Shown here one piece after another: positions 1 through 64,000 of a DNA stretch of 64,000 nt. Position numbers and translations under genes: made by a program. Below the pieces are notes generated by a model. It was not told where the DNA came from. It saw only the letters and a list, made by a program, of their open reading frames with translations, and did not search any database. This DNA comes from an uncultured Clostridia bacterium (GTDB taxonomy: Bacteria; Bacillota; Clostridia; Christensenellales; CAG-138). Within the stretch, counting starts at the first letter, position 1. Every line of letters begins with the position of its first letter. The stretch covers positions 277,696 to 341,695 of the forward strand of contig CAMKES010000001.1 of the NCBI GenBank assembly GCA_946411635.1, read 5' to 3'.

Positions 1-972
1 CCGACCGAGGTGCGAAGCGCATCCCGGCTTTTGACGTATCATCGCGACTCGCATCAGATCGAAGACGGCGTGTTTACGGATATTCTCGACAAGCTTCGTC
101 CGACGGACGTTCTCGTCCGAAACAATACGCGCGTCATTCCTGCGCGCATCATCGGCGTGCGTGAGGAGACCGGCGGTTCGATGGAGTTTCTGCTGCTTCG
201 GCGCATGGAGGGCGACGACTGGGAATGTCTCTGCAAGCCTGCAAAGCGTGCGAAGCGCGGCCTCGTCTATCGCGTCAACGACGAGCTTTCCGTTGAGGTT
301 CTCGGCGATCTGGCGCTTGAAGGCGGCAAATGCGTCCGGCTTCTCTACGACGGCATCTTTGAGGAAGTGCTCGATCGCGCGGGGCAGATGCCGCTTCCGC
401 CGTATATCACGGAACGGCTCGCGGATCGTGAACGCTATCAGACCGTCTACTCGAAAACGCTCGGCTCCGCTGCCGCGCCGACGGCGGGTCTGCATTTCAC
501 GGATGAGCTTCTTGCGGCCATCCGGGCGAAAGGGATTCCGATCGTCGACATTCTGCTGCACGTCGGTCTCGGAACGTTCCGTCCCGTTTCCGTTGAGAAC
601 GTCGAAGAGCATCATATGCACAGCGAGCATTATGAGGTGACGGAAGAAGCGGCGGAAACGATCAACCGCGTTCGGAAGAACGGGGGACGAATCGTGTGCG
701 TCGGCACCACGACGACGCGTACGCTGGAAAGCGTGACCGATGAAAACGGCGTCGTTCACCCCGGGATCGGTGAAACGAGTATTTTTATCACGCCGGGTTA
801 TCGGTTCAAAGCGGTCGACGCGCTGATCACGAATTTTCATCTGCCCGAATCGACGCTGTTGATGCTGGTTTCCGCGCTGTGTTCGCGTGAGGAAATGCTC
901 GCGGTTTACAGGCATGCCGTTGAACAGCGATATCGCTTTTTCTCGTTCGGCGACGCAATGTTTATTGAGTAA
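1..972 (+). CDS. queA: S-adenosylmethionine:tRNA ribosyltransferase-isomerase QueA, 5' end cut by window
   Basis: QueA transfers and isomerises the ribosyl group of S-adenosylmethionine onto 7-aminomethyl-7-deazaguanine in tRNA, giving epoxyqueuosine at wobble position 34. The reading frame is open to base 1 ([11 protein letters not shown]), matching the PLEKRDxSRLL region near the family's N-terminus, so roughly 15-20 residues lie outside the window. The GTG at base 10 in the ORF track is therefore not the true start. Conserved family segments are visible: [28 protein letters not shown] and [16 protein letters not shown] near the C-terminus. The gene ends 9 bases before tgt, the partner enzyme, as is common in Firmicutes. 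Confidence 0.96.
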
Positions 973-2096
<1,124 letters not shown>

Positions 2097-2097
<1 letters not shown>

Positions 2098-2552
2098 TGA
2101 TCGAACGCACGATCGAAACCGAATCGGATATGCTTGCGCTCGGCGAACACGTCGCGGAACGGCTCGACCGACGCGGCTTCATCGCGCTGTACGGGGATCT
2201 CGGCGCCGGAAAAAGCGTGTTCGCGCGCGGCGTTGCCCGTGCGTTCGGCATTTCTCACGTGTCCAGTCCGACGTTTACGATCGTCTGCGAATATCCGACC
2301 GATCCGAAGCTGTTCCATTTCGACGCATACCGACTCTCCGATTCGGACGAGCTGTTTGCGATCGGCTTCGACGATTATTTAAGAGAGGACGGCATGCTTC
2401 TGATGGAATGGGCGAACCGCGTTCCGGAAGCGCTTCCCGCCGATCGTCTCGACGTTACGATCGAAGGCTCCGGTATGGAGCCGCGAACCGTTGTGATCAG
2501 GCCGTGCGGAGAACGGTATGAGGAGGTTTTCCATGAAGATCCTTGCGTTTGA
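2097..2552 (+). CDS. tsaE: tRNA threonylcarbamoyladenosine biosynthesis ATPase TsaE
   Basis: TsaE is the ATPase of the TsaB-TsaD-TsaE complex that installs N6-threonylcarbamoyladenosine at position 37 of ANN-decoding tRNAs. The 151-aa protein has a Walker A motif GDLGAGKS at about residues 34-41, the family segment SPTFTIVCEY, and FHFDAYRL around residue 73. Its ATG overlaps the tgt stop by one base. The 3' end overlaps tsaB, whose ribosome binding site and ATG lie inside tsaE. No tsaD is present in the window, so the catalytic subunit must be encoded elsewhere. Confidence 0.95.
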
Positions 2553-3156
2553 AACGACCGACGCCGTCGCATCCGTTGCGCTGTATCTCGACGGAGAGGT
2601 TTTCGAGTCCGTGATCGATACCGATCGGCGCCACGCGGAATCGGTCCTGCCTGCCGCCGAAGCGCTTCTTTCGGCGCATGGATTCACGACCGCCGACATG
2701 GATGCGTTCGCTGCCGACGTCGGCCCCGGGTCTTTCACCGGCGTACGGATCGGCGTCTGTACGGCGAATGCGCTCGGCGCAGCCCACCGGAAACCGGTGA
2801 TCGCAGTCAACTCGCTTGAAACGATCGCATACCGGTTCAGAGACGTGATCCCGCACAGGGATGCGGTCTGTGCTCTGATCGACGCGCGAAACGGCAACGG
2901 CTACGGCGCAGTCTTCCGCAATTCCGATTGCGAGCCGTATGCGCAGACGGAAAGCATTCCGCCCTGCGCCTGTGTGATCGCGGAATTCGCGTCGAACCTG
3001 CCGGACGACTGTTTTCTCGTCGGCTCGGCAACCGATTTCAAGGTGCTTCCTTCGGCGGAGCACGTTGCCCGGATCGCAGCATCGCGGCAGGGGGAGAAGG
3101 AGATCGCGCCCATGTATCTGAAGCTTTCGCAGGCGGAACGGATGTGGAACGCATGA
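2533..3156 (+). CDS. tsaB: tRNA threonylcarbamoyladenosine biosynthesis protein TsaB
   Basis: TsaB is the scaffold partner of TsaD in t6A synthesis and has an inactive ASKHA-type fold. I chose the ATG at 2533 rather than the upstream one at 2518 because AGGAGG lies seven bases before it and the protein then begins MKILAFETT, the usual TsaB N-terminus. That gives 207 aa. The conserved GPGSFTGVRIG motif lies at about residues 66-76. The start lies inside tsaE and the stop overlaps the rimI start as ATGA, indicating a coupled tsaE-tsaB-rimI operon. Confidence 0.94.
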   Translation: MKILAFETTDAVASVALYLDGEVFESVIDTDRRHAESVLPAAEALLSAHGFTTADMDAFAADVGPGSFTGVRIGVCTANALGAAHRKPVIAVNSLETIAYRFRDVIPHRDAVCALIDARNGNGYGAVFRNSDCEPYAQTESIPPCACVIAEFASNLPDDCFLVGSATDFKVLPSAEHVARIAASRQGEKEIAPMYLKLSQAERMWNA

Positions 3157-3668
3157 TCACCGTTCGCGCCATGAAAAAAGCCGACGTCAGAGCGGTCTAT
3201 GAAATCGAAGTCCTTTCATTTCGGACGCCGTGGTCCTATCGATCGCTTATGGGCGAGTTGAAAAATGACGTCGCGCATTACACCGTGATGGAAAAGGACG
3301 GCGAGATCATCGGATACTGCGGCATGTGGGTGCTGTTCGAGGAAGCGCACATCACGAACATCGCGATCCGTCCCGAACAGCGCGGCAGCGGATACGGAAA
3401 ACAGCTTCTGCATGCGTCGATGCGTGCGGCTGCGTCGTTCGGCGCCGAAATGATGACGCTCGAGGTCCGCGAACACAATACCGTTGCGCAAAAGATGTAC
3501 GAAGAGATGGACTTCATGCAGCAGGGGCGTCGGAAACGCTACTATACGGATACGGGAGAGGACGCTTTGCTTCTCTGGAACCGGAACATGCATGACACGA
3601 TCGAAAAAAATGCTTGCCTCGGCGAAGCATATTTGTTACAATTGGAAACGTTTTTGAAGGGGGAATAA
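3153..3668 (+). CDS. rimI: RimI-family GNAT N-acetyltransferase
   Basis: This is a GNAT acetyltransferase of the RimI type, named for N-terminal acetylation of ribosomal protein S18. The start is the ATG overlapping the tsaB stop (ATGA); the longer ORF in the track only reads back through tsaB. The acetyl-CoA loop QRGSGYGKQLL and the following LEVREHN segment are intact, with N and Y near the C-terminus as in the family. At 171 aa it is about 20 residues longer than typical RimI, with a C-terminal tail after the core. Its place after tsaB is the usual Firmicute arrangement, but tsaD, which often follows, is replaced by a SEC-C gene. Confidence 0.9.
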   Translation: MITVRAMKKADVRAVYEIEVLSFRTPWSYRSLMGELKNDVAHYTVMEKDGEIIGYCGMWVLFEEAHITNIAIRPEQRGSGYGKQLLHASMRAAASFGAEMMTLEVREHNTVAQKMYEEMDFMQQGRRKRYYTDTGEDALLLWNRNMHDTIEKNACLGEAYLLQLETFLKGE

Positions 3669-3671
3669 CAT

Positions 3672-4172
3672 ATGAGTCTTTACGAAACCTGGCAGCAGGT
3701 CGCGCAGTCGCAGCAGACGCGCGAAGCGTACGACGCCTTCTGGGGCACGTACTTTGAGGCGGAGAAACAGAATTACAAAAAGATCCTTGCAAATGCCGAT
3801 GCCGTTTTCAGCGGCAAGCTTTCCGACGTTGCTGCGCAGTTCGACATGGATCCCGTGACCTTCACGGGCTTTCTCGACGGTGCGAACACCAGCTTTGCGG
3901 ACGGCGAAAAGGATCTTGAATCGCTCACGGAAGACAGCGAGATCACGCTGAAATTCGACTTCGACCGCCTGTACATCAACATGCACAACGCGAAGGCGGA
4001 CTGGCTTTACAACCTGCCGGAATGGGCGAACGTTCGCACGGAAGAGCAGCGCAAAGAACTGACGAAACAGTACCGCGCCGAGAAGATTTTCGTTGCTCCG
4101 CCCACGGTCGGAAGAAACGATCCCTGCCCGTGCGGCAGCGGAAAAAAGTACAAAAAGTGCTGCGGCAAATAA
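3672..4172 (+). CDS. SEC-C motif protein
   Basis: The 166-aa protein ends with a SEC-C zinc-binding motif ([15 protein letters not shown]) of the kind found at the C-terminus of SecA and in many small proteins. The first ~145 residues are acidic and probably helical; I recognise no enzyme signature. Zinc binding by the Cys residues and interaction with ribosomes or protein substrates are family-level expectations, not shown here. A GAAGGGGGAATAACAT ribosome binding region precedes the ATG, only three bases after rimI, so it is probably the last gene of the queA-rimI run. It is followed by the promoter of the tRNA operon. Confidence 0.85.
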
Positions 4173-4184
4173 TACAAAAAGTCA

Positions 4185-4213
4185 TTGACAGATTCGGATT
4201 CGTCTGTTAGAAT
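4185..4213 (+). promoter_or_regulatory. sigma-A promoter of tRNA operon
   Basis: TTGACA and TAGAAT are separated by exactly 17 bases, beginning 12 bases after the SEC-C stop. The predicted start of transcription is about 13 bases before tRNA-Arg. Confidence 0.85.
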
Positions 4214-4232
4214 ATGAATTCGGAACTGCGAT

Positions 4233-4309
4233 GCGTCTGTAGCTCAGCAGGATAGAGCAACGGCCTTCTAAGCCGTAGGTCCCGGGTTCGAATCCCTGCA
4301 GGCGCGCCA
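4233..4309 (+). tRNA. tRNA-Arg (TCT)
   Basis: The acceptor stem GCGTCTG pairs with CAGGCGC. The anticodon stem ACGGC/GCCGT encloses CTTCTAA with anticodon TCT, and GGTTCGAAT is the T loop. The CCA end is encoded. It is the first tRNA of a six-gene cluster. Confidence 0.95.
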
Positions 4310-4363
4310 ACGGCGCATCCCCGGGAATCGACCGGGGATGCGTATCCTTGCGAGAGCGTACGT

Positions 4364-4441
4364 GGTGGATATAGTTCAGTTGGCTAGAATGCCAGATTGT
4401 GGCTCTGGAGGTCGTGGGTTCGAGTCCCACTATCCACCCCA
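4364..4441 (+). tRNA. tRNA-His (GTG)
   Basis: The acceptor GTGGATA pairs with TATCCAC. The extra G at position -1 (base 4364) faces C73, the hallmark of tRNA-His. Stem CCAGA/TCTGG encloses TTGTGGC with anticodon GTG. CCA is encoded. About 54 bases separate it from tRNA-Arg and include a short C/G-rich inverted repeat (CCCCGG...CCGGGG). Confidence 0.95.
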
Positions 4442-4484
4442 TTGCTCATGAGCCGGGTCTTGCGGCCCGGCTCAACGGCAACTT

Positions 4485-4559
4485 TGGGGTGTAGCCAAGC
4501 GGTAAGGCAACGGACTTTGACTCCGTCATTCGTGCGTTCAAATCGCGCCACCCCAGCCA
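4485..4559 (+). tRNA. tRNA-Gln (TTG)
   Basis: The acceptor TGGGGTG pairs with CACCCCA, starting with the U1-A72 pair usual for tRNA-Gln. Stem ACGGA/TCCGT encloses CTTTGAC with anticodon TTG. CCA is encoded. Confidence 0.95.
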
Positions 4560-4560
4560 T

Positions 4561-4636
4561 GACCCGTTAGCTCAGTCGGTAGAGCACTTGACTTTTAATC
4601 AAGGTGTCCGGGGTTCGAATCCCCGACGGGTCACCA
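4561..4636 (+). tRNA. tRNA-Lys (TTT)
   Basis: The acceptor GACCCGT pairs with ACGGGTC. Stem CTTGA/TCAAG encloses CTTTTAA with anticodon TTT. CCA is encoded. Only one base separates it from tRNA-Gln. Confidence 0.95.
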
Positions 4637-4646
4637 TCCGTTTTAA

Positions 4647-4730
4647 GCGGACGTGGCGGAATTGGCAGACGCGCCGGATTTAGGTTCCGGTGCCATAGGC
4701 GTATGAGTTCAAATCTCTTCGTCCGCACCA
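4647..4730 (+). tRNA. tRNA-Leu (TAG)
   Basis: The acceptor GCGGACG pairs with CGTCCGC. Stem CCGGA/TCCGG encloses TTTAGGT with anticodon TAG. A long variable arm follows, as expected for a class II tRNA. CCA is encoded. Confidence 0.95.
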
Positions 4731-4733
4731 CAT

Positions 4734-4807
4734 GCAGGTATAGTGTAGCGGTAACACATTAGCCTTCCAAGCTGAGATCACGGGTTCGAGTCCCGTTACC
4801 TGCTCCA
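4734..4807 (+). tRNA. tRNA-Gly (TCC)
   Basis: The acceptor GCAGGTA pairs with TACCTGC. Stem TTAGC/GCTGA encloses CTTCCAA with anticodon TCC. CCA is encoded. It is the last tRNA of the cluster. Confidence 0.95.
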
Positions 4808-4809
4808 TG

Positions 4810-4848
4810 TCGTCGCAAGCTTCACGTGGCTTGCGACGATATTTTTTT
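4810..4848 (+). terminator. intrinsic terminator of tRNA operon
   Basis: TCGTCGCAAGC and GCTTGCGACGA form an 11-bp perfect stem with an 8-base loop, followed by ATTTTTTT, three bases after the last tRNA. Confidence 0.93.
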
Positions 4849-4934
4849 AACGATGTATGTCCTTTCTGCGCACCGTTGCGTTTCTTCCGTTTTTATGATA
4901 TGATTCCGGAGAAGTCGTTCAAGGGGGGATCGTT

Positions 4935-5762
4935 ATGAGCATCGTGAAGAAATACGCGCACCCCATCATCATTTTTCTGATCTTCGAGATCGTCGCGGTC
5001 ACACTCTGGCTGACCAAGCACAATCTGTTTTATCTGTTGAATTTCAGCTATATCGGCATTTCGATCGCGCTCGGCGTTTTCCTTTATATCCGCAGATACA
5101 AGCATGCGCGGCGGGTCGTGCAGCTTCTGGTGGGGATTTATATGCTCGTCTATCTCGGTCTGATCTGCAACGAAAACATGCAGATCGAGGGCTTCTGGTA
5201 TTACCTGTTCACCGGCGTGTTCGAGGCGGCGACCATCCACTACGCCGTCGCCAAGATCTTCGGACCGCTGATCTTCGGACGCGGCTGGTGCGGTTATGCC
5301 TGCTGGACGGTGATGGTGCTCGATTTTCTGCCGTATAAGGTGCCGAAGGAACCGAGAAAGAAGCTCGGCTGGATCCGGTATCTCACGTTTGCCGCGTCGC
5401 TGATCTTTGTGTCTTCGCTGTTTCTTGCCCGGGTCGGGAACCTGGAACGCATCATGTTCTGGGCCTTTATCGTCGGCAACGTCGTCTATTACGCGGTCGG
5501 GATCGCGCTTGCATTCGCATTTAAGGACAACCGCGCGTTCTGCAAGTATATCTGCCCGATCACGGTATTTCTGAAGCCCATGAGTTATTTCTCCCTGTTC
5601 CGCGTGAAATGCGACAAGGAGAAGTGCGTCTCCTGCGGCAAATGCAAACGCGTCTGTCCCATGAACGTCGACGTGACCGACAATTCCCGCAAACGCGAAA
5701 ACGGAACCGAATGCATCCTGTGCATGGAATGCGTCAAAAGCTGCCCGAAAGACGCGCTGTGA
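4935..5762 (+). CDS. NapH/NosR-like membrane 4Fe-4S protein
   Basis: The 275-aa polytopic membrane protein ends in a 2x[4Fe-4S] ferredoxin domain. About five hydrophobic segments occupy residues 8-200. GWCGYACWTVMVLDFLP and CKYICPI are the paired Cys motifs seen in NapH/NosR-type membrane electron-transfer proteins. The C-terminal motifs CVSCGKCKRVCP and CILCMECVKSCP would each bind a [4Fe-4S] cluster on the cytoplasmic side. The expected role is electron transfer between quinol or ferredoxin pools and an unknown partner; no partner enzyme is adjacent. A GGGGGG-type ribosome binding site precedes the ATG. Substrate and pathway are unassigned. Confidence 0.85.
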   Translation: MSIVKKYAHPIIIFLIFEIVAVTLWLTKHNLFYLLNFSYIGISIALGVFLYIRRYKHARRVVQLLVGIYMLVYLGLICNENMQIEGFWYYLFTGVFEAATIHYAVAKIFGPLIFGRGWCGYACWTVMVLDFLPYKVPKEPRKKLGWIRYLTFAASLIFVSSLFLARVGNLERIMFWAFIVGNVVYYAVGIALAFAFKDNRAFCKYICPITVFLKPMSYFSLFRVKCDKEKCVSCGKCKRVCPMNVDVTDNSRKRENGTECILCMECVKSCPKDAL

Positions 5763-5829
5763 GGGGACGCGGACGTTTTTAAACGCGAGCCGAACGAATC
5801 CTATATTCTCTTTTTTTCTTCCGGCCGAT

Positions 5830-5849
5830 GAACCATTCGGTTCTTTTTT
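5830..5849 (+). terminator. weak intrinsic terminator
   Basis: GAACC-ATTC-GGTTC followed by TTTTTT, in the 138-base gap between the Fe-S gene and the sigma gene. The stem is only five pairs. Confidence 0.5.
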
Positions 5850-5900
5850 GCGACTGGATAAGTGAAGACGTCTTAAGAACAAAGGAAAAGAGGTGAGAAC

Positions 5901-7196
5901 GTGATCGATTTTGAAACGTGCGTTTCGGACGTGATGCAGCCGCTGGAACGCTTTGTAAAGTTCCGCATCGGGAATCTGCAGGACGCGGAGGACGTTTTGC
6001 AGGAGGTCCTGGTCGCGGCGTATCGCGGCACGGAAACGCTTTCCGATGAGATCCTGTTCAAGCCCTGGATCCTCGGCATTGCGCGGAACAAGTGCAACGA
6101 TTACTTCCGCGGGAAGGCGAAGCGGATGGAGATCCCGTTGGAATCGCTTGACGAAAACGTGCTGACGACCGGCATCCACGGCGTCACGACGAGGACGGTC
6201 GTTCGGGAAACGCTGGATCTGCTCGGCGACACCGACCGGCAGATCCTGTATCTCTTCTACTTCAGGGATCTTCCGCAGGCGGAGATCGCGCGCCGGCTCG
6301 GCGTTCCGGTCGGCACGGTCAAGAGCCGTCTTTTTCACGCAAAACAGCACTTCAAAGAGCTGTATCCCTATGAATCGAAAGGAGTCGAAATGATGAAGAA
6401 CAGAAAACGCATGCCGGAATATCTTCCGGATTATCAGATCAAAGAAGCCGACGGCGAACCGTTCGCGGTTTGCTGGGAAGAACTGATGGGATGGTTTATC
6501 GTGCCGAAGCCCGGTGAATCGATCTCCTGGGCGATGTACGATTTCCCGAAGCGCAAACGCACCGAACAGTGCGATATGAAGGTCGTCGGCAAGGCGGAGG
6601 TCCACGGGATCGAAGGCGTTGAGATCGAAGCGGTCGAGTACGATCCGATGGACTGCAATCGCATCGAAGACGCGGACGTTTCCGAACGGCGTTTCGTCGC
6701 GCAGCTCACGGACACGCATTCGCGGTATCTCGCCGAAAGCCATATCGAGGACGGCGTGAAAAAGCTTTACACGTTCCTCGACGGCGACGATTTTCTTCTG
6801 AACTGGGGCTTCGGAGAGAACAACTGCGGAAACGAGACGCATATTGCGCCGAAAGGTCTTATCAAAAAGCACGGTTCCGTTGTCACCACCGCGAAACGGC
6901 CGTTTATGCTCGACGTCGTCGGCCGGTATGAAGTCACGATCAACGGGAAATCGTACGATACGATCTGCGTGATCGACGCCGGCGCAACCGGCGCATATGA
7001 AGAGGGTGTCGTTTCCGAACAGTATCTGGACCGGAACGGACGCACGATCCTGTGGAGACGGTTCAACCGCGACGACTGGATGATCGAGCGTTACAAACGT
7101 CCGTGGACGGAACTCCTTCCGGAGAACGAGCGCCTCACCGTCGACGGTGAAACGTACGTGCACTGGTATGATTGCATGACCGATTATATTCTGTAA
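5901..7196 (+). CDS. ECF-type sigma factor with large C-terminal domain of unknown function
   Basis: The first ~155 of 431 residues form an ECF sigma factor. Region 2 contains QDAEDVLQEVLVAAYRG and KPWILGIARNKCNDYFRGK; region 4 contains LLGDTDRQILYLFYFRDLP and a helix-turn-helix QAEIARRLGVPVGTVKSRLFHAK. Residues ~164-431 form a soluble domain I cannot assign to a named family, rich in acidic and aromatic residues, with no membrane segment. At the junction the DNA reads AAAGGAGTCGAAATGATG, an ideal ribosome binding site before an in-frame ATG at 6390. The C-terminal part (268 aa) could therefore also be made alone. The C-terminal domain may sense a signal or control the sigma module, as extensions do in other ECF groups; that is inference. 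No classical anti-sigma gene is adjacent. Confidence 0.85.
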   Translation: MIDFETCVSDVMQPLERFVKFRIGNLQDAEDVLQEVLVAAYRGTETLSDEILFKPWILGIARNKCNDYFRGKAKRMEIPLESLDENVLTTGIHGVTTRTVVRETLDLLGDTDRQILYLFYFRDLPQAEIARRLGVPVGTVKSRLFHAKQHFKELYPYESKGVEMMKNRKRMPEYLPDYQIKEADGEPFAVCWEELMGWFIVPKPGESISWAMYDFPKRKRTEQCDMKVVGKAEVHGIEGVEIEAVEYDPMDCNRIEDADVSERRFVAQLTDTHSRYLAESHIEDGVKKLYTFLDGDDFLLNWGFGENNCGNETHIAPKGLIKKHGSVVTTAKRPFMLDVVGRYEVTINGKSYDTICVIDAGATGAYEEGVVSEQYLDRNGRTILWRRFNRDDWMIERYKRPWTELLPENERLTVDGETYVHWYDCMTDYIL

Positions 7197-7207
7197 GCAA
7201 AGCAATT

Positions 7208-7239
7208 AAGGATCCGTTATCCGACGGATCCTTTTTTTA
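7208..7239. terminator. bidirectional intrinsic terminator
   Basis: AAGGATCCGT pairs with ACGGATCCTT and is followed by a T run on the plus strand, with an A-rich flank serving the minus strand. It lies between the convergent sigma gene and the VOC gene. Confidence 0.88.
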
Positions 7240-7647
7240 ATCGTCCTTTTCGTTATACGGCTTGTTCCATGAGCCGATTTCGATCAGATTTCCTTCCGGA
7301 TCGGCGATATAGCAGGTTCTTTGTCCCCAGGGTTCGGTTGTCGGTTCCATCACCGGCGAGGCTCCGCACGCCACGGCTTTCCGGTACGCCGCGTCAACGT
7401 CTTCAAACGTATCGACGTAAAGCGCGATCTCAAATTGCCCGTTCAAGCCGTTTGTGTATTCATATCGGCGGCTCGTCATCTTCTCGAAATCATTCCGTCC
7501 GTACAGCAGAAACAGCGTTCCGTCCTTTACGAGATATACGTTGTCCGCGTCTTCCGTCTCTTTGATATCAAATCCGAGCACGTCTCTGTAGAAGCGGATC
7601 ATCCGCGCCATATCCTTTACCAACAAACCGAATCCGTCCAGTCTCAC
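7237..7647 (-). CDS. VOC (glyoxalase/bleomycin resistance) family protein
   Basis: The 136-aa protein has the vicinal-oxygen-chelate fold in two repeats: MIRFYRDVLGFDIKE near the N-terminus, and TCYIADPEGNLIEIGSW near the C-terminus carrying the metal-ligand Glu. Family members bind a divalent metal and act as lyases, isomerases or drug-binding proteins; the substrate cannot be inferred. The start is GTG at 7647 with GGAGG about nine bases upstream, overlapping the end of the preceding beta-lactamase-fold gene, so the two are co-transcribed. Confidence 0.85.
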   Translation of the reverse strand: MRLDGFGLLVKDMARMIRFYRDVLGFDIKETEDADNVYLVKDGTLFLLYGRNDFEKMTSRRYEYTNGLNGQFEIALYVDTFEDVDAAYRKAVACGASPVMEPTTEPWGQRTCYIADPEGNLIEIGSWNKPYNEKDD

Positions 7648-7651
7648 AGGA

Positions 7652-8464
7652 TTATTCCTCCGCTTTTATTACGCCGTTTACGGCAATCAAATGGATCTCC
7701 CCGTTCTTTGTCTGCAGTATAACCGGATCGAAAAAGCCGAGCGTTTCGATCGTTTGTTCGTCCGCCGGATTCTTCTGTGAATTGCAGATGATCACGTGCG
7801 ACGGCAGGGAAGTCGCCATCAGCGCAAAGTATTGCTCGTCGTAAACGCCGTGGTGCGGCAGCTTCAGAACGTCGCACGTCAGATTCCGCTCGCTGTAGAT
7901 CAGTTTTTTCAGTTCTTCCTCTTCCGCATCTCCCATAAACAGGTACGCTTTTCCGTCGAACAGCAGTTTCGTGATCAGCGATTGATCGTTGTCGCTTTTT
8001 CCGTCGAAGGGAACGGGAGAGACCCAGATCGAAACGTCCAGCTCGCCGTACTTCAACATCAGATCCTGCGAAAGATACGTGACTTCGGCGCTGCTTTGGC
8101 TGAGCGCCGCAAGAAGCTGCGCGTATTGCTTCGAGTCCTTTTCATACGACGGCAGGATCACGCGGCTGATCGGAACGTTTCTCACGATCGTATCCGCGCC
8201 GCCGATATGATCCTTGTCGAAATGCGTCAGGATCAGAAGATCCAGCTTCTCTACGCCGAGCTCCGAAAGCCGCAGAACGAGCTCGTCGCCGTCGCCGTTT
8301 TCTCCCGTGTCGATCATGATCGAAGCATCCGGCGCTTTGATCAGCAGCGCGTCGGCTTTTCCGACCGAGAAGGCATAGATCTCCAGCGTATGCGCGCGTT
8401 CGGAATGCGTGCAGCCGGACAAAAGAAGCAGCAATGTGAGGATGCCGATCAGGATTCGTTTCAT
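7652..8464 (-). CDS. secreted lipoprotein with metallo-beta-lactamase fold (ComEC C-domain-like)
   Basis: The 270-aa protein starts with a lipoprotein signal peptide (MKRILIGILTLLLLLSGC, lipobox LSGC). It continues with a metallo-hydrolase domain resembling the C-terminal domain of ComEC: DTGENGDGDE, then THFDKDHIGG as the metal-binding HxxxDH motif, and LPHHGVYDEQY. Such stand-alone proteins are usually predicted extracellular phosphodiesterases or nucleases; the substrate here is unknown. It begins six bases after a TATACT -10 box with no ribosome binding site, suggesting a leaderless message. The VOC gene follows four bases after its stop. Confidence 0.85.
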   Translation of the reverse strand: MKRILIGILTLLLLLSGCTHSERAHTLEIYAFSVGKADALLIKAPDASIMIDTGENGDGDELVLRLSELGVEKLDLLILTHFDKDHIGGADTIVRNVPISRVILPSYEKDSKQYAQLLAALSQSSAEVTYLSQDLMLKYGELDVSIWVSPVPFDGKSDNDQSLITKLLFDGKAYLFMGDAEEEELKKLIYSERNLTCDVLKLPHHGVYDEQYFALMATSLPSHVIICNSQKNPADEQTIETLGFFDPVILQTKNGEIHLIAVNGVIKAEE

Positions 8465-8470
8465 AGATCC

Positions 8471-8499
8471 AGTATATCCTTTTTTTTTCGCGTTGACAA
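8471..8499 (-). promoter_or_regulatory. promoter of the MBL-fold lipoprotein gene
   Basis: Read on the minus strand, TTGTCA is followed after 17 bases by TATACT. The -35 hexamer overlaps the -35 of the divergent plus-strand promoter within TTGACAA. The start codon follows the -10 by six bases. Confidence 0.75.
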
Positions 8500-8520
8500 G
8501 TCCGCAAATCGTGATATAAT
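8493..8520 (+). promoter_or_regulatory. promoter of the 78-aa SOS gene
   Basis: TTGACA, 16-base spacer, TATAAT. A LexA box begins eight bases downstream of the -10 and would cover the transcription start. Confidence 0.82.
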
Positions 8521-8527
8521 GAATATA

Positions 8528-8541
8528 CGAACAAATGTTCG
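8528..8541. promoter_or_regulatory. LexA operator (SOS box)
   Basis: CGAACAAATGTTCG is an exact match to the Bacillus-type SOS box CGAACRNRYGTTYG. It sits over the predicted transcription start of the 78-aa gene. lexA itself is in this window with a matching box. Confidence 0.85.
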
Positions 8542-8559
8542 CATTCGGAATAACGGAAG

Positions 8560-8796
8560 ATGAAAGTATACGTAGGCGTAGAAAGTTATACGGACGAGAT
8601 CGGACACATACGTCCGCACGTCGTGCATTGGCTGAACGGGCAGCGCTTCGAGATCCAGAAGGTCACCGAAGAGCGGCGCGGCGTTTGCAGCGCGTTCGGA
8701 GGGCGCGGCACGCGGTTTACGTGTCTGATCAACGGGAAGATCCGGTATCTGTATTTCGAGGGACCGAGATGGTTTGTCGACGCCGTGAAAAATTAG
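8560..8796 (+). CDS. LexA-regulated small protein of unknown function
   Basis: The 78-aa protein is soluble, with a small-barrel-like pattern: VVHWLNGQRFEIQKV in the middle and TRFTCLINGKIRYLYFE and RWFVD near the end. I recognise a loose resemblance to the small DUF6504-type proteins that accompany Y-family polymerases in other bacteria, but this is only a pattern match and no polymerase gene is adjacent. The promoter and perfect SOS box immediately upstream indicate DNA-damage induction. The ribosome binding site (CGGAAG close to ATG) is weak. The next gene has its own -10 element, so this is probably a single-gene SOS unit. Confidence 0.75.
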   Translation: MKVYVGVESYTDEIGHIRPHVVHWLNGQRFEIQKVTEERRGVCSAFGGRGTRFTCLINGKIRYLYFEGPRWFVDAVKN

Positions 8797-8826
8797 CCCG
8801 AAACAGTAGAAACCGAAAGGGAACTG

Positions 8827-8835
8827 TGTTATAAT
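8827..8835 (+). promoter_or_regulatory. extended -10 promoter element
   Basis: TGTTATAAT is a TG-extended -10 box, 23 bases before the ATG of the 106-aa gene. The sequence 17 bases upstream (TAGAAA) is a poor -35. Confidence 0.5.
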
Positions 8836-8858
8836 CTGAAAAAAAGACGGAGGTTCAT

Positions 8859-9179
8859 ATGGAACAGGAATACAGCAAAGAAAACGCAAGGGCGTATATC
8901 AAACAGCGGTTCATGGAACAGGGCGATTTTCTGATCCTGAAGGAAGAGGTCTTCGACCGCATGCTGGATCGTGTAATGGAACTGGATGAAGCATTCATGG
9001 AATCCAGCGGCGCGAACGACGGCGAATTCTACGACGACGACAAGGCGTTCGATTTTCTTTTCACGGAGATGCAGAAATCGTTTGAGGAGCAGAAGATGTA
9101 CTGCATGCGTTTCGTGGAAGACTATATGGACTACAGCGAAGGATATCTCGACAGCATCGGCGCGATCGAGTGGGATTGA
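8859..9179 (+). CDS. small acidic protein of unknown function
   Basis: The 106-aa protein is strongly acidic and probably mostly helical (for example REYxx-free stretches such as EEVFDRMLDRVMELDEAFM). No catalytic motif, membrane segment or known domain is recognised. ACGGAGG lies before the ATG at good spacing, so it is surely translated. It is followed 15 bases later by the SGNH hydrolase gene, suggesting co-transcription with it. Confidence 0.7.
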   Translation: MEQEYSKENARAYIKQRFMEQGDFLILKEEVFDRMLDRVMELDEAFMESSGANDGEFYDDDKAFDFLFTEMQKSFEEQKMYCMRFVEDYMDYSEGYLDSIGAIEWD

Positions 9180-9194
9180 CGCGGGGACGGAACG

Positions 9195-9890
9195 TTGAAG
9201 GTTCTGTTTATCGGCAACAGTCATACGTATTTCAACGACATGCCGCATCTGTTTGCCGGGATGTGCGAACGGCTTACCGGCGAACCGACGGAGGTCACGA
9301 TGCTGGCATATTCCTACCGGACGCTTGCATGGCACTGTACGGAATACTTTTCCGTGCGGTTTGCGCTGATGTACGGGAACTATGATTACTGCGTGATCCA
9401 GCAGTTCGGGCATCCCGTTCCGCCGATCGAAGAAACCGAACCGTTTGCGGAGCGTCTGATCGCGCTGTGCAAAAAATGCGGGACAACGCCGATCCTGTAC
9501 GCGACGTGGGCGAAAAAGGACGAACCGGAAAACGCGGCGCTGATCAGCGGAATCTACCGAACGCTCGCCGAAAGATACGGGGCGCTGCTTGCGCCGATCG
9601 CGGAGCTGTACGCGCAGCTCGGAGCCGAGCATCCGGAAATCGATCTGTACTGGCACGACGGCTCCCATGCGTCGCCGAAGGGCGATTATCTGATCGCGGC
9701 GACGCTTGCGGCGATCGTATGCCGGCCGAAGGATCTTAGCGCTCTGAACGACTGCGCGATCGATTTTGACGTGCGGTTTGAAAACGGAGAGATCCCTTCC
9801 GCCGCAGAAAAAGAGGAGGACGCCGTGATCGAACTGGATCCGTGTGAAGCCGCGGTGCTGCGGCGCTGTGCGGAACGCGCAATCCTTTAA
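9195..9890 (+). CDS. SGNH-fold hydrolase (DUF4886-like)
   Basis: The 231-aa protein starts at a TTG and opens with KVLFIGNSHTYFNDMP, the block I motif of SGNH hydrolases in the GNS(F/H)TxxND form typical of DUF4886-like members. The C-terminal DGSHASPKGDYL supplies the Asp and His of the catalytic triad. SGNH enzymes act as esterases or acetyl-transfer enzymes on polysaccharides or lipids. There is no signal peptide, so it is predicted to be cytoplasmic. The next gene encodes an acyltransferase-3, a class that often works together with SGNH domains in O-acetylation of surface glycans. Confidence 0.8.
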   Translation: MKVLFIGNSHTYFNDMPHLFAGMCERLTGEPTEVTMLAYSYRTLAWHCTEYFSVRFALMYGNYDYCVIQQFGHPVPPIEETEPFAERLIALCKKCGTTPILYATWAKKDEPENAALISGIYRTLAERYGALLAPIAELYAQLGAEHPEIDLYWHDGSHASPKGDYLIAATLAAIVCRPKDLSALNDCAIDFDVRFENGEIPSAAEKEEDAVIELDPCEAAVLRRCAERAIL

Positions 9891-9944
9891 AAACGGAAAA
9901 CGGCGAAACGAATGGGGAGAGGACGATCAAAAGCAGAAGGATCG

Positions 9945-11117
9945 ATGTTCACCGTCGATACGGTGCACGTCGGGATCCTGGACGGCGCGCGCGCGATCGG
10001 CGTGCTTGCCGTCCTGTGGTTTCATTTTTGGCAGCAGACATGGCTGATGCCGGTGTATCAGACGCCGTTTCTGACCTGGATGGGTGTAAGCCGGATCAAT
10101 CCGGACGCGTTCCGCCGCTGCGGATACCTGTTTGTCGACCTGATGCTCCTGATCTCTGCGTTCGTTCTGTATTTGCCGTACGCCAGGAGCGTTTTCTGCG
10201 GAACGAAGGTCGACCCGGTCGGAACGTTCTTTAAAAAACGATTTGCGCGGATCGTTCCGAGCTATCTTCTTTCTGTTATCGTGATGTTTGTCGCCGCGAT
10301 CCTTGCGGGGAAATACGACGGCCGCGCAGGCTTTGCCGTAAAGGATCTGCTCACGCATCTGACCTTTACGCAGATGGCGTTCAACGACACGTATCTGTTC
10401 ACGTGCATCAACGGCGTGCTTTGGACCGTCTGCATCGAGGTCTGTTTTTACCTGATCTTTCCCTGGATCGCGAAAGCGTTTCGAGCGAGACCGTTTCTGA
10501 TGTATGCGGCAATGATGCTGACCGGTCTTGCATTCACGTTTGAGATCGCAATGAAGGTTGCGGAGCCGCGTGTCATGGTCAACCGGTTTCTGACGTTTCT
10601 GCCCGTATTCGCAAACGGGATGATGGCGGCGCATCTGTACGTCTGGTATGCCGCGCGCGTTCGCAGAAAGGCGATCCCGTCGATCGTCGGAACGGCCGCG
10701 TTCCTTGCGGCAACGTGGCTGATCCTGTTCCTGATCAGGCGCTGTGCGCTTTCCGGGAAATCTCAGCAGATGTGGCAGATGCAGTATCGCGTCGTGCTGT
10801 TGCTCGTCTTTTCGGTATGGCTTCTCGGGATGGCGATCTCGGCAAAGCCGATTCGGAAATTGTTTGACAACAGAATACTTGCGGCAATCGCCGCAGTGTC
10901 GTATAATCTGTATATATGGCACCATTGGGTGATCGTGCATCTAAGGGAAAGCTTCGGTGCAAAGAACGGCGGCGACATCGAAAAGATGGGCGGGGAAACG
11001 CAATGGACGCTGACTCTGCTCGGCCTGATCACGGCATTTCTGATCGCAGCGCTCGCTACATATCTGGTCGAACGACCCGTCGCAAGACGGATCCTGAAAA
11101 TAAAAAAGGAGGATTAG
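9945..11117 (+). CDS. acyltransferase family 3 membrane protein
   Basis: This integral membrane O-acyltransferase (about 390 aa, ten or so hydrophobic segments) belongs to the OafA/acyltransferase-3 family, which acylates surface polysaccharides or other glycans. The N-terminal motif LDGARAIGVLAVLWFHFW carries the catalytic His. Later segments FFKKRFARIVPSYLLS and GVLWTVCIEVCFYLIFP are typical. I prefer the ATG at 9945, which has AGAAGG just upstream and gives a family-like N-terminus; the in-frame ATG at 9912 has no ribosome binding site. It follows the SGNH hydrolase gene closely and precedes a TSCPD protein by a few bases. Confidence 0.88.
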   Translation: MFTVDTVHVGILDGARAIGVLAVLWFHFWQQTWLMPVYQTPFLTWMGVSRINPDAFRRCGYLFVDLMLLISAFVLYLPYARSVFCGTKVDPVGTFFKKRFARIVPSYLLSVIVMFVAAILAGKYDGRAGFAVKDLLTHLTFTQMAFNDTYLFTCINGVLWTVCIEVCFYLIFPWIAKAFRARPFLMYAAMMLTGLAFTFEIAMKVAEPRVMVNRFLTFLPVFANGMMAAHLYVWYAARVRRKAIPSIVGTAAFLAATWLILFLIRRCALSGKSQQMWQMQYRVVLLLVFSVWLLGMAISAKPIRKLFDNRILAAIAAVSYNLYIWHHWVIVHLRESFGAKNGGDIEKMGGETQWTLTLLGLITAFLIAALATYLVERPVARRILKIKKED

Positions 11118-11118
11118 C

Positions 11119-11367
11119 ATGCATATCACAGCGAAAGTCAACAATGTTTGTTCCACGAAGGTCGATTTCGATCTGATCGACGGAAAGGTGTACAACGTCG
11201 CGTTCACCGGCGGCTGCAACGGAAATCTGAAAGCGATCGGAAAGCTTGTTGAGGGCATGGAACGCGAGAAGCTCGTTTCGATCCTGAAAGGAAACACCTG
11301 CGGACCGAGCAGCACGTCCTGTGCGGATCAGCTCGCCCGTGCCGTTGAGCAGGCGGAGGAAGCATAA
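11119..11367 (+). CDS. TSCPD domain protein (TIGR03905 type)
   Basis: The 82-aa protein matches the small TSCPD family, named for the motif near its C-terminus (here CGPSSTSCADQLARAV). It also has FTGGCNGNLKAIGKLVEG in the centre. Three conserved Cys residues suggest metal or iron-sulfur binding; related domains occur at the C-terminus of some ribonucleotide reductases. The biochemical role is not established. AAGGAGG precedes the ATG. The stop overlaps the next start (ATAATG), coupling it to the ROK kinase. Confidence 0.85.
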   Translation: MHITAKVNNVCSTKVDFDLIDGKVYNVAFTGGCNGNLKAIGKLVEGMEREKLVSILKGNTCGPSSTSCADQLARAVEQAEEA

Positions 11368-12254
11368 TGCTTTATCTCGGATACGATATCGGCGGGACAA
11401 ATATCGCTGCGGGGATTCTCGACGAAGAAGATCGCCTGATCGTCAAGGATTCTCTGCCGTTCCCGCGCGGAAAAGGCACGGACGCCGTCATTGCGGTCTG
11501 CAGAACGCTATTTGATACGCTGATGGATGCGGCCGGAATAAAGGAAAACGAGATCGGAGGCGTCGGCGCAGCCGTACCCGGAAGCGTGGATCCGGAGTCG
11601 GGCGTTGTGATCGACGCGCACAATCTCGGCTTCCATCATACGCCTTTGCGTTCGCTTCTCGGTTCCGCGCTGGATAAGCCTGTCGCGCTTGTAAATGATG
11701 CGGACGCGGCAACGCTTGCAGAGCATCGAACGGGCGCGCTGCACGGAACGAAGACGTCGATCATGATCACGATCGGCACCGGTATCGGCGGCGGTCTGAT
11801 CCTGAACGGAACGCTGTTCCGCGGCGGACGCGGAAACGGAACGGAGCCGGGGCATATGGTTCTCGTGAACGGAGGACGGAAATGCACCTGCGGCATTTCC
11901 GGATGCGCAGAGACGTATTGTTCCGCAACACGCTTGCGGACAGACGGCGAGCAGATCGGACTCGGCGATGCGAAATCCGTGATCGATGCGGCGAAAAACG
12001 GCGCGGCTGATGCATCGGATCTGTTTGCACGGTACGTGGACGATCTCGGAAGCTATCTTGCTTCGCTGATCAATCTTCTCGATCCGGAACGGATCGCGAT
12101 CGGCGGCGGCGTTTGCGGCGCAGGCAGTTTTCTCTTGGACCCGCTGCGTGAAAATGTGCGAAAGAAATGCTTTTTCGAGACCTGTCCGGAGATCGTCAGA
12201 GCGACCGCCGGAAACGACGCCGGGATCATCGGCGCCTGCCTGATTGCAAAATAA
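11367..12254 (+). CDS. ROK family sugar kinase, probable glucokinase
   Basis: This 295-aa ROK (repressor, ORF, kinase) protein has the N-terminal phosphate loop DIGGTNIAAGIL, catalytic NDADAATLAE, GTGIGGGLILNG, EPGHMVL, and the zinc motif CTCGISGCAETYCS. It lacks a helix-turn-helix domain, so it is a kinase rather than a repressor. Glucose is the most likely substrate for this subgroup but other hexoses are possible. The gene is translationally coupled to the TSCPD gene and followed by a strong terminator. Confidence 0.9.
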   Translation: MLYLGYDIGGTNIAAGILDEEDRLIVKDSLPFPRGKGTDAVIAVCRTLFDTLMDAAGIKENEIGGVGAAVPGSVDPESGVVIDAHNLGFHHTPLRSLLGSALDKPVALVNDADAATLAEHRTGALHGTKTSIMITIGTGIGGGLILNGTLFRGGRGNGTEPGHMVLVNGGRKCTCGISGCAETYCSATRLRTDGEQIGLGDAKSVIDAAKNGAADASDLFARYVDDLGSYLASLINLLDPERIAIGGGVCGAGSFLLDPLRENVRKKCFFETCPEIVRATAGNDAGIIGACLIAK

Positions 12255-12264
12255 GGCAACAAAA

Positions 12265-12292
12265 AAGGCCGGTCTTCCGGCCTTCTTTTTTT
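12265..12292. terminator. bidirectional intrinsic terminator
   Basis: AAGGCCGG-TCTT-CCGGCCTT with a T run downstream and an A run upstream, between the convergent ROK kinase and SDR genes. Confidence 0.92.
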
Positions 12293-13016
12293 ATACGGTA
12301 TATCCGCCGTCACAGCACAGTACCTGTCCGGTGACAAACGCGGCGTTCGCAAGATAGAATACCGCGTCCGCAACATCCTGCGGCGTTCCGAGCCGTCCGA
12401 GCGGCGTATCAAGACGGAACGCTTCTGTGTCCGCATCGGAAAGATGTGCGTTCATAGCGGTCGGGATCAAACCCGGCGCAACGCAGTTGACGGTAACGCC
12501 GCTCGGTGCAAGCTCTCTTGCAAGAGACTTTGTAAAACCGATGATCGCGGCCTTCGACGCGGAATACACGACTTCGCACGATCCGCCGGATACGCCCCAG
12601 ATGGATGACAGATTCACAACGGAACCGGCGTTGTCCCGCAGATCATCGTACAGCTCGCGCGTGAGCCGCATCGTGCCGCGCACGTTCAGGTCAAATACGC
12701 GGTCGTACGCTTCGTCTGTTGTGTCGCAGAAGGGCGCTTGCGGAAGCGCAACGCCGGCACAGTTGACCAAAATGGATACCGTTCCGAGTCTGCGATGCGT
12801 CTCGGCGATCATGCGCGTCACGTCGTCCGCATCGGTAAGATCGCAGCGCACGCAAAGATATGCCGCGTCCTTCGGGAACGAAGCGGCGAGCCGATCGATC
12901 GACGCTTTGTTCCGGCAGTACTGCAGTACGACGGGATATCCCTCGGAAATGAACTTCAACGCAACGGCGGAACCGATCCCGCCGGAGGCGCCTGTGATCA
13001 GAACGATGTTTTTCAT
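12291..13016 (-). CDS. short-chain dehydrogenase/reductase (FabG/YmfI-like)
   Basis: The 241-aa classical SDR has the nucleotide-binding motif TGASGGIG at residues 8-15, NCAG, the catalytic Ser in NLSSIWG, and YSASK (catalytic Tyr and Lys). Classical members use NADP(H) or NAD(H). It resembles 3-oxoacyl-ACP reductases and the Bacillus YmfI type that modifies elongation factor P; no fatty-acid genes are adjacent, so the substrate is open. Its ATG overlaps the stop of the lipoprotein gene, indicating an operon of flavin reductase, lipoprotein and SDR. Confidence 0.85.
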   Translation of the reverse strand: MKNIVLITGASGGIGSAVALKFISEGYPVVLQYCRNKASIDRLAASFPKDAAYLCVRCDLTDADDVTRMIAETHRRLGTVSILVNCAGVALPQAPFCDTTDEAYDRVFDLNVRGTMRLTRELYDDLRDNAGSVVNLSSIWGVSGGSCEVVYSASKAAIIGFTKSLARELAPSGVTVNCVAPGLIPTAMNAHLSDADTEAFRLDTPLGRLGTPQDVADAVFYLANAAFVTGQVLCCDGGYTV

Positions 13017-13507
13017 GGCTCACCCGTAAACGAAACCGTTTTTATCATACCGTCAAACGGTTCGACGTATCCGTCGCCGTCGCGGTTCAGAAGCGTAAAC
13101 ACGTAGGTCTTATCGGCGTTGACAACGTAAAGGATCAGTTCGTGTTCGCCCTGATCGATCCGGACGCTGCATGCGACGCGCTTTGCGGCGTATCCGCCGA
13201 CGCTGCAGTCCGTAATCTCAAGCACCGTGATCGATTCGTAACCGGTCAGGGAAGAAAGCGCCTCGCTGTATTCCGACTGCGTAAAGGTGTCGAAATACCA
13301 GTTCAGCTCCGTCGTATAGATCGTGATCGAACTGGAACGAAGCGGATCGCCGTACGGTGCAAAGCAAACGATGCCCGCCTGCTCGACGTGTTCAAACGGT
13401 TCCGGAACGGAAAAGGAGTACGATCTGCCTTGATAGCGGCCCTGTTCCGCGGAGGCGCAGCCGATCAGAAGAAGGAGGCAGAGAAGAAGCGCAAATGCCT
13501 TTCTCAT
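13013..13507 (-). CDS. putative lipoprotein of unknown function
   Basis: The 164-aa protein begins with a lipoprotein signal peptide (MRKAFALLLCLLLLIGC, lipobox LIGC). The remainder appears as a small beta-rich extracytoplasmic domain. No enzyme motif is recognised. Start and stop both overlap neighbours by four bases (ATGA), so it is tightly coupled to the flavin reductase upstream and the SDR downstream. Confidence 0.75.
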   Translation of the reverse strand: MRKAFALLLCLLLLIGCASAEQGRYQGRSYSFSVPEPFEHVEQAGIVCFAPYGDPLRSSSITIYTTELNWYFDTFTQSEYSEALSSLTGYESITVLEITDCSVGGYAAKRVACSVRIDQGEHELILYVVNADKTYVFTLLNRDGDGYVEPFDGMIKTVSFTGEP

Positions 13508-13983
13508 TCCGGTTCCTCCGTAACGCCGAGGATCTCACCGACGTACATTGTGTGCGTATCTCCGTCGGCATAGTAGCGATCGACAAGCGTTTTGTCTTCG
13601 ATACGGTCTTCGTTCAGATCCTGACGGAACAGGATGCGGCATTCGATATGATATCTGCATCCGGCGAACCCGTCCTGCCCGCCGAAACGGTTCGCAAAGA
13701 GCCCGGCCGAGAGCGCGCGCATCTTATCGACGTCGCGTCCGGAGCGCGTTCCGCAGAACGCAAGCGCTTCGGACATCGTACCGTACTCCGGGACGCTGAC
13801 CGTAAACGTGCCGGCGTCGGCAAGGAGCAGATGCGTGTATCGGCTTTCGCGAACGTAAACGGTAAACGTCTTTTTCCCCCAGATGATTCCGAACTGCGCC
13901 CATCCGATCGTCATCGGATTCCCTTTGACCATCAGAAACGCGCCTTTCGGAAGCTGCTTTATCGTTTCGTGCATCCAGTCCAT
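13504..13983 (-). CDS. flavin reductase family protein
   Basis: This 159-aa member of the flavin-reductase-like (FMN-binding split barrel) family has NPMTIGWAQFGIIWGKKTFTVYVR and HLLLADAGTFTVSVPE, typical of small clostridial members. Such proteins bind FMN and reduce free flavin or act in electron transfer. CCGGAGG before the ATG gives good initiation, and a TATAAT box lies about 30 bases upstream. It heads the three-gene operon with the lipoprotein and SDR. Confidence 0.85.
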   Translation of the reverse strand: MDWMHETIKQLPKGAFLMVKGNPMTIGWAQFGIIWGKKTFTVYVRESRYTHLLLADAGTFTVSVPEYGTMSEALAFCGTRSGRDVDKMRALSAGLFANRFGGQDGFAGCRYHIECRILFRQDLNEDRIEDKTLVDRYYADGDTHTMYVGEILGVTEEPE

Positions 13984-14046
13984 ATTTCGACCTCCGGATA
14001 TGATTTCATATTATAACGGATACGGCCGGAAAAAACCAGTGGCAAA

Positions 14047-14074
14047 TAAAAAAAGAAGCCGCGGGGCTTCTCTT
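14047..14074. terminator. bidirectional intrinsic terminator
   Basis: GAAGCC-GCGG-GGCTTC flanked by an A run on the left and T-rich sequence on the right. On the minus strand it ends the DUF378 gene. Confidence 0.8.
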
Positions 14075-14082
14075 TTTCGTCT

Positions 14083-14298
14083 TCAGACGTCGTCGTGCAT
14101 GAATTCCGTTCTTCGAACGTTGCGTTGGAACAGCATCACGATTCCCCAGATTCCGCCGAGTCCGACAAGAATATAGAGGATCGTTGTGATCACGGAGCCG
14201 ACGCCGAAGATCCAGGTGACAAGATTGAAATTGAATAAACCGACAAGAAGCCAGTTCAGCGCGCCGACGATCATCAGAATCAAGGCAACGATATTCAT
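14083..14298 (-). CDS. DUF378 family small membrane protein
   Basis: The 71-aa protein has two transmembrane segments, with NIVALILMIVGALNWLLVGLF and TILYILVGLGGIWGIVMLF characteristic of the DUF378 family. No function is established. AAGGAGTGATTTC precedes the ATG. It lies downstream of the zinc-ribbon protein and the 99-aa gene on the same strand and may share their transcript. Confidence 0.88.
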   Translation of the reverse strand: MNIVALILMIVGALNWLLVGLFNFNLVTWIFGVGSVITTILYILVGLGGIWGIVMLFQRNVRRTEFMHDDV

Positions 14299-14319
14299 GA
14301 AATCACTCCTTTCACGCCG

Positions 14320-14619
14320 TTAGTATGAACGGTGTGAGGCGTGATTATTCTCCTTTTTTTCGGGAAAAATCTCAATTTCAAAACGATCGAAGGAAACCGG
14401 TTCCATAAAATCGCTTTGACGGAACTGCGTATGGGAAAACTGCTCAAGTTCCCGAACGTGCTTGGAAAGTACGACGGGACGCGCAAGATCAAGCGCCTGG
14501 CAAAGCTCGTGGAGAACCGGCATCCAGCCCTCCAAATCGAAGGGTCGTGCGAGAGCGAACTCCCGCACGACTTCCGATTCGATCTTTTGATGATTCAGTG
14601 TTTTCGCCCAGATGCGCAT
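14320..14619 (-). CDS. small conserved protein of unknown function
   Basis: The 99-aa soluble protein starts MRIWAKTLNHQKI, a beginning I associate with small clostridial hypothetical proteins. It ends in an acidic/basic tail after FDRFEIEIF. No catalytic motif is visible. Its ATG overlaps the stop of the large zinc-ribbon gene (TAATG), so translation is coupled to it, which supports it being real over the plus-strand ORF at 14341. Confidence 0.7.
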   Translation of the reverse strand: MRIWAKTLNHQKIESEVVREFALARPFDLEGWMPVLHELCQALDLARPVVLSKHVRELEQFSHTQFRQSDFMEPVSFDRFEIEIFPEKKENNHASHRSY

Positions 14620-16520
14620 TATTTATTCTTGGCGAACCAGCCGTAGAATTCGGCGCAGCCGGTGTCTTCATACGTTCCGATGAAGTTGCAGTATACGTTG
14701 TAGGCAGAACCGACGTTATGCTGCCAGACGGAACTCAAGGCGTGTACGTAAACCGTCTCGCCGGTCTTTGCGATAGTCATCTTGACGATGGTATCATTGC
14801 CGACCGTGTTGTTTTCCACAACGGTCGCCGTGATGCGGATGCCGTAATCGCTCGTTGCGTACTGCGTCGGATTTGCAAGCAGCTCTGCGATGGAGATCGC
14901 ATTATCGCCCTTTTCCTTGACCTCGCGATACGTCTTGCTCTTCAGATAATGCTTGACGAATTCGTTCTTGTCGGAGAGACCTCTCATTACGGTGAACTTG
15001 GTCGATCCGGGTTCCGCGCCTTCCTTGACAGCTTCCAGAGTGATGGAGGAGGTGCCGTAGAACGACGGATCCATCGTGATCTGGAAGGTGAAATTGCCTT
15101 CGCCGTCGACCGTTACGGAACCGCAAAGTACGTTCGTCGTATTGTCGCTCGTCGCGGTCAGCGTCGCGCCGGGCAGCGTTTTGCCCGTAACGAACAGCTT
15201 GCCGGACTTGTCGGCGCGCATCAGAGAGATATCGGAATTCACTTCAAGCGTCATGGGCTCGGGAACGAACTTATACGCATGGATCGTGATTTCCTTCGTA
15301 TCGGATACGCAGTTCGGCTTCGAAGCGACCAGCGTGACCGTCTCTTCGGTATCTTCGGTCGCGTCGGGGCTCATGGTGTAATCGTACATGAACACGCCGC
15401 CGGTGTATACGGTCGTCGCAACGCCGTTGACCGTGAGCTGGGCAGTCTCTTCGTCGATCGTGCCCTGAATGGTCACGGTGTTGGATTCGGGAGCCATAAT
15501 GGTTCCGTTCTCATCGGGTACCGGAGACTGAACCGTAATGTTCAGTTTCGGGAACGAACGCGTGAAGGAAGGACAATTGACTTTGTACTCCGACCCGTCC
15601 GCAGTCCGGATCTTGATATCCGGCGTGAAGGTCTGCGTCGACTCCTCCAAAGGCGTGTTCGGATAGAACACCTCAACGGGAATCTTGACTTTCCGCGCGA
15701 CCGCTTTGTCATCCGTGTTGGTCCAGGTGTAGTCGGCCTGATTCGGGAAAGCGATCGAAACGGTTCCGTTCGAAGGAATCATAACGGTGATGTGCACGCG
15801 TTCGACTCCGTCGTCATCGACGGTTTCAAGCAGCTCTGCGTTCGTATCATCGAGCGTAGCAGGCGCCGCCGTCGTCACGGGATCGTCATGACCGGTGTTC
15901 TCGGGATCAGCGGGCTGAGAAGCGACGGGACCGTTCGCATCGTCGGCCTTGTTGCACTTGAACTGGTCCTTCAGCAGGTACCAACCGACCGCTACGAGCG
16001 CACCGATGATCACGACGATGATCGCGATCAGCAGAACGGTAAACAGCGTGCTCTGCTGCTTTTTGCCCTGCTTGCGTTTCGGGGGCGTCGGTTCGTATTC
16101 AAAGGAATCCTCATCTTCGAGCGCTTCTTCGTCGTTATAGAAGCTCTCTTCGACTTCCTCTTCGGCTTCCTCGGGCTCGTCGGGAAGTTCTTCCTCAACG
16201 GCAGCAGCCTTTTTGACAACGTCCTCGGGGATCGTCTGTTCGACCTCCTCGACGGCGTCCGCCGCTTCGTCGGCGACTTCCTCGACGGTCTCTTCGATCG
16301 GTTCGACGACTTCTTCCGCTGCTTCGGAAACGGCCTCTTCCGCTTCCTTGTGCTGTTCGGGCACGATCCATGACGGACGGCTGAACCGCTTGGTCGGCTG
16401 AATATCCTCTTCGGGAGCGGCAGGCGTTTCAACCTCCGGCTCGCCCTTCAGATTGGCAGCACAGACTTTGCAGTACGTCGCATGGTCGGGATTGTATGCT
16501 CCGCACTCCTTACAGATCAT
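14619..16520 (-). CDS. zinc-ribbon membrane protein with extracellular Ig-like repeats
   Basis: The 633-aa protein starts with a cytoplasmic zinc ribbon (CKECGAYNPDHATYCKVC, residues 3-20). An acidic low-complexity linker of Glu/Val/Ala repeats follows (about 45-150), then one membrane segment (about 160-182, TVLLIAIIVVIIGALVAVGWYLL). A long extracellular part has several beta-sandwich-like segments (for example GTIDEETAQLTVNGV). It resembles clostridial zinc-ribbon plus bacterial Ig-like proteins of unknown function; a surface scaffold or sensor is a guess. AGGAGG precedes the ATG and a TATAAT box lies about 37 bases upstream. It is coupled to the 99-aa gene. Confidence 0.85.
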   Translation of the reverse strand: MICKECGAYNPDHATYCKVCAANLKGEPEVETPAAPEEDIQPTKRFSRPSWIVPEQHKEAEEAVSEAAEEVVEPIEETVEEVADEAADAVEEVEQTIPEDVVKKAAAVEEELPDEPEEAEEEVEESFYNDEEALEDEDSFEYEPTPPKRKQGKKQQSTLFTVLLIAIIVVIIGALVAVGWYLLKDQFKCNKADDANGPVASQPADPENTGHDDPVTTAAPATLDDTNAELLETVDDDGVERVHITVMIPSNGTVSIAFPNQADYTWTNTDDKAVARKVKIPVEVFYPNTPLEESTQTFTPDIKIRTADGSEYKVNCPSFTRSFPKLNITVQSPVPDENGTIMAPESNTVTIQGTIDEETAQLTVNGVATTVYTGGVFMYDYTMSPDATEDTEETVTLVASKPNCVSDTKEITIHAYKFVPEPMTLEVNSDISLMRADKSGKLFVTGKTLPGATLTATSDNTTNVLCGSVTVDGEGNFTFQITMDPSFYGTSSITLEAVKEGAEPGSTKFTVMRGLSDKNEFVKHYLKSKTYREVKEKGDNAISIAELLANPTQYATSDYGIRITATVVENNTVGNDTIVKMTIAKTGETVYVHALSSVWQHNVGSAYNVYCNFIGTYEDTGCAEFYGWFAKNK

Positions 16521-16697
16521 ATATATACCTCCTGATAATCGGATTTTTCTGGATACATTATATCATAAAATTTCACATAGAAGTGACTAATATGTAAACA
16601 ATTTTAGTTTTCTTGTTTTTTTCACTGTCTTGTGATATAAAATGGTTTCGGATTTGATCCGTTCCGAATAGTATGATAGAAAAGAAACACGGATGGT

Positions 16698-17849
16698 ATG
16701 ACGATGATCTACTTTGACAACAGTGCCACGACGCAAACGTTCCCGGAAGCCGCAGACCGCGCGCGCGATGCGATGACATGCGGGTTTTACAATCCTTCGG
16801 CCGCATACGGCGCCGCATTTTCCGTCGAAAAGCAGGTCGAGGAAGCAAGGGCTTTTGCGGCATCTCTGATCGAGGCACGTCCGGAAGAGATCATTTATAC
16901 CTCCGGCGGGACCGAATCGAACAATATGGCCGTGTACGGATCGCTTCGTCCGATGCGCGGAATGAAGCGTATCATAACGACGGAAACGGAACACCCGTCC
17001 GTTTTCGAAACGGTGAACGCTGCCGCAAAGACGTTCGGACTTGAAATCGCGTACGCGCCGCTCAGACCGGACGGTACGGTCGACGTCGACCGCCTTCCGG
17101 AGGTCCTTACGCCCGAAACCGGATTTGTCAGCGTGATGCACGTGAACAACGAACTCGGAAGCGTCAACGATCTCGGCGCGATCGCAAGGAAGGTCCGCGC
17201 GCTTTCGCCCCATGCCGTATTCCATTCGGACGGCGTACAGGCGTTCATGAAGCTTCGTCCGGGCGCGCTGCCGGTCGATCTGTATTCCGTCTCCGCGCAC
17301 AAGCTGCATGCGCCGAAGGGCGTCGGTTTCCTGTATGCATCCGGATCCGTTCGCTTCGCAGGCGGGCAGACCGGCGGCGGTCAGGAACGGAATCTGCGCA
17401 GCGGCACGACCAACGTTCCGGCGATCCTCGGCTTCGACACGTCGCTCAGGATTTATCGCTCGAATCTTGCGGAATGGCACGCGCGCATGCGGCGCGTCAA
17501 GGAACGGCTTTACCGCGATCTGATCCAGATTCCCGACGTCATTCTGAACGGTCCTTCGATTGAACAGGGGGCTCCGCATATCCTGAACGTTTCGTTCTTG
17601 GGCGTTCGCGGAGAGGTTCTGCTGCACGCGCTGGAACGGTACGGGATCCTTGTTTCGACCGGTTCGGCATGCGCAGCGAAAAAGCAGGGCAAGAATCGTG
17701 TTCTGAATGCGATCGGCATTTCCGGCGCAAGGCAGGACGGCGCGATCCGGTTCAGCTTCTGCCCGTTCAATACCGAAGCGGAAGCGGATGCCGCTGCCGA
17801 AGCGATCTCGGAACAGGTCCGCGTTTTAAGAAGATATAAAAGGAGATAA
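16698..17849 (+). CDS. cysteine desulfurase family protein (NifS/IscS-like)
   Basis: This 383-aa PLP enzyme removes sulfur from cysteine as a persulfide. Motifs are YFDNSATTQTFPEA at the N-terminus, TSGGTESNN, HVNNELG, HSDGVQAF, and SAHKLHAPKGVGFLY containing the PLP-binding Lys. GSACAAKK supplies the catalytic Cys loop near residue 325. The ATG two codons later is an alternative start. It lies directly before thiI, so it probably supplies persulfide sulfur to ThiI for 4-thiouridine synthesis, the common Firmicute pairing, rather than to an ISC system. Confidence 0.92.
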   Translation: MTMIYFDNSATTQTFPEAADRARDAMTCGFYNPSAAYGAAFSVEKQVEEARAFAASLIEARPEEIIYTSGGTESNNMAVYGSLRPMRGMKRIITTETEHPSVFETVNAAAKTFGLEIAYAPLRPDGTVDVDRLPEVLTPETGFVSVMHVNNELGSVNDLGAIARKVRALSPHAVFHSDGVQAFMKLRPGALPVDLYSVSAHKLHAPKGVGFLYASGSVRFAGGQTGGGQERNLRSGTTNVPAILGFDTSLRIYRSNLAEWHARMRRVKERLYRDLIQIPDVILNGPSIEQGAPHILNVSFLGVRGEVLLHALERYGILVSTGSACAAKKQGKNRVLNAIGISGARQDGAIRFSFCPFNTEAEADAAAEAISEQVRVLRRYKRR

Positions 17850-17850
17850 T

Positions 17851-19026
17851 ATGAACAGAGTTTTGCTCGTGCGATACGCCGAGATCCATCTGAAGGGACT
17901 CAACCGTCCGTTTTTTGAACGGCTGCTCGTCGACCGCATCAAAAAGGCGCTTGAACCGATCCGTCCGAACGTGGAACGCGAACAGGGTCGCGTCTTTATC
18001 TACGACGTGCCGGAGGATTCGCTTTCCGTTTGCGTAGATCGCCTTTGCCGCGTGTTCGGGATCCATTCCGTAAGCGTCGCGCGGTGTGTGGAGAAAGACT
18101 GGAATGCCATTCACGCCGCCGCCCTTGCGGAAACGGCTTCTTACGCCGCGTCGAAGGAAAAGCTGACGTTCAAGTGCTTCGCGCGCAGAGCGGACAAGCG
18201 GTTTCCCATGACGTCCGACCAGCTTTGCCGCGAACTCGGACACGAGATCCTCGAAACGTATCCGAACCTTTCCGTCGACGTGCATCATCCGGAACTGTCC
18301 GTTACGGTCGAGATCCGTCAGACGCACGCGTTCGTATACAGCGGCGAAGTGCTCGGCGCCGGAGGCATGCCCGTCGGCTCCAACGGGAAGGCAATGCTTT
18401 TGATCTCCGGCGGGATCGACAGTCCCGTCGCCGGATACATGATCGCAAAACGGGGCGTACAGCTTGACGCCGTGCATTTTTACAGTTATCCTTATACAAG
18501 CGAACGCGCGCGGGACAAGGTGATCGAGCTGACGAAGCTCGTTTCCCGCTACGCCGGCATGATTCATCTGTATCTGGTTCCGTTTACGGATATTCAGATG
18601 ACGATCTACGACAAGTGCCCCTCGACCGAAACGACGGTCCTGATGCGCCGTCTTATGATGAAGATCGCGGAACGGATCGCAAAGGATACCGGCTCGCAGG
18701 CGCTGATCACCGGGGAATCGATCGGGCAGGTTGCCAGTCAGACGATCGAATCGCTCTGCGTCACGGACGACGCGGTTTCCATGCCCGTTTTTCGCCCTTT
18801 GATCGGCTTCGATAAGGAAGAGATCGTGGAAAAAGCGCAGAAGATCGGAACGTTTGAAACGTCGATCCTGCCGTATGAGGATTGCTGCACCGTGTTCGTG
18901 CCGAAGCATCCGGTTACAAAACCGAAAGTGGACAAGCTTCGGGAAAGCGAAGCGCTCGTCGATTTCGAACCGCTGATCTGCAAAGCGATCGAACAGACGG
19001 AAAGAATGGACGTTCAATCCGTATGA
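17851..19026 (+). CDS. thiI: tRNA 4-thiouridine synthetase ThiI
   Basis: ThiI adenylates and thiolates U8 of tRNA to 4-thiouridine. The 391-aa protein has an N-terminal ferredoxin-like/THUMP region (residues 1-165) and a PP-loop ATPase with LLISGGIDSPVAGYMIAKRG. ITGESIGQVASQT is also conserved. It ends after the PP-loop domain and lacks the C-terminal rhodanese domain of the E. coli protein, as in most Firmicutes, where a dedicated desulfurase supplies sulfur. AAAGGAG lies before the ATG, which immediately follows the desulfurase stop. Confidence 0.96.
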   Translation: MNRVLLVRYAEIHLKGLNRPFFERLLVDRIKKALEPIRPNVEREQGRVFIYDVPEDSLSVCVDRLCRVFGIHSVSVARCVEKDWNAIHAAALAETASYAASKEKLTFKCFARRADKRFPMTSDQLCRELGHEILETYPNLSVDVHHPELSVTVEIRQTHAFVYSGEVLGAGGMPVGSNGKAMLLISGGIDSPVAGYMIAKRGVQLDAVHFYSYPYTSERARDKVIELTKLVSRYAGMIHLYLVPFTDIQMTIYDKCPSTETTVLMRRLMMKIAERIAKDTGSQALITGESIGQVASQTIESLCVTDDAVSMPVFRPLIGFDKEEIVEKAQKIGTFETSILPYEDCCTVFVPKHPVTKPKVDKLRESEALVDFEPLICKAIEQTERMDVQSV

Positions 19027-19054
19027 TTGAACAGAGAGGAAAGGAGACGAAAAC

Positions 19055-19279
19055 ATGAAACTGGTATTTCGCATTATCGGCATCGTTGTCGTCGTGATCG
19101 TACTGCTCGCGGCGCTGTTGTATTTTCTGAATGAAAAGGGCGTTCTGAAGGGACCGATCTCGGAATGGATCACGAACGTCAAGCAGGATATCGTCAGCAT
19201 CTTCCATCACACGGAAGATATGGTCAACGATATGGGAGATTCGGATAAGCCGGTCACGGATTCGATCAATATTCCGTGA
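19055..19279 (+). CDS. small single-pass membrane protein of unknown function
   Basis: The 74-aa protein has one N-terminal hydrophobic segment (VFRIIGIVVVVIVLLAALLYFL), then a soluble tail with amphipathic character (EWITNVKQDIVSIFHHTEDMVNDM). No lipobox is present. AAAGGAG before the ATG supports translation. It lies 28 bases after thiI and just before the tRNA-Pro promoter; its role cannot be inferred. Confidence 0.7.
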   Translation: MKLVFRIIGIVVVVIVLLAALLYFLNEKGVLKGPISEWITNVKQDIVSIFHHTEDMVNDMGDSDKPVTDSINIP

Positions 19280-19293
19280 TCGGGATTTTGCCC

Positions 19294-19322
19294 TTGACAA
19301 AGCCGGAACCGGATGCTATGAT
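19294..19322 (+). promoter_or_regulatory. promoter of tRNA-Pro
   Basis: TTGACA, 17 bases, TATGAT; the tRNA begins 17 bases after the -10. Confidence 0.88.
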
Positions 19323-19339
19323 ACTTTCGGTTCCGATAT

Positions 19340-19416
19340 CTGGGTGTAGCGCAGTTTGGTAGCGTGCTTGAATGGGGTTCAAGAGGCCGGAAGTTCAAAT
19401 CTTCTCACCCAGACCA
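19340..19416 (+). tRNA. tRNA-Pro (GGG)
   Basis: The acceptor CTGGGTG pairs with CACCCAG. Stem CTTGA/TCAAG encloses ATGGGGT with anticodon GGG. CCA is encoded. It is a solitary tRNA unit with its own promoter and terminator. Confidence 0.93.
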
Positions 19417-19418
19417 TG

Positions 19419-19456
19419 ACCGCTGAGAACGACGGGTTCTCAGCGGTTTTTGTTTT
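19419..19456 (+). terminator. intrinsic terminator of tRNA-Pro
   Basis: ACCGCTGAGAAC pairs with GTTCTCAGCGGT and is followed by TTTTTGTTTT, starting two bases after the tRNA. Confidence 0.93.
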
Positions 19457-19546
19457 ATGCGCGCTTTTTTGAAAAATCTTTTGAAAACAGTAGATATGGC
19501 GCGACTTCCGTGTTAAAATGATAACAAATCTTATTGGGAGGGTACT

Positions 19547-20932
19547 ATGGAACGAACCGTTGCTTGGACGAAGTATAACAAAACGGAACTCAGAAAACTC
19601 GAGACGACCGCGAAAGAATACCGCGCGTTTCTCGATGCGGGGAAGACCGAACGCGAATGCGTGAACGGCGCGATCGAACGAGCAGAGGCAGCCGGATACC
19701 GCGACCTCAAGAAACTGATCGCGGCGGGCGGCAAGCTGTCCGCAGGCGACCGGGTGTATGCGGACTGCATGGGCAAGGCGATCATGCTGTTTATCGTCGG
19801 CAAAAAGCCGATGGAAGCGGGCTTCAACATCATCGGCGCGCATATCGATTCGCCGCGCATGGACCTGAAGCAGAATCCGTTGTATGAAGACACCGGTATT
19901 GCGTATCTCGACACGCACTACTACGGCGGCATCAAAAAGTACCAGTGGGTGACGCTTCCCCTCGCGCTTCACGGCGTCGTCGCCAAAAAGGACGGAACGC
20001 TCGTGAACGTCGTGATCGGTGAAGACGACGCGGATCCCGTATTCTGCATTTCGGACCTGCTGATCCATCTTTCGGCCGACCAGCTGCAAAAGAAAGCCGC
20101 GACGGTGATCGAGGGCGAAGAACTGAACGTGATCATCGGCGGCATCCCGCTGAAGGACGAAGAAAAGGAACCCGTCAAAGCGAACGTTCTTTCGATCCTC
20201 AAGGAGAAATACGGTCTCGAGGAAGAAGACTTCCTTTCCGCCGAAATCGAAGTCGTTCCCGCGGGCAAATGCCGTGAGCTCGGCGTCGACCGCAGCATGC
20301 TTCTCGGCTACGGACACGATGACCGCGTCTGCGCGTTCGCACAGATCAAGGCGATGCTCGACGTTAAAAACACGCCGGACTTTACCTGCTGCTGCATCCT
20401 TGCAGACAAGGAAGAGATCGGCTCCGTAGGCGCAACCGGCATGCACGCGAAGTATTTCGAAAATACCGTCGCCGAGGTCATGAACCTTACCGGCGAGTAT
20501 TCCGAGCTGAAGCTTCGCCGCACGCTGACGAACGCGCGTATGCTGTCCTGCGACGTAAGCGCCGGCTATGATCCGAATTTTGCGGGCGTTTTCGAGAAAA
20601 AGAACAGCGCGTTCCTCGGTCAGGGCGTATGCTTCAACAAGTATACCGGCGCGCGCGGCAAGAGCGGATCGAACGATGCGAACGCCGAATACATGGCGAA
20701 GCTCCGCAACTGGATGGACGATGCAAAGGTGCGTTATCAGACCGCGGAACTCGGCAAGGTCGACGCGGGCGGCGGCGGAACGATCGCGTATATCTGCGCG
20801 GAATACGGCATGGAAGTCATCGACAGCGGCGTCGCCGTTCTGTCCATGCACGCGCCGTGGGAGATCATCTCCAAGGCGGATCTTTACGAAGCGTTCAAGG
20901 CATACCGCGCATTCCTTGTAAAGGCACAGTGA
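19547..20932 (+). CDS. M18 family zinc aminopeptidase
   Basis: This 461-aa cytoplasmic aminopeptidase I-type enzyme removes N-terminal residues from peptides. Metal-ligand motifs are visible: IIGAHIDSPRMDLK, the acidic pair in ILADKEEIGSVGATG, SCDVSAGYDPN, and a C-terminal stretch ending SMHAPWEIISKADLYE. The length fits the bacterial M18 family. TTGGGAGG precedes the ATG by seven bases. It is transcribed alone and followed by a strong terminator. Confidence 0.93.
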   Translation: MERTVAWTKYNKTELRKLETTAKEYRAFLDAGKTERECVNGAIERAEAAGYRDLKKLIAAGGKLSAGDRVYADCMGKAIMLFIVGKKPMEAGFNIIGAHIDSPRMDLKQNPLYEDTGIAYLDTHYYGGIKKYQWVTLPLALHGVVAKKDGTLVNVVIGEDDADPVFCISDLLIHLSADQLQKKAATVIEGEELNVIIGGIPLKDEEKEPVKANVLSILKEKYGLEEEDFLSAEIEVVPAGKCRELGVDRSMLLGYGHDDRVCAFAQIKAMLDVKNTPDFTCCCILADKEEIGSVGATGMHAKYFENTVAEVMNLTGEYSELKLRRTLTNARMLSCDVSAGYDPNFAGVFEKKNSAFLGQGVCFNKYTGARGKSGSNDANAEYMAKLRNWMDDAKVRYQTAELGKVDAGGGGTIAYICAEYGMEVIDSGVAVLSMHAPWEIISKADLYEAFKAYRAFLVKAQ

Positions 20933-20943
20933 TCGTCTGTTTG

Positions 20944-20976
20944 AGAAAGCCGGGATTTCCCGGCTTTCTTTTTTTA
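20944..20976 (+). terminator. intrinsic terminator of the aminopeptidase gene
   Basis: GAAAGCCGGGA and TCCCGGCTTTC form an 11-bp stem with a very short loop, followed by TTTTTTT. Confidence 0.92.
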
Positions 20977-20990
20977 CGGAAAGAACGCAC

Positions 20991-21019
20991 TTGCAACAAT
21001 TGCGCGAATGCTGTATAAT
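20991..21019 (+). promoter_or_regulatory. promoter of the small P-loop gene
   Basis: TTGCAA, 17 bases, TATAAT; GGAGGT follows 10 bases after the -10. Confidence 0.82.
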
Positions 21020-21041
21020 CAAAAAAAACGGAGGTGCGGAA

Positions 21042-21452
21042 TTGATTCAGCTCATTTTCGGAGAAAAAGGGTCCGGTAAAACGAAGAGAATTCTCGAGAT
21101 CGCAAACAGCGCTGCGGAACAGGCAAAGGGCAGCGTCGTTTTTATTGATGAAGATGAACGGTACATGTACGACCTGAATCTTTCGGTCCGGTTCATCAAC
21201 GCTGCGGAATACAGGATCAACGGTCCGAAAATGTTTTACGGTTTTCTGTGCGGTATTTCCGCATCGGATCACGACCTTGAATGCATCGTGATCGACAGCT
21301 TCATGCGCATCGTTCATCATGAGCTGGATACGTTAAAAGAACTGTTCGAGCAGCTCGGATCGTTTTCGAACGAACACGGGATCCGTCTTGTGATCTCGCT
21401 GTCCTGTTCGCCCGATCAGCTTCCGGACTTCCTGAGCGCTTACACGGACTGA
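21042..21452 (+). CDS. small P-loop NTPase of unknown function
   Basis: I place the start at the TTG at 21042 because GGAGGT lies six bases upstream; the ATG-like start in the ORF track would lie within the promoter. The resulting 136-aa protein begins MIQLIFGEKGSGKTKRILE, a Walker A motif at residues 7-14, and has CIVIDSF as a Walker B-like strand near residue 86. It is too short for most ATPase families and has no evident DNA-binding or membrane part. It has its own promoter and terminator, between the aminopeptidase and the S41 protease. Confidence 0.78.
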   Translation: MIQLIFGEKGSGKTKRILEIANSAAEQAKGSVVFIDEDERYMYDLNLSVRFINAAEYRINGPKMFYGFLCGISASDHDLECIVIDSFMRIVHHELDTLKELFEQLGSFSNEHGIRLVISLSCSPDQLPDFLSAYTD

Positions 21453-21477
21453 TAACAGCCGACAGAATCAGCACGTT

Positions 21478-21505
21478 CATCCGTCCGACAGGACGGATGA
21501 TTTTT
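21478..21505 (+). terminator. intrinsic terminator
   Basis: CATCCGTCC-GACA-GGACGGATG followed by ATTTTT, after the P-loop gene. Confidence 0.88.
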
Positions 21506-21542
21506 CACAAAAAGGGCAGGAAACTGCAAACGGTAAACGACA

Positions 21543-22775
21543 ATGTACGACGATTACGAAACAAATGATTTCTTCGGGAAAAGGTCCGTCCGCAGACGGG
21601 TGATGATCCTGACCGCATGGCTGCTGTCGCTCCTGATCGTTGCGAGCGCAACGTTTCTTCTGACGCGCCATTTTCTCCGCGAACGGTATGAATCGGACCC
21701 CGAGGAGGGACTTTTGATCCGAACCGTCCGTGATGCAAGGAACGTCATCCGGGATCACTATTTTTATTACACGGATGACGAGACGGCGCTGACGGAAGCG
21801 GCCCTGAAGGGACTTGCCGAAGCGACGGGGGATGATTACGCCGAATACTTTACGGCAGAAGAGTACGAAAACCTGCAGAAGCAGAATCAGGGCTCGTTTG
21901 TCGGGATCGGGATCCTCACGCAGATGAACGACGAGGGTTCCGTCGAGATCATCGAAGTCTATGAGAATACGCCTGCGAGCGAAGCCGGTCTGCAGGCCGG
22001 CGATATTCTGGTCGAGATCAACGGCGTCGACGCGGAAGGGAAGGACCTTGCGACGTTTCTGAGCAATCTGAACGCGCAGGACGGCATTGAGAATACGCTT
22101 CTGATCAGACGCGGAGACGAGCTGATGACGTTCACCGTGATCCCGCGCGAAGTCCGTACGCCCACGGTTTCCTACCGGATGCTGACCGATACGATCGGGT
22201 ATATCCGCGTGATGAAATTCCACGGCGAATGCGTTGAGGAAACAAAAAACGCGATCGAACAGCTTCGGAACAGCGGGATGAAATCCCTGGTGTTCGATCT
22301 CCGGGACAATCTCGGCGGATCGCTCAACGACGCGCTTGACATTGCCGATATCTTTCTGCCGCGGGATTACGTGATCACTTCGCTGAGGACCCGCTCCGGG
22401 GAAGAGACCGTCTATAAAACGCAGACCGGCGGGCTCGATATGCGGATGGTCCTGCTTGTCAACGGGATGTCTGCGTCGGCGAGCGAGCTTGTCGCGGGCG
22501 CATGGAAGGATCACGGCGCGGCGTATCTGATCGGAACGCGCACGTACGGGAAGGGGATCGTTCAGTCGTATTTCGGCATCAGCGAGACCGGCGGCATGCT
22601 GAAGATCACGACCGAAGCATATTATACGCCGAGCGGCGTGTGCGTACACGGAGAAGGCATTGAACCGAATCAGGTCGTGACGCTTTCCGAGGAAGGACAG
22701 CGGTATTCGATCACGACGCTTCCGTTTGAATTGGATACGCAGCTGCAGGCTGCGATCGCATATCTGGAGGATTGA
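21543..22775 (+). CDS. S41 family C-terminal processing protease (CtpA-like)
   Basis: The 410-aa serine protease has a cytoplasmic N-terminus, one membrane anchor (ILTAWLLSLLIVASATFLLT, about residues 22-41), an extracellular PDZ domain (PASEAGLQAGDILVEINGV), and an S41 catalytic domain. NGMSASASELVAGAWKD holds the catalytic Ser and RTYGKGIVQS the catalytic Lys. Family members degrade or process envelope proteins from the C-terminus. I see no strong ribosome binding site before the ATG. The stop overlaps the region carrying the GGAGG for the next gene. Confidence 0.93.
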   Translation: MYDDYETNDFFGKRSVRRRVMILTAWLLSLLIVASATFLLTRHFLRERYESDPEEGLLIRTVRDARNVIRDHYFYYTDDETALTEAALKGLAEATGDDYAEYFTAEEYENLQKQNQGSFVGIGILTQMNDEGSVEIIEVYENTPASEAGLQAGDILVEINGVDAEGKDLATFLSNLNAQDGIENTLLIRRGDELMTFTVIPREVRTPTVSYRMLTDTIGYIRVMKFHGECVEETKNAIEQLRNSGMKSLVFDLRDNLGGSLNDALDIADIFLPRDYVITSLRTRSGEETVYKTQTGGLDMRMVLLVNGMSASASELVAGAWKDHGAAYLIGTRTYGKGIVQSYFGISETGGMLKITTEAYYTPSGVCVHGEGIEPNQVVTLSEEGQRYSITTLPFELDTQLQAAIAYLED

Positions 22776-22777
22776 TT

Positions 22778-24025
22778 ATGCAAAGATTTGACATTCTGGA
22801 TCGTTCACTCTATCCGTCCGGACTCGACAAGATCGAATGGGTCAGACGGAACATGTCCCTGCTGAACGGGATCGAAGAACAGTTCCGCAGAGAATTGCCG
22901 TTCAAAGGACTGAAGATCGCGCTTTCCGTCCATCTGGAGGCGAAAACGGCTTATCTTTGCAAAGTCCTGAAAGCCGGCGGCTCGGAAATGTACGTCACGG
23001 GCAGCAATCCGCTTTCGACACAGGACGACGTCGCCGCGGCGCTCGTGCATGAGGGAATGTCGGTCTTTGCGATCCACGGCGCTTCGCCCGAAAAGTACGA
23101 CGAATGTCTGTGCAGCGTGCTGTCCTGCGAACCCGATCTCATTATCGACGACGGCGGCGACCTCGTTACGATGCTGCACACAAAACTCACGCATCTGATC
23201 CCGAAGATCCGCGGCGGCTGTGAAGAGACGACGACGGGCGTTCACCGCCTTCTGTCGATGGAAAAGGCCGGCGTGCTTCGTTTTCCGATGTTCGACGTCA
23301 ACGACGCGCAGTGCAAGCATCTGTTCGACAACCGTTACGGAACCGGTCAGTCGGTATTTGACGGGATCGACCGTACGACGAATCTGATCGTTGCGGGGAA
23401 GACGGTCGTCGTAGCCGGTTACGGCTGGTGCGGCCGCGGCGTTGCGATGCGTGCCAAAGGACTCGGCGCGCGCGTGATCGTTACGGAGATCGATCCGGTG
23501 AAGGCGATCGAAGCCGTTATGGACGGGGTTTCCGTCATGCGGATGGAGGACGCCGCGCGGATCGGCGATCTGTTCATCACCGTCACTGGCATGCGCGACG
23601 TGATCACGGAGACGCATATGCGCCGCATGAAGAACGGCGTTCTGCTCTGCAACGCGGGACATTTCGACGTAGAAGTCGACGTCGCGCGGCTGAAGGAGAT
23701 CGCGACGGAAACGCGCGATATGAAGCCGAACATCAAAGGATACCGACTCGAAAACGGAAACTGGCTGTACGTCCTGGCGGAAGGACGGCTTGTGAACCTT
23801 GCTTCGGGAGACGGACATCCGGCCGAGATCATGGACATGAGCTTTGCGATCCAGGCGCTTTGCGCAAGAGAGATCGCGCTGCATCCGCCGAAAGATCCGC
23901 GCGTCTACAGCGTTCCGGAGCGGATCGACGCCTACGTTGCAGAAGAAAAACTCAAAAGCCTCGGCGCGGCGGTCGATGTTTTGACGCCCGTTCAAAAAGA
24001 ATATGCGGATTCTTGGAAAGTTTAG
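22778..24025 (+). CDS. ahcY: S-adenosyl-L-homocysteine hydrolase
   Basis: This NAD-dependent enzyme splits S-adenosylhomocysteine to adenosine and homocysteine, completing the methyl cycle. I use the ATG at 22778, seven bases after GGAGG, not the TTG at 22772. The 415-aa protein has the substrate-domain motif SNPLSTQDDVAAAL, DDGGDL, EETTTGVHRL, and the NAD-binding VVVAGYGWCGRGVAMRAKGLGA. It ends with the typical C-terminal tail (EYADSW). The size matches the shorter bacterial/archaeal type. It lies two bases after the S41 gene. Confidence 0.95.
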   Translation: MQRFDILDRSLYPSGLDKIEWVRRNMSLLNGIEEQFRRELPFKGLKIALSVHLEAKTAYLCKVLKAGGSEMYVTGSNPLSTQDDVAAALVHEGMSVFAIHGASPEKYDECLCSVLSCEPDLIIDDGGDLVTMLHTKLTHLIPKIRGGCEETTTGVHRLLSMEKAGVLRFPMFDVNDAQCKHLFDNRYGTGQSVFDGIDRTTNLIVAGKTVVVAGYGWCGRGVAMRAKGLGARVIVTEIDPVKAIEAVMDGVSVMRMEDAARIGDLFITVTGMRDVITETHMRRMKNGVLLCNAGHFDVEVDVARLKEIATETRDMKPNIKGYRLENGNWLYVLAEGRLVNLASGDGHPAEIMDMSFAIQALCAREIALHPPKDPRVYSVPERIDAYVAEEKLKSLGAAVDVLTPVQKEYADSWKV

Positions 24026-24026
24026 G

Positions 24027-24055
24027 TTTACAGATTGATTTCTTTATGTTATAAT
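24027..24055 (+). promoter_or_regulatory. promoter of the EF-G-like gene
   Basis: TTTACA, 17 bases, TATAAT, beginning just after the ahcY stop. The leader that follows holds a small hairpin AATCCGT/ACGGATT before CGTTTTG, which may be a weak attenuator. Confidence 0.8.
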
Positions 24056-24128
24056 ACCAAAGTTAAACTGGGTAAATCCGTGTAGACGGATTCGTTTTGA
24101 ATACCAAATTCCAACAGGGGGAACTGAA

Positions 24129-26186
24129 ATGAAATTCTACACCGCGAATGAGATTCGCAACATCGGCGTCTTCGGACACGGCGGCGAAGGCAAAACGACC
24201 CTGACGGAGGCTATGCTTTACAACGCAGGTCTCGTCGATCGTTTCCCGAACAATGCACCCACCACGGACTTTGATCCGGAAGAAATCAAGCGCTCGATCT
24301 CCATCAATATGGCGCTTGCGCCCTTGGAGTGGAAGAACACCAAGATCAATCTGATCGACGCTCCCGGCTTCTTCGATTTCTACGGCGAAGTCACGGCGGC
24401 CATGGCGCTTTGCGATGCAGCGCTTATCGTGATCAGCGCGGTTTCCGGCCCGGCAGTCGGTGCGGAAAAGACCATGGCAATGTGCAAAGAACAGCACAAG
24501 GCCCGCATGATGGTCATCAATCAGATGGACCGTGAAAACGCCAATTTCGAAAAGACGATGCAGACCGTCAATGAGAAGTTCGGCGTAAACGTCGTTCCGA
24601 TCCAGCTCCCGATCCTCGAAGGCGGTGTGTTCAAGGGTTACGTTGACATCGTCAACATGAACGCCAAGATGTTCGAAGGCAAGGGCGAAAAGGAAGTCGC
24701 GATCCCCGCGAACCTCGAAGCCGAAGCGCAGGAACTCTATGAGAAGCTCACCGAAGCCGCAGCGGAAGCGGACGAAGATCTCATGATGGAGTATCTCGAG
24801 ACGATGGAGCTTTCCCGCGAGCAGATCCTGATGGGTCTTTCGAAGGGCGTTCTGGACGGCGACATCACGCCCGTCTGCTGCACCTCCGCGCTGAACAACA
24901 TCGGCGTGACCACGCTGCTTGACTACATCCTTCATTATTTGCCCACGGCGGCTGACGCGAAGCTTCCCAAGGCGTATAAGAACGGGGAAGAGATCGAACT
25001 CACCAGAGACGGCAAGATGGTTTGCCACATCTATAAGACGGTCAACGATCAGTTCGGCAAGTACAGCATCGTGAAGGTGCACCGCGGCGTTCTGGACGGC
25101 GGCGTTGCGCTGTTTAATGCGAACCAGGAAAAGAACGAGAAGCCGACGGCGCCCGTGATGCTTCGCGGCAAGAAGAGCATTCCGGTTGACAAACTCAACG
25201 CCGGCGATATCGGCGCGATCCCGAAGCTTCAGCTTTCCAACACGAACGATACGCTGTGCGATGCGTCCGACGTCGTGAAGATCGAGCAGGTCCGGTTCCC
25301 CGAACCGTGCATCAGCCTCGCGGTCACCGCAAAGAAGCAGGGCGAGGAAGATAAGGTCATCGGCGGCCTCAACAAGCTTCTTGAAGAGGATCCGACGATC
25401 TCCATCGAAAAGAATGCAGAAACCGGCGACGTGCTTCTGAAGGGTCTCGGCGAGATGCATCTTGACGTTACCTGCGCGAAGATCCGGAACAAGAGCAATG
25501 TCGAAGCACAGCTTGCAGATCCGCGCATCCCGTATCGCGAGACCATTCGCGCGACGGCGGAAGCGGAAGGCAAACATAAAAAGCAGTCCGGCGGCAGCGG
25601 TCAGTTCGGCGTCGTTCAGATGCGGTTCGAGCCGGCGCCCGAAGGCGTTGACTTCGAGTTTGTCAATGCGATCGTCGGCGGCGTCGTTCCGAAGGAATAC
25701 ATTCCGGCAGTCGAAAAGGGCCTTCGCGAAGCGATGGTGCACGGCGTTCTCGCCGGATACCCGATGGTCGGCATCAAGGCCACGCTCTACGACGGAAAGT
25801 ATCATCCCGTCGATTCCAAGGAAGTTGCGTTCAAGAGCGCGGCAAGACTGTCCTATAAGGCGGCCTGCATCAAGGCGAATCCCGCGCTGACCGAGCCGAT
25901 CTACACCTATTACATCTGGGTGCCGAACGATAACGTCGGCGACATCATGGGCGACCTCAGCCGTCGCCGCGGCAGAATGCTCGGTATGACGCCCAGCAAC
26001 GGCGGTACCGAGATCGTCGCGGAAGCGCCGCTTTCCGAGATGTTCAAGTATGCGACCGACCTTCGTTCCATGACGCAGGCGCGCGGTTCCTTCCGCAGCG
26101 AGTTCACCCGTTACGAGGACGTTCCGGCCGATCAGGCGAAGAAGATCATCGAGCAGGCGAAGCGCGAAGACGAAGAAGAAGAATAA
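24129..26186 (+). CDS. EF-G-like translational GTPase (FusA2 type)
   Basis: The 685-aa elongation factor G paralogue has P-loop GHGGEGKTT (G1), IDAPGFFDFYGEV (G3), and NQMD in place of the usual NKxD (G4). The switch I region reads DFDPEEIKRSISI instead of the canonical ERERGITI. These features mark the EF-G-like/FusA2 branch rather than housekeeping EF-G. The C-terminal domains IV and V are complete. It is not near rpsL, rpsG or tuf, consistent with a second copy. GTP hydrolysis is likely intact; the ribosomal role of this branch is uncertain. It has its own promoter and terminator. Confidence 0.92.
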   Translation: MKFYTANEIRNIGVFGHGGEGKTTLTEAMLYNAGLVDRFPNNAPTTDFDPEEIKRSISINMALAPLEWKNTKINLIDAPGFFDFYGEVTAAMALCDAALIVISAVSGPAVGAEKTMAMCKEQHKARMMVINQMDRENANFEKTMQTVNEKFGVNVVPIQLPILEGGVFKGYVDIVNMNAKMFEGKGEKEVAIPANLEAEAQELYEKLTEAAAEADEDLMMEYLETMELSREQILMGLSKGVLDGDITPVCCTSALNNIGVTTLLDYILHYLPTAADAKLPKAYKNGEEIELTRDGKMVCHIYKTVNDQFGKYSIVKVHRGVLDGGVALFNANQEKNEKPTAPVMLRGKKSIPVDKLNAGDIGAIPKLQLSNTNDTLCDASDVVKIEQVRFPEPCISLAVTAKKQGEEDKVIGGLNKLLEEDPTISIEKNAETGDVLLKGLGEMHLDVTCAKIRNKSNVEAQLADPRIPYRETIRATAEAEGKHKKQSGGSGQFGVVQMRFEPAPEGVDFEFVNAIVGGVVPKEYIPAVEKGLREAMVHGVLAGYPMVGIKATLYDGKYHPVDSKEVAFKSAARLSYKAACIKANPALTEPIYTYYIWVPNDNVGDIMGDLSRRRGRMLGMTPSNGGTEIVAEAPLSEMFKYATDLRSMTQARGSFRSEFTRYEDVPADQAKKIIEQAKREDEEEE

Positions 26187-26204
26187 TATCGAACCGAAAC
26201 AGAA

Positions 26205-26236
26205 CGGGAGCGCAGATATGCGCTCCCGCTTTTTTG
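26205..26236. terminator. intrinsic terminator of the EF-G-like gene
   Basis: CGGGAGCGCA-GATA-TGCGCTCCCG followed by CTTTTTT. It also separates the convergent uvrC operon, with a moderately T-rich minus-strand flank. Confidence 0.92.
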
Positions 26237-26270
26237 CGTTCCCGATCCGAAGGAAAACCCGTTCGATCGG

Positions 26271-28085
26271 CTATTTGTTGTGGAAGTAATCGAAAACGGC
26301 TTTTGCGGCCGGGAAATTCATGCCGCGGACCGCGGCCAGTTCTTCGATCGACGCTTCCTTGATGCGCTCGACCGTCAGAAACGTATCGAATAAGCGCTTC
26401 TTACGCTTATCGCCGACGCCGCTGATCTCGTCGAGACGGGAATACAGCGCGCTTTTGCTGCGCAGATTCCTGTGATACGAGATCGCAAACCGATGCGCTT
26501 CGTCGCGCAGACGCTCGATCAGATGCAGCGACGCGCTGTTTTTGGGGATCAGGATCGGCTCATCCTGATCCGGAAGATAAATGATCTCGTCCGATTCGGC
26601 AAGCGCGCAGATCGGGATATGAGAAAGATTGCATTCGGACAGCACTTCGACGCCCACTTCAAGCTGCGTTCTGCCGCCGTCGAGAACGATCAGGTCGGGA
26701 AACTCGCCGTCCATGGATAATCTTCGTGTGAGCACTTCCCGCATGGCGATCAGATCGTCACCGCCTGCGTCGGAGCGGATGCGGAAATGCCGATACGCCG
26801 ATTTGTCGGGCTTGCCGTCCCGGAATACGACCATGGAAGAAACGGTGTTCGTACCCATCAGATGCGAATTGTCGAAGCATTCGATTCGCGAGGGGATCTC
26901 TTCGAGCCCGAGGATGCCGGACAGTTCTGCAAGCGCGCCTTCGCTGCGTTCCCATTCGCGCGTGCGAATGCGGTCGTTCTTGGCAAGCAGAGCCGCGCAG
27001 TTCTGCTTTGCCATATCGGTCAATTGATGCTTGACGCCGCGCTGCGGAACAGTCAGGGCAACCTTTCTGCGCCGTTTCTCGCGCAGCCATTCTTCGATCG
27101 CCGGCATGTCGGTGCAATCCTGTGCCAGAAGGATGAGAGGCGGGATCTCGATGCCGTCCTGTCCGTAGTACTGCAGCAAAAACGCATGCAGCCATTCGGC
27201 CGGGGAATCATCGCCGTCTCCGTCAAGAGGGAACGCATGCGTGCCGATCACCTTCCCGCCGCGTACGAACAGAGAAAAAACCATGCGGGAACCGTTCAGC
27301 GAATCGACGGCAAACACGTCCGCCGTCAGATCGTTTGCGTTGATCGCCGCCTGTTTTTCCCGCAGAGCGAGCGTGGCCTTCAATTTGTCGCGCAGGAGCG
27401 CGGCGCGTTCAAAGTCGAGCGCATCCGAGGCTTCCTGCATCTTTTGTGTGAGATACGGGATCAGGTCCCCGCTTTTCCCGTTCAGCAGGCGGATCGCCTC
27501 GTGCAGATACGCATGGTATTGTTCGCGGGAAACGGCTCCGCTGCAGGGCGCGCAGCATTTTCCGATATGGCGGAGGAGACAGGGACGTTCTCCGCGTGCG
27601 AGCATATTTGCGATGTTCTTTTTACAGTGTCTCAGCGGAAACAGATCGTAAACAAGCCGGAGCTCTTCCTGTACGGACGGACCGACGATGTATGGGCCGA
27701 GGTAGGTCGCGCCGTCCGGTTTCACGCGGCGCACGATCTCGATGCGGGGGAAATCCTGCTTCATATCGATGCGGAAATACGGGAAATGCTTGTCATCCTT
27801 CAGCAGGATATTGTATTTCGGCATGAATTCTTTGATCAGATTGCTTTCGAGAGAAAGCGCTTCGACCTCGCTGTGCACTTCGATCGTTTCAAAGTCCGCA
27901 ATATGTGAAACCATTGCGAGCACTTTCGGAGAGTGATTTTTCGAAGCATGAAAATACTGCCGGACACGGTTTTTGAGTACTTTCGCTTTTCCGACATAAA
28001 TCACGGTTCCGGTTGCGTCGAGCATCTTGTATACGCCCGGTTTGTCCGGTAAAAGCGCGATCTTATCTTCGAGGATCGTATTCAT
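26271..28085 (-). CDS. uvrC: excinuclease ABC subunit C
   Basis: UvrC makes the dual incisions in nucleotide excision repair. The 604-aa protein has the N-terminal GIY-YIG nuclease (KPGVYKMLDATGTVIYVGKAK), a central Cys cluster (CKKNIANMLARGERPCLLRHIGKCCAPC), a UVR domain (residues ~205-240), and an RNase H-like nuclease (CFDNSHLMGTNTVSSMVVF). C-terminal helix-hairpin-helix motifs include ISGVGDKRKKRLF. It overlaps maf by four bases and is last in an xth-maf-uvrC operon. Confidence 0.97.
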   Translation of the reverse strand: MNTILEDKIALLPDKPGVYKMLDATGTVIYVGKAKVLKNRVRQYFHASKNHSPKVLAMVSHIADFETIEVHSEVEALSLESNLIKEFMPKYNILLKDDKHFPYFRIDMKQDFPRIEIVRRVKPDGATYLGPYIVGPSVQEELRLVYDLFPLRHCKKNIANMLARGERPCLLRHIGKCCAPCSGAVSREQYHAYLHEAIRLLNGKSGDLIPYLTQKMQEASDALDFERAALLRDKLKATLALREKQAAINANDLTADVFAVDSLNGSRMVFSLFVRGGKVIGTHAFPLDGDGDDSPAEWLHAFLLQYYGQDGIEIPPLILLAQDCTDMPAIEEWLREKRRRKVALTVPQRGVKHQLTDMAKQNCAALLAKNDRIRTREWERSEGALAELSGILGLEEIPSRIECFDNSHLMGTNTVSSMVVFRDGKPDKSAYRHFRIRSDAGGDDLIAMREVLTRRLSMDGEFPDLIVLDGGRTQLEVGVEVLSECNLSHIPICALAESDEIIYLPDQDEPILIPKNSASLHLIERLRDEAHRFAISYHRNLRSKSALYSRLDEISGVGDKRKKRLFDTFLTVERIKEASIEELAAVRGMNFPAAKAVFDYFHNK

Positions 28086-28657
28086 GCGCGATCCTCCGTC
28101 AGGGCGCCTGCTCGCAAAAGCATTTCATAGAGCAGGGGGGCAGGGAGACCGACCACGTTGAAATAATTGCCTTCGATCGAATCGACGAACACGGATGCAA
28201 GTCCCTGTACTCCGTACGATCCGGCTTTGTCAAGCGGTTCTCCGGTGGAAACGTACCATTCGATCTCCTTGTCCGTCATGGGGCGAAAAGTGACCTTCGT
28301 AACGGAACAGCGGATATCGCAGTACTCTTTTTTCAGAACGGCGAGTCCGGTATAGACGGAATGAGATCGTCCCTGCATGTGTTTCAACGTGCGAACGGCG
28401 TCCTCGGGAGATTTCGGTTTGCCGATGATCTCGCCGTCCAGTTCGACGACCGTATCCGCACCGATCACGCAGGCGTCCGGCCGGATTGCAAGCGCGAACG
28501 AAGCCTTCTGATGCGCGAGATGCATAACGGTCTCCGCGGTCGAGCATCCGGACGGAACGCGCTCCGCCTCGGTGCATACGACCGTTTCAAACGGGATCCC
28601 CATAAACTGCATGATCTCGTGCCTGCGGGGCGATTGCGAAGCAAGAATCAGTTCCAT
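28082..28657 (-). CDS. maf: Maf family nucleotide pyrophosphatase
   Basis: Maf proteins hydrolyse non-canonical or pyrimidine nucleoside triphosphates to monophosphates, limiting mutagenesis and linked to division arrest. The 191-aa protein has LILASQSPRRHEIM at the N-terminus, the catalytic VIGADTVVELDGEIIGKP, and SYGVQGLASVFVDSIEGNYFNVVGLP at the C-terminus, matching dTTP/UTP-type members. It overlaps uvrC by four bases and xth by ten, so the three repair or sanitation genes are one operon. Confidence 0.94.
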   Translation of the reverse strand: MELILASQSPRRHEIMQFMGIPFETVVCTEAERVPSGCSTAETVMHLAHQKASFALAIRPDACVIGADTVVELDGEIIGKPKSPEDAVRTLKHMQGRSHSVYTGLAVLKKEYCDIRCSVTKVTFRPMTDKEIEWYVSTGEPLDKAGSYGVQGLASVFVDSIEGNYFNVVGLPAPLLYEMLLRAGALTEDRA

Positions 28658-29412
28658 GAACCCTCCCAGAGCAAGCCGACGGGGCAGTGATCGCTGCCCT
28701 GAATTTCATTGTAGATCAATGCGTCCCGAATGCGGGAACGATCCTGTTCCCGCACGAGAAAATAGTCGATCCGCCATCCGGCATTGTGCTCGCGCGCGCG
28801 GAACCGGTAGCTCCACCAGCTGTAAGCTCCGGTTTTATCCGGATACTTCTCCCGGAACGTATCCACGAACCCGGCGTCGAGAAGCGTTCCGAACATGGAT
28901 CGTTCTTCATCGGAAAATCCCGCGTTGCCGCGGTTCGGACCGGGATTCTTCAGATCGATCTCACGGTGCGCAACGTTCAGATCGCCGCAATAGATCACGG
29001 GACCTTCCTTTGCAAGTTCGACCAGATACGAACGGATGGCGCTTTCCCATTCGGTCCGGAAGGGAAGCCGCTTCAATCCCTCCTGCGCGTTCGGCGCATA
29101 TGCCGCAACAAAGGAGAACCCGGGATACTTCAGCGTGATCGTTCGTCCTTCGGAGTCAAAACGAAGATCTCCCACGCCGTACAGCACGCTGTCCGGTTCT
29201 TTCTTGGTGAAAACGGCCGTTCCGGAATATCCTTTTTTCTCCGCGCTGAAAAAGAAGGATCGGTATCCTTCCGGTCGGTAATCCGTCTGTTCCGGCTGCA
29301 GCTTTGTTTCCTGCAGCGCAAGAATATCGGGGGATTCGGCTTGCAAAAACGTGTCGAATCCTTTTTGCAGGCATGCGCGAAGCCCGTTTACGTTCCAGCT
29401 GATCAGTTTCAT
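28648..29412 (-). CDS. xth: exodeoxyribonuclease III
   Basis: This is an AP endonuclease and 3'-5' exonuclease of base excision repair (ExoA/Xth family). The 254-aa protein has MKLISWNVNGLRAC at the N-terminus, LALQETKL with the metal-ligand Glu, YCGDLNVAHREID, and the C-terminal SDHCPVGL with the catalytic Asp-His. The N-terminus fits the family exactly, so the start is secure. Yet the ATG lies only six bases after a TATAAT box with no ribosome binding site, pointing to a leaderless mRNA. It heads the xth-maf-uvrC operon. Confidence 0.96.
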   Translation of the reverse strand: MKLISWNVNGLRACLQKGFDTFLQAESPDILALQETKLQPEQTDYRPEGYRSFFFSAEKKGYSGTAVFTKKEPDSVLYGVGDLRFDSEGRTITLKYPGFSFVAAYAPNAQEGLKRLPFRTEWESAIRSYLVELAKEGPVIYCGDLNVAHREIDLKNPGPNRGNAGFSDEERSMFGTLLDAGFVDTFREKYPDKTGAYSWWSYRFRAREHNAGWRIDYFLVREQDRSRIRDALIYNEIQGSDHCPVGLLWEGSWN

Positions 29413-29418
29413 GCATCC

Positions 29419-29447
29419 ATTATATATTTAAAAGCGCGTATTGACAA
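29419..29447 (-). promoter_or_regulatory. promoter of xth-maf-uvrC
   Basis: On the minus strand TTGTCA, 17 bases, TATAAT. The -35 overlaps the -35 of the divergent Crp/Fnr promoter within TTGACAA. Confidence 0.8.
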
Positions 29448-29469
29448 GTAGATTCATTGATGATACTAT
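29441..29469 (+). promoter_or_regulatory. promoter of the Crp/Fnr-ABC operon
   Basis: TTGACA, 17 bases, TACTAT. The -10 is embedded in an inverted repeat. Confidence 0.8.
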
Positions 29470-29480
29470 ATCTGTATCAT
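29460..29480. promoter_or_regulatory. candidate operator of the Crp/Fnr regulator
   Basis: ATGATAC, 7-base centre, GTATCAT: a perfect 7-bp inverted repeat over the -10 and start region of the regulator's own promoter. Position suggests autorepression. It is not the classical CRP or FNR consensus. Confidence 0.55.
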
Positions 29481-29501
29481 ATGAAACGGAAATAGTTGAA
29501 A

Positions 29502-30167
29502 ATGAGCAGCGTTTATGATGTCGAAAGGTACGCGCGCCAACTATCGGATACGATCCTGTTCCGAGGCGTGACGGTTGACTGGATCAGAAACTGGCTGTCG
29601 CAGTCAAATTCCGAAATTCGGGAGTATGAAACCTGCTCGTATCTGTTTCACAAATCGGATACGGCGGATCATTTGGGCATCATTCTCAGAGGATCGGCGG
29701 ACGTTAACCGCGTCAGTCATGACGGGCGGATGCATATGAGCATCCTGAAGAAAAACGACCTGTACGGAGCAGCCTCTCTGTTCGGCGGGAAGCACGCGTT
29801 CGGCATCGATATCAAGTGTATCGAAAAAACGCGGGTATTGATCATCTCTGCCGACGAAATGCTTGATCTCTTGTCCGAAAACAGAACGATCCTTAACAAT
29901 TATCTGCATTATCTGAACGGACGGATCCGGTTCCTGAGCAAACGGCTCGACGCGTTCTCCAAGAATACCGTTTCCGCCAAAATCATGACGTTCCTGTCCT
30001 CCGAAGCGACCGGAGGGATCTGCAGGATCAAGAACTACACGAAGCTTTCCGAATCATTGTGCGTCAGCCGGGCAACCTTGTACCGTGCGCTTGAAACGCT
30101 TGAATCGGAAGGGAAGATCAAAAGAAACGGAAAAGAGATCACATTACTGGAGGAATACAAATCATGA
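29502..30167 (+). CDS. Crp/Fnr family transcriptional regulator
   Basis: The 221-aa protein has an N-terminal cyclic-nucleotide-binding-type beta barrel (residues ~25-120, containing LGIILRGSADVNRVSHDGR and NDLYGAASLFGG). A dimerisation helix and a C-terminal winged helix follow, with LSESLCVSRATLYRALETLESEGKI as the recognition region. No N-terminal Cys cluster of the FNR type is present, so oxygen sensing by Fe-S is unlikely; the effector is unknown. The ATG at 29502 and the TTG two codons earlier are both possible starts. Its stop overlaps the substrate-binding protein start, making it the first gene of the ABC transporter operon. Confidence 0.9.
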   Translation: MSSVYDVERYARQLSDTILFRGVTVDWIRNWLSQSNSEIREYETCSYLFHKSDTADHLGIILRGSADVNRVSHDGRMHMSILKKNDLYGAASLFGGKHAFGIDIKCIEKTRVLIISADEMLDLLSENRTILNNYLHYLNGRIRFLSKRLDAFSKNTVSAKIMTFLSSEATGGICRIKNYTKLSESLCVSRATLYRALETLESEGKIKRNGKEITLLEEYKS

Positions 30168-31138
30168 AGAAAACTGCTGCAATCATACTCTCGATCCTGT
30201 TCGTATTCTCGTTCCTTGCGTGCTCGAAGCAGGGATCCGAAGGAGAAGCGCCCGCTGAGCCCGCAGAACCGATCCGCGTTGCGGCGCTTGCCGGCCCGAC
30301 CGGCATGGGCCTTGCATACATGATGAAGGACATGCAGGATTCGTATACCGTCGAACTGTTCACGGCGCCCGATCAGGTGACGGCAAAGGTCATCAACGGC
30401 GAAGTGGATATTGCGGCCGTCCCGATCAACCTCGCGTCCGTTCTGTATAACAAGACGGAAGGCAAGGTCAGCGTGATCGGCGTCAACACGCTCGGCGTTC
30501 TGTACATTCTTGAAAACGGCAACACGATCGGCAGCATCGCAGACCTCGCCGGCAAGAAAATTTGTTCCACGGGTCAGGGCAGCACGCCCGAATACATTCT
30601 GCAGTATCTGCTTGCCGCAAACGGTCTTACGGATTCCGTTGAGGTCGAATTCTACGCGGATAATTCCGAGCTGATCGCGAAACTGGCTGACGGAAGCGTA
30701 CAGATCGCACTGCTTCCCGAACCGCACGTATCGATCGCTTCCGCGCAGAGCGAAAACATTCGCGTTGCACTGAAGGTGAACGATCTCTGGAATGAACAGA
30801 ACGATACGCAGCTCGTTCAGGGCGTTTATATCGTTCGCAACGATTTCCTCGAGGCAAACAAGGCGCGTGTGGACGCGTTCCTGAACGATGCACAGATCTC
30901 CGCGACGAAGGTCGTCTCCGAGGAGGATGCGGCCGCGGTCATCGTTGCGCAGGGCATCATCGGCAAGGAGCCGATCGCCAAGAAAGCGATCCCGAACTGC
31001 AACATCACGTTGATCAAGGGCGAGGAAATGCATAAGACGGTTGCCGCGATGCTGCAGGTCCTGTTTGATGCAAATCCGAAATCGATCGGCGGCAAGATGC
31101 CCCTTGACGATTTCTACTATGTCGGCGATCCTTCGTAA
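30164..31138 (+). CDS. ABC transporter substrate-binding lipoprotein (NitT/TauT type)
   Basis: The 324-aa lipoprotein has signal peptide MKKTAAIILSILFVFSFLAC (lipobox FLAC), followed by an NMT1/SsuA-like binding protein. It has LAGPTGMGLAYMM at the start of lobe one, INGEVDIAAVPINLA, and LADGSVQIALLPEPHV, a series shared by sulfonate/nitrate/pyrimidine-type binding proteins. The ligand cannot be assigned. The ATG overlaps the regulator's stop, and the 3' end overlaps the permease start by 20 bases. Confidence 0.9.
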   Translation: MKKTAAIILSILFVFSFLACSKQGSEGEAPAEPAEPIRVAALAGPTGMGLAYMMKDMQDSYTVELFTAPDQVTAKVINGEVDIAAVPINLASVLYNKTEGKVSVIGVNTLGVLYILENGNTIGSIADLAGKKICSTGQGSTPEYILQYLLAANGLTDSVEVEFYADNSELIAKLADGSVQIALLPEPHVSIASAQSENIRVALKVNDLWNEQNDTQLVQGVYIVRNDFLEANKARVDAFLNDAQISATKVVSEEDAAAVIVAQGIIGKEPIAKKAIPNCNITLIKGEEMHKTVAAMLQVLFDANPKSIGGKMPLDDFYYVGDPS

Positions 31139-31868
31139 ACTCATTAAAATCTGCGTTCCGATCGCAGTCTATATTCTGATCTGGCAGCTGCTGTCGATGC
31201 TCGTCGGCAGCAGCTTGCTGCTTCCGTCGCCGAAAACGACGTTTGACGCCGCGATCGGCATCTTGTCTTCCGCGTCCGGATGGAGGGCGATCCTTGCAAC
31301 GGTGATCCGTATTTTCATCGGCTTTCTGGCCGGCTGCGCGATCGGCATTGCGCTTGCGGTTCTGACCGCGTCCTTCAAGACGATGAACTGGATCCTCAGT
31401 CCGCTTCGTACGTTGATCAAGACGACGCCGATCACTTCGTTTGCGCTGATCCTGCTGGTTTCCGTCGTTTCAAACGCCGTTCCCGTTATCGTCGCGATGA
31501 TCGTAGTCGTTCCCATGATCTGGCGTACGACGGAGGAGTCGATCCTCGGTCTTGATAAAAAGCTTTCCGAGATGGCCGACGTCTTTCTTACTCCCTGGAA
31601 AAAACTGATCCACGTGATCCTGCCGCAGATACTGCCGCAGCTGTTTGCGACGGCTTCTACCGCTCTGGGCTTTGCCTGGAAAGCCGTTATCACGGCCGAG
31701 ATCCTGTCCCTTCCGGTTCACGGCGTCGGCCGGCAGATGCAGTACGATAAGTATTATTACGACATTCCGAGTTTGTTTGCGTGGACGATTCTGATTATTC
31801 TGCTGTCGGTCCTTGTCGAATCCGTTTTGCGGCTGCTGTTGAGAAAGGCGGGGAAGCGGTATGATTGA
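31119..31868 (+). CDS. ABC transporter permease (SsuC/TauC type)
   Basis: The 249-aa permease has about six membrane segments and the EAA-like loop LDKKLSEMADVFLTPWKKLIHVILPQILPQL, typical of the nitrate/taurine/sulfonate family. I chose the ATG at 31119, inside the end of the binding-protein gene; the longer ORF start is out of register with the family N-terminus. No strong ribosome binding site is seen, consistent with coupled translation. The stop overlaps the ATPase start. Confidence 0.9.
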   Translation: MSAILRKLIKICVPIAVYILIWQLLSMLVGSSLLLPSPKTTFDAAIGILSSASGWRAILATVIRIFIGFLAGCAIGIALAVLTASFKTMNWILSPLRTLIKTTPITSFALILLVSVVSNAVPVIVAMIVVVPMIWRTTEESILGLDKKLSEMADVFLTPWKKLIHVILPQILPQLFATASTALGFAWKAVITAEILSLPVHGVGRQMQYDKYYYDIPSLFAWTILIILLSVLVESVLRLLLRKAGKRYD

Positions 31869-32412
31869 GATCAGGAATCTTTCTCTTCGGTTTGATGAGA
31901 AAACCGTTTTCGAGCACAGTGACTTTTCGTTCCCGGACGAAGGAATCGTTCTGATCTCGGGCGTTTCCGGGATCGGAAAAACGACGCTTCTCCGCGTGCT
32001 GTGCGGACTTCTGAAGCCTTCCGGCTGTGTTGTAACGGGAACGGAAGGACGGAAATGCTCCTTTGTGTTTCAGGAGCCGAGGCTTCTCGAACATATGACC
32101 GCGCTGGAAAACGTCGCGCTTGTATCGGATAAAAGGACCGCGGAAGACCTTCTGCTTCGTCTGAATATGGAGCAGGAACTGCACCAGAAAGCCGGAGAGC
32201 TTTCCGGCGGTCAGAAGCAGCGCGTTTCGATCGCGCGCGCGTTCGCCTATTCCGACGATATCGTTCTGCTCGACGAGCCGTTTTCCGGCCTGGATGAGCA
32301 GAACAAACGCACCGCTGCGGAACTGATCCGCACTGCCAGACTGGCCGTTGTCGTCTCGCATGATCCGACCGACGAAGAACTGCTGAAACCGGACAGAAAA
32401 ATACGGCTTTGA
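31861..32412 (+). CDS. ABC transporter ATP-binding protein, short form
   Basis: The 183-aa ATPase has Walker A GVSGIGKTTL, signature LSGGQKQRVSIARAF, Walker B DIVLLDEPFSGLD, and switch His in VVSHDPTDEE. It is about 50-70 residues shorter than usual NitT/TauT ATPases because it ends shortly after the switch region. All catalytic motifs are present. It overlaps the permease by eight bases and ends the four-gene Crp/Fnr-ABC operon. Confidence 0.9.
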   Translation: MIEIRNLSLRFDEKTVFEHSDFSFPDEGIVLISGVSGIGKTTLLRVLCGLLKPSGCVVTGTEGRKCSFVFQEPRLLEHMTALENVALVSDKRTAEDLLLRLNMEQELHQKAGELSGGQKQRVSIARAFAYSDDIVLLDEPFSGLDEQNKRTAAELIRTARLAVVVSHDPTDEELLKPDRKIRL

Positions 32413-32413
32413 C

Positions 32414-32442
32414 TTGCACTTTTCTCGCATATGTGGTATGAT
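32414..32442 (+). promoter_or_regulatory. promoter of the alpha/beta hydrolase operon
   Basis: TTGCAC, 17 bases, TATGAT; starts at the stop codon of the ATPase gene. Confidence 0.78.
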
Positions 32443-32472
32443 ATCATATCAATATTATGCGGAGGAATGCAA

Positions 32473-33411
32473 ATGGGTATCGTCGTTCGCGATAAACGTT
32501 TCCCTTCATCTACCGGAATCTGCGACGTTCGCTACAGAATTTGGGCGCCGGATGAACCGCGCGCATGCGTACAGATCATTCACGGTATGGCGGAGCATAT
32601 CGAGCGATATCATGATTTCGCCATGTTCCTTGCCGAAAACGGGATCCTTGTTTTCGGCATGGATCTTCCCGGACACGGAAAATCCGTCGGAAAAGACCAG
32701 CCTTTGGGGTATTTCGGCGAAAAGGACGGATGGGATCACCTGATCGCAGATAATAAAACCATGCACGATGCCGTTATGAGCGAGCATCCTTCTTTGGCGT
32801 GCATCCTGTTCGGTCATTCGATGGGCAGCTTCCTTGCAAGGACGTATGCCGGACGGATGGGCGTGGACTTTGACGCGTTCGTATTCTCCGGAACGGCAGG
32901 CGCGAATCCTGCGCTTCCGATCGCGAAAGCGCTTGCCCGCCGCGCCGTAAAGAAGGGGGACGGCAAAAAGCCGAACGAGACCCTGAACAAGCTCAGCTTC
33001 GGCGCATACAATAAAAAATTCAAAGATGCGCGCACGGAATATGACTGGCTTTCCCGCGATGCCGCAAACGTCGACAAATACGTCGAGGATCCGCTCTGCG
33101 GCTTCGTGTTTACGTCGAGCGCCTTCTGCGACCTGTTCACCGGCCTTGCCGAGGTTTCCGGCCTGAACTGGGCGAAGCGCGTTCCGAACCGTCCCGTCTT
33201 TCTGATGTCCGGTTCAAACGATCCGGTCGGCGGCATGGGAAAAGGCGTGAAACAGGTCAACCAGTGGCTTTTGAAGAGCAACCACCGCGTTTCCATGAAA
33301 CTCTATCCGGAAGGCCGTCACGAAATGCTGAACGAGACGAATCGTTCGGAAGTGTACGGCGACGTTCTTCTGTTCATTGAAAGCGTCTGTGCGGCGGGTG
33401 AAATGAAATGA
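32473..33411 (+). CDS. alpha/beta hydrolase (monoacylglycerol lipase-like)
   Basis: The 312-aa alpha/beta-fold hydrolase resembles monoacylglycerol lipases and lysophospholipases. It has IIHGMAEHIERYHDFAMFLAENG, DLPGHGKS, the nucleophile elbow FGHSMGSF, SGSNDPVGG (acid) and YPEGRHEMLNE (His). I use the ATG at 32473, seven bases after GGAGG; the ATG at 32467 is too close and the upstream ATG lies in the promoter. There is no signal peptide, so it acts in the cytoplasm or at the inner membrane face. It overlaps the next gene by four bases. Confidence 0.9.
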   Translation: MGIVVRDKRFPSSTGICDVRYRIWAPDEPRACVQIIHGMAEHIERYHDFAMFLAENGILVFGMDLPGHGKSVGKDQPLGYFGEKDGWDHLIADNKTMHDAVMSEHPSLACILFGHSMGSFLARTYAGRMGVDFDAFVFSGTAGANPALPIAKALARRAVKKGDGKKPNETLNKLSFGAYNKKFKDARTEYDWLSRDAANVDKYVEDPLCGFVFTSSAFCDLFTGLAEVSGLNWAKRVPNRPVFLMSGSNDPVGGMGKGVKQVNQWLLKSNHRVSMKLYPEGRHEMLNETNRSEVYGDVLLFIESVCAAGEMK

Positions 33412-34073
33412 GCATTCTTATCTATCGCGATCCGAAAACGGTCGGCGTTGCCGCAGCGACGCTGATCGCATCGCATCTGATCGCCGATCAGAAATTCGTA
33501 TTCGGAGCGGATTATCACGAAATGCTTCTTCCGACGTACGATTCGCTTTCCGCGATGACGGAAAACGGGCTTCTGAACTGGAATGAAGCGCACGTTTATC
33601 AGCTGTTTGAGTTTCTGCCCGACGAGAACGGCGAGCAGAGGATCGCGAATCTGCTCGGGAAAGCGCTTTTCGCGAAGACGGACATTTCGGACCGGCAGTA
33701 CTCGGTTCCGTTCTCCGCAACGATGCCGCCCGAATCTACGTCCGAATTCTTTGAGCAATCGATTCTTGAAGACGGCGGATTCGACGCGGTTCTGATCGCA
33801 GTTCGTCACGACGGTTCGCTTCTCATGAACCGGTCCTGTGACAGTGATCCGGAAACGCATGTGGAACGGGACGACGGAGACGGGTTTATCACCGTCGGTC
33901 TGTCCGCGCTGATGCAGGCAAAGCATCCGATCGTTGTTGCGACCGGAATAAACAGTGCGGAAGCCGTCAGAACGATGCTGAAAGGGAACATCACGGAATC
34001 GCCCGTTGCGGCGCTTCGCCTGCATCCCGGCGCAACGTTCCTGCTGGATGAAGAAGCAGCGGAACTGCTTTGA
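33408..34073 (+). CDS. divergent NagB/6-phosphogluconolactonase-like protein
   Basis: The 221-aa protein ends ALRLHPGATFLLDEEAAELL, which matches the C-terminal signature of glucosamine-6-phosphate deaminases and related sugar-phosphate isomerases (NagB/RpiA/DevB fold). The central DAVLIAVRHDGSLLMNR lines up with the family GIGxDGHIAFNEP segment. However, the N-terminal phosphate loop (ATGSTP in NagB) reads FGADYHEMLL here, and the LDEY segment is also not preserved. It may have another substrate or be non-catalytic. It is coupled to the hydrolase gene by an ATGA overlap. Confidence 0.72.
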   Translation: MSILIYRDPKTVGVAAATLIASHLIADQKFVFGADYHEMLLPTYDSLSAMTENGLLNWNEAHVYQLFEFLPDENGEQRIANLLGKALFAKTDISDRQYSVPFSATMPPESTSEFFEQSILEDGGFDAVLIAVRHDGSLLMNRSCDSDPETHVERDDGDGFITVGLSALMQAKHPIVVATGINSAEAVRTMLKGNITESPVAALRLHPGATFLLDEEAAELL

Positions 34074-34114
34074 TTAAGAATAACGTTTATATACAGTGAT
34101 TAGGAGGAAAAACA

Positions 34115-34855
34115 ATGTCCGGACATTCGAAATGGGCAAACATCAAGAATAAGAAAGAAAAGACCGACGCGCAGAAGGGTAAGATCTTTACGAAGATCGG
34201 GCGCGAGATTGCGATCGCCGTAAAAGAGGGCGGCGGAGCGGATCCCGCAAACAATTCCAAGCTGCGCGACGTTATCGCAAAGGCGAAAGCGGCAAACATG
34301 CCGAATGACAACATCTCCCGCTCCATCAAAAAAGCAAGCGGCGACGGCAATGCCGTCGATTATGAAGAGGTCGTATATGAAGGATACGGTCCCGGAAACG
34401 TTGCCGTCATCGTCAACGTTCTGACCGATAACCGCAACCGCATCGCTGCGGAAATGCGTCACATCTTTTCCAAGAGCGGCGGCAGCATGGGCGCGTCCGG
34501 TTCGGTTGCCTGGATGTTCGATAAAAAAGGTCTTATCGTGATCGAGCGCACCGCGCTGATGGACGAGGACGAGGTTATGATGCAGGCGCTTGACGCCGGC
34601 GCGGAAGATTTTATCGCGCAGGACGATGCGTTTGAGATCTACACCGCGCCCGCGGATTTCTCCGCTGTGCGCGAGAATCTTGAGAATCTCGGCTTCTCGT
34701 TCCTTTCCGCCGAGATCAGCCAGATCCCGAAGAACACGACCAACATCACCGATCCCGAAACGATTGAAAAGATCGAACGGTTCCTTGAACGGATGGACGA
34801 CAACGACGACGTTCAGGAAGTGTTCCATAACGGCGTCTGGGAAGAAAAAGAATAA
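34115..34855 (+). CDS. yebC: YebC/PmpR family regulator
   Basis: The 246-aa protein begins MSGHSKWANIKNKKEKTDAQKGKIFTKI, the family hallmark. It contains ANMPNDNISRSIKKASG, YEGYGPGNVAVIV and SGGSMGASGSVAWMF. Members act as transcription regulators or, as shown for some, translation factors easing ribosome stalling at proline stretches. TAGGAGG precedes the ATG. It is separated by about 50 bases from the Asp23 gene. Confidence 0.95.
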   Translation: MSGHSKWANIKNKKEKTDAQKGKIFTKIGREIAIAVKEGGGADPANNSKLRDVIAKAKAANMPNDNISRSIKKASGDGNAVDYEEVVYEGYGPGNVAVIVNVLTDNRNRIAAEMRHIFSKSGGSMGASGSVAWMFDKKGLIVIERTALMDEDEVMMQALDAGAEDFIAQDDAFEIYTAPADFSAVRENLENLGFSFLSAEISQIPKNTTNITDPETIEKIERFLERMDDNDDVQEVFHNGVWEEKE

Positions 34856-34908
34856 TATTCGCGGCTTTTTTACAGTAAGGTTAACAGAATAGCAAAGGAG
34901 GTTCTATC

Positions 34909-35265
34909 ATGGCGATTTCTGTCTCGAACGAAATGGGAACCGTTTCCGTTTCGGAAGATCTGATCGCAACCATTGCGGGATATGCTACGGTAGAAAACTA
35001 CGGGATCGTCGGTATGTGCGCGCGCAGCGCCGGCGATGCGATCGTTGAACTGTTCGGAAGAGAAAATCTGCAGAAGGGCGTTCTGGTCGAGAAAGTCGGC
35101 GACAATCAGGTCGACGTTTCTCTTCATGTTGCGCTTCAGTACGGCGTTTCGCTTCCGGCTGTTTCACAGAACACAAAGCAAAACGTACGGTATCGAATTG
35201 AAGACCTGACCGGAGTCTCTGTTCGCGACGTGAATATCTTTGTGGAAAGTATTCGCGTTCAGTAA
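34909..35265 (+). CDS. Asp23/Gls24 family protein (YloU-like)
   Basis: The 118-aa protein has the Asp23 pattern: VSEDLIATIAGYATVENYGIVGMCAR near the N-terminus and VSLHVALQYGVSLPAVSQNTKQNVRYRIEDLTGVSVRDVNIFVE. Family members are small proteins often at the membrane or linked to envelope stress. The gene lies directly before the DAK-domain kinase, the conserved yloU-yloV arrangement. AAAGGAGG precedes the ATG. Confidence 0.93.
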   Translation: MAISVSNEMGTVSVSEDLIATIAGYATVENYGIVGMCARSAGDAIVELFGRENLQKGVLVEKVGDNQVDVSLHVALQYGVSLPAVSQNTKQNVRYRIEDLTGVSVRDVNIFVESIRVQ

Positions 35266-35287
35266 GCGATTTTCGGAGGTTTGAGCA

Positions 35288-36943
35288 TTGAGCAATCAGA
35301 AGATCAGCGGTGCAGTGCTTCGGGATCTTTTCCTCGGCGGCGCCGCAAATTTAGAGAAAAACAAAGCATACATCGACTCGCTCAACGTATTTCCCGTCCC
35401 GGACGGCGATACGGGTACGAATATGTCGATGACGATGCAGGGCGCGGTTAAGGACCTGCGGTCCATGCCCGATACCGTTTCGGTCGGCGAGGTCATGGAT
35501 GCGGTCGCGCTCGGCGCGCTCAAAAATGCGCGCGGGAATTCCGGCGTTATTCTGTCGCAGCTTTTCCGCGGCTATCAGCAGGTCTGCAAAGGACAGAAAG
35601 AGATCACGGTTCACATGCTGTCCGAAGCGCTGGAGGCAGGGACGAACGCCGCGTACAAGGCGGTCCTGAGACCGAAAGAAGGAACCATTCTTACGGTTTC
35701 CAGAATGATCTCGCAAGCCTGCGCTGTCGTTTCGAAACGCAATCAGAAGCTTACGCTCGACGCGCTGCTCGATAAGGTCCTTGCCGTCGGACAGGAAGCG
35801 CTTGACAATACGCCGAACCTGCTTCCCGTTCTGAAGGAAGCGGGCGTCGTTGACAGCGGCGGTTTCGGTCTTCTGACCGTTTACCGCGGTTTCAAAGCGG
35901 TCCTGAACGGCGAAGACATTCCCGATATTGCAGAGGAACCCGTTGTTCAGGTGCCCGAAGAGCTGCCGGAAGGCGCGGATTTCGATCATTTCTCCACCGA
36001 AGAGATCGAATTCGGCTATTGCACGGAATTCTTTATCGTCCGTCTGATCGACGGATTCTCCGAGACCGACCTCGAAAAACTGCGCGATCATCTTGTCCGC
36101 GTCGGCGATTCCGTCGTCGTTGCGGCAGGAGACGACTTTGTCAAGGTGCACGTTCATTCGAACTGTCCCGGAAAGATCCTGCAGTTTGCCATGCAGTACG
36201 GCGAGCTTGATCGCATGAAGATCGAAAACATGCGGGAACAGAACCGTCAGCTGATCGAAACGAAAAAACGCAACGAGCGTGAGTTCGGCATCATCGCCGT
36301 CAGCGCGGGAGACGGGATCGACGATATTTTCCGGAATTTTTCGGTCGATCGTATCATTTCGGGCGGTCAGACGATGAATCCGAGCATCGACACGATCGTA
36401 AACGCCGTCGGCCAGTGCAACGCGAGGAACGTTTTCGTGCTTCCGAACAACTCCAACATTATTCTTGCCGCACAGCAGGCGAAGGATCTTTGTTCCTGCA
36501 ACGTGATCGTTCTTCCCACGAAGACGATTCCGCAGGGGATCGCCGCCGCAATGGCGTTTAACCCGGATCTCTCGCTTGAAGAAAACGAAACCAACATGCA
36601 GGATGCGGTCAGCGAGATCGTTTCCGGTGCCGTTACCTACGCGATCCGTGAAACGCAGTACAACGGCAACAAGATCAAAGAAGGCGATGTGATCGGACTT
36701 CTCGACAACGACATTGTAACCGTTGCTCCGTCCGTGAACGAAACGGTTAAAAAGACCGTGGCGTTGATGATTGAGAAACGCGATATCGACGATCCGATCG
36801 TCAATCTTTACTTCGGCGATGCTGTCGACGAGGATGAGGCGAACGAGCTTGCCGAATCGCTGCAGGATCGTTTCGAAAATGCCGAGTTCATTGTAGCACG
36901 GGGCGGACAGCCGCTGTACTACTATTATCTATCCGTTGAATAA
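35288..36943 (+). CDS. fakA: DAK2-domain fatty acid kinase catalytic subunit (FakA/YloV-like)
   Basis: The 551-aa protein starts at TTG with GGAGGT six bases upstream. The N-terminal DAK2 (DhaL) ATP-binding domain has NVFPVPDGDTGTNMSMTM with metal-ligand Asp residues, GARGNSGVILSQLFRG-like KNARGNSGVILSQLFRG, and DSGGFGLLTVYRGF. The C-terminal domain, QNRQLIE onward, matches YloV/FakA. FakA phosphorylates fatty acids bound to DegV-family FakB proteins; a DegV-family gene is present at 59.4 kb in this window. It follows the Asp23 gene and precedes recG across a GAAA-loop hairpin. Confidence 0.92.
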   Translation: MSNQKISGAVLRDLFLGGAANLEKNKAYIDSLNVFPVPDGDTGTNMSMTMQGAVKDLRSMPDTVSVGEVMDAVALGALKNARGNSGVILSQLFRGYQQVCKGQKEITVHMLSEALEAGTNAAYKAVLRPKEGTILTVSRMISQACAVVSKRNQKLTLDALLDKVLAVGQEALDNTPNLLPVLKEAGVVDSGGFGLLTVYRGFKAVLNGEDIPDIAEEPVVQVPEELPEGADFDHFSTEEIEFGYCTEFFIVRLIDGFSETDLEKLRDHLVRVGDSVVVAAGDDFVKVHVHSNCPGKILQFAMQYGELDRMKIENMREQNRQLIETKKRNEREFGIIAVSAGDGIDDIFRNFSVDRIISGGQTMNPSIDTIVNAVGQCNARNVFVLPNNSNIILAAQQAKDLCSCNVIVLPTKTIPQGIAAAMAFNPDLSLEENETNMQDAVSEIVSGAVTYAIRETQYNGNKIKEGDVIGLLDNDIVTVAPSVNETVKKTVALMIEKRDIDDPIVNLYFGDAVDEDEANELAESLQDRFENAEFIVARGGQPLYYYYLSVE

Positions 36944-36948
36944 AGGAA

Positions 36949-36970
36949 CGAGCCGCCGAAAGGCGGCTCG
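36949..36970 (+). repeat. 9-bp GAAA-tetraloop hairpin before recG
   Basis: CGAGCCGCC-GAAA-GGCGGCTCG, a perfect stem, five bases after the fakA stop and seven before the recG ATG. No T run follows, so it is not a canonical terminator. Confidence 0.75.
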
Positions 36971-36976
36971 AACAAT

Positions 36977-38965
36977 ATGATGAACCTTTCAGATCTGAAG
37001 GGGATCGGTCCGAAGCGGCTGGCTCTGTTTTCGCAATTGCATATCGAATCTCCGGAGGATCTGCTTCGGTTTTATCCGCGGGAATACCTCGACTATTCCG
37101 TCACGACGCCGATCGCCCGTTTGATCGAAGGCGACCGCGTTTCCGTTCGCTGTACGGTCATATCCGAACCGACGGTGTATTATGCCAAAGGCATGTATAT
37201 CGTTTCCGTACGGGTTTCCGACGGATCTGGAAACGCTGTGCTGCGCTGGATGAATCAGCCTTACCGCCGCAATCAGTTTCATGTCGGAGAAACGTTTCAT
37301 GCAAACGGCACCGTTTCCAAAAAACACGGTACAGTTCTTTATAATCCTGTGATCGACCGCGGCAGCGGGGGAATCCTTCCGATCTATCCGACCGTAAAGG
37401 GTCTGTCGCAAGCCGTCATTCGTGACGCGGTTTCCGCCGTTCTTGATGCGAATGAAATGACGGATCTCATCCCGTCGGAGTGGCTTACCGCATACAGCCT
37501 GACGGATCTTCGCTTTGCGCTTCGCAATATCCATCAGCCGGTTTCTTCCGATGCGCTTGCATCGGCCAAGGAGCGGCTTTCCTTTGATGAAGCGTTCCTG
37601 TATTTTACGGCGATCCGTATTGCGAAGGATGAAAGAGAACGGCATAACGGTTTTGCATTTCAAACGGATGGCTGCAAAGAACGGTTTATGCGTTCGCTTC
37701 CGTTTTGCCCGACGGATGCGCAGCTTCGCGTGATGAACGAAGTCGAAACCGATATGCGCGCAGACCGTCCGATGAATCGGCTGATCCAAGGGGACGTCGG
37801 CTCCGGCAAAACGCTCATCGCCGAATATGCGCTGTCCCTCGCTTCCGAGAACGGGAAACAGGGCGTTTTGCTTGCGCCGACGGAGATCCTGGCAGAACAG
37901 CACTGTCAATCCCTGAAAAGGCGGTTCGGAAGACTTTGCCTGTATACCGGAAGTCTGCCGCAAAAAGAAAAAAACGAGATCCTTAACGGGATCGAGAGCG
38001 GCGCGTACGACGTGATCGTCGGAACGCATGCGCTTCTTTCCGATTCGGTTCACTTCCGCGATCTGGGCCTCGTAGTTACGGATGAGCAGCACCGGTTCGG
38101 CGTCGCGCAGCGTGCAAAGATCGAAGCGAAAGGCGTAAGGCCTGACGTGCTCGTCATGTCTGCAACGCCGATCCCGCGCACGCTCGCGCTTCTTTTGTAC
38201 GCCGATCTGGATTTGTCCGTTATTGATCAGCTTCCGCCCGGCAGAGTGCCGGTCAGAACGTTTCTCGTGCCGCAGAAGAAACGAAAGGATCTGTACCGTC
38301 ATCTGTCCGACTGTGCGCAAAACGGGGAGAGGGCTTATGTCATCTGTCCGCTGATCGAACCGACAGAGGGGCTTGAAGGGCTGTCCCTGGCCGAGATCGA
38401 ATCGGAGCTCAAAGAACTGCTGCCGGACGCAGCCATTGCTTCACTGCATGGACAGATGCCCGATTCGGAAAAGAACCGGATCATGAACGCGTTTCGCGAC
38501 GGGTCTGTTTCGATCCTGATCGCTACGACCGTGATCGAGGTCGGTGTCGACGTTCCCGAAGCGACCGCTGTCGTGATCGAAGGCGCCGAACATTTCGGCC
38601 TTGCAACGCTGCATCAGCTTCGCGGAAGAGTCGGCAGGGGAGACAAACCGTCGTCCTGCTATCTCCTTTGCCGGAAGCTGACCGAACAGTCCAAGCGAAG
38701 AGTCGAAACGATGCTGGAAACGACCGACGGATTTACTGTTGCGCAGCGGGATTTCGAGATCCGGGGAATGGGGGATCTGTTCGGCGTTCGACAGAGCGGA
38801 GAAGCCGGATTGAATTCCGTTTTTACCGCCTGTTCTCCCGAAACACTCGAAAAAGCCGTCCGTGCATCAAACGAAGTGTTTTCGCTCCCGAAAACGCAGT
38901 ACAACCTGCTGATCGAAGAGGCTGTGAATCGATACCGCACCTTTTCGGACGTAGCGCATAACTGA
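36977..38965 (+). CDS. recG: ATP-dependent DNA helicase RecG
   Basis: RecG is a branch-migration helicase that remodels stalled forks and Holliday junctions. The 662-aa protein has the N-terminal wedge/OB domain (DLKGIGPKRLALF, RVSVRCTVISEP), helicase motif I LIQGDVGSGKTLIAEYA, motif II DEQHRFG, motif III MSATPIPRTLAL, and motif VI QLRGRVGRG. It is complete. No ribosome binding site is visible because the hairpin occupies that position; MM at the start leaves two possible ATGs. It follows fakA as in many Firmicutes. Confidence 0.96.
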   Translation: MMNLSDLKGIGPKRLALFSQLHIESPEDLLRFYPREYLDYSVTTPIARLIEGDRVSVRCTVISEPTVYYAKGMYIVSVRVSDGSGNAVLRWMNQPYRRNQFHVGETFHANGTVSKKHGTVLYNPVIDRGSGGILPIYPTVKGLSQAVIRDAVSAVLDANEMTDLIPSEWLTAYSLTDLRFALRNIHQPVSSDALASAKERLSFDEAFLYFTAIRIAKDERERHNGFAFQTDGCKERFMRSLPFCPTDAQLRVMNEVETDMRADRPMNRLIQGDVGSGKTLIAEYALSLASENGKQGVLLAPTEILAEQHCQSLKRRFGRLCLYTGSLPQKEKNEILNGIESGAYDVIVGTHALLSDSVHFRDLGLVVTDEQHRFGVAQRAKIEAKGVRPDVLVMSATPIPRTLALLLYADLDLSVIDQLPPGRVPVRTFLVPQKKRKDLYRHLSDCAQNGERAYVICPLIEPTEGLEGLSLAEIESELKELLPDAAIASLHGQMPDSEKNRIMNAFRDGSVSILIATTVIEVGVDVPEATAVVIEGAEHFGLATLHQLRGRVGRGDKPSSCYLLCRKLTEQSKRRVETMLETTDGFTVAQRDFEIRGMGDLFGVRQSGEAGLNSVFTACSPETLEKAVRASNEVFSLPKTQYNLLIEEAVNRYRTFSDVAHN

Positions 38966-38994
38966 AAAAGATCGCCGGTCTTCGGCGATCTTTT
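38966..38994. terminator. bidirectional intrinsic terminator
   Basis: AAAAGATCGCCG-GTCTT-CGGCGATCTTTT, a 12-bp stem with A and T runs built into the arms, between convergent recG and the SASP gene. Confidence 0.88.
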
Positions 38995-38999
38995 ACGGT

Positions 39000-39206
39000 T
39001 TACCGCATCATGGAACTGTTCATATTGTTCTGCGCGTATGCGATCATGCGCTTGACCATTTCTCCGCCGACCGATCCGGCTTCACGGGAAGTCAGATCGC
39101 CGTTGTAACCCTGCTTCAGATCGACATTGAGGGAATTGGCGACTTCATATTTGAAGTTCTGCAGAGACTGTTTGCTTTCCGGGATCAATGCTCCGTTTCT
39201 GCTCAT
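39000..39206 (-). CDS. alpha/beta-type small acid-soluble spore protein
   Basis: This 68-aa spore DNA-binding protein protects DNA in the dormant forespore core and is degraded on germination. The family signature is clear: FKYEVANSLNVDL, then GYNGDLTSREAGSVGGEMVKRMI, containing the germination-protease region and the conserved second helix. AAAGGAG precedes the ATG. It follows the other SASP gene by 21 bases. Expression in the forespore under sigma G is expected from the family. Confidence 0.96.
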   Translation of the reverse strand: MSRNGALIPESKQSLQNFKYEVANSLNVDLKQGYNGDLTSREAGSVGGEMVKRMIAYAQNNMNSSMMR

Positions 39207-39227
39207 TTTTGTATTCTCCTTTCACTG

Positions 39228-39428
39228 TTAATGAAGATTCTTTTCCGCATATGCGATCATACGCTTTACCATTTCTCCGCCGATGCTGCCTGCTTCGCGC
39301 GAGGAAAGATCACCGTTGTATCCGGGCTTCAGATCGATATTCAGAGAAGACGCGACCTCGCTCTTGAAGGACTGCAGCTTGCCTTTGGATTCGGAATTCG
39401 ACGAACCGTTACGAGTCATGTGTTTCAC
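39228..39428 (-). CDS. alpha/beta-type small acid-soluble spore protein
   Basis: This 66-aa paralogue of the adjacent SASP has FKSEVASSLNIDLKPGYNGDLSSREAGSIGGEMVKRMIAYAEK. The tandem pair shares roughly two thirds or more of residues by eye, indicating local duplication. AAGGAGGTG lies before the ATG. About 60 bases upstream the minus strand reads GCAAA, 19 bases, CATATTT, which loosely resembles a sigma-G promoter; I rate that as weak. The pair shows that the organism makes endospores. Confidence 0.96.
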   Translation of the reverse strand: MKHMTRNGSSNSESKGKLQSFKSEVASSLNIDLKPGYNGDLSSREAGSIGGEMVKRMIAYAEKNLH

Positions 39429-39518
39429 CTCCTTGTGTTTTCTTACTTCTACTTTCTGCAGGAAAGCGCAAAATATGATCGGTAAAAAATGTAACTTTTG
39501 CGGGAGAAAAAACGGTCC

Positions 39519-39547
39519 TTGATTGATAGGATCGAATGTAGTATAAT
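39519..39547 (+). promoter_or_regulatory. promoter of the miaB-mutSL-miaA operon
   Basis: TTGATT, 17 bases, TATAAT; AGGGGG follows about 15 bases after the -10. Confidence 0.8.
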
Positions 39548-39574
39548 CAATTGATAAATTAGGGGGAAACTGTC

Positions 39575-40984
39575 ATGGCAGAAGCAAACTTTATTTCGAA
39601 TGAAGAGCTCGCTCTGCAAAACGATATTGCGCAATCGATCGCTCGCGAAAATGAAGGACGATCGCTTACTTTCTTTGTTGAAACGTTCGGATGTCAGATG
39701 AACGTTCGCGACAGCGAAACGATCCAGGGCGAACTGTCGGAAATGGGTTACACCGCCGCAAGCGAAAAAGAATCCGCCGATCTGATTCTTTATAATACGT
39801 GCTGCGTCAGAGAACACGCCGAAAAGCGTCTGATGGGCAATATCGGCGCCCTGAAGGAGCTTTACGACCGGAAACCCGGCATGATCATCGGCGTTTGCGG
39901 ATGTATGATGCAGCAGGACGGCGTCGGAGAGAAGCTCCTGAAGCGTTTTCCGCACGTCAGTCTCGTATTCGGCACGAACGTGATCTATCGGCTGCCCGAA
40001 ATGATTCGTCGCGTCATGAACGGAGAGCGCGTGCTCGTAAAGGATCGGGCCGGCGATTCGATCGCGGAAGGTCTGCCGCAGCTTCGGGACAATCCGCGCA
40101 GCGCATTTGTAAACATCACCTTCGGCTGCGATAACTATTGCTCGTATTGCATCGTTCCGTACGTGCGCGGCAGAGAGCGTTCCCGTGATCCGAAGGATAT
40201 TCGCGACGAAGTCGCATCCCTTGTGCGAAGCGGCATCACCGAGATCACGCTGCTCGGGCAGAATGTCAATTCCTACGGAAACAACGGGACGGCAGGGATG
40301 ACGTTTGCCGAGCTCCTGGCTTACGTTTCCGACGTGCCCGGTCTGAAGCGCCTTCGCTTCATGTCTTCCCATCCGAAAGATCTGAACGAAGACGTAATGC
40401 AGGCGATCGCATCTCTTCCGAACGTCTGCCATCACGTGCATCTTCCGGTTCAGTCCGGAAACGATGAGATTCTGAGACGCATGAATCGCCGATACACGCG
40501 GGAACGGTATCTGTCGATCGTCCGGCGCCTTCGCGAGCTCGTTCCGGATATTGAGTTTACGACGGACATTATCGTCGGTTTTCCCGGCGAAACCGAAGAG
40601 GCGTTTGCCGATACGATGTCGCTTGTGGACGAAGTCGGATTCGCATCGGCATTTACGTTTGCATATTCTCCGCGACGCGGCACAGTCGCTGCCGGAATGG
40701 CCGATCAGATTCCCGAAGCGATCAAGAAGGACCGTCTGAAGCGCCTGAATGAACTGCAGGCCAAAAAGACGGTCGAAAACAATGCAAAATACATCGGTCA
40801 TGAAGGGGAAGTCCTTGTTGAAGGATTCGACTGCTGCGGCGAGCAGACGATGCTTTACGGCAAGTATCAGAACTTTAAAATGGTCTATTTCCCGGGCGAC
40901 GCCGGGCTTCTGAACCGGTATGTTCCGGTTCGCGTAACCAAACTGTCAAAGAATTCTTTATTGGGAGAAATGATCCATGCATGA
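39575..40984 (+). CDS. miaB: tRNA-2-methylthio-N6-dimethylallyladenosine synthase MiaB
   Basis: This radical-SAM methylthiotransferase converts i6A37 to ms2i6A37 in tRNA. The 469-aa protein has the N-terminal MTTase domain with three cluster Cys residues (ETFGCQMNVRDSE, YNTCCVREHAE, GVCGCMMQQ), the radical-SAM motif CDNYCSYCIVPYVRG, and a C-terminal TRAM domain from about residue 395. The i6A substrate would be made by MiaA, encoded by the fifth gene of this same run. The stop overlaps the YlbF-family gene start. Confidence 0.96.
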   Translation: MAEANFISNEELALQNDIAQSIARENEGRSLTFFVETFGCQMNVRDSETIQGELSEMGYTAASEKESADLILYNTCCVREHAEKRLMGNIGALKELYDRKPGMIIGVCGCMMQQDGVGEKLLKRFPHVSLVFGTNVIYRLPEMIRRVMNGERVLVKDRAGDSIAEGLPQLRDNPRSAFVNITFGCDNYCSYCIVPYVRGRERSRDPKDIRDEVASLVRSGITEITLLGQNVNSYGNNGTAGMTFAELLAYVSDVPGLKRLRFMSSHPKDLNEDVMQAIASLPNVCHHVHLPVQSGNDEILRRMNRRYTRERYLSIVRRLRELVPDIEFTTDIIVGFPGETEEAFADTMSLVDEVGFASAFTFAYSPRRGTVAAGMADQIPEAIKKDRLKRLNELQAKKTVENNAKYIGHEGEVLVEGFDCCGEQTMLYGKYQNFKMVYFPGDAGLLNRYVPVRVTKLSKNSLLGEMIHA

Positions 40985-41309
40985 ATTGAAAACGTATCTT
41001 GAATTGAGCGAACAGCTGAAGGCGGATAAGCCGTTGATGGACCTGATTGAAACGTATGAAGCGGAAACCAGGAAACTGATGGATCTGCTCCAGGACCCCG
41101 ATTACGATGCGCAGGAAGCGATCCGGCTCACAAATGACGTCGAATACATGTCCGGCCAGATCTCGGCGAATCCGCTGTACGCAAAATTTGCGGCTGCAAA
41201 AGAAGCACTTGACAAGGCGCTTCTCGAAAAGGCGGTCAAAACCATGCCGTGCGATTGCAACTGCAGCACCTGCAAAGCCGAGTGCAGCTCCCGGGAGGAA
41301 AAGAAATGA
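40977..41309 (+). CDS. YlbF/YmcA family protein (RicA-like) with Cys-rich tail
   Basis: The 110-aa helical protein belongs to the YlbF/YmcA family, whose Bacillus members form the RicA-RicF-RicT complex involved in RNA processing and differentiation and carrying Fe-S clusters. Its place between miaB and mutS matches that of ymcA in Bacillus. After the helical core, the last 20 residues hold CDCNCSTCKAEC, five cysteines that could bind an Fe-S cluster or zinc. It overlaps miaB by eight bases and mutS by four (ATGA), so translation is coupled through the run. Confidence 0.88.
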   Translation: MHELKTYLELSEQLKADKPLMDLIETYEAETRKLMDLLQDPDYDAQEAIRLTNDVEYMSGQISANPLYAKFAAAKEALDKALLEKAVKTMPCDCNCSTCKAECSSREEKK

Positions 41310-43900
41310 ACGAATTGACGCCGATGATGCGCCAATACATGGAAGTCAAACAGCAGTATCCCGACTGCTTTCTGTTCTATCGTCTCGGAGATTTCTATGA
41401 GATGTTCTTCGATGATGCGATTGAAGGATCCAGGATTCTTGAACTGACCCTGACGGGACGGGACTGCGGCCTTGAGGAACGCGCGCCGATGTGCGGCGTT
41501 CCGTATCATGCCGTCGATACCTATATCAACAAGATGATCTCTCAGGGGCATAAAGTCGCCATCTGTGAGCAGATGGAGGATCCCGCGCTTGCAAAGGGTC
41601 TTGTTACCAGATCCGTGACGCGAGTGATCACGCCCGGTACGGTCATCGAGGAAAAGATGCTCGACGGTGCGAAGAATAACTATATTTTCGCTCTGAACTA
41701 TGCACAGAACGGCATCGGATATGCGTACGCGGATATTTCCACCGGCGCGTTCTATTGCTGTGAAGTCTACGGAACGAACGTGATGAACGTCCTGTTCGAC
41801 GAACTCACGCGGCTCAATCCTTCCGAAATCATCGCGAACGAATCCGCGTTTGAACAGGAGTATCTCGTCAAGCGCATTCGTGCGTCATACTATCTCGAAA
41901 AGCTAGCCAACGTTCGTTTTCACATCGATTTGTCCGAAAAGCGTTTGAAGGAGCATTTTTCCGTTGCTTCCCTGAAAAGCTTCGGGCTTGACGGGAAAGC
42001 GCTTGCCGTCGGCGCATCCGGCGCGTTGCTGTCGTATCTTGAAGATACGCAGAAAAACGCGTTGACGCATATCCATTCGATCAAGTTGCTCAACCGGTCC
42101 GAATTCATGCAGCTTGACGCATCCACGCGCAGGAATCTGGAACTGACGCAGCCGCTGCAGTTCAACGGCAGCAAGAAGAGCACGCTTTTGTATCTGCTCG
42201 ATGCGACCAAAACCAGTATGGGCGCGCGGCTCCTTCGCAGCTGGATCGATTGCCCGCTTCAGAGCAGGAATGAAATCGAGTATCGTCTTCAGGCCGTGAA
42301 CGCTTTTACCGGCGATCTTCGCACGAGAAAGACGCTCGGCGAATATCTCGGCTCCGTTTACGACATTGAACGTTTGACGAGTAAGATTGCTTACGGAACG
42401 ATCAACGGAAGGGACTGCATCGCGCTGATGAATTCTCTTCGACAGATCACGCCGATCACAATGCTTCTGTACGGAATTCCGGCGGAAGCGATCGATACGA
42501 TCGTACGCAATCTTGATCCGATGGACGACGTGATCGGACTGATCGACGCTGCGATCGATCCGAATCCGCCCGTCAATATCAAAGACGGCGGACTGATCCG
42601 AAAAGGGTACAATGCAGAAGTCGACGAACTGCGTTCGATCTCCGGTGACAGCCAAAGCATGCTTGAACAGATCGCCGCAAGAGAAAGAGAAGCGACCGGG
42701 ATCAAAACGCTCCGGATCGGCTTTAACCGCGTGTTCGGATACTATATCGAGGTTACGAAATCCCTGACGCAGAACGTTCCGTACTATTACGAACGAAAGC
42801 AAACGCTCGCCAACGCGGAACGGTATATTACGCCGGAGCTGAAGGAGCTCGAGCAGAAGATCCTAAGCGCAGCGGATCGATTGGTCGAACTGGAGACGCA
42901 GCTGTTCCGCGAGGTCCGCGATGCGCTGCTTGCTACAACGGAACGTCTTCAGCAGAACGCCGCGCTTCTAGCACGTCTCGATGTATATCGTTCGTTCGCG
43001 GAAGTTGCCGTTTCCAATCGTTACGTCAAACCGACGCTCTCGGACGAGCCCGTCATTCGCATTGTCAACGGGCGGCATCCGATCGTGGAACGTTCCCTGA
43101 AGAACGGATTTATTCCGAACGACGTTTTTCTCGATCTCGACAAGAACCGTCTTCTGATTGTGACCGGTCCGAATATGGCCGGTAAATCGACCTATATGCG
43201 TCAGGTCGCGCTGATTACGCTCATGGCGCATATCGGAAGCTTCGTTCCCGCAGACGAAGCGGAGGTCGGGATCGTCGACCGCATTTTTACCCGCATCGGC
43301 GCGAGCGACGACCTCGCATCGGGTCAGAGCACGTTCATGGTCGAGATGAGTGAAATGGCGAATATCCTGAACAACGCTACGAAAAACAGCCTGTTGATCC
43401 TGGACGAGATCGGCAGGGGAACGAGCACGTTCGACGGGTTGTCGATCGCCTGGTCCGTTCTCGAGCATATTGCGAACCCGATTCTTTGCGGCGCGAAAAC
43501 CCTGTTTGCGACGCATTATCACGAACTGACGGAGCTGGAAGGGAAGCTTGACGGCGTCGTGAATTTCCGCATTACGGTCAAGGAAATCGGCGACGACGTT
43601 CTGTTCCTACGTAAGATCGTTCGCGGAAGCGCGGATAAGAGCTTCGGCGTTCAGGTCGCAAAACTGGCAGGTCTTCCCGATTCTGTGATCGCCCGTGCCA
43701 AGGAGATCCTTGCCGATCTGGAGCGTTCGGACCTGCTTTCCGAAACGAACAAAGAACCGCAAGCGAACGAACCAACACCGGATTCCGCCGTGAAGCAGTC
43801 CATTCTGAATGATCTCGGGAAACTGGATCTGGACAGAATGACGCCGATCGAAGCGTTTATGAAACTGCATTCGTATTCCGACGCGTTGAAAGGAGTCTGA
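41306..43900 (+). CDS. mutS: DNA mismatch repair protein MutS
   Basis: MutS recognises mismatches. The true start is the ATG at 41306 (MNELTPMMRQYMEVK), with GGGAGG upstream, overlapping the YlbF stop; the track's earlier start reads through the previous gene. The 864-aa protein has the mismatch-binding FYRLGDFYEMFFDDA with the Phe-x-Glu pair, connector, lever and clamp domains, and the ATPase TGPNMAGKSTYMRQ, DEIGRGTSTFDGL and ATHYHELTELE. It ends with a C-terminal dimerisation region. mutL follows two bases later. Confidence 0.97.
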   Translation: MNELTPMMRQYMEVKQQYPDCFLFYRLGDFYEMFFDDAIEGSRILELTLTGRDCGLEERAPMCGVPYHAVDTYINKMISQGHKVAICEQMEDPALAKGLVTRSVTRVITPGTVIEEKMLDGAKNNYIFALNYAQNGIGYAYADISTGAFYCCEVYGTNVMNVLFDELTRLNPSEIIANESAFEQEYLVKRIRASYYLEKLANVRFHIDLSEKRLKEHFSVASLKSFGLDGKALAVGASGALLSYLEDTQKNALTHIHSIKLLNRSEFMQLDASTRRNLELTQPLQFNGSKKSTLLYLLDATKTSMGARLLRSWIDCPLQSRNEIEYRLQAVNAFTGDLRTRKTLGEYLGSVYDIERLTSKIAYGTINGRDCIALMNSLRQITPITMLLYGIPAEAIDTIVRNLDPMDDVIGLIDAAIDPNPPVNIKDGGLIRKGYNAEVDELRSISGDSQSMLEQIAAREREATGIKTLRIGFNRVFGYYIEVTKSLTQNVPYYYERKQTLANAERYITPELKELEQKILSAADRLVELETQLFREVRDALLATTERLQQNAALLARLDVYRSFAEVAVSNRYVKPTLSDEPVIRIVNGRHPIVERSLKNGFIPNDVFLDLDKNRLLIVTGPNMAGKSTYMRQVALITLMAHIGSFVPADEAEVGIVDRIFTRIGASDDLASGQSTFMVEMSEMANILNNATKNSLLILDEIGRGTSTFDGLSIAWSVLEHIANPILCGAKTLFATHYHELTELEGKLDGVVNFRITVKEIGDDVLFLRKIVRGSADKSFGVQVAKLAGLPDSVIARAKEILADLERSDLLSETNKEPQANEPTPDSAVKQSILNDLGKLDLDRMTPIEAFMKLHSYSDALKGV

Positions 43901-43902
43901 CG

Positions 43903-45726
43903 ATGTCCGTTATTCATGTTCTGAAACCGCAGATCGCGAACCAGATCGCGGCAGGCGAAGTCGTCGAGCGTCCCGCGTCCGTCGTGAAAGAACTTGTAGA
44001 GAACGCAATCGACGCCGGCGCAACGGCGATCACCGTTCGGATCGAAAACGGCGGGATGCGCAGCATTTCCGTCTCGGACAACGGCTGCGGCATCGCGAAG
44101 GATGACTGCCGGAACGCCTTCCTGCGGCATGCGACCAGTAAGATCGCTACGTCGGAAGATCTGACGCGCGTTACAACGCTCGGCTTCCGGGGTGAAGCGC
44201 TTGCATCCATCGCGTCCGTTTCCCGCGTCACGATGGTCACGCGTCCGAAGGATGCGGAGGTCGGAACAAAGCTTCAGATCGACAACGGTTCCGTTCGGTC
44301 GGAGGAGGAAGTATCCTGCGTGTTCGGCACGTCGTTTGTCGTAGAGGAGTTATTTGCTTCGGTTCCGGCGCGTCTGAAGTTCCTGAAATCACCGAGAACG
44401 GAAGCGGGGTATATCGGCGATTACGTCGGGAAAATGATCCTTGCAAGACCCGAAATCTCTTTCAAATACGAAAACGACGGCAGGACCGTTTACGAAACGT
44501 TCGGTGACGGGGATCTTTTTAACGCGATCTTCAGCGTTTACGGCTCGTCGATCGCCGACAAACTTGTTCCGGTTTCGTACGAAAACGGGTATATGAAGGT
44601 GACCGGTTTTCTCGGCCTCCCGGAAATCTCCCGCAACAACCGTTCCCATCAGACCATCTTTCTCAACGGCCGATCCATTCGGTCCGCGGCGGTATCCGCC
44701 GCAGTCGCGCAGGCATATGATACCCGTCTGATGATCGGACGGTTTCCGCTTTTCGTTCTCAATCTCGGGATTTCTCCGCTGGAAGTTGACGTAAACGTTC
44801 ATCCGACGAAGGCGGAAGTCCGGTTTGCGGACGAGAATCGCGTGTTCCAGGCCGTTTCCGCAGCCGCGAGGCTTGCGTTGTCTTCGACCGACCGTCACGT
44901 GGAATCTGCGTTCGACACCGTTTTGCCGAAGCAGCCCTCGCTATCGTCTGCAGAACCGGAAACTGACCCGCGCCGGCCTCAGCACGTCGATTTTCATTCC
45001 TTCGGCTCCGGGAACCGTTCTTTTTCCTACAAAGAACAGAATGTGTCGTCTTTTGTCGGTTCCGGGTATCGGGGTGACGTTCCTACATTTCAGATTCGCA
45101 CGGAAGCGAAGACGCAGAGCCGTGAGCCGGAACATGCTTCGCCGCTGTTTGATCATGAACCGATCAACGTGATCGGATGTGCGTTCCGCACCTATTGGAT
45201 CGTCGAGAAGGGAGAGAATCTGTATCTGATCGACCAGCATGCCGCGCATGAAAGAAAACTGTACGACGCGCTCTCATCGGAAGAGATCACGATTTCGTCT
45301 CAGCAGCTTCTCGTTTCCCGGGAGATCACGCTGACGCCCTCCGAGATGGAGCAATACACCGAGAACCGGAAATCGTTCCTTGATCTCGGATTCGGTCTTA
45401 CGCAATCCGGCACGCGGACACTGACGATGAGCGAAGCGCCCGTTCTGAACGGCAAAACGCTTCATGAAGACTTCTTTCACGCGGTACTTGCGCTTTTGTC
45501 CGATCGGAAGGAAAACGTTAAGGAATCGCTTCTCAAAGAAAAAATGATGCAGACGGCATGTAAACACGCCGTAAAGGGAGGGGAGCCGGTTCAGGAGAGC
45601 GAGATCCGCGATCTGCTTGAACAATTCCTCTCCGGAAACGTTCCCCTGACGTGCCCGCACGGCCGGCCTGTCGTTGTTCGCATTACGAAAACGGAACTGG
45701 AAAAGATGTTCCGCAGGATCGTATGA
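43903..45726 (+). CDS. mutL: DNA mismatch repair protein MutL
   Basis: The 607-aa MutL has the GHKL ATPase N-terminus (IANQIAAGEVVERPASVVKELVENAIDAGA, DNGCGI, TLGFRGEALASIASV) and DVNVHPTKAEVRF. The C-terminal dimerisation domain has LIDQHAAHERKLYD, the DQHAxxER motif of endonuclease-type MutL, and CPHGRPVVVRIT with the metal-site Cys and His. It is therefore the nicking type expected in bacteria without MutH. Its stop overlaps miaA (ATGA). Confidence 0.97.
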   Translation: MSVIHVLKPQIANQIAAGEVVERPASVVKELVENAIDAGATAITVRIENGGMRSISVSDNGCGIAKDDCRNAFLRHATSKIATSEDLTRVTTLGFRGEALASIASVSRVTMVTRPKDAEVGTKLQIDNGSVRSEEEVSCVFGTSFVVEELFASVPARLKFLKSPRTEAGYIGDYVGKMILARPEISFKYENDGRTVYETFGDGDLFNAIFSVYGSSIADKLVPVSYENGYMKVTGFLGLPEISRNNRSHQTIFLNGRSIRSAAVSAAVAQAYDTRLMIGRFPLFVLNLGISPLEVDVNVHPTKAEVRFADENRVFQAVSAAARLALSSTDRHVESAFDTVLPKQPSLSSAEPETDPRRPQHVDFHSFGSGNRSFSYKEQNVSSFVGSGYRGDVPTFQIRTEAKTQSREPEHASPLFDHEPINVIGCAFRTYWIVEKGENLYLIDQHAAHERKLYDALSSEEITISSQQLLVSREITLTPSEMEQYTENRKSFLDLGFGLTQSGTRTLTMSEAPVLNGKTLHEDFFHAVLALLSDRKENVKESLLKEKMMQTACKHAVKGGEPVQESEIRDLLEQFLSGNVPLTCPHGRPVVVRITKTELEKMFRRIV

Positions 45727-46661
45727 AAGACAAGCCTCCCGTACTTTGCATCGTCGGACCGACGGCGTGCGGAAAAACGTCTCTTTCCGTTGAACTTGCA
45801 AAATGCGTATCCGGGGAGATCGTGTCCGCCGACGCCGTTGCCGTTTACCGCGGCCTGGACATCGGTTCTGCGAAACCTTCATTGGAAGAACGGCAGGGCG
45901 TAGCGCATCATATGATCGACTGCGTCGATCTTGCGGACAACTCGTTTTCCGTCTCGGCGTTTCGTGAAGCGGCAAGGGCATGCATTGACGATATCCTTGC
46001 ACGGGGCAAGCTTCCGATCCTTGTCGGAGGGAGCGGGCTGTATGTCGATGCCGTATTCTCCGATATGCGCTTCTCAGCGCCGTCTGATCCGGAGATTCGT
46101 GCGAGAGTGGAGAGAGAATACGACGAGGATCAAACTGCCGTTTTTGAAACGCTGAGACGCGTTGACGGCGCTTCAGCCGAACGGCTTCATCCGAATGACC
46201 GAAAACGTGTCGTGCGCGCGCTGGAAGTCTTTCTCGTCAGCGGCCGTCCGTTTTCAGAGCTGAACGATTCGTTTGAGAGCGCGCAGAAGAACGACGGGAC
46301 ATACCGTACCGTACGCCTCGGTCTGATCAAGCCCAGAGACGTTTTGTACAACGGGATTGACCGGCGCGTTGACCGTATGATCTCCGCCGGTCTTACGGAG
46401 GAAGCGTTCGATTTGTTCCGAAACGGGTTTACGCCTGATCGTTATAAGGCGATGCAGTCGATCGGTTACGCGCAGCTGTACCCCGTTTTCTGCGGAGAAA
46501 CTTCCCTGCAGGAGGCGATCGATCGCATCAAGCAGGACACACGGCGCTTTGCAAAGCGTCAGATCACCTGGTTCAAGAGAAACCGCGAAACGATCTGGTT
46601 CGACACCGATCGTTTGCCCGAAATGGAAATCATCAATCAAGTATTGGAATTGTTGAAATGA
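45723..46661 (+). CDS. miaA: tRNA dimethylallyltransferase MiaA
   Basis: MiaA adds dimethylallyl to A37 of UNN-decoding tRNAs, providing the substrate for MiaB. The start is the ATG overlapping the mutL stop; the longer ORF is a readthrough of mutL. The 312-aa protein has the P-loop VGPTACGKTSLSVELAK, SADAVAVYRGLDIGSAKP (usually SxDSMQVYRGMDIGTAKP), VGGSGLYVDA, and the C-terminal KQDTRRFAKRQITWFKRN. The motif differs from the usual DSMQ by having DAVA. It overlaps ynbB by four bases. Confidence 0.95.
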   Translation: MKDKPPVLCIVGPTACGKTSLSVELAKCVSGEIVSADAVAVYRGLDIGSAKPSLEERQGVAHHMIDCVDLADNSFSVSAFREAARACIDDILARGKLPILVGGSGLYVDAVFSDMRFSAPSDPEIRARVEREYDEDQTAVFETLRRVDGASAERLHPNDRKRVVRALEVFLVSGRPFSELNDSFESAQKNDGTYRTVRLGLIKPRDVLYNGIDRRVDRMISAGLTEEAFDLFRNGFTPDRYKAMQSIGYAQLYPVFCGETSLQEAIDRIKQDTRRFAKRQITWFKRNRETIWFDTDRLPEMEIINQVLELLK

Positions 46662-47893
46662 ACATTGAAAAACTGATCGCAGAAGCCGAGGAAAGATGCA
46701 GCAGCGCTTTCCGGGCGGCAGAAAAGACCTCTTTGACGTGCACGGAGCGTGTTCTGAATGCATTTGCCGAACACCGTATTTCCGCCCGTCATTTTGCGCC
46801 TACGGAAGGATACGGCTATGATGACGCGGGCAGAGACGCGCTTGACGCGGTGTTTGCCGACGCCTTGTTTGCGGAGGATGCGCTCGTTCGACCGCAGATC
46901 GCAAACGGAACGCACGCGATCTTTCTTGCGCTGTCCGGCGTTACGGAGCCGGGGGATACGATCCTTTCTCTGACCGGATCGCCGTATGATACGCTTGAAA
47001 GCGCGGTCGGAATCGCCGGATCCATCCCGAATTCGCTCTCCCGGTTCGGGATCCGGTTTGAATCCGTTCCCATGAAAAACGACAGGATCGATTTTTCAAC
47101 GGCAGGGGATAGGATCCGGAACGATCCTTCCGTCAAGATGATCTATCTGCAGCGTTCGCGCGGGTATTCCTGGCGGAAAGCGCTTACGATCGATCTGATC
47201 CGTGAAGCGATCGAGTATGTGAAATCGATTCGTTCCGACCTGATCGTCTTTGTGGACAATTGTTACGGCGAGTTTACGGAGGAAACGGAACCGACCGCCG
47301 TCGGCGCCGATCTGATCGCCGGCAGCCTGATTAAAAACTGCGGCGGCGGCATCGCGCCCACGGGCGGCTATATTGCCGGGCGGAAAGATCTGATCGAGGC
47401 TGTTTCGTTTCGTCAGACGGTTCCCGGATGCGGTAAGGAGATCGGATCGTACGCCGCCTCATACCGCCCGTTTTATCAGGGTTTGTTTCTTGCGCCGCAT
47501 ACGGTGCTGCAGTGCTTGAAAAGCGCGATCCTGTTTTCCGCTTTGTTTGAATCGCTCGGATATGAAACGATGCCGCATGCGAACGATAAGCGCAGCGACA
47601 TCATTCAGTCGATTCGATTTGAACGGGAGGAACAGATGGTCGCATTCATGCGATCCGTTCAGGCGGCGGCGCCGGTCGACAGCTTTGTTGTTCCCGAGGC
47701 CTGGGATATGCCCGGTTATTCCGATCCGGTCATAATGGCGGCCGGTACGTTTGTGCAGGGCGCTACGACGGAACTGAGCGCCGACGGACCGATCCGCAGG
47801 CCGTATACCGCCTATCTGCAGGGCGCGCTCACCTATGAACATGCGGTGATCGCAGCGAAAAAAGTGCTTTCTGCGTTAATAACTGCGCATTAG
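46658..47893 (+). CDS. methionine gamma-lyase family PLP protein (YnbB-like)
   Basis: The 411-aa PLP-fold enzyme is of the family annotated as aluminium-resistance or methionine gamma-lyase-like protein, here as in Bacillus lying near miaA and lexA-region genes. Segments include RPQIANGTHAIFLALSG, DNCYGEFTEETEP, and ADLIAGSLIKNCGGGIAPTGGYIAG containing the PLP Lys. The reaction is not established. The start overlaps miaA (ATGA). The 3' end overlaps the convergent lexA gene by 18 bases. Confidence 0.88.
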   Translation: MNIEKLIAEAEERCSSAFRAAEKTSLTCTERVLNAFAEHRISARHFAPTEGYGYDDAGRDALDAVFADALFAEDALVRPQIANGTHAIFLALSGVTEPGDTILSLTGSPYDTLESAVGIAGSIPNSLSRFGIRFESVPMKNDRIDFSTAGDRIRNDPSVKMIYLQRSRGYSWRKALTIDLIREAIEYVKSIRSDLIVFVDNCYGEFTEETEPTAVGADLIAGSLIKNCGGGIAPTGGYIAGRKDLIEAVSFRQTVPGCGKEIGSYAASYRPFYQGLFLAPHTVLQCLKSAILFSALFESLGYETMPHANDKRSDIIQSIRFEREEQMVAFMRSVQAAAPVDSFVVPEAWDMPGYSDPVIMAAGTFVQGATTELSADGPIRRPYTAYLQGALTYEHAVIAAKKVLSALITAH

Positions 47894-48487
47894 TCCCGTC
47901 ACACACCCGAGGATCTCAACCCGGTCGGGTGAAAACTGCATTGCGGAAAAAGCTTCGTTCTCCGGACGAAGCTCTATTTTTTGGTCGGAGATCCTGAAAA
48001 ACCGTTTTACGGTAACGTCTTCTCCGTCGATCCTTGCAACGACGATATCCCCGTCGTCCGGAAAAACGTCCTGTTCGACGACGATGACGTCTTGATCCCG
48101 GATCCCCGCGTTTTTCATGCTTTCGCCGGATACGCGCAGCATAAAAGCGTCGAAGCCTGAACGGCGAAGCAGGAGGGAGGGGACAGGGAAGTCGTCCTCT
48201 CTGTTTTCCAGAGCGGTGATCGGAATGCCTGCCGCGACTTTTCCGAGCAGAGGAACGTTTTCCTGACCCGATTTATGCGCGGATACGCTGTATGCACGTT
48301 TTTTGTTCGGATCGGAACGGATCAAACCTTCGTCGCGCAGCTGTTTCAGATATCGATGAACGGAGGCGGGGGATGCAAGTCCTACGGCGTCGCAGATTTC
48401 ACGTACCGTGGGCGGAAATCCGTTCCGCTCCTGCGCTTCGCGAATAAACAGATAGATTCGATCTTTGGCTTCGTTCAGCTTTTTCAT
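47876..48487 (-). CDS. lexA: LexA repressor
   Basis: LexA represses SOS genes and self-cleaves when RecA is activated. I use the ATG at 48487 (MKKLNEAKDRIY) preceded by GAGGTGA; the upstream ATG at 48520 lies within the promoter. The 203-aa protein has the winged-helix domain (FPPTVREICDAVGLASPASVHRYLKQL) and cleavage site VAAGIP around residue 85. The catalytic Ser lies in VSGESMKNAGI and the catalytic Lys in VARIDGEDVTVKRF. It is autoregulated, judging by the SOS box over its -35. It ends inside ynbB on the opposite strand. Confidence 0.97.
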   Translation of the reverse strand: MKKLNEAKDRIYLFIREAQERNGFPPTVREICDAVGLASPASVHRYLKQLRDEGLIRSDPNKKRAYSVSAHKSGQENVPLLGKVAAGIPITALENREDDFPVPSLLLRRSGFDAFMLRVSGESMKNAGIRDQDVIVVEQDVFPDDGDIVVARIDGEDVTVKRFFRISDQKIELRPENEAFSAMQFSPDRVEILGCVTGLMRSY

Positions 48488-48505
48488 GACGCTCACCTCA
48501 TCGGT

Positions 48506-48534
48506 ATCATAACACAACATTTCCCAAAATGCAA
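48506..48534 (-). promoter_or_regulatory. lexA promoter
   Basis: On the minus strand TTGCAT, 17 bases, TATGAT. The SOS box overlaps the -35. Confidence 0.85.
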
Positions 48535-48545
48535 ACGTTTGTTCG
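48532..48545. promoter_or_regulatory. LexA operator (SOS box) at lexA
   Basis: The minus strand reads CGAACAAACGTTTG, an exact match to CGAACRNRYGTTYG, overlapping the first bases of the lexA -35. It lies in the 60-base gap between the recombinase stop and lexA. Confidence 0.9.
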
Positions 48546-48547
48546 AA

Positions 48548-49645
48548 TCATTGTTCCGGTGACGATTCCGAATCGAGTGCGGTCGGATCGTCTTCTCTGA
48601 GCTTGATATATTTTGCGGCGAGCCGGCTTCGGTCTTCCTTCATGGCGGCATAGTGTTTTCTTGTCGTATTGACGTCTTTATGTCCAAGAACGTCAGCAAC
48701 GAGATAAATATCTCCGCTTTCCTGATACAGCATCGTACCGTACGTGCTTCTCAGTTTATGCGGCGTGATTTTTTTCAGAGGCGTCGCAACGCTTGCATAT
48801 TTTTTGACAAGGTTTTCAACCGCGCGGGGCGTGATGCGTCTTCTTTGCATGGAAAGAAAAAAGGCGGATTCGTGACCGCTGACTGGAATGATTGTTTTGC
48901 GTTCTTCAAGGTATTCCGAAAGAGCGGAGGCTACCTCCGGACCGAAAGCAAGCGTCTCCTGGTTTCCGCCTTTTCTGGTTACGACAAACTGATTTTTGGA
49001 GAAGTCGATATCGTTCAGATCGATTCCGACAAGCTCCGAAATACGGATTCCGGTTCCGAGAAACAGGGAGAGGATCGCAACGTCGCGGAGCTTTGTCGAA
49101 TTGTGGAAGCGCCGCTGCGTTTTCGTCATGCCGCTGCCGCTTTCCGTTGCGTCCAGCAGATCGGCGACTTCATTGGCTTCCAGACGGATAATGGTCTTTT
49201 CGTGCAGCTTGGGCGTATCCACAAGCGCGGCGCAGTTGGTTTTGATGAGCGATCTCTTATACAGATATTTGAATAACGAACGGATTGCCGACAGCTTTCT
49301 TGCTTTTGCACGTTCACTGTTTTCGATGATTTTTTCCGATTCGGACGATTTGCTCCGGTACAGAGAAATATAATCCAGATACAGTTCGATATCGAGGGAG
49401 GAGAGACCGTCAACGTCGGCAAGCGTGAATTGATCGGAAGAACGTCCGGAGAATCGGTCGATCTGTCCGCTGCACAGGAACCGGAAAAAGCTTCTCAGAT
49501 CAACCGCATATCCGTACCGGGTAAGGATCGATGTGGTCGGTTCGATTGCACGGAAATACAGACTGCAGAAATCCGGCAGTTCCTTCAGCACGGAACGAAG
49601 CCGGTCGTTATAATTTTGCTTTTTTTGCAATTGGTATTCGCTCAT
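48548..49645 (-). CDS. tyrosine recombinase/integrase (XerC/D-like)
   Basis: The 365-aa tyrosine recombinase starts at the ATG at 49645 (MSEYQLQKK) with CGGAG upstream; the longer track ORF reads through its promoter. The N-terminal core-binding domain contains IEPTTSILTRYGYAVDLRSFFRFL. The catalytic domain has GTGIRISELVGIDL (Arg I), VTRKGGN (Lys), HKLRSTYGT (His-x-x-Arg), VLGHKDVNTTRKHYA (His and nucleophile Tyr). I recognise it as a type found next to lexA in many Clostridia, so it is probably core rather than mobile. Its target site is unknown. A 16-bp inverted repeat covers its promoter. Confidence 0.9.
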   Translation of the reverse strand: MSEYQLQKKQNYNDRLRSVLKELPDFCSLYFRAIEPTTSILTRYGYAVDLRSFFRFLCSGQIDRFSGRSSDQFTLADVDGLSSLDIELYLDYISLYRSKSSESEKIIENSERAKARKLSAIRSLFKYLYKRSLIKTNCAALVDTPKLHEKTIIRLEANEVADLLDATESGSGMTKTQRRFHNSTKLRDVAILSLFLGTGIRISELVGIDLNDIDFSKNQFVVTRKGGNQETLAFGPEVASALSEYLEERKTIIPVSGHESAFFLSMQRRRITPRAVENLVKKYASVATPLKKITPHKLRSTYGTMLYQESGDIYLVADVLGHKDVNTTRKHYAAMKEDRSRLAAKYIKLREDDPTALDSESSPEQ

Positions 49646-49691
49646 TTTGAACTCCGAAAACCGAATAGGGCATGTGTTCTTTGTTACTGAA

Positions 49692-49720
49692 ATTTTAACA
49701 CAACTATTCGTTAAAGACAA
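49692..49720 (-). promoter_or_regulatory. candidate promoter of the tyrosine recombinase
   Basis: On the minus strand TTGTCT, 17 bases, TAAAAT. The -35 lies in the centre of the large inverted repeat. Confidence 0.65.
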
Positions 49721-49737
49721 GTTTAACGAATAGTTGT
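49700..49737. repeat. perfect 16-bp inverted repeat with 6-bp centre
   Basis: ACAACTATTCGTTAAA, GACAAG, TTTAACGAATAGTTGT. It lies between the rnhA stop and the recombinase, with no T run on either side, so it is not a normal terminator. The geometry (arms around a 6-bp spacer) is that of a tyrosine-recombinase core site, and it also overlaps the recombinase -35. Confidence 0.85.
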
Positions 49738-49766
49738 TACAGAAAATTCAAATATTTGAGGGGTTT

Positions 49767-50237
49767 TTATGCTTGCTCGGCGGTTTCGGGCTTTTCTTTG
49801 TTCTGTAACGATTTGATCGCTTCGCGTGCAAGTTTGTCGCACTGGTTGTTTTCAACGTTATCGGAATGACCTTTTACTTTATGAAACCGAACGATGTGCG
49901 TTACGCAAAGCGCATCAAGCTGTTCCCAAAGATCTCGGTTTTCCACTTCATGACGGTTTGCGGTTTTCCATCCGTTGCGCCGCCATTGGTCGAGCCAGCC
50001 TTTTTCAAATGCATTGCAAAGATACGCGCTGTCCGTGTACAGATTCACGCTGCAGCTTCGCTTGAGCATTCGGAGCGCTTCGATCGCTGCCGTCAGTTCC
50101 ATGCGGTTGTTGGTTGTTTCCGCAGCGCAGCCGTTTGCTTCTTTTCTGTGAGCGCCGGAGATCAGAACGCAGCCCCAGCCGCCCGGACCCGGATTCCTGG
50201 AACATGCGCCGTCTGTATATATGATTACCTGATCCAT
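49767..50237 (-). CDS. rnhA: ribonuclease HI
   Basis: RNase HI cleaves RNA in RNA-DNA hybrids. The 156-aa protein has the catalytic residues in YTDGACSRNPGPGGWG (Asp), MELTAAIEAL (Glu), YTDSAYLCN (Asp) and VKGHSDNVENNQCDKLA (His and Asp), all present. No N-terminal hybrid-binding domain is attached. It lies six bases after the SPOR protein gene on the same strand. Confidence 0.96.
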   Translation of the reverse strand: MDQVIIYTDGACSRNPGPGGWGCVLISGAHRKEANGCAAETTNNRMELTAAIEALRMLKRSCSVNLYTDSAYLCNAFEKGWLDQWRRNGWKTANRHEVENRDLWEQLDALCVTHIVRFHKVKGHSDNVENNQCDKLAREAIKSLQNKEKPETAEQA

Positions 50238-50243
50238 TTCGAT

Positions 50244-51131
50244 TTATTCCTGCTGAAAAAATAATATATAATCTGTGATCGCCGATAATTGCAAACGCTT
50301 CAGTTCGTCCGATCTCACGTTTATCGTATCATGATTCTTTAAAAATGTCGAGATGGATTGCTGATAATTTTTCAACAAGTCCAGGATCGGACCGATAGAT
50401 TCCGAACCGATCTGCATCATGGCCGAAATCTTTTCGCCGCATTGTTCAAGCAGTTCGTTCAGCTGCTGTTTCAATTCCTTTTCGGAACAGGTCTGTTTAT
50501 CGAATGCGAGCGACAGATCGGTCAGCGTTTTCGGGACGGATGCAAGGAGCGGAATCGCATCGTTTACGATCCGTATCGCTTCGGGATCTCCCTCCAGCGA
50601 TATCCGAAGACCGGACCGGTCCGTTATATAGGGCGTTGCTTCAAATCCGTCTGCATTAACCTGCGACTGAACTTTGCGTACGCTCTCCTCATCGCCGTAT
50701 GCGGCTGCGAAAACGCGGTAAACGCTGCCGTCCTGAAAAACGGTTCCGCCTGCGCCGAACAGCGCTATCTCTTCCCCGTGTTTTATTGCGTCGGAACGAT
50801 CCGTATATACGCCCATCTGCAGGATATAAAACGGGATCGCATCGATCGTCAGCACGTTTTTGACCGGAACGGGTTTTGCCGTCGGCTCTGCGGTGGCGCT
50901 CTGAATCGATTCATCATGTGTCTGCAGCGCGGAAACGATTTTTTTATCTTCCGGATCCATTCCGAAGCAAGACATAACAGGACGGATCAGCGAATCGGAA
51001 AGGAACGTTCCGATCGGTGACAGAACGATGATGAGAGCGATCAGTCCGATTGAAAGCAGAACGACGATCGCGGTTGCAGCGGACGATTTTCCCTTTTTTC
51101 TGCGCGATGATGCGCGTACTCTGTATTCCAT
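50244..51131 (-). CDS. SPOR domain-containing membrane protein
   Basis: The 295-aa protein starts at 51131 with GGAGGTTTC upstream. It has a basic cytoplasmic N-terminus, one membrane segment (TAIVVLLSIGLIALIIVLSPIG, about residues 18-40), and a SPOR-like domain around residues 105-190 (IPFYILQMGVYTDRSDAIKHGEEI and VYRVFAAAYGDEESVRKVQSQV). A helical C-terminal region follows. SPOR domains bind denuded peptidoglycan at division or sporulation septa. Its place after a PhoPR/WalRK-like two-component system and near PBP1A suits an envelope role. Confidence 0.85.
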   Translation of the reverse strand: MEYRVRASSRRKKGKSSAATAIVVLLSIGLIALIIVLSPIGTFLSDSLIRPVMSCFGMDPEDKKIVSALQTHDESIQSATAEPTAKPVPVKNVLTIDAIPFYILQMGVYTDRSDAIKHGEEIALFGAGGTVFQDGSVYRVFAAAYGDEESVRKVQSQVNADGFEATPYITDRSGLRISLEGDPEAIRIVNDAIPLLASVPKTLTDLSLAFDKQTCSEKELKQQLNELLEQCGEKISAMMQIGSESIGPILDLLKNYQQSISTFLKNHDTINVRSDELKRLQLSAITDYILFFQQE

Positions 51132-51202
51132 ATAGAAACCTCCTTCGGTATCTGTTTCAAGATACGTCGGGAGGTTTGCGGACATGCATGTATTTGCTTG
51201 TA

Positions 51203-53026
51203 TCAGAGCATGTTTTTTGAATCGTCGGAAACGATAATATCGGGTACGGAAGAAAGCGGGATCGCGTTGCTGACGTACTTTTTCAGAGTAAACCGGAAGC
51301 AGGTCCACTCCCCTTCCTTGCTGTCGGCTTCCAGCTGTTCTTCAAGCTGATCCATGATTTTCTTCGCAATGGACAATCCGAGCCCCGTTCCGCCGTCTTT
51401 TCTGGAAGAATCGACTTTAAAGAAGCGTTCAAACAGCCTGGGAAGATTTTCTTTCGAGATCCCGATCCCGTCGTCCCAGACATCAACGACGACCTCGTGA
51501 CTCGTTTCCGAGGCGCGGAGCTTGATCGTATGTCTCGCATATCGAAGTGCGTTGTCGATCAGAATGACGAGCACCTGTTCGATGCGATCGCGGTCGCTCA
51601 GAACGGACGACAGACTTTCTTCCGTTTCGATCTCGATACGGATCCCGCGTTTTTTAGCCTCGGACTGAAAACTCTGCGAGACCTCTTCAAGCAGCTCATT
51701 CACGTCGAACATCGTCATTTCCATCGATTCCGTTCCGGACTGCAGACGCGAGAGCTGCAGCATATCGGTCACCAGTCTGGACAGGCGCTCCACCTCATGC
51801 AGCATGATCAGATAATACCGTTTCTGCGCTTCCGGATCCTTTACCATGCCGTCTGACAACGGTTCCAGAAGACCGCGAAGCGAGGTCAGCGGCGTTCTGA
51901 GCTCATGACTGATATTTGCGACATATTCATTGCGCATGCGCTCGAGTTTTTCGATCTCCGTTGCGTCTTTGAACAGACCGACGGCGCCGACGCAACCCTC
52001 TGAATCGGACAGAACGGGAACGATGGAGATCCAAAGCATGCGTTCGCCGGGCAGACTGTAATGGAACATCCTCGGCTCCTCGGAGTCGATCACGGCGTCG
52101 AACGCATCCCAGATCGATCGGTCCGGAACGAGATCCATCGGAGAATGGACGTCGACCGCACCGAACAGCTTCATCAAAGCAGGATTGTAATGTGTCAGTT
52201 CACCGCTCTTGTTGATGGCGGCAACGCCGTCGCTGAAACTGGACAGGATATAACCGAGCTGTCTTTTTTCACTCTCGAGCTGACGGATCGTTGCGGATAA
52301 CGTGCTGCTCATGTTGTTGAGCGTACGGGCAAACAGTCCGAGTTCACCCCGATACGTATCCTTCGCGCGGACGTCATAGTTTCCTTTGGAAAGCTGTCTT
52401 GCAACGTCTGTCATTTCGTTGATCGGATGCAGCATCTGATTGACGGCGAAAAACGCGGTAAGGATCAGAATCGGAAGCATCAGGAATGACAGGAACCAAA
52501 GCGTTTTGGACAGGCTCAGGAACGCGGAATTGATGTTGTTCATGTCCTTGATCAGGATCAGACAGCCTACAAGATTCTGCTCGCCCCAGTACAACGGTCT
52601 TCCTACGCAGATCGCATCCTGATTTCGTGAGATGCGGATGTCTTCTGATTTGATGACCTCGCCGGACATCATGCGATCGTACAATTCATACAAACGTTCC
52701 GTATCTTCCAGATCGGGCAGATTGGAATTGCTGACGAAGGTGTCGCCCGCCTCGTTCTGCACGTAAAGAATGTAAGAGATCTCATTGGAATACGAGATCG
52801 CATCGAGGTATTCGATAAACGATGTGCGGTTGAGACGTTTGTCATAGGGCTGTGAAAACAGCTTTTGCGCGCTGTCGGCAGCCTGATTGAGGGATCTGAG
52901 CTCCAGATTCGTATAGGTTTTCTTTCCGAAATAGGTGTAGGAAAGCAACAAAAGAAAAGTCCCGAGGATCAGCAGGACCATGCAGATCAAAAATGCTCTC
53001 CGAAAGACTTCTCCCTTGCGTTTCAT
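51203..53026 (-). CDS. sensor histidine kinase (PhoR/WalK-like)
   Basis: The 607-aa membrane kinase has a first membrane segment (~residues 12-32), an extracellular sensor (~33-170), a second segment (~172-192), HAMP (~195-245), a PAS domain (~255-365), HisKA with phospho-accepting His in VANISHELRTPLTSLRG, and HATPase_c with N box VLIDNALRYARH and G boxes WDDGIGIS and GGTGLGLSIAKKI. The layout matches PhoR/WalK kinases controlling phosphate or cell-wall genes. The stimulus is not deducible. It lies nine bases after its response regulator. Confidence 0.93.
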   Translation of the reverse strand: MKRKGEVFRRAFLICMVLLILGTFLLLLSYTYFGKKTYTNLELRSLNQAADSAQKLFSQPYDKRLNRTSFIEYLDAISYSNEISYILYVQNEAGDTFVSNSNLPDLEDTERLYELYDRMMSGEVIKSEDIRISRNQDAICVGRPLYWGEQNLVGCLILIKDMNNINSAFLSLSKTLWFLSFLMLPILILTAFFAVNQMLHPINEMTDVARQLSKGNYDVRAKDTYRGELGLFARTLNNMSSTLSATIRQLESEKRQLGYILSSFSDGVAAINKSGELTHYNPALMKLFGAVDVHSPMDLVPDRSIWDAFDAVIDSEEPRMFHYSLPGERMLWISIVPVLSDSEGCVGAVGLFKDATEIEKLERMRNEYVANISHELRTPLTSLRGLLEPLSDGMVKDPEAQKRYYLIMLHEVERLSRLVTDMLQLSRLQSGTESMEMTMFDVNELLEEVSQSFQSEAKKRGIRIEIETEESLSSVLSDRDRIEQVLVILIDNALRYARHTIKLRASETSHEVVVDVWDDGIGISKENLPRLFERFFKVDSSRKDGGTGLGLSIAKKIMDQLEEQLEADSKEGEWTCFRFTLKKYVSNAIPLSSVPDIIVSDDSKNML

Positions 53027-53035
53027 ATCCGGTTG

Positions 53036-53725
53036 TTATGCGTTTTCCAATTCGAACTTATAGCCTACGCCGTAGATCGTTTTGATGCTCCAGCCGAGCC
53101 CGTCGGAATCGAGCTTCGCGCGAAGACGCTTGATGTGCGTATCGACCGTTCTCGTCTCTCCGGCGAAATCATATCCCCAGACACGGGACAGAAGCGTGTC
53201 ACGCGTAAACACCTGACCGGGATTGGATGCAAGCATGTACAGGATCTCGATCTCCTTGGGCGTGCAGATCACGTGTTCACCGCGAAGCGTGACGGAATAG
53301 CTGTTCAGATCGATCGTCAGTCCGTTGTACGAAACGACGTTCGGATCCTTTGTCTGTTCCTTGGCTTCGACACGGCGAAGGATCGCCTTGATGCGTGCAA
53401 CGACTTCACGCGGGCTGAACGGTTTTACGATATAATCGTCGGCGCCCAGTTCAAGACCGAGAATGCGATCGATCTCCTCTCCCTTTGCCGTAAGCATAAC
53501 GATCGGTACGGACGAGGTCTTCCGAACGTCTCTGCAGACCTCGATTCCGGATTTCTTCGGCATCATAATATCGAGAACGATCAGTGATACGGACGGATCA
53601 AGTTTGGCCATTCCTTCTTCTCCGTCGTATGCGTCGACGACTTCATATCCTTCCGCTTCAAGATAGATGCGAAGCGATTCATGAACGACGGGTTCGTCGT
53701 CGCAGATCAATACTTTAACCGCCAT
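53036..53725 (-). CDS. OmpR/PhoB-family response regulator
   Basis: The 229-aa regulator starts at 53725 (MAVKVLICDDEP) with CGGAGGG upstream; the longer ORF reads the promoter. The receiver domain has the acidic pocket DDE, phosphorylation Asp in LIVLDIMMPKKSG and Lys in LTAKGEE. The C-terminal winged helix (LTIDLNSYSVTLRGEHVICTPKEIEIL and RTVDTHIKRLRAKL) binds DNA. It forms a pair with the kinase gene downstream. Confidence 0.95.
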   Translation of the reverse strand: MAVKVLICDDEPVVHESLRIYLEAEGYEVVDAYDGEEGMAKLDPSVSLIVLDIMMPKKSGIEVCRDVRKTSSVPIVMLTAKGEEIDRILGLELGADDYIVKPFSPREVVARIKAILRRVEAKEQTKDPNVVSYNGLTIDLNSYSVTLRGEHVICTPKEIEILYMLASNPGQVFTRDTLLSRVWGYDFAGETRTVDTHIKRLRAKLDSDGLGWSIKTIYGVGYKFELENA

Positions 53726-53752
53726 GGTTTTCCCTCCGTTTGATATGGACAT

Positions 53753-53780
53753 ATTATAACACAGAATCAATTCCTATCAA
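53753..53780 (-). promoter_or_regulatory. promoter of the two-component operon
   Basis: On the minus strand TTGATA, 16 bases, TATAAT, between the PBP gene and the response regulator. Confidence 0.75.
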
Positions 53781-53825
53781 GACACGTACCGAAAAGTCCT
53801 TGATGAGTTCACGATTCCTTCAAGA

Positions 53826-56498
53826 TTACGGCGTTTGAACAAGCTGATTGTACTCCTCCAGCAGCGCATCGTAAACTGCTTTATAGGCGTCGTACGTTGT
53901 GGCAGATCGCATGGCTTCGATTTGTTCGTTCAGACGGGCGGCGTCCTCCTCCGGGATTGAACCGCCTTCGATCAGCGCTTCGATCAGTCCGATCAGAACG
54001 TCGCCTTTTTTCTGCAGCGATTCGATCGAGGAATCCGTTGTGCAGACAGGAAATTCGGAAACGAACTGCGAAATGCTCTTCTCGGTTCTGACCCAGGTGT
54101 CGCCGAACAGCGTATTCAGCACGTTGTCCTCGAGATTGTAAAACTGATTGCCCGGCCGAAGCAGAACGAACGTTCTTTGCTCAATGTCGTCGGGAGAACA
54201 GTTCTCGCTCGCGATCGCTCCGGATTTTCTGCAGATCGGAAGCGTTACGTGCATATCGCACGGTTCGGTCGGCACGTTGGCGTAGCTGAACCAATCCGTT
54301 ACAGGCGAGTATTGGCTGAACATGCTTTGATAGTGCACGCATGAATCGGATGCGAGTTTTCCGGAGATCGGACAAACCGTTCTCTGAACAAGGCCGAGTG
54401 ATGAGACGGTTTCGTTGATGATGGGCTTGCTTTCTTCGCCCTCCATCAGCTTCGTCATAAATCTTTGCCAAAGCGGCGCTGCATATTTTGCGCCGGAAGT
54501 GCCTTTTTCGAGCTTGTTGGACGGATAGTCGTGTCCGACCCAAACGACGGCGGTGTATTTGCAGGTTATGCCGGCAAAGAATACGCTTGCATAGTCGGAA
54601 TTCGTTCCGGTCTTCCCCGCCACCTCAAATCCGGGGATCTTGGCCATAGTACCCGTTCCGTTCTGAACGGCGTCCTTCAAAAGATCCACGAGCAGATATG
54701 CGGTAGAAGCGTCGTTGAAGACTTTTGTTTCGCCGCCGCGCAGAACGTCCGCGTTCAGAATGACGTTTCCGTCGCTGTCCTCCACTCTCGTAAACGAAAG
54801 AGGCTCGATATAGTATCCGTTGTTCGCGATCGCGGCATATGCGGCGCACATCTGCAGCGGAGTGATACCGCTCGTGCCGAGTGCAAGGCCGGGACCGTCT
54901 TTGTTCAGCTGCGACTCGGGAATGCCGAGACGTTTCATGTATTCAACGGAGGTATCGATTCCGACGTATTTTGAAAACAGCAAACGTGCAGCGACAACGT
55001 TCAGGGATTTGGTGAGACCGGTCCTGAGCGTAACGGGACCGCGGTTTTTCTTGGTCAGGCCGCCTTCCGGATAGCCTTTTTCTCCGCCCCATCCGTCGAT
55101 TTTTCCTTCGGCGTTTGCAATGATCGTCGCGGGAGACGCACCGTTGTCGAGTGCGGCGCCGTAGATGCTGAGCGGTTTGATGCAGGAACCGACTTCGACA
55201 TAACTCTGCGTCGCTCGATTCAGTCCCTTACGAATGATCGGCTCGGTTCTTCCGCCGATTATGGCACGGATCTCGCCGGTGTGATGATCGATCACAACGG
55301 CGGCGACCTGCGGTTCGATCGTTTCGATCGTGATCGTGTCGGAAATCGCCTCTGTGATCGTATTCTGACTCATGTCCGCAAGGTTCGGATAGCCGTCCCA
55401 GTTTGTTACTTCGTTCTGAACGGTTTCCTGCACGTACGGATCGATTGTCGTGTAAATATGATATCCGCCCGTCCGGAGCTTGTTTTCGTACGCTTGCCTG
55501 TTTTGCTGGGTGTAGGGTACGCCGTCCTTTTCGAGCCAATGGCGGATCACGTCGTCGATACAGTATTCAACGAAATACGCATAGTCGTACATCTTTGAAT
55601 TCGCAGACACTTCGTTGATCGTGAGTTCCTCGTTCAGCGCTGCAAGATACTGTTCCCGCGTGATCTTATCGTTTTCATACATGCGGGACAGGACCGTGTT
55701 TGTACGTGCGACGGTGTATTTTTCATACGCATCCGGATCGCGTCCGTACGTTTCCCAATAGTAATTCAGACGGGGATTGTAACGGTACGGGTTCTGTGTG
55801 AGACCGGCGATCAGAGCGCATTCGCGAATGGTCAGTTCGTTCAGTTCCTTTCCGAAATAATCCTTTGCCGCTGTTTTGACGCCGTAGTTGGAACCGCCGA
55901 GATAGATATCGTTCAGATATGCTTCGAGGATATCGTCTTTCTCCATGACGCGTTCGCATTGCAGCGCAAGGAACGCTTCCTGGATTTTCCGTTTATAGGT
56001 TCGCTCGCTGCCCAGGATCTTGTTCTTGATCAGCTGCTGCGTGATCGTGCTGCCGCCGGAAGAATTGCTGTTTCCGAGGATCTCCAGCGCTGCGGAAAAC
56101 AGTCTTTTGAAGTCGACTCCGCTGTGCTTATAGAAACGGACGTCCTCGACGGAAATAAACGCGTTGCGAAGCATCTCGGGGATCTCTTCCAGATCGACCC
56201 AATCGCGGTATTCGATGGCAGAAAGAGACATGAGTTCATTTCCGTTCACGTCGTATAAATGCGAAGTGCGGTCGCTTTTCGTCAGCTGTGCGGTATCAAA
56301 AACAGGCGTTGTATCGATGTATGCCTTGAAAACGCCGTAAACAAGCCCCGCACCCGCCATGGCGACGATCAGTACGGCAACGAGCAGAAGCTTCAGCGTC
56401 AGAAACAGCACGTCCAAAACAAAAGGCTTCTGCCCTTTGTTTCGTGTGAACAGCGACTCTTTGCCGATATGAACTTGTTTGGTTTTCTTCGTTTCCAT
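53826..56498 (-). CDS. class A penicillin-binding protein (PBP1A family)
   Basis: This bifunctional peptidoglycan synthase is about 890 aa. A cytoplasmic basic N-terminus and one membrane anchor (LKLLLVAVLIVAMAGAGLVYG) precede the glycosyltransferase GT51 domain (SVEDVRFYKHSGVDFKRLF, GGSTITQQLIKN). The transpeptidase domain has SCIK as the SxxK motif, SLN as SxN, and KTGT. The C-terminal region has paired Cys motifs. I use the ATG at 56498 (METKKTK); neither it nor the ATG at 56528 has a ribosome binding site. A TATACT box lies six bases before 56498, suggesting a leaderless mRNA. Confidence 0.93.
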   Translation of the reverse strand: METKKTKQVHIGKESLFTRNKGQKPFVLDVLFLTLKLLLVAVLIVAMAGAGLVYGVFKAYIDTTPVFDTAQLTKSDRTSHLYDVNGNELMSLSAIEYRDWVDLEEIPEMLRNAFISVEDVRFYKHSGVDFKRLFSAALEILGNSNSSGGSTITQQLIKNKILGSERTYKRKIQEAFLALQCERVMEKDDILEAYLNDIYLGGSNYGVKTAAKDYFGKELNELTIRECALIAGLTQNPYRYNPRLNYYWETYGRDPDAYEKYTVARTNTVLSRMYENDKITREQYLAALNEELTINEVSANSKMYDYAYFVEYCIDDVIRHWLEKDGVPYTQQNRQAYENKLRTGGYHIYTTIDPYVQETVQNEVTNWDGYPNLADMSQNTITEAISDTITIETIEPQVAAVVIDHHTGEIRAIIGGRTEPIIRKGLNRATQSYVEVGSCIKPLSIYGAALDNGASPATIIANAEGKIDGWGGEKGYPEGGLTKKNRGPVTLRTGLTKSLNVVAARLLFSKYVGIDTSVEYMKRLGIPESQLNKDGPGLALGTSGITPLQMCAAYAAIANNGYYIEPLSFTRVEDSDGNVILNADVLRGGETKVFNDASTAYLLVDLLKDAVQNGTGTMAKIPGFEVAGKTGTNSDYASVFFAGITCKYTAVVWVGHDYPSNKLEKGTSGAKYAAPLWQRFMTKLMEGEESKPIINETVSSLGLVQRTVCPISGKLASDSCVHYQSMFSQYSPVTDWFSYANVPTEPCDMHVTLPICRKSGAIASENCSPDDIEQRTFVLLRPGNQFYNLEDNVLNTLFGDTWVRTEKSISQFVSEFPVCTTDSSIESLQKKGDVLIGLIEALIEGGSIPEEDAARLNEQIEAMRSATTYDAYKAVYDALLEEYNQLVQTP

Positions 56499-56504
56499 GC
56501 GCAC

Positions 56505-56513
56505 AGTATACCA
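56505..56513 (-). promoter_or_regulatory. extended -10 element before the PBP gene
   Basis: On the minus strand TGGTATACT, a TG-extended -10 box ending six bases before the ATG. No good -35 is seen. Confidence 0.5.
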
Positions 56514-56581
56514 TAAAAACACGATCATGGTACAGCTTTTTTGAATTGTTCAAAAAATAAACGAGTTCCTGCAAAAAATAC

Positions 56582-56610
56582 TTGCCTTTTCGGAAGCCTT
56601 GTCGTATAAT
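56582..56610 (+). promoter_or_regulatory. promoter of tRNA-Ala
   Basis: TTGCCT, 17 bases, TATAAT; the tRNA begins 11 bases after the -10. Confidence 0.85.
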
Positions 56611-56621
56611 ACAATCTGCTC

Positions 56622-56698
56622 GGGGCTTTAGCGAAGTTGGCTATCGCGCTACACTGGCAGTGTAGAGATCAGGGGTTCGAATCCCCTAAGCTCCACCA
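56622..56698 (+). tRNA. tRNA-Ala (GGC)
   Basis: The acceptor GGGGCTT pairs with AAGCTCC (one G-U pair at 3-70). Stem CTACA/TGTAG encloses CTGGCAG with anticodon GGC. CCA is encoded. The G3-U70 pair is the alanine identity element. Confidence 0.94.
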
Positions 56699-56701
56699 AA
56701 T

Positions 56702-56730
56702 GCAGCATTCTTCGGAATGCTGCTTTTTTT
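56702..56730. terminator. intrinsic terminator of tRNA-Ala
   Basis: GCAGCATTC-TTCG-GAATGCTGC with TTTTTTT, a UUCG tetraloop hairpin, between the tRNA and convergent folA. Confidence 0.93.
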
Positions 56731-57232
56731 ACAGCCCGATTACAGCATTGTTCTCATATTCGAGGTACCGGAATCGTACAGGCCCCTCCTCCATGATCTC
56801 GCCGACGTGCGTCAGCGTCCAGTTCGGAAGCAGATTCAGGTTGGGAAAGAACCTGTCGGCCGGCGAATCGGAATCGTTCTGTGTGACAAGCGCCTTGCTG
56901 CAGTACGGAAGCAAAAGACGGTAGATCTGTTCTCCGCCGCAGACAAATACGGAATCGGGGTCTTTTCCGGCAATTGCGGATGTGAGTTCCGACAGATTAT
57001 GACAGACGGTCGATCCGTTCGCATCGAAGGAACGGTCGTGCGTCAGAACGATGTTCGTACGGTTCGGAAGCGGCGATGAATTCGGGAATGATTCGAGCGT
57101 TTTACGCCCGCAGATGATCGTATTGTTCGTCGTAAGCGCTTTGAATCGGCGCATATCCGCATGGATATGCACGAGGAGCGCTTTTTCTTTTCCGATCCCC
57201 CACTGCGGGGACACGTTGACAATGATCTGCAT
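56729..57232 (-). CDS. folA: dihydrofolate reductase
   Basis: FolA reduces dihydrofolate to tetrahydrofolate with NADPH, renewing the cofactor oxidised by ThyA. The 167-aa protein has the substrate loop WGIGKEKALLVHIHADMRRFKALT (catalytic Asp in HADM), the NADPH motif CGRKTLESFPN, and VFVCGGEQIYRLLLPYC. It follows thyA by one base, the classical pair. Confidence 0.94.
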   Translation of the reverse strand: MQIIVNVSPQWGIGKEKALLVHIHADMRRFKALTTNNTIICGRKTLESFPNSSPLPNRTNIVLTHDRSFDANGSTVCHNLSELTSAIAGKDPDSVFVCGGEQIYRLLLPYCSKALVTQNDSDSPADRFFPNLNLLPNWTLTHVGEIMEEGPVRFRYLEYENNAVIGL

Positions 57233-57233
57233 G

Positions 57234-58064
57234 TTAAACGGCTACCGGTATTTTGTCGGTAAAAGGATGATACTGATAGTTTTCCATCGAGAAACTCTTC
57301 GTCGTAAATCCGTAAAAGTCCTTTACGGCGGGATCCACGCGGAAACGGGGCGCATCGTAGGGCTCGAGAGAGATCATTTTCTCAACCATTTCCACATGGC
57401 GGTCGTAAATGTGGCAATCGGCGATCACGTGAACAAGCTCGCCCGGTTCCAGACCGCTCACCTGAGCAAACATATGAAGCAGGACGGCATACTGAACGAC
57501 GTTCCAGTTGTTTGCCGTAAGCATATCCTGTGAACGCTGATTGAGGATCGCGTTGAGGCGATTGCCCGTAACGTTAAACGTCATGCTGTACGCGCAGGGG
57601 TACAAATGCATTTCGCTGAGATCGCCGAAGTTATACATGCTTGTAAGAATCCTTCGGCTCGCCGGATCGTTTTTCAGCAGATACAAAACGCGGTCGACCT
57701 GATCGAACTCCCCTTCCGGATACTTGTGCTTCTGTGCAAGCTGATAGCCGTACGCTTTCCCGATCGAGCCCGACGCATCGGCCCAGCTGTCCCAGATGTG
57801 GCTGTTCAAGTCGCCGACGTTGTTGGATTTTTTCTGCCAGATCCACAGCAACTCGTCGACGCATGATTTCCAGTACGTGCGGCGAAGCGTCATGATCGGG
57901 AACTCTTTCGCAAGATCATATCGGTTTACGACGCCGAACAGTTTGATCGTGTGCGCAGGCGTACCGTCTTCCCAACGCGGTCGTACGTTGAAATCGGTGT
58001 CCCATGTGCCTTCGGAAAGGATTTTTTTACAGGTCTCGATATATACCCGGTCTGCGTAACTCAT
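57234..58064 (-). CDS. thyA: thymidylate synthase
   Basis: ThyA methylates dUMP to dTMP using methylenetetrahydrofolate. The 276-aa protein has the catalytic Cys in LYPCAYSMTF, the phosphate-binding LNQRSQDMLTANNWNVVQYAVLL, and IADCHIYDRHVE near the C-terminus. It ends VAV as expected for the family's hydrophobic C-terminus. CGGAGGTTTTC precedes the ATG. A thyA-folA operon with its own promoter. Confidence 0.96.
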   Translation of the reverse strand: MSYADRVYIETCKKILSEGTWDTDFNVRPRWEDGTPAHTIKLFGVVNRYDLAKEFPIMTLRRTYWKSCVDELLWIWQKKSNNVGDLNSHIWDSWADASGSIGKAYGYQLAQKHKYPEGEFDQVDRVLYLLKNDPASRRILTSMYNFGDLSEMHLYPCAYSMTFNVTGNRLNAILNQRSQDMLTANNWNVVQYAVLLHMFAQVSGLEPGELVHVIADCHIYDRHVEMVEKMISLEPYDAPRFRVDPAVKDFYGFTTKSFSMENYQYHPFTDKIPVAV

Positions 58065-58088
58065 ATTGAAAACCTCCGCTCGGTATGT

Positions 58089-58116
58089 ATTATACCATAA
58101 ACGGAGGGCAATTCAA
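58089..58116 (-). promoter_or_regulatory. promoter of thyA-folA
   Basis: On the minus strand TTGAAT, 16 bases, TATAAT with an extended TGG before the -10. Confidence 0.8.
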
Positions 58117-58122
58117 GAATAA

Positions 58123-58587
58123 TCAGGTTTTTTTGAGAAATACGTTCGAACACTTGCTGCAGGTTACGCGGATCTTTCCTTTCCCGCGCGGCGCGCGAAG
58201 TTTCTGGCCGCATTTCGGGCATCGGAAATACTTATGTGTTTTCCGGTCTCTCCATTTCTGCTTCCTGGATGCAATGCTGCGGGAAATGCGCTGTTTCCGG
58301 TACAGGAACCTCGTGTTTTCCGCCTGTCGTTTGGAAACGTTTCGAGAGAATACGCGCCAGATCCAATGAATAAGAAGCAGGATCCCGAATCCATAGAAAA
58401 CGTAGTTCAGGATACGGAAAACCGTCGATGCGGTTTCAAGACCGCGTCCGCGCAGCAGTGCAGACACGAACGTGAAGACCAGCGCCGCGATCAGCGCGAT
58501 GAATCCGACCTTGTTTTCAAATCTGGCCAGTTCGTCCACGCCGTTGCGTCCCTGCATAAAACGATAAAGCTTTTCACGAAATCTCAT
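58123..58587 (-). CDS. zinc-ribbon membrane protein
   Basis: The 154-aa protein starts at 58587 (MRFREKLYRFMQGRNG) with AGGAGTGAATC upstream. Two membrane segments (about residues 27-50 and 60-84) are followed by a basic stretch and a C-terminal zinc ribbon: FRCPKCGQKLRAPRGKGKIRVTCSKC. The ribbon resembles those described in small bacterial proteins without known function. It overlaps the J-domain gene by 14 bases, suggesting joint action. Confidence 0.82.
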   Translation of the reverse strand: MRFREKLYRFMQGRNGVDELARFENKVGFIALIAALVFTFVSALLRGRGLETASTVFRILNYVFYGFGILLLIHWIWRVFSRNVSKRQAENTRFLYRKQRISRSIASRKQKWRDRKTHKYFRCPKCGQKLRAPRGKGKIRVTCSKCSNVFLKKT

Positions 58588-59161
58588 ATGATTCACTCCT
58601 GTCTTCGGTCTGTTCTGTTTCGCTCGTTCCGTTCGAACGATAGGAATCGTTTGTTTCACCGAAGAGCGCATAGGAACAAGCGCCGAGGAACGTGCCCATT
58701 ACGCAGCGCGCAAACATCAGGATCATAATGAACATCAGAACAAGATAGATCAGCCGGAACGGCCGGTACTGATAGTATCCTCCGGTTCTCTGCTGCCTGC
58801 GTTCTTCAAAGACGGATCCCCAGCCGAACGGAGGTTCGTTTTCGTTTTCATTTCCTCCCGTATAGGATCCGCCGTAGTATCCGGATCCGGATCTGCGATA
58901 GGCGTTCCACGGATCGTATCCGTACGCGGTTTGCTGATGATATGCCTGCGAGGTCTGGGACGCTTTGTACGCTGCGCGTTTTTCCGCGGTTTTGATCTGA
59001 TCGTATGCAACGTTGACGTCGTTCATCCTGGCGGCAGCGGCAGCGTCGTTGGGATTCAGATCGGGATGGTATTTCTTGGCGAGCCTGCGGTATGCGGCGC
59101 GAATTTCTTCATCCGTAGCCGTTTCCGGTACGCCGAGAACCGTATATGGATTCTTTGCCAT
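58574..59161 (-). CDS. J-domain (DnaJ-like) membrane protein
   Basis: The 195-aa protein starts with a J domain (PYTVLGVPETATDEEIRAAYRRLAKKYHPDLNP, HPD motif present), giving the potential to stimulate a DnaK partner. A Gly/Tyr-rich linker follows (about 80-120), then a hydrophobic segment (LIYLVLMFIMILMFARCVMG) and a short tail. It lacks the zinc-finger and substrate domains of DnaJ. The ATG at 59161 and the GTG at 59170 are both plausible starts. The adjacent zinc-ribbon gene may complement it. Confidence 0.88.
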   Translation of the reverse strand: MAKNPYTVLGVPETATDEEIRAAYRRLAKKYHPDLNPNDAAAAARMNDVNVAYDQIKTAEKRAAYKASQTSQAYHQQTAYGYDPWNAYRRSGSGYYGGSYTGGNENENEPPFGWGSVFEERRQQRTGGYYQYRPFRLIYLVLMFIMILMFARCVMGTFLGACSYALFGETNDSYRSNGTSETEQTEDRSESYEIS

Positions 59162-59198
59162 ATTACGCACAGACTCCTTTCCGAAACCTTATGACGTA

Positions 59199-59227
59199 AT
59201 GTTACCCATTTTCATGAAATTCGTCAA
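59199..59227 (-). promoter_or_regulatory. promoter of the J-domain operon
   Basis: On the minus strand TTGACG, 17 bases, TAACAT. Confidence 0.65.
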
Positions 59228-59307
59228 TGCAGTTCACAAGAATGTTTCATTTTATGCGTAAAAGAAATTACAATTGTCCTTCAATACAACGTTTATGAAA
59301 TGAAAAT

Positions 59308-59336
59308 TGACATTGCAGGCAATGCATGATAATATT
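59308..59336 (+). promoter_or_regulatory. promoter of the DegV operon
   Basis: TTGACA, 17 bases, TAATAT; GGAGG follows before the ATG. Confidence 0.82.
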
Positions 59337-59355
59337 TTTGAAGGAGGAATTTGCA

Positions 59356-60216
59356 ATGAACCCTGTTAAGCTGATTGCCGACAGTTCCTGTGACATCGGA
59401 CCGGAGCTCGCCGAAAGATATCAAGTCGATTTCGTTCATATTCACGTCCGTCTGAACGGATGCGAATACCTGGACGGCATCGATATTTCGCACACCGATA
59501 TTTACGAAAACTACGAAAAAAACCGCACGCTTCCCAGTACTTCGGCTATGAATATCGACGAGTACGAGTCGGTATTCGCTCCGTATATCGAGAAGGGATA
59601 CGACATCGTTCACGTTTCTCTCGGAAGCGGCCTTTCCTCCACCTGCAACAATGCCCGCCTTGCCGGCGAAAAGTTCGGCAAAGGACGCGTATTCGTGATT
59701 GATTCGAAAAGCCTTTCGAGCGGCAGCGGCCATATCGTCTGCAAATGCGGCGAAAGGATCCGGAAAGGCATGAGCGCCGAGCAGATTTATGAAGAAGTTT
59801 CTCCCCTTGCAGATCATGTCAGCGCTTCGTTTATTCTTGACGACCTGAAGTACCTTCATGCGGGCGGACGATGCTCTGGGCTCGCTCAGTTCGGCGCTTC
59901 TCTGATGAATATCAAACCCTGCATCATGGTCCGCAACGATCTGTACGGTTCCATGACGGTCGGCAAAAAGTATATGGGTTCCTATAAGCGCAGCGCCCTC
60001 AAATACGTTGAGAATATGATCAAGGACCGGACGGATATTGAACTGGATCGCTGCTTTATCACGCATTCCGGTTCCGATCCGGAAGTGCTCGAGGCGATGA
60101 AGAACCTGGCTCTTGAATTGCAGCCCTTTAAGGAACTGTTTATCACGCAGGCAAGCGCGACGATCTGTTCGCACTGCGGCCCGAATACGACCGGTATCCT
60201 GTTTATGACAAAATGA
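59356..60216 (+). CDS. DegV family fatty-acid-binding protein (FakB-like)
   Basis: DegV/FakB proteins bind fatty acids for phosphorylation by FakA, encoded at 35.3 kb. The start is the ATG at 59356 with GAAGGAGG upstream, not the earlier ATG in the promoter. The 286-aa protein has LIADSSCDIGPELAE, RTLPSTSAMNIDEYE (the TSQP-like ligand segment, here TSAM), HVSLGSGLSSTCNNARLAGE, and the C-terminal CSHCGPNTTGILFMTK. The binding-pocket motif departs from the usual TSQPS, so the ligand may differ. It overlaps the membrane protein gene by four bases. Confidence 0.9.
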   Translation: MNPVKLIADSSCDIGPELAERYQVDFVHIHVRLNGCEYLDGIDISHTDIYENYEKNRTLPSTSAMNIDEYESVFAPYIEKGYDIVHVSLGSGLSSTCNNARLAGEKFGKGRVFVIDSKSLSSGSGHIVCKCGERIRKGMSAEQIYEEVSPLADHVSASFILDDLKYLHAGGRCSGLAQFGASLMNIKPCIMVRNDLYGSMTVGKKYMGSYKRSALKYVENMIKDRTDIELDRCFITHSGSDPEVLEAMKNLALELQPFKELFITQASATICSHCGPNTTGILFMTK

Positions 60217-62582
60217 TCATTTCTTTGGCATACGTCGTTCTGTTCGCGATCTCGGGGATCTGTATCTCCGGGGTCGTGTTTCAAAACGAAAAGATAACCA
60301 ACAAAATATGGCTCGGCCTCGTTCTCGGCCTTCTGGAACTGACGTGGCTCCCCGTACTGTTCGCGTTTGCGATCGGGTTTACTTTTACCGCGCAGATTCT
60401 GGCCGCCGCCGCAGCCTTTATCTCCGGCGCGATCTGCTGTTTCATTACCTTCAGACGTCGCAGCGGCCGATTGCACGCCTTTCGCGTCCGGATAAAAATC
60501 CCCGCTTTGATTCTGATCGTTTCCGTCTTTGCGATCGGGTCCGTTCTCTTTTATACACACGTATTATACATGCACGGCGACGGAACCATCTGGGTGGGTC
60601 AGGTCACGTACGGCGATCTCGCCATGCATCTCGGCTTTGTCAGCAGTATCGCCGAACAGGGCGCGTTTCCTCCGCAGTACAGCATTTTTCCCGGTCACGC
60701 GCTGAATTATCCGTTCCTTTGCGAAACGTCCGCTTCCACGCTGTATCAACTCGGAGCGTCGCTCCGCCAGGCGTATCTGCTCACGTCGGGCTATGCGCTT
60801 CTTCTTGTTGCTGCCGGAGTATATAAGTTCTTTGAACAATGGCTCAAAAAGACGGACCGCGCGGTGTTTGCGACCATCCTGTTTTTCTTCGGCGGCGGAT
60901 TCGGATTCGTCTACTTTTTCGACCTCTCAAAAACAGGCGGCGCGCTTACAAGGCTTCTTTCCGAATCGGGTCAATCCGTTTCGCGCATGTGGCTTGACGG
61001 GTTTTATCTTACGCCTACGAACATTCCCGAACTCGGACTGCGCTGGGTCAATACCATTGTCGATATGCTGATTCCGCAGCGCGCCACGCTTTTCGGGTGG
61101 GCAATGCTTTTCCCCTGTCTGTATCTGCTGCATGGATTCGTTTTTGAAAAGAAACGGAAAAATGTGATCCCCCTCGCCGTGATCGCCGGGTTGCTTCCGA
61201 TGATCCATACGCATTCGTTCCTTGCGCTCGGTATCATAAGCGCATTCTACTGCATTGCCGATCTGATTCGCGTTCGCTTCGAAACGAAACGTCTCTTTGC
61301 ATGGATCCTTTATGCGGGCATTGCGTGCGCGCTGGCATTTCCGCAGCTGTTCCTGTTCACGTTCCGCCAGGCATCGGAGGGCGAACTCGTGCGCTTCCAC
61401 CTGAACTGGGCGAACAACGCGGATTCGTTTCTTTGGTTCTATGTCAAGAATTTCGGTGTGATCTTTCTGCTCATGCCGTTTGCTTTTTTCCTGCTTTCCG
61501 CAAAGGACAGAAGGATCTATTCCGGCGTTCTTCCGCTTTGGCTGATCTCCGAATTCGTGATTTTCCAGGTCAACGAGTATGATAACAATAAGCTCCTGTT
61601 TATCTGGTTCGCCTATACCTGCGCGATCGTGGCAAAGCTGCTGTTCGTATGGAAAGATCGTGCGGCCCGCATTATTCGCCGCAAAACGTCTTCGCAGGAC
61701 AGGCTCGCAACGTTCGGCGTTCTTGCCGTCTCGCTGCTTTTCGTCTTCGTCGCATACTTTTTTGCGAAAGCGGTGTTTGATCGCGAATTCGGAATGATGA
61801 TGCGGCACGGAACGGCGCTGACGCTGTTTTTCCTTGCCGGACTTTGCCTGACCGTTTGCATCGGCGGTCTGTCCGAATCGCGCGGAAATCTGCGACGCGT
61901 ACTGATCTGGACGTTCGAAACGGCGCTGGCCGCATGGCTGATGATTTCCGTCTTTATCGTCTGGTATCTTCAGTACGACGCGGACGCCGTTTCCTTTACC
62001 GATTTCTACGCAATCAGTTCGATTGCGCTCGGCACGATCGGAGTCTTTCTTCTGATCGCGGACCGGCTGTTCGGCGAAGGCTGTTTCCGTAAAGTACGGT
62101 TTGCAGGGCTTGCTGCGGCAAAGCAGGTCTGCGCATATCTGCTTGTGTTCACGCTGACGGTTTCTTCCGCCATGACGATCCTCAGAGAACTCAGAAGCGA
62201 GTATCAGGTATATACAGCCGACGAAGCAGTACTCTCCGAGTCGATCAAAGAACACACGGAACCGGATGAAACAATTCTTGCATCCAGTTATCTCTGGAAT
62301 CTTGTCACGCCAACGACCGGAAGAAATATCGTGACCGGTACCGGAACGTTCCTGTTCTTCCATGGGATCAACGGATTCATCGAACGCGAAGAAGAAGTCA
62401 GGCTGATGTTTATGGATCCGGAGCATCATCTCGAACTGTTCCGCAAATACGGGATCCGGCACGTTCTGATCAGCAATGCGGAACGCGGGTATCCCATCGA
62501 TTACGATTACTTTGAACAAAACGGAACGATCGACTTTCAAAACGATGCCGGAACCCTGTACGAACTGACGGTTTCGGAATAG
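60213..62582 (+). CDS. large polytopic membrane protein, possible GT-C-type glycosyltransferase
   Basis: The 789-aa protein has some 14-16 hydrophobic segments. The first large periplasmic loop holds YMHGDGTIWVGQVTYGDLAMHLGFVSSIAEQG and SIFPGHALNYPFLCETSAS. The C-terminal ~110 residues are soluble with DEAVLSESIKEHTEPDETILAS and YGIRHVLISNAERG. This organisation (acidic first loop, many helices, soluble C-terminal domain) is that of lipid-linked-sugar GT-C glycosyltransferases, but no canonical signature is identified. It is coupled to degV (ATGA) and followed by a strong terminator. Confidence 0.75.
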   Translation: MIISLAYVVLFAISGICISGVVFQNEKITNKIWLGLVLGLLELTWLPVLFAFAIGFTFTAQILAAAAAFISGAICCFITFRRRSGRLHAFRVRIKIPALILIVSVFAIGSVLFYTHVLYMHGDGTIWVGQVTYGDLAMHLGFVSSIAEQGAFPPQYSIFPGHALNYPFLCETSASTLYQLGASLRQAYLLTSGYALLLVAAGVYKFFEQWLKKTDRAVFATILFFFGGGFGFVYFFDLSKTGGALTRLLSESGQSVSRMWLDGFYLTPTNIPELGLRWVNTIVDMLIPQRATLFGWAMLFPCLYLLHGFVFEKKRKNVIPLAVIAGLLPMIHTHSFLALGIISAFYCIADLIRVRFETKRLFAWILYAGIACALAFPQLFLFTFRQASEGELVRFHLNWANNADSFLWFYVKNFGVIFLLMPFAFFLLSAKDRRIYSGVLPLWLISEFVIFQVNEYDNNKLLFIWFAYTCAIVAKLLFVWKDRAARIIRRKTSSQDRLATFGVLAVSLLFVFVAYFFAKAVFDREFGMMMRHGTALTLFFLAGLCLTVCIGGLSESRGNLRRVLIWTFETALAAWLMISVFIVWYLQYDADAVSFTDFYAISSIALGTIGVFLLIADRLFGEGCFRKVRFAGLAAAKQVCAYLLVFTLTVSSAMTILRELRSEYQVYTADEAVLSESIKEHTEPDETILASSYLWNLVTPTTGRNIVTGTGTFLFFHGINGFIEREEEVRLMFMDPEHHLELFRKYGIRHVLISNAERGYPIDYDYFEQNGTIDFQNDAGTLYELTVSE

Positions 62583-62603
62583 CAAATAAGAAAGAAATAA
62601 TAT

Positions 62604-62635
62604 AGAGCCGATCCGTTTGATCGGCTCTGTTTTTC
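62604..62635. terminator. intrinsic terminator
   Basis: AGAGCCGATC-CGTTT-GATCGGCTCT followed by GTTTTT, between the convergent membrane protein and desulfidase genes. Confidence 0.9.
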
Positions 62636-63908
62636 AGCTCTGTCGGATCATGCTGCTGATCGCCTGATCCGGTTCCGACAACCCGTCGGATGAATGCCGA
62701 ACGAGACTGCGAATGATCTCGTCAACGTTCGGCTCGGGGAGATCTTCTCCGGGTTGATTTTGTTTTCGGTACAGATACATCTGATATCCGAGGATCCCGG
62801 TATCGATCGATTCTGCAATTCTTGCGGCGCAGGCCGGTGCGGCTCCGTCGCAGACCGTTTCCGAAATCATGTTGAGTGCGTTCAGAAGCGTACGGATGAC
62901 AGCCGTTTCGTTTTCTTCGAGCAGAAATGCCACCCCCGCCCCTGCGGCGCAGCCGGCATTCGCGGCACCGCATACGGCCGACCGCTTTCCGGACAGCACA
63001 TTCAGATATACGGTCAGCAGATCGGAAAGGATCAGGGCACGATACGTGCGCTCCTGCGGGATGGCGTATTGCTTTGCGTAGCAGAGGATCGGAACAGAAG
63101 CCGCGATCCCCTGATTTCCGGATCCGCAAAGGATCGCGGCAGGCAGATCACAACCGTTCATTCGCGCATCGGTACCGGCTGCGGCATAAGCTTTTGCGAT
63201 CGTTTTTGCGTCAGGTGCATCGGCGGACAGAAGGATTTTTCCGATATTTGCGCCGTAATCGGTTGCAAGCCCTTCCTCGCAGATCGCCGTGTTGCAGCGG
63301 ATCTGCAGGTCCAGCTGATCCCGGATCTCATTGAGATCGGCGTTTTGCGCATATTCGAGAATCCCACGAACGTTCAGATCGGTTTCTCCGATCCGATGAT
63401 CTTCGCTTTGAACGACGATCGGCTGCTTAAACAGTGCTTCCCCGTTTTTCATGATCTCAACGACATTCGAATACCCGTTTGCGATCACCACGCGCGAATA
63501 GGAGGTTCTTGCGTACAACGTGACGCTGATGTACAAGGCGCACTCCGTTTCCGCACAGGAAACGTCGATAGGCGTGGTTTCCATGAAACGAGTGATGGCC
63601 TCACGCTGCTCCTCAGTGACGTTTTCGAGGACCTGCATGCCTTTATCTGCGTTACCGCATACGACGCCGGCCGAAACAGCCGCGCGGATGCCCTTTAATC
63701 CGTTCGTGTTCGGCACGATAACGCCTTTCACGTTTTTCAGAGTGTTTTCGCTGACGGATACGGTGACGGCGGTCGGCTGCATTGCGAGCACCTGCTGTGC
63801 TTTTGCAGCGCAGCAGGCGACGGAAATCGGCTCGGTACAGCCGATTGCAGGCATGATCTCATTCCGCAGGATCGCCGTATAGGTTTCAAAACAGTCCGGG
63901 TGATTCAT
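62634..63908 (-). CDS. L-cysteine desulfidase family protein (UPF0597/CyuA-like)
   Basis: The family includes Fe-S enzymes that split cysteine into pyruvate, ammonia and sulfide. The start is the ATG at 63908 with GGAGGGG upstream; the longer ORF extends into rnpB sequence. The 424-aa protein has NEIMPAIGCTEPISVACCAAKA, with the conserved Cys, VPNTNGLKGIRAAVSAG, ILCGSGNQGIAASVPI and CGAANAGCAAGAGVAF. Cys residues here likely hold a [4Fe-4S] cluster. Substrate specificity within the family varies. It begins about 30 bases after the end of rnpB. Confidence 0.88.
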   Translation of the reverse strand: MNHPDCFETYTAILRNEIMPAIGCTEPISVACCAAKAQQVLAMQPTAVTVSVSENTLKNVKGVIVPNTNGLKGIRAAVSAGVVCGNADKGMQVLENVTEEQREAITRFMETTPIDVSCAETECALYISVTLYARTSYSRVVIANGYSNVVEIMKNGEALFKQPIVVQSEDHRIGETDLNVRGILEYAQNADLNEIRDQLDLQIRCNTAICEEGLATDYGANIGKILLSADAPDAKTIAKAYAAAGTDARMNGCDLPAAILCGSGNQGIAASVPILCYAKQYAIPQERTYRALILSDLLTVYLNVLSGKRSAVCGAANAGCAAGAGVAFLLEENETAVIRTLLNALNMISETVCDGAAPACAARIAESIDTGILGYQMYLYRKQNQPGEDLPEPNVDEIIRSLVRHSSDGLSEPDQAISSMIRQS

Positions 63909-63936
63909 ATCCCCTCCGCAATGTGAAAAGGCATAA

Positions 63937-64000
63937 AAACAGACGGTGAGCAAGCCGTAAGCCGAGTTCTGTCAAAGGACGATCATCTATCTAGACGACC
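63937..64000 (-). ncRNA. rnpB: RNase P RNA, 3' end (cut by window)
   Basis: On the minus strand the sequence contains AGATAGATGATC and GACAGAACTCGGCTTAC, the conserved 3' part of bacterial RNase P RNA, followed by GCTTGCTCACC and a short T run at about base 63937. The pattern fits the A type rather than the Bacillus B type. Only about 60 bases are in the window; the 5' part lies to the right. RNase P RNA is the catalytic RNA that trims tRNA 5' leaders. Confidence 0.9.

Follow-up and report, generated by a model that had tools for sequence, protein, structure and literature searches.

Xer chromosome-dimer resolution systems are known in a two-enzyme form, XerCD/dif of E. coli and B. subtilis, and in several forms that rely on a single tyrosine recombinase. 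In the XerS/difSL system of streptococci and lactococci (PMC5357621) one recombinase of about 360 aa acts on a terminus-located site that lies directly upstream of its own gene. The XerH/difH system of Helicobacter and Campylobacter (PMC2731167, PMC5241119) likewise uses a single recombinase, with a site that is often found near the gene, and the XerL/dif system of Legionellales (PMC9765430) combines a single recombinase with a terminus-located site that is exploited by a mobile element. Here we describe a locus in an uncultured Clostridia bacterium of the order Christensenellales, in which a perfect inverted repeat next to an XerS-related recombinase gene is, with high confidence as far as sequence can tell, the dif site of a further single-recombinase Xer system. 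The relevant features of the window, by which we mean the whole 64,000-nucleotide stretch analysed, are the following:

47876..48487, minus strand: lexA, the downstream neighbour (NCBIfam TIGR00498, 186.4 bits, above cut-off)
48548..49645, minus strand: XerS-related tyrosine recombinase of 365 aa, start codon ATG at 49645-49643 (Pfam Phage_integrase and NCBIfam XerS match)
49692..49720, minus strand: predicted recombinase promoter, with a -35 element TTGTCT (49720-49715) overlapping the spacer of the repeat and a -10 element TAAAAT (49697-49692) at 17-nt spacing
49700..49737, no strand: inverted repeat and candidate dif site, with perfect 16-bp arms and a 6-bp spacer, kept in relatives and located at the GC-skew change point
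49705-49732: conserved 28-bp core of the inverted repeat, TATTCGTTAAA-GACAAG-TTTAACGAATA
49716..49721: asymmetric 6-bp spacer, GACAAG on the plus and CTTGTC on the minus strand, the presumed strand-exchange region with putative cleavage positions
49767..50237, minus strand: rnhA (ribonuclease HI), the upstream neighbour (NCBIfam PRK00203, 206.7 bits, above cut-off)

The left arm of the repeat is ACAACTATTCGTTAAA (49700-49715) and the right arm (49722-49737) is its exact reverse complement, with 100% complementarity. The perfect 16-bp inverted repeat with a six-base gap reported in an earlier note on this DNA is therefore real as a sequence feature, and its likeness to the core site of a tyrosine recombinase (16-bp arms, 6-bp spacer) is borne out. 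An arrangement of this kind inside a gap of about 120 bp is far beyond chance expectation, and its conservation throughout the order, detailed below, confirms that the repeat is real. The site is intergenic and has 29% G+C within a contig of 57% G+C. With up to 3 mismatches allowed, no further copy of the arm was found in the window, and the genome-wide search for additional copies that had been proposed in the earlier note, run on the 2.06-Mb assembly with up to 2 mismatches allowed, returned none, making the site single-copy. Chromosomal dif sites are in general single, intergenic, A+T-rich palindromes with an asymmetric centre of 6-8 bp, and the repeat is of this kind. The additional CGAATA hexamers that had been pointed out in the leader fared less well: one CGAATA/TATTCG is present, but such a hexamer occurs in just 2 of the 17 members of the genus and is thus not conserved. 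Between the recombinase stop codon and lexA the minus strand carries CGAACAAACGTTTGC (48531-48545), which resembles the Gram-positive LexA box and which we take to be, probably, the autoregulatory site of lexA.

Among curated families the recombinase matches XerS best (PRK05084, 201.8 bits, below the cut-off of 267), with XerC and XerD ranking behind. Its catalytic residues R201, K225, H296, R299 and Y332 are invariant across the order, and H322 is retained in at least 90%. In a tree with XerS, XerC/XerD and one integrase as references the clostridial recombinases form a group of their own (94/98), separate from XerS (99/92) and from XerC/XerD (100/99); as the branches of the tree are long, XerS is no more than a possible sister group. 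A match to the recombinase is present in 37 of the 41 relatives searched, the window genome counted, and most of these have one strong full-length orthologue. A search of the 41 genomes of the order for XerD returned nothing above the curated cut-off; the best XerD-like matches reach 244-280 bits, in G028 and G032, and the other tyrosine recombinases of the window genome are weak, integrase-sized matches. Some families outside the order possess both the XerS-related recombinase and a true XerD, and in these the role of the former may differ. The window genome also encodes an FtsK-gamma domain (103 bits). Skewed octamers point toward the site, but they resemble ribosome-binding sites and track gene orientation; with octamers so confounded, no specific FtsK-orienting motif could be demonstrated.

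The position of the repeat on the chromosome is the behaviour of a dif site and not that of an operator. The best single GC-skew change point of the 421,655-bp window contig falls at 327,563, 149 bp from the centre of the site, with the cumulative skew maximum 8 kb away from it. The distance between change point and site is 179 bp in G006, 297 bp in G026, 441 bp in G032 and 750 bp in G025; in the single-contig genomes G171, G103 and G076 it is 1.1, 1.3 and 2.6 kb respectively, and dnaA lies 0.47-0.48 of the circle away from the site. The skew switch thus coincides with the site in all 8 genomes examined (0.15-2.6 kb); in Proteobacteria, dif and the skew maximum were found to be a median of 7.3 kb apart (PMC2731167). 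The case of G026 is discriminating, as 54 kb separate gene and site there, and the skew nevertheless switches at the site.

The palindrome was found upstream of most strong recombinase orthologues in the order. By pattern search 34 of 41 relatives have the site, usually singly, as do 20 of the 21 good-quality genomes, extra matches with two mismatches away from the gene being at the level of a reversed control and not counted as sites. The same search gave no match in 7 of the 41, most of them incomplete drafts, and G036 has an orthologue for which a convincing site was not found. Conservation of the repeat in close relatives, on which the earlier note had let its reading depend, is accordingly observed across the order. 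The arms are conserved, and the orientation of the spacer and its distance from the gene are variable. Read relative to the gene, the spacer is CTTGTC in the majority of the genus as well as in several families, is inverted to GACAAG in L027, L031 and L033, and differs in others of the order; the site lies between 17 bp and about 640 bp from the gene, with 1.3 kb in G039 and the 54 kb of G026 beyond this range.

Farther afield, 43 of 80 named loci, from uncultured Clostridia, Christensenella, Butyrivibrio and other Lachnospiraceae, show the site within flanks of up to 3 kb; in these 43 sites CG and AAA/TTT were fixed by the search pattern, and the flanking positions are strongly conserved. In the other 37 the site may lie elsewhere or take another form. 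A lexA-like gene is found near the recombinase orthologue in 53 of the 80. At the level of the class (196 genomes) the site occurs in 15 of 32 genomes with a strong orthologue (E below 1e-85) versus 4 of 164 others (p 1.4e-10, a value inflated by kinship, and with site and gene on different contigs in 2 of the 15), and the remaining 17 of the 32 gave no pattern match with 1 mismatch allowed. As about half of the named loci show no site within 3 kb and these 17 genomes no pattern match, the motif or its place varies. A looser pattern, applied to orthologue-bearing genomes without a site, yielded one convincing case (G076), the rest being chance-like matches. As a positive control, the identical procedure recovers difSL upstream of a streptococcal-type xerS (L245).

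Two further sequences deserve mention. A second site-like sequence with 1 mismatch and a different spacer is found in G028 (C119:32511-32536), 3.2 kb from the dif site, and may represent the distal end of a small insertion, or a chance match. In G095 a perfect palindrome, TATAATTGCGCATA-ATATATAA-TATGCGCAATTATA, lies at about 114,131 of C1 (in L289), some 1.5 kb upstream of the orthologue; the skew switch (116,780) is right beside the gene, and the orthologue of this family is without the usual motif. This palindrome is a possible different form of dif.

The predicted minus-strand promoter that the earlier note had drawn over the repeat is present in the sequence as TTGTCT-17-TAAAAT, the sole promoter-like pair that a consensus scan found in the rnhA-recombinase gap, and the placement of the -35 element inside the spacer is kept in nearly all members of the genus, though conserved only there. 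This arrangement speaks for the repeat being mainly an operator, at which the recombinase or a separate regulator would repress the recombinase promoter. Beyond the genus, however, the spacer is inverted, or the promoter lies past the site (the families with an inverted spacer have a promoter-like pair downstream of it, as judged by eye), or 0.3-54 kb separate site and gene, with the site still at the skew switch, and an operator offers no reason for a terminus position. We therefore consider this reading very improbable, and autorepression, as it had been suggested, finds no support as the principal role; that the bound recombinase would repress its own promoter in the genus as a side effect is plausible from the sequence. 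A role as the transcription terminator of rnhA has in its favour that the transcript would form a stable hairpin (-23.6 kcal/mol, z -4.1), but no T run follows the stem, a terminator scan did not call it, in several relatives a distinct G+C-rich hairpin precedes the site by 70-80 bp, and the unpaired spacer is conserved. We agree with the earlier note that this is no ordinary terminator, and give the terminator reading practically no credence. Scarcely any probability likewise attaches to an invertible or excisable switch, in which recombination between copies of the arm would alter the expression of neighbouring genes: the repeat does have the geometry of a tyrosine-recombinase core site, but a local switch requires two sites, and the genome, like normally each relative, has one. 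With one site per chromosome the expression-altering rearrangement envisaged earlier is not possible as a local inversion or excision, and the expected reaction is one between sister chromosomes.

The arms of the repeat are not confined to chromosomes. An exact scan with CTATTCGYWAAA-N6-TTTWRCGAATAG retrieved 95 viral contigs (L295-L389), many of them metagenomic, versus none for a scrambled palindrome of equal form. The contigs represent 75 different sequence contexts; a simple ORF test places 81 of the sites between genes, and 50 different 6-bp spacers occur, few of which match a host spacer that we have seen. Some sites adjoin terminase genes, and a scan of 83 loci for tyrosine recombinases gave matches in only 2. 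Among named phages, a BLAST search with the site found a single good match, MT835477. Furthermore, the 243-kb plasmid of Roseburia sp. 831b, a Lachnospiraceae strain (NZ_CP135163.1; L393:3000-3029), carries TTATTCGTTAAACCTGACTTTAGCGAATAG between genes and near a tyrosine recombinase gene, which may make it a second replicon served by the host Xer system. The sharing of arms with the 95 viral contigs and the plasmid could be taken to mean that the chromosomal repeat serves a mobile element or phage as an attachment site and is retained solely for that purpose. Against this, the host order conserves the recombinase gene in single copy, chromosomes that are empty of such elements have the site at the terminus, and the viral copies are better accounted for by mimicry of the host dif, as known from other Xer systems (PMC5357621, PMC9765430); we regard a mere attachment site as a highly improbable explanation. 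A phage packaging signal is a rival explanation of the viral sites, but it leaves their identity with the host arms unexplained. Both phage integration via the host Xer enzyme and dimer resolution of plasmid-like replicons fit these sites, and the viral copies suggest that phages exploit this Xer system. On balance we lean slightly towards a wider picture, in which a large part of Clostridia has its own single-recombinase Xer system and diverse gut and rumen phages, together with some large plasmids, carry spacer-diversified mimics of dif, used either for integrase-less entry at dif via the host enzyme or for their own dimer resolution.

Returning to the chromosomal repeat as a dif site, each genome typically has one conserved site at its terminus and a co-occurring recombinase with intact catalytic residues, and the window genome encodes an FtsK-gamma domain. 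The proposal of the earlier note that the repeat is the recombinase's own site is very probably correct. Based on the anatomy of the site and on XerS, XerH and XerL (PMC5357621, PMC5241119, PMC9765430), we propose that two copies of the adjacent recombinase would bind the two near-identical arms, the near-perfect symmetry of which fits one protein on both. Homologous recombination that fuses sister chromosomes would generate a dimer with two copies of dif; these would synapse at the closing septum, probably under the control of FtsK, and strand exchange within the 6-bp spacer, whose asymmetry would set the direction of exchange, would then resolve the dimer.

This one-enzyme Xer system appears to be widespread in Clostridia, and we found no description of the repeat site in the open literature, most subscription papers being beyond the reach of our search. 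With this locus a large group of gut Clostridia, including Christensenella, Butyrivibrio and many uncultured lineages, gains a probable dif site and recombinase, and the site allows the replication terminus to be placed with an accuracy of a few kb, in draft genomes too. The origins of one-enzyme Xer systems, still an open question, can now be considered with one more lineage, and numerous phages come into view as possible exploiters of the system.

Of the known systems, XerS/difSL shares with this one a single recombinase of similar size, a site directly upstream of its gene, the terminus location and the best curated family match. Other sites of the order align in register with difSL at 17-19 of 31 positions (shuffle p 0.001-0.03), and the window site taken by itself shows no significant similarity to the 31-bp difSL (p 0.22). 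The central region of difSL is reported to be 11 bp long, in contrast to the 6-bp spacer and the near-perfectly symmetric arms found here. Because the recombinase scores below the XerS cut-off and falls in a separate clade, we do not class the system as XerS/difSL. XerS above the curated cut-off does occur in the phylum, in seven genomes of larger size (L246-L252; 4.6-7.3 Mb), and the 600 bp upstream of these genes contain no obvious difSL. XerH/difH has in common the single recombinase, the 6-bp central region and a site often close to the gene, but the recombinase gives only 47.6 bits to XerH versus 106 to XerD in a structure database, the arms of difH are asymmetric unlike those of the window site, and the latter has no significant sequence similarity to difH. 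The XerL/dif system resembles ours in its single recombinase, long uninterrupted inverted-repeat arms, terminus location and exploitation by a mobile element; in L. pneumophila, however, gene and site are more than 400 kb apart, whereas here they are usually adjacent. With XerCD/dif the system shares the terminus location, the catalytic residues and the FtsK-gamma domain in the genome, but it has one recombinase instead of two, XerD above the cut-off is absent from the 41 genomes of the order, and the arms, as the earlier note had remarked, differ from those of the canonical XerCD dif. Taken together, these comparisons identify a putative single-recombinase Xer/dif system with a recombinase clade and a site of its own, which would work like the known ones.
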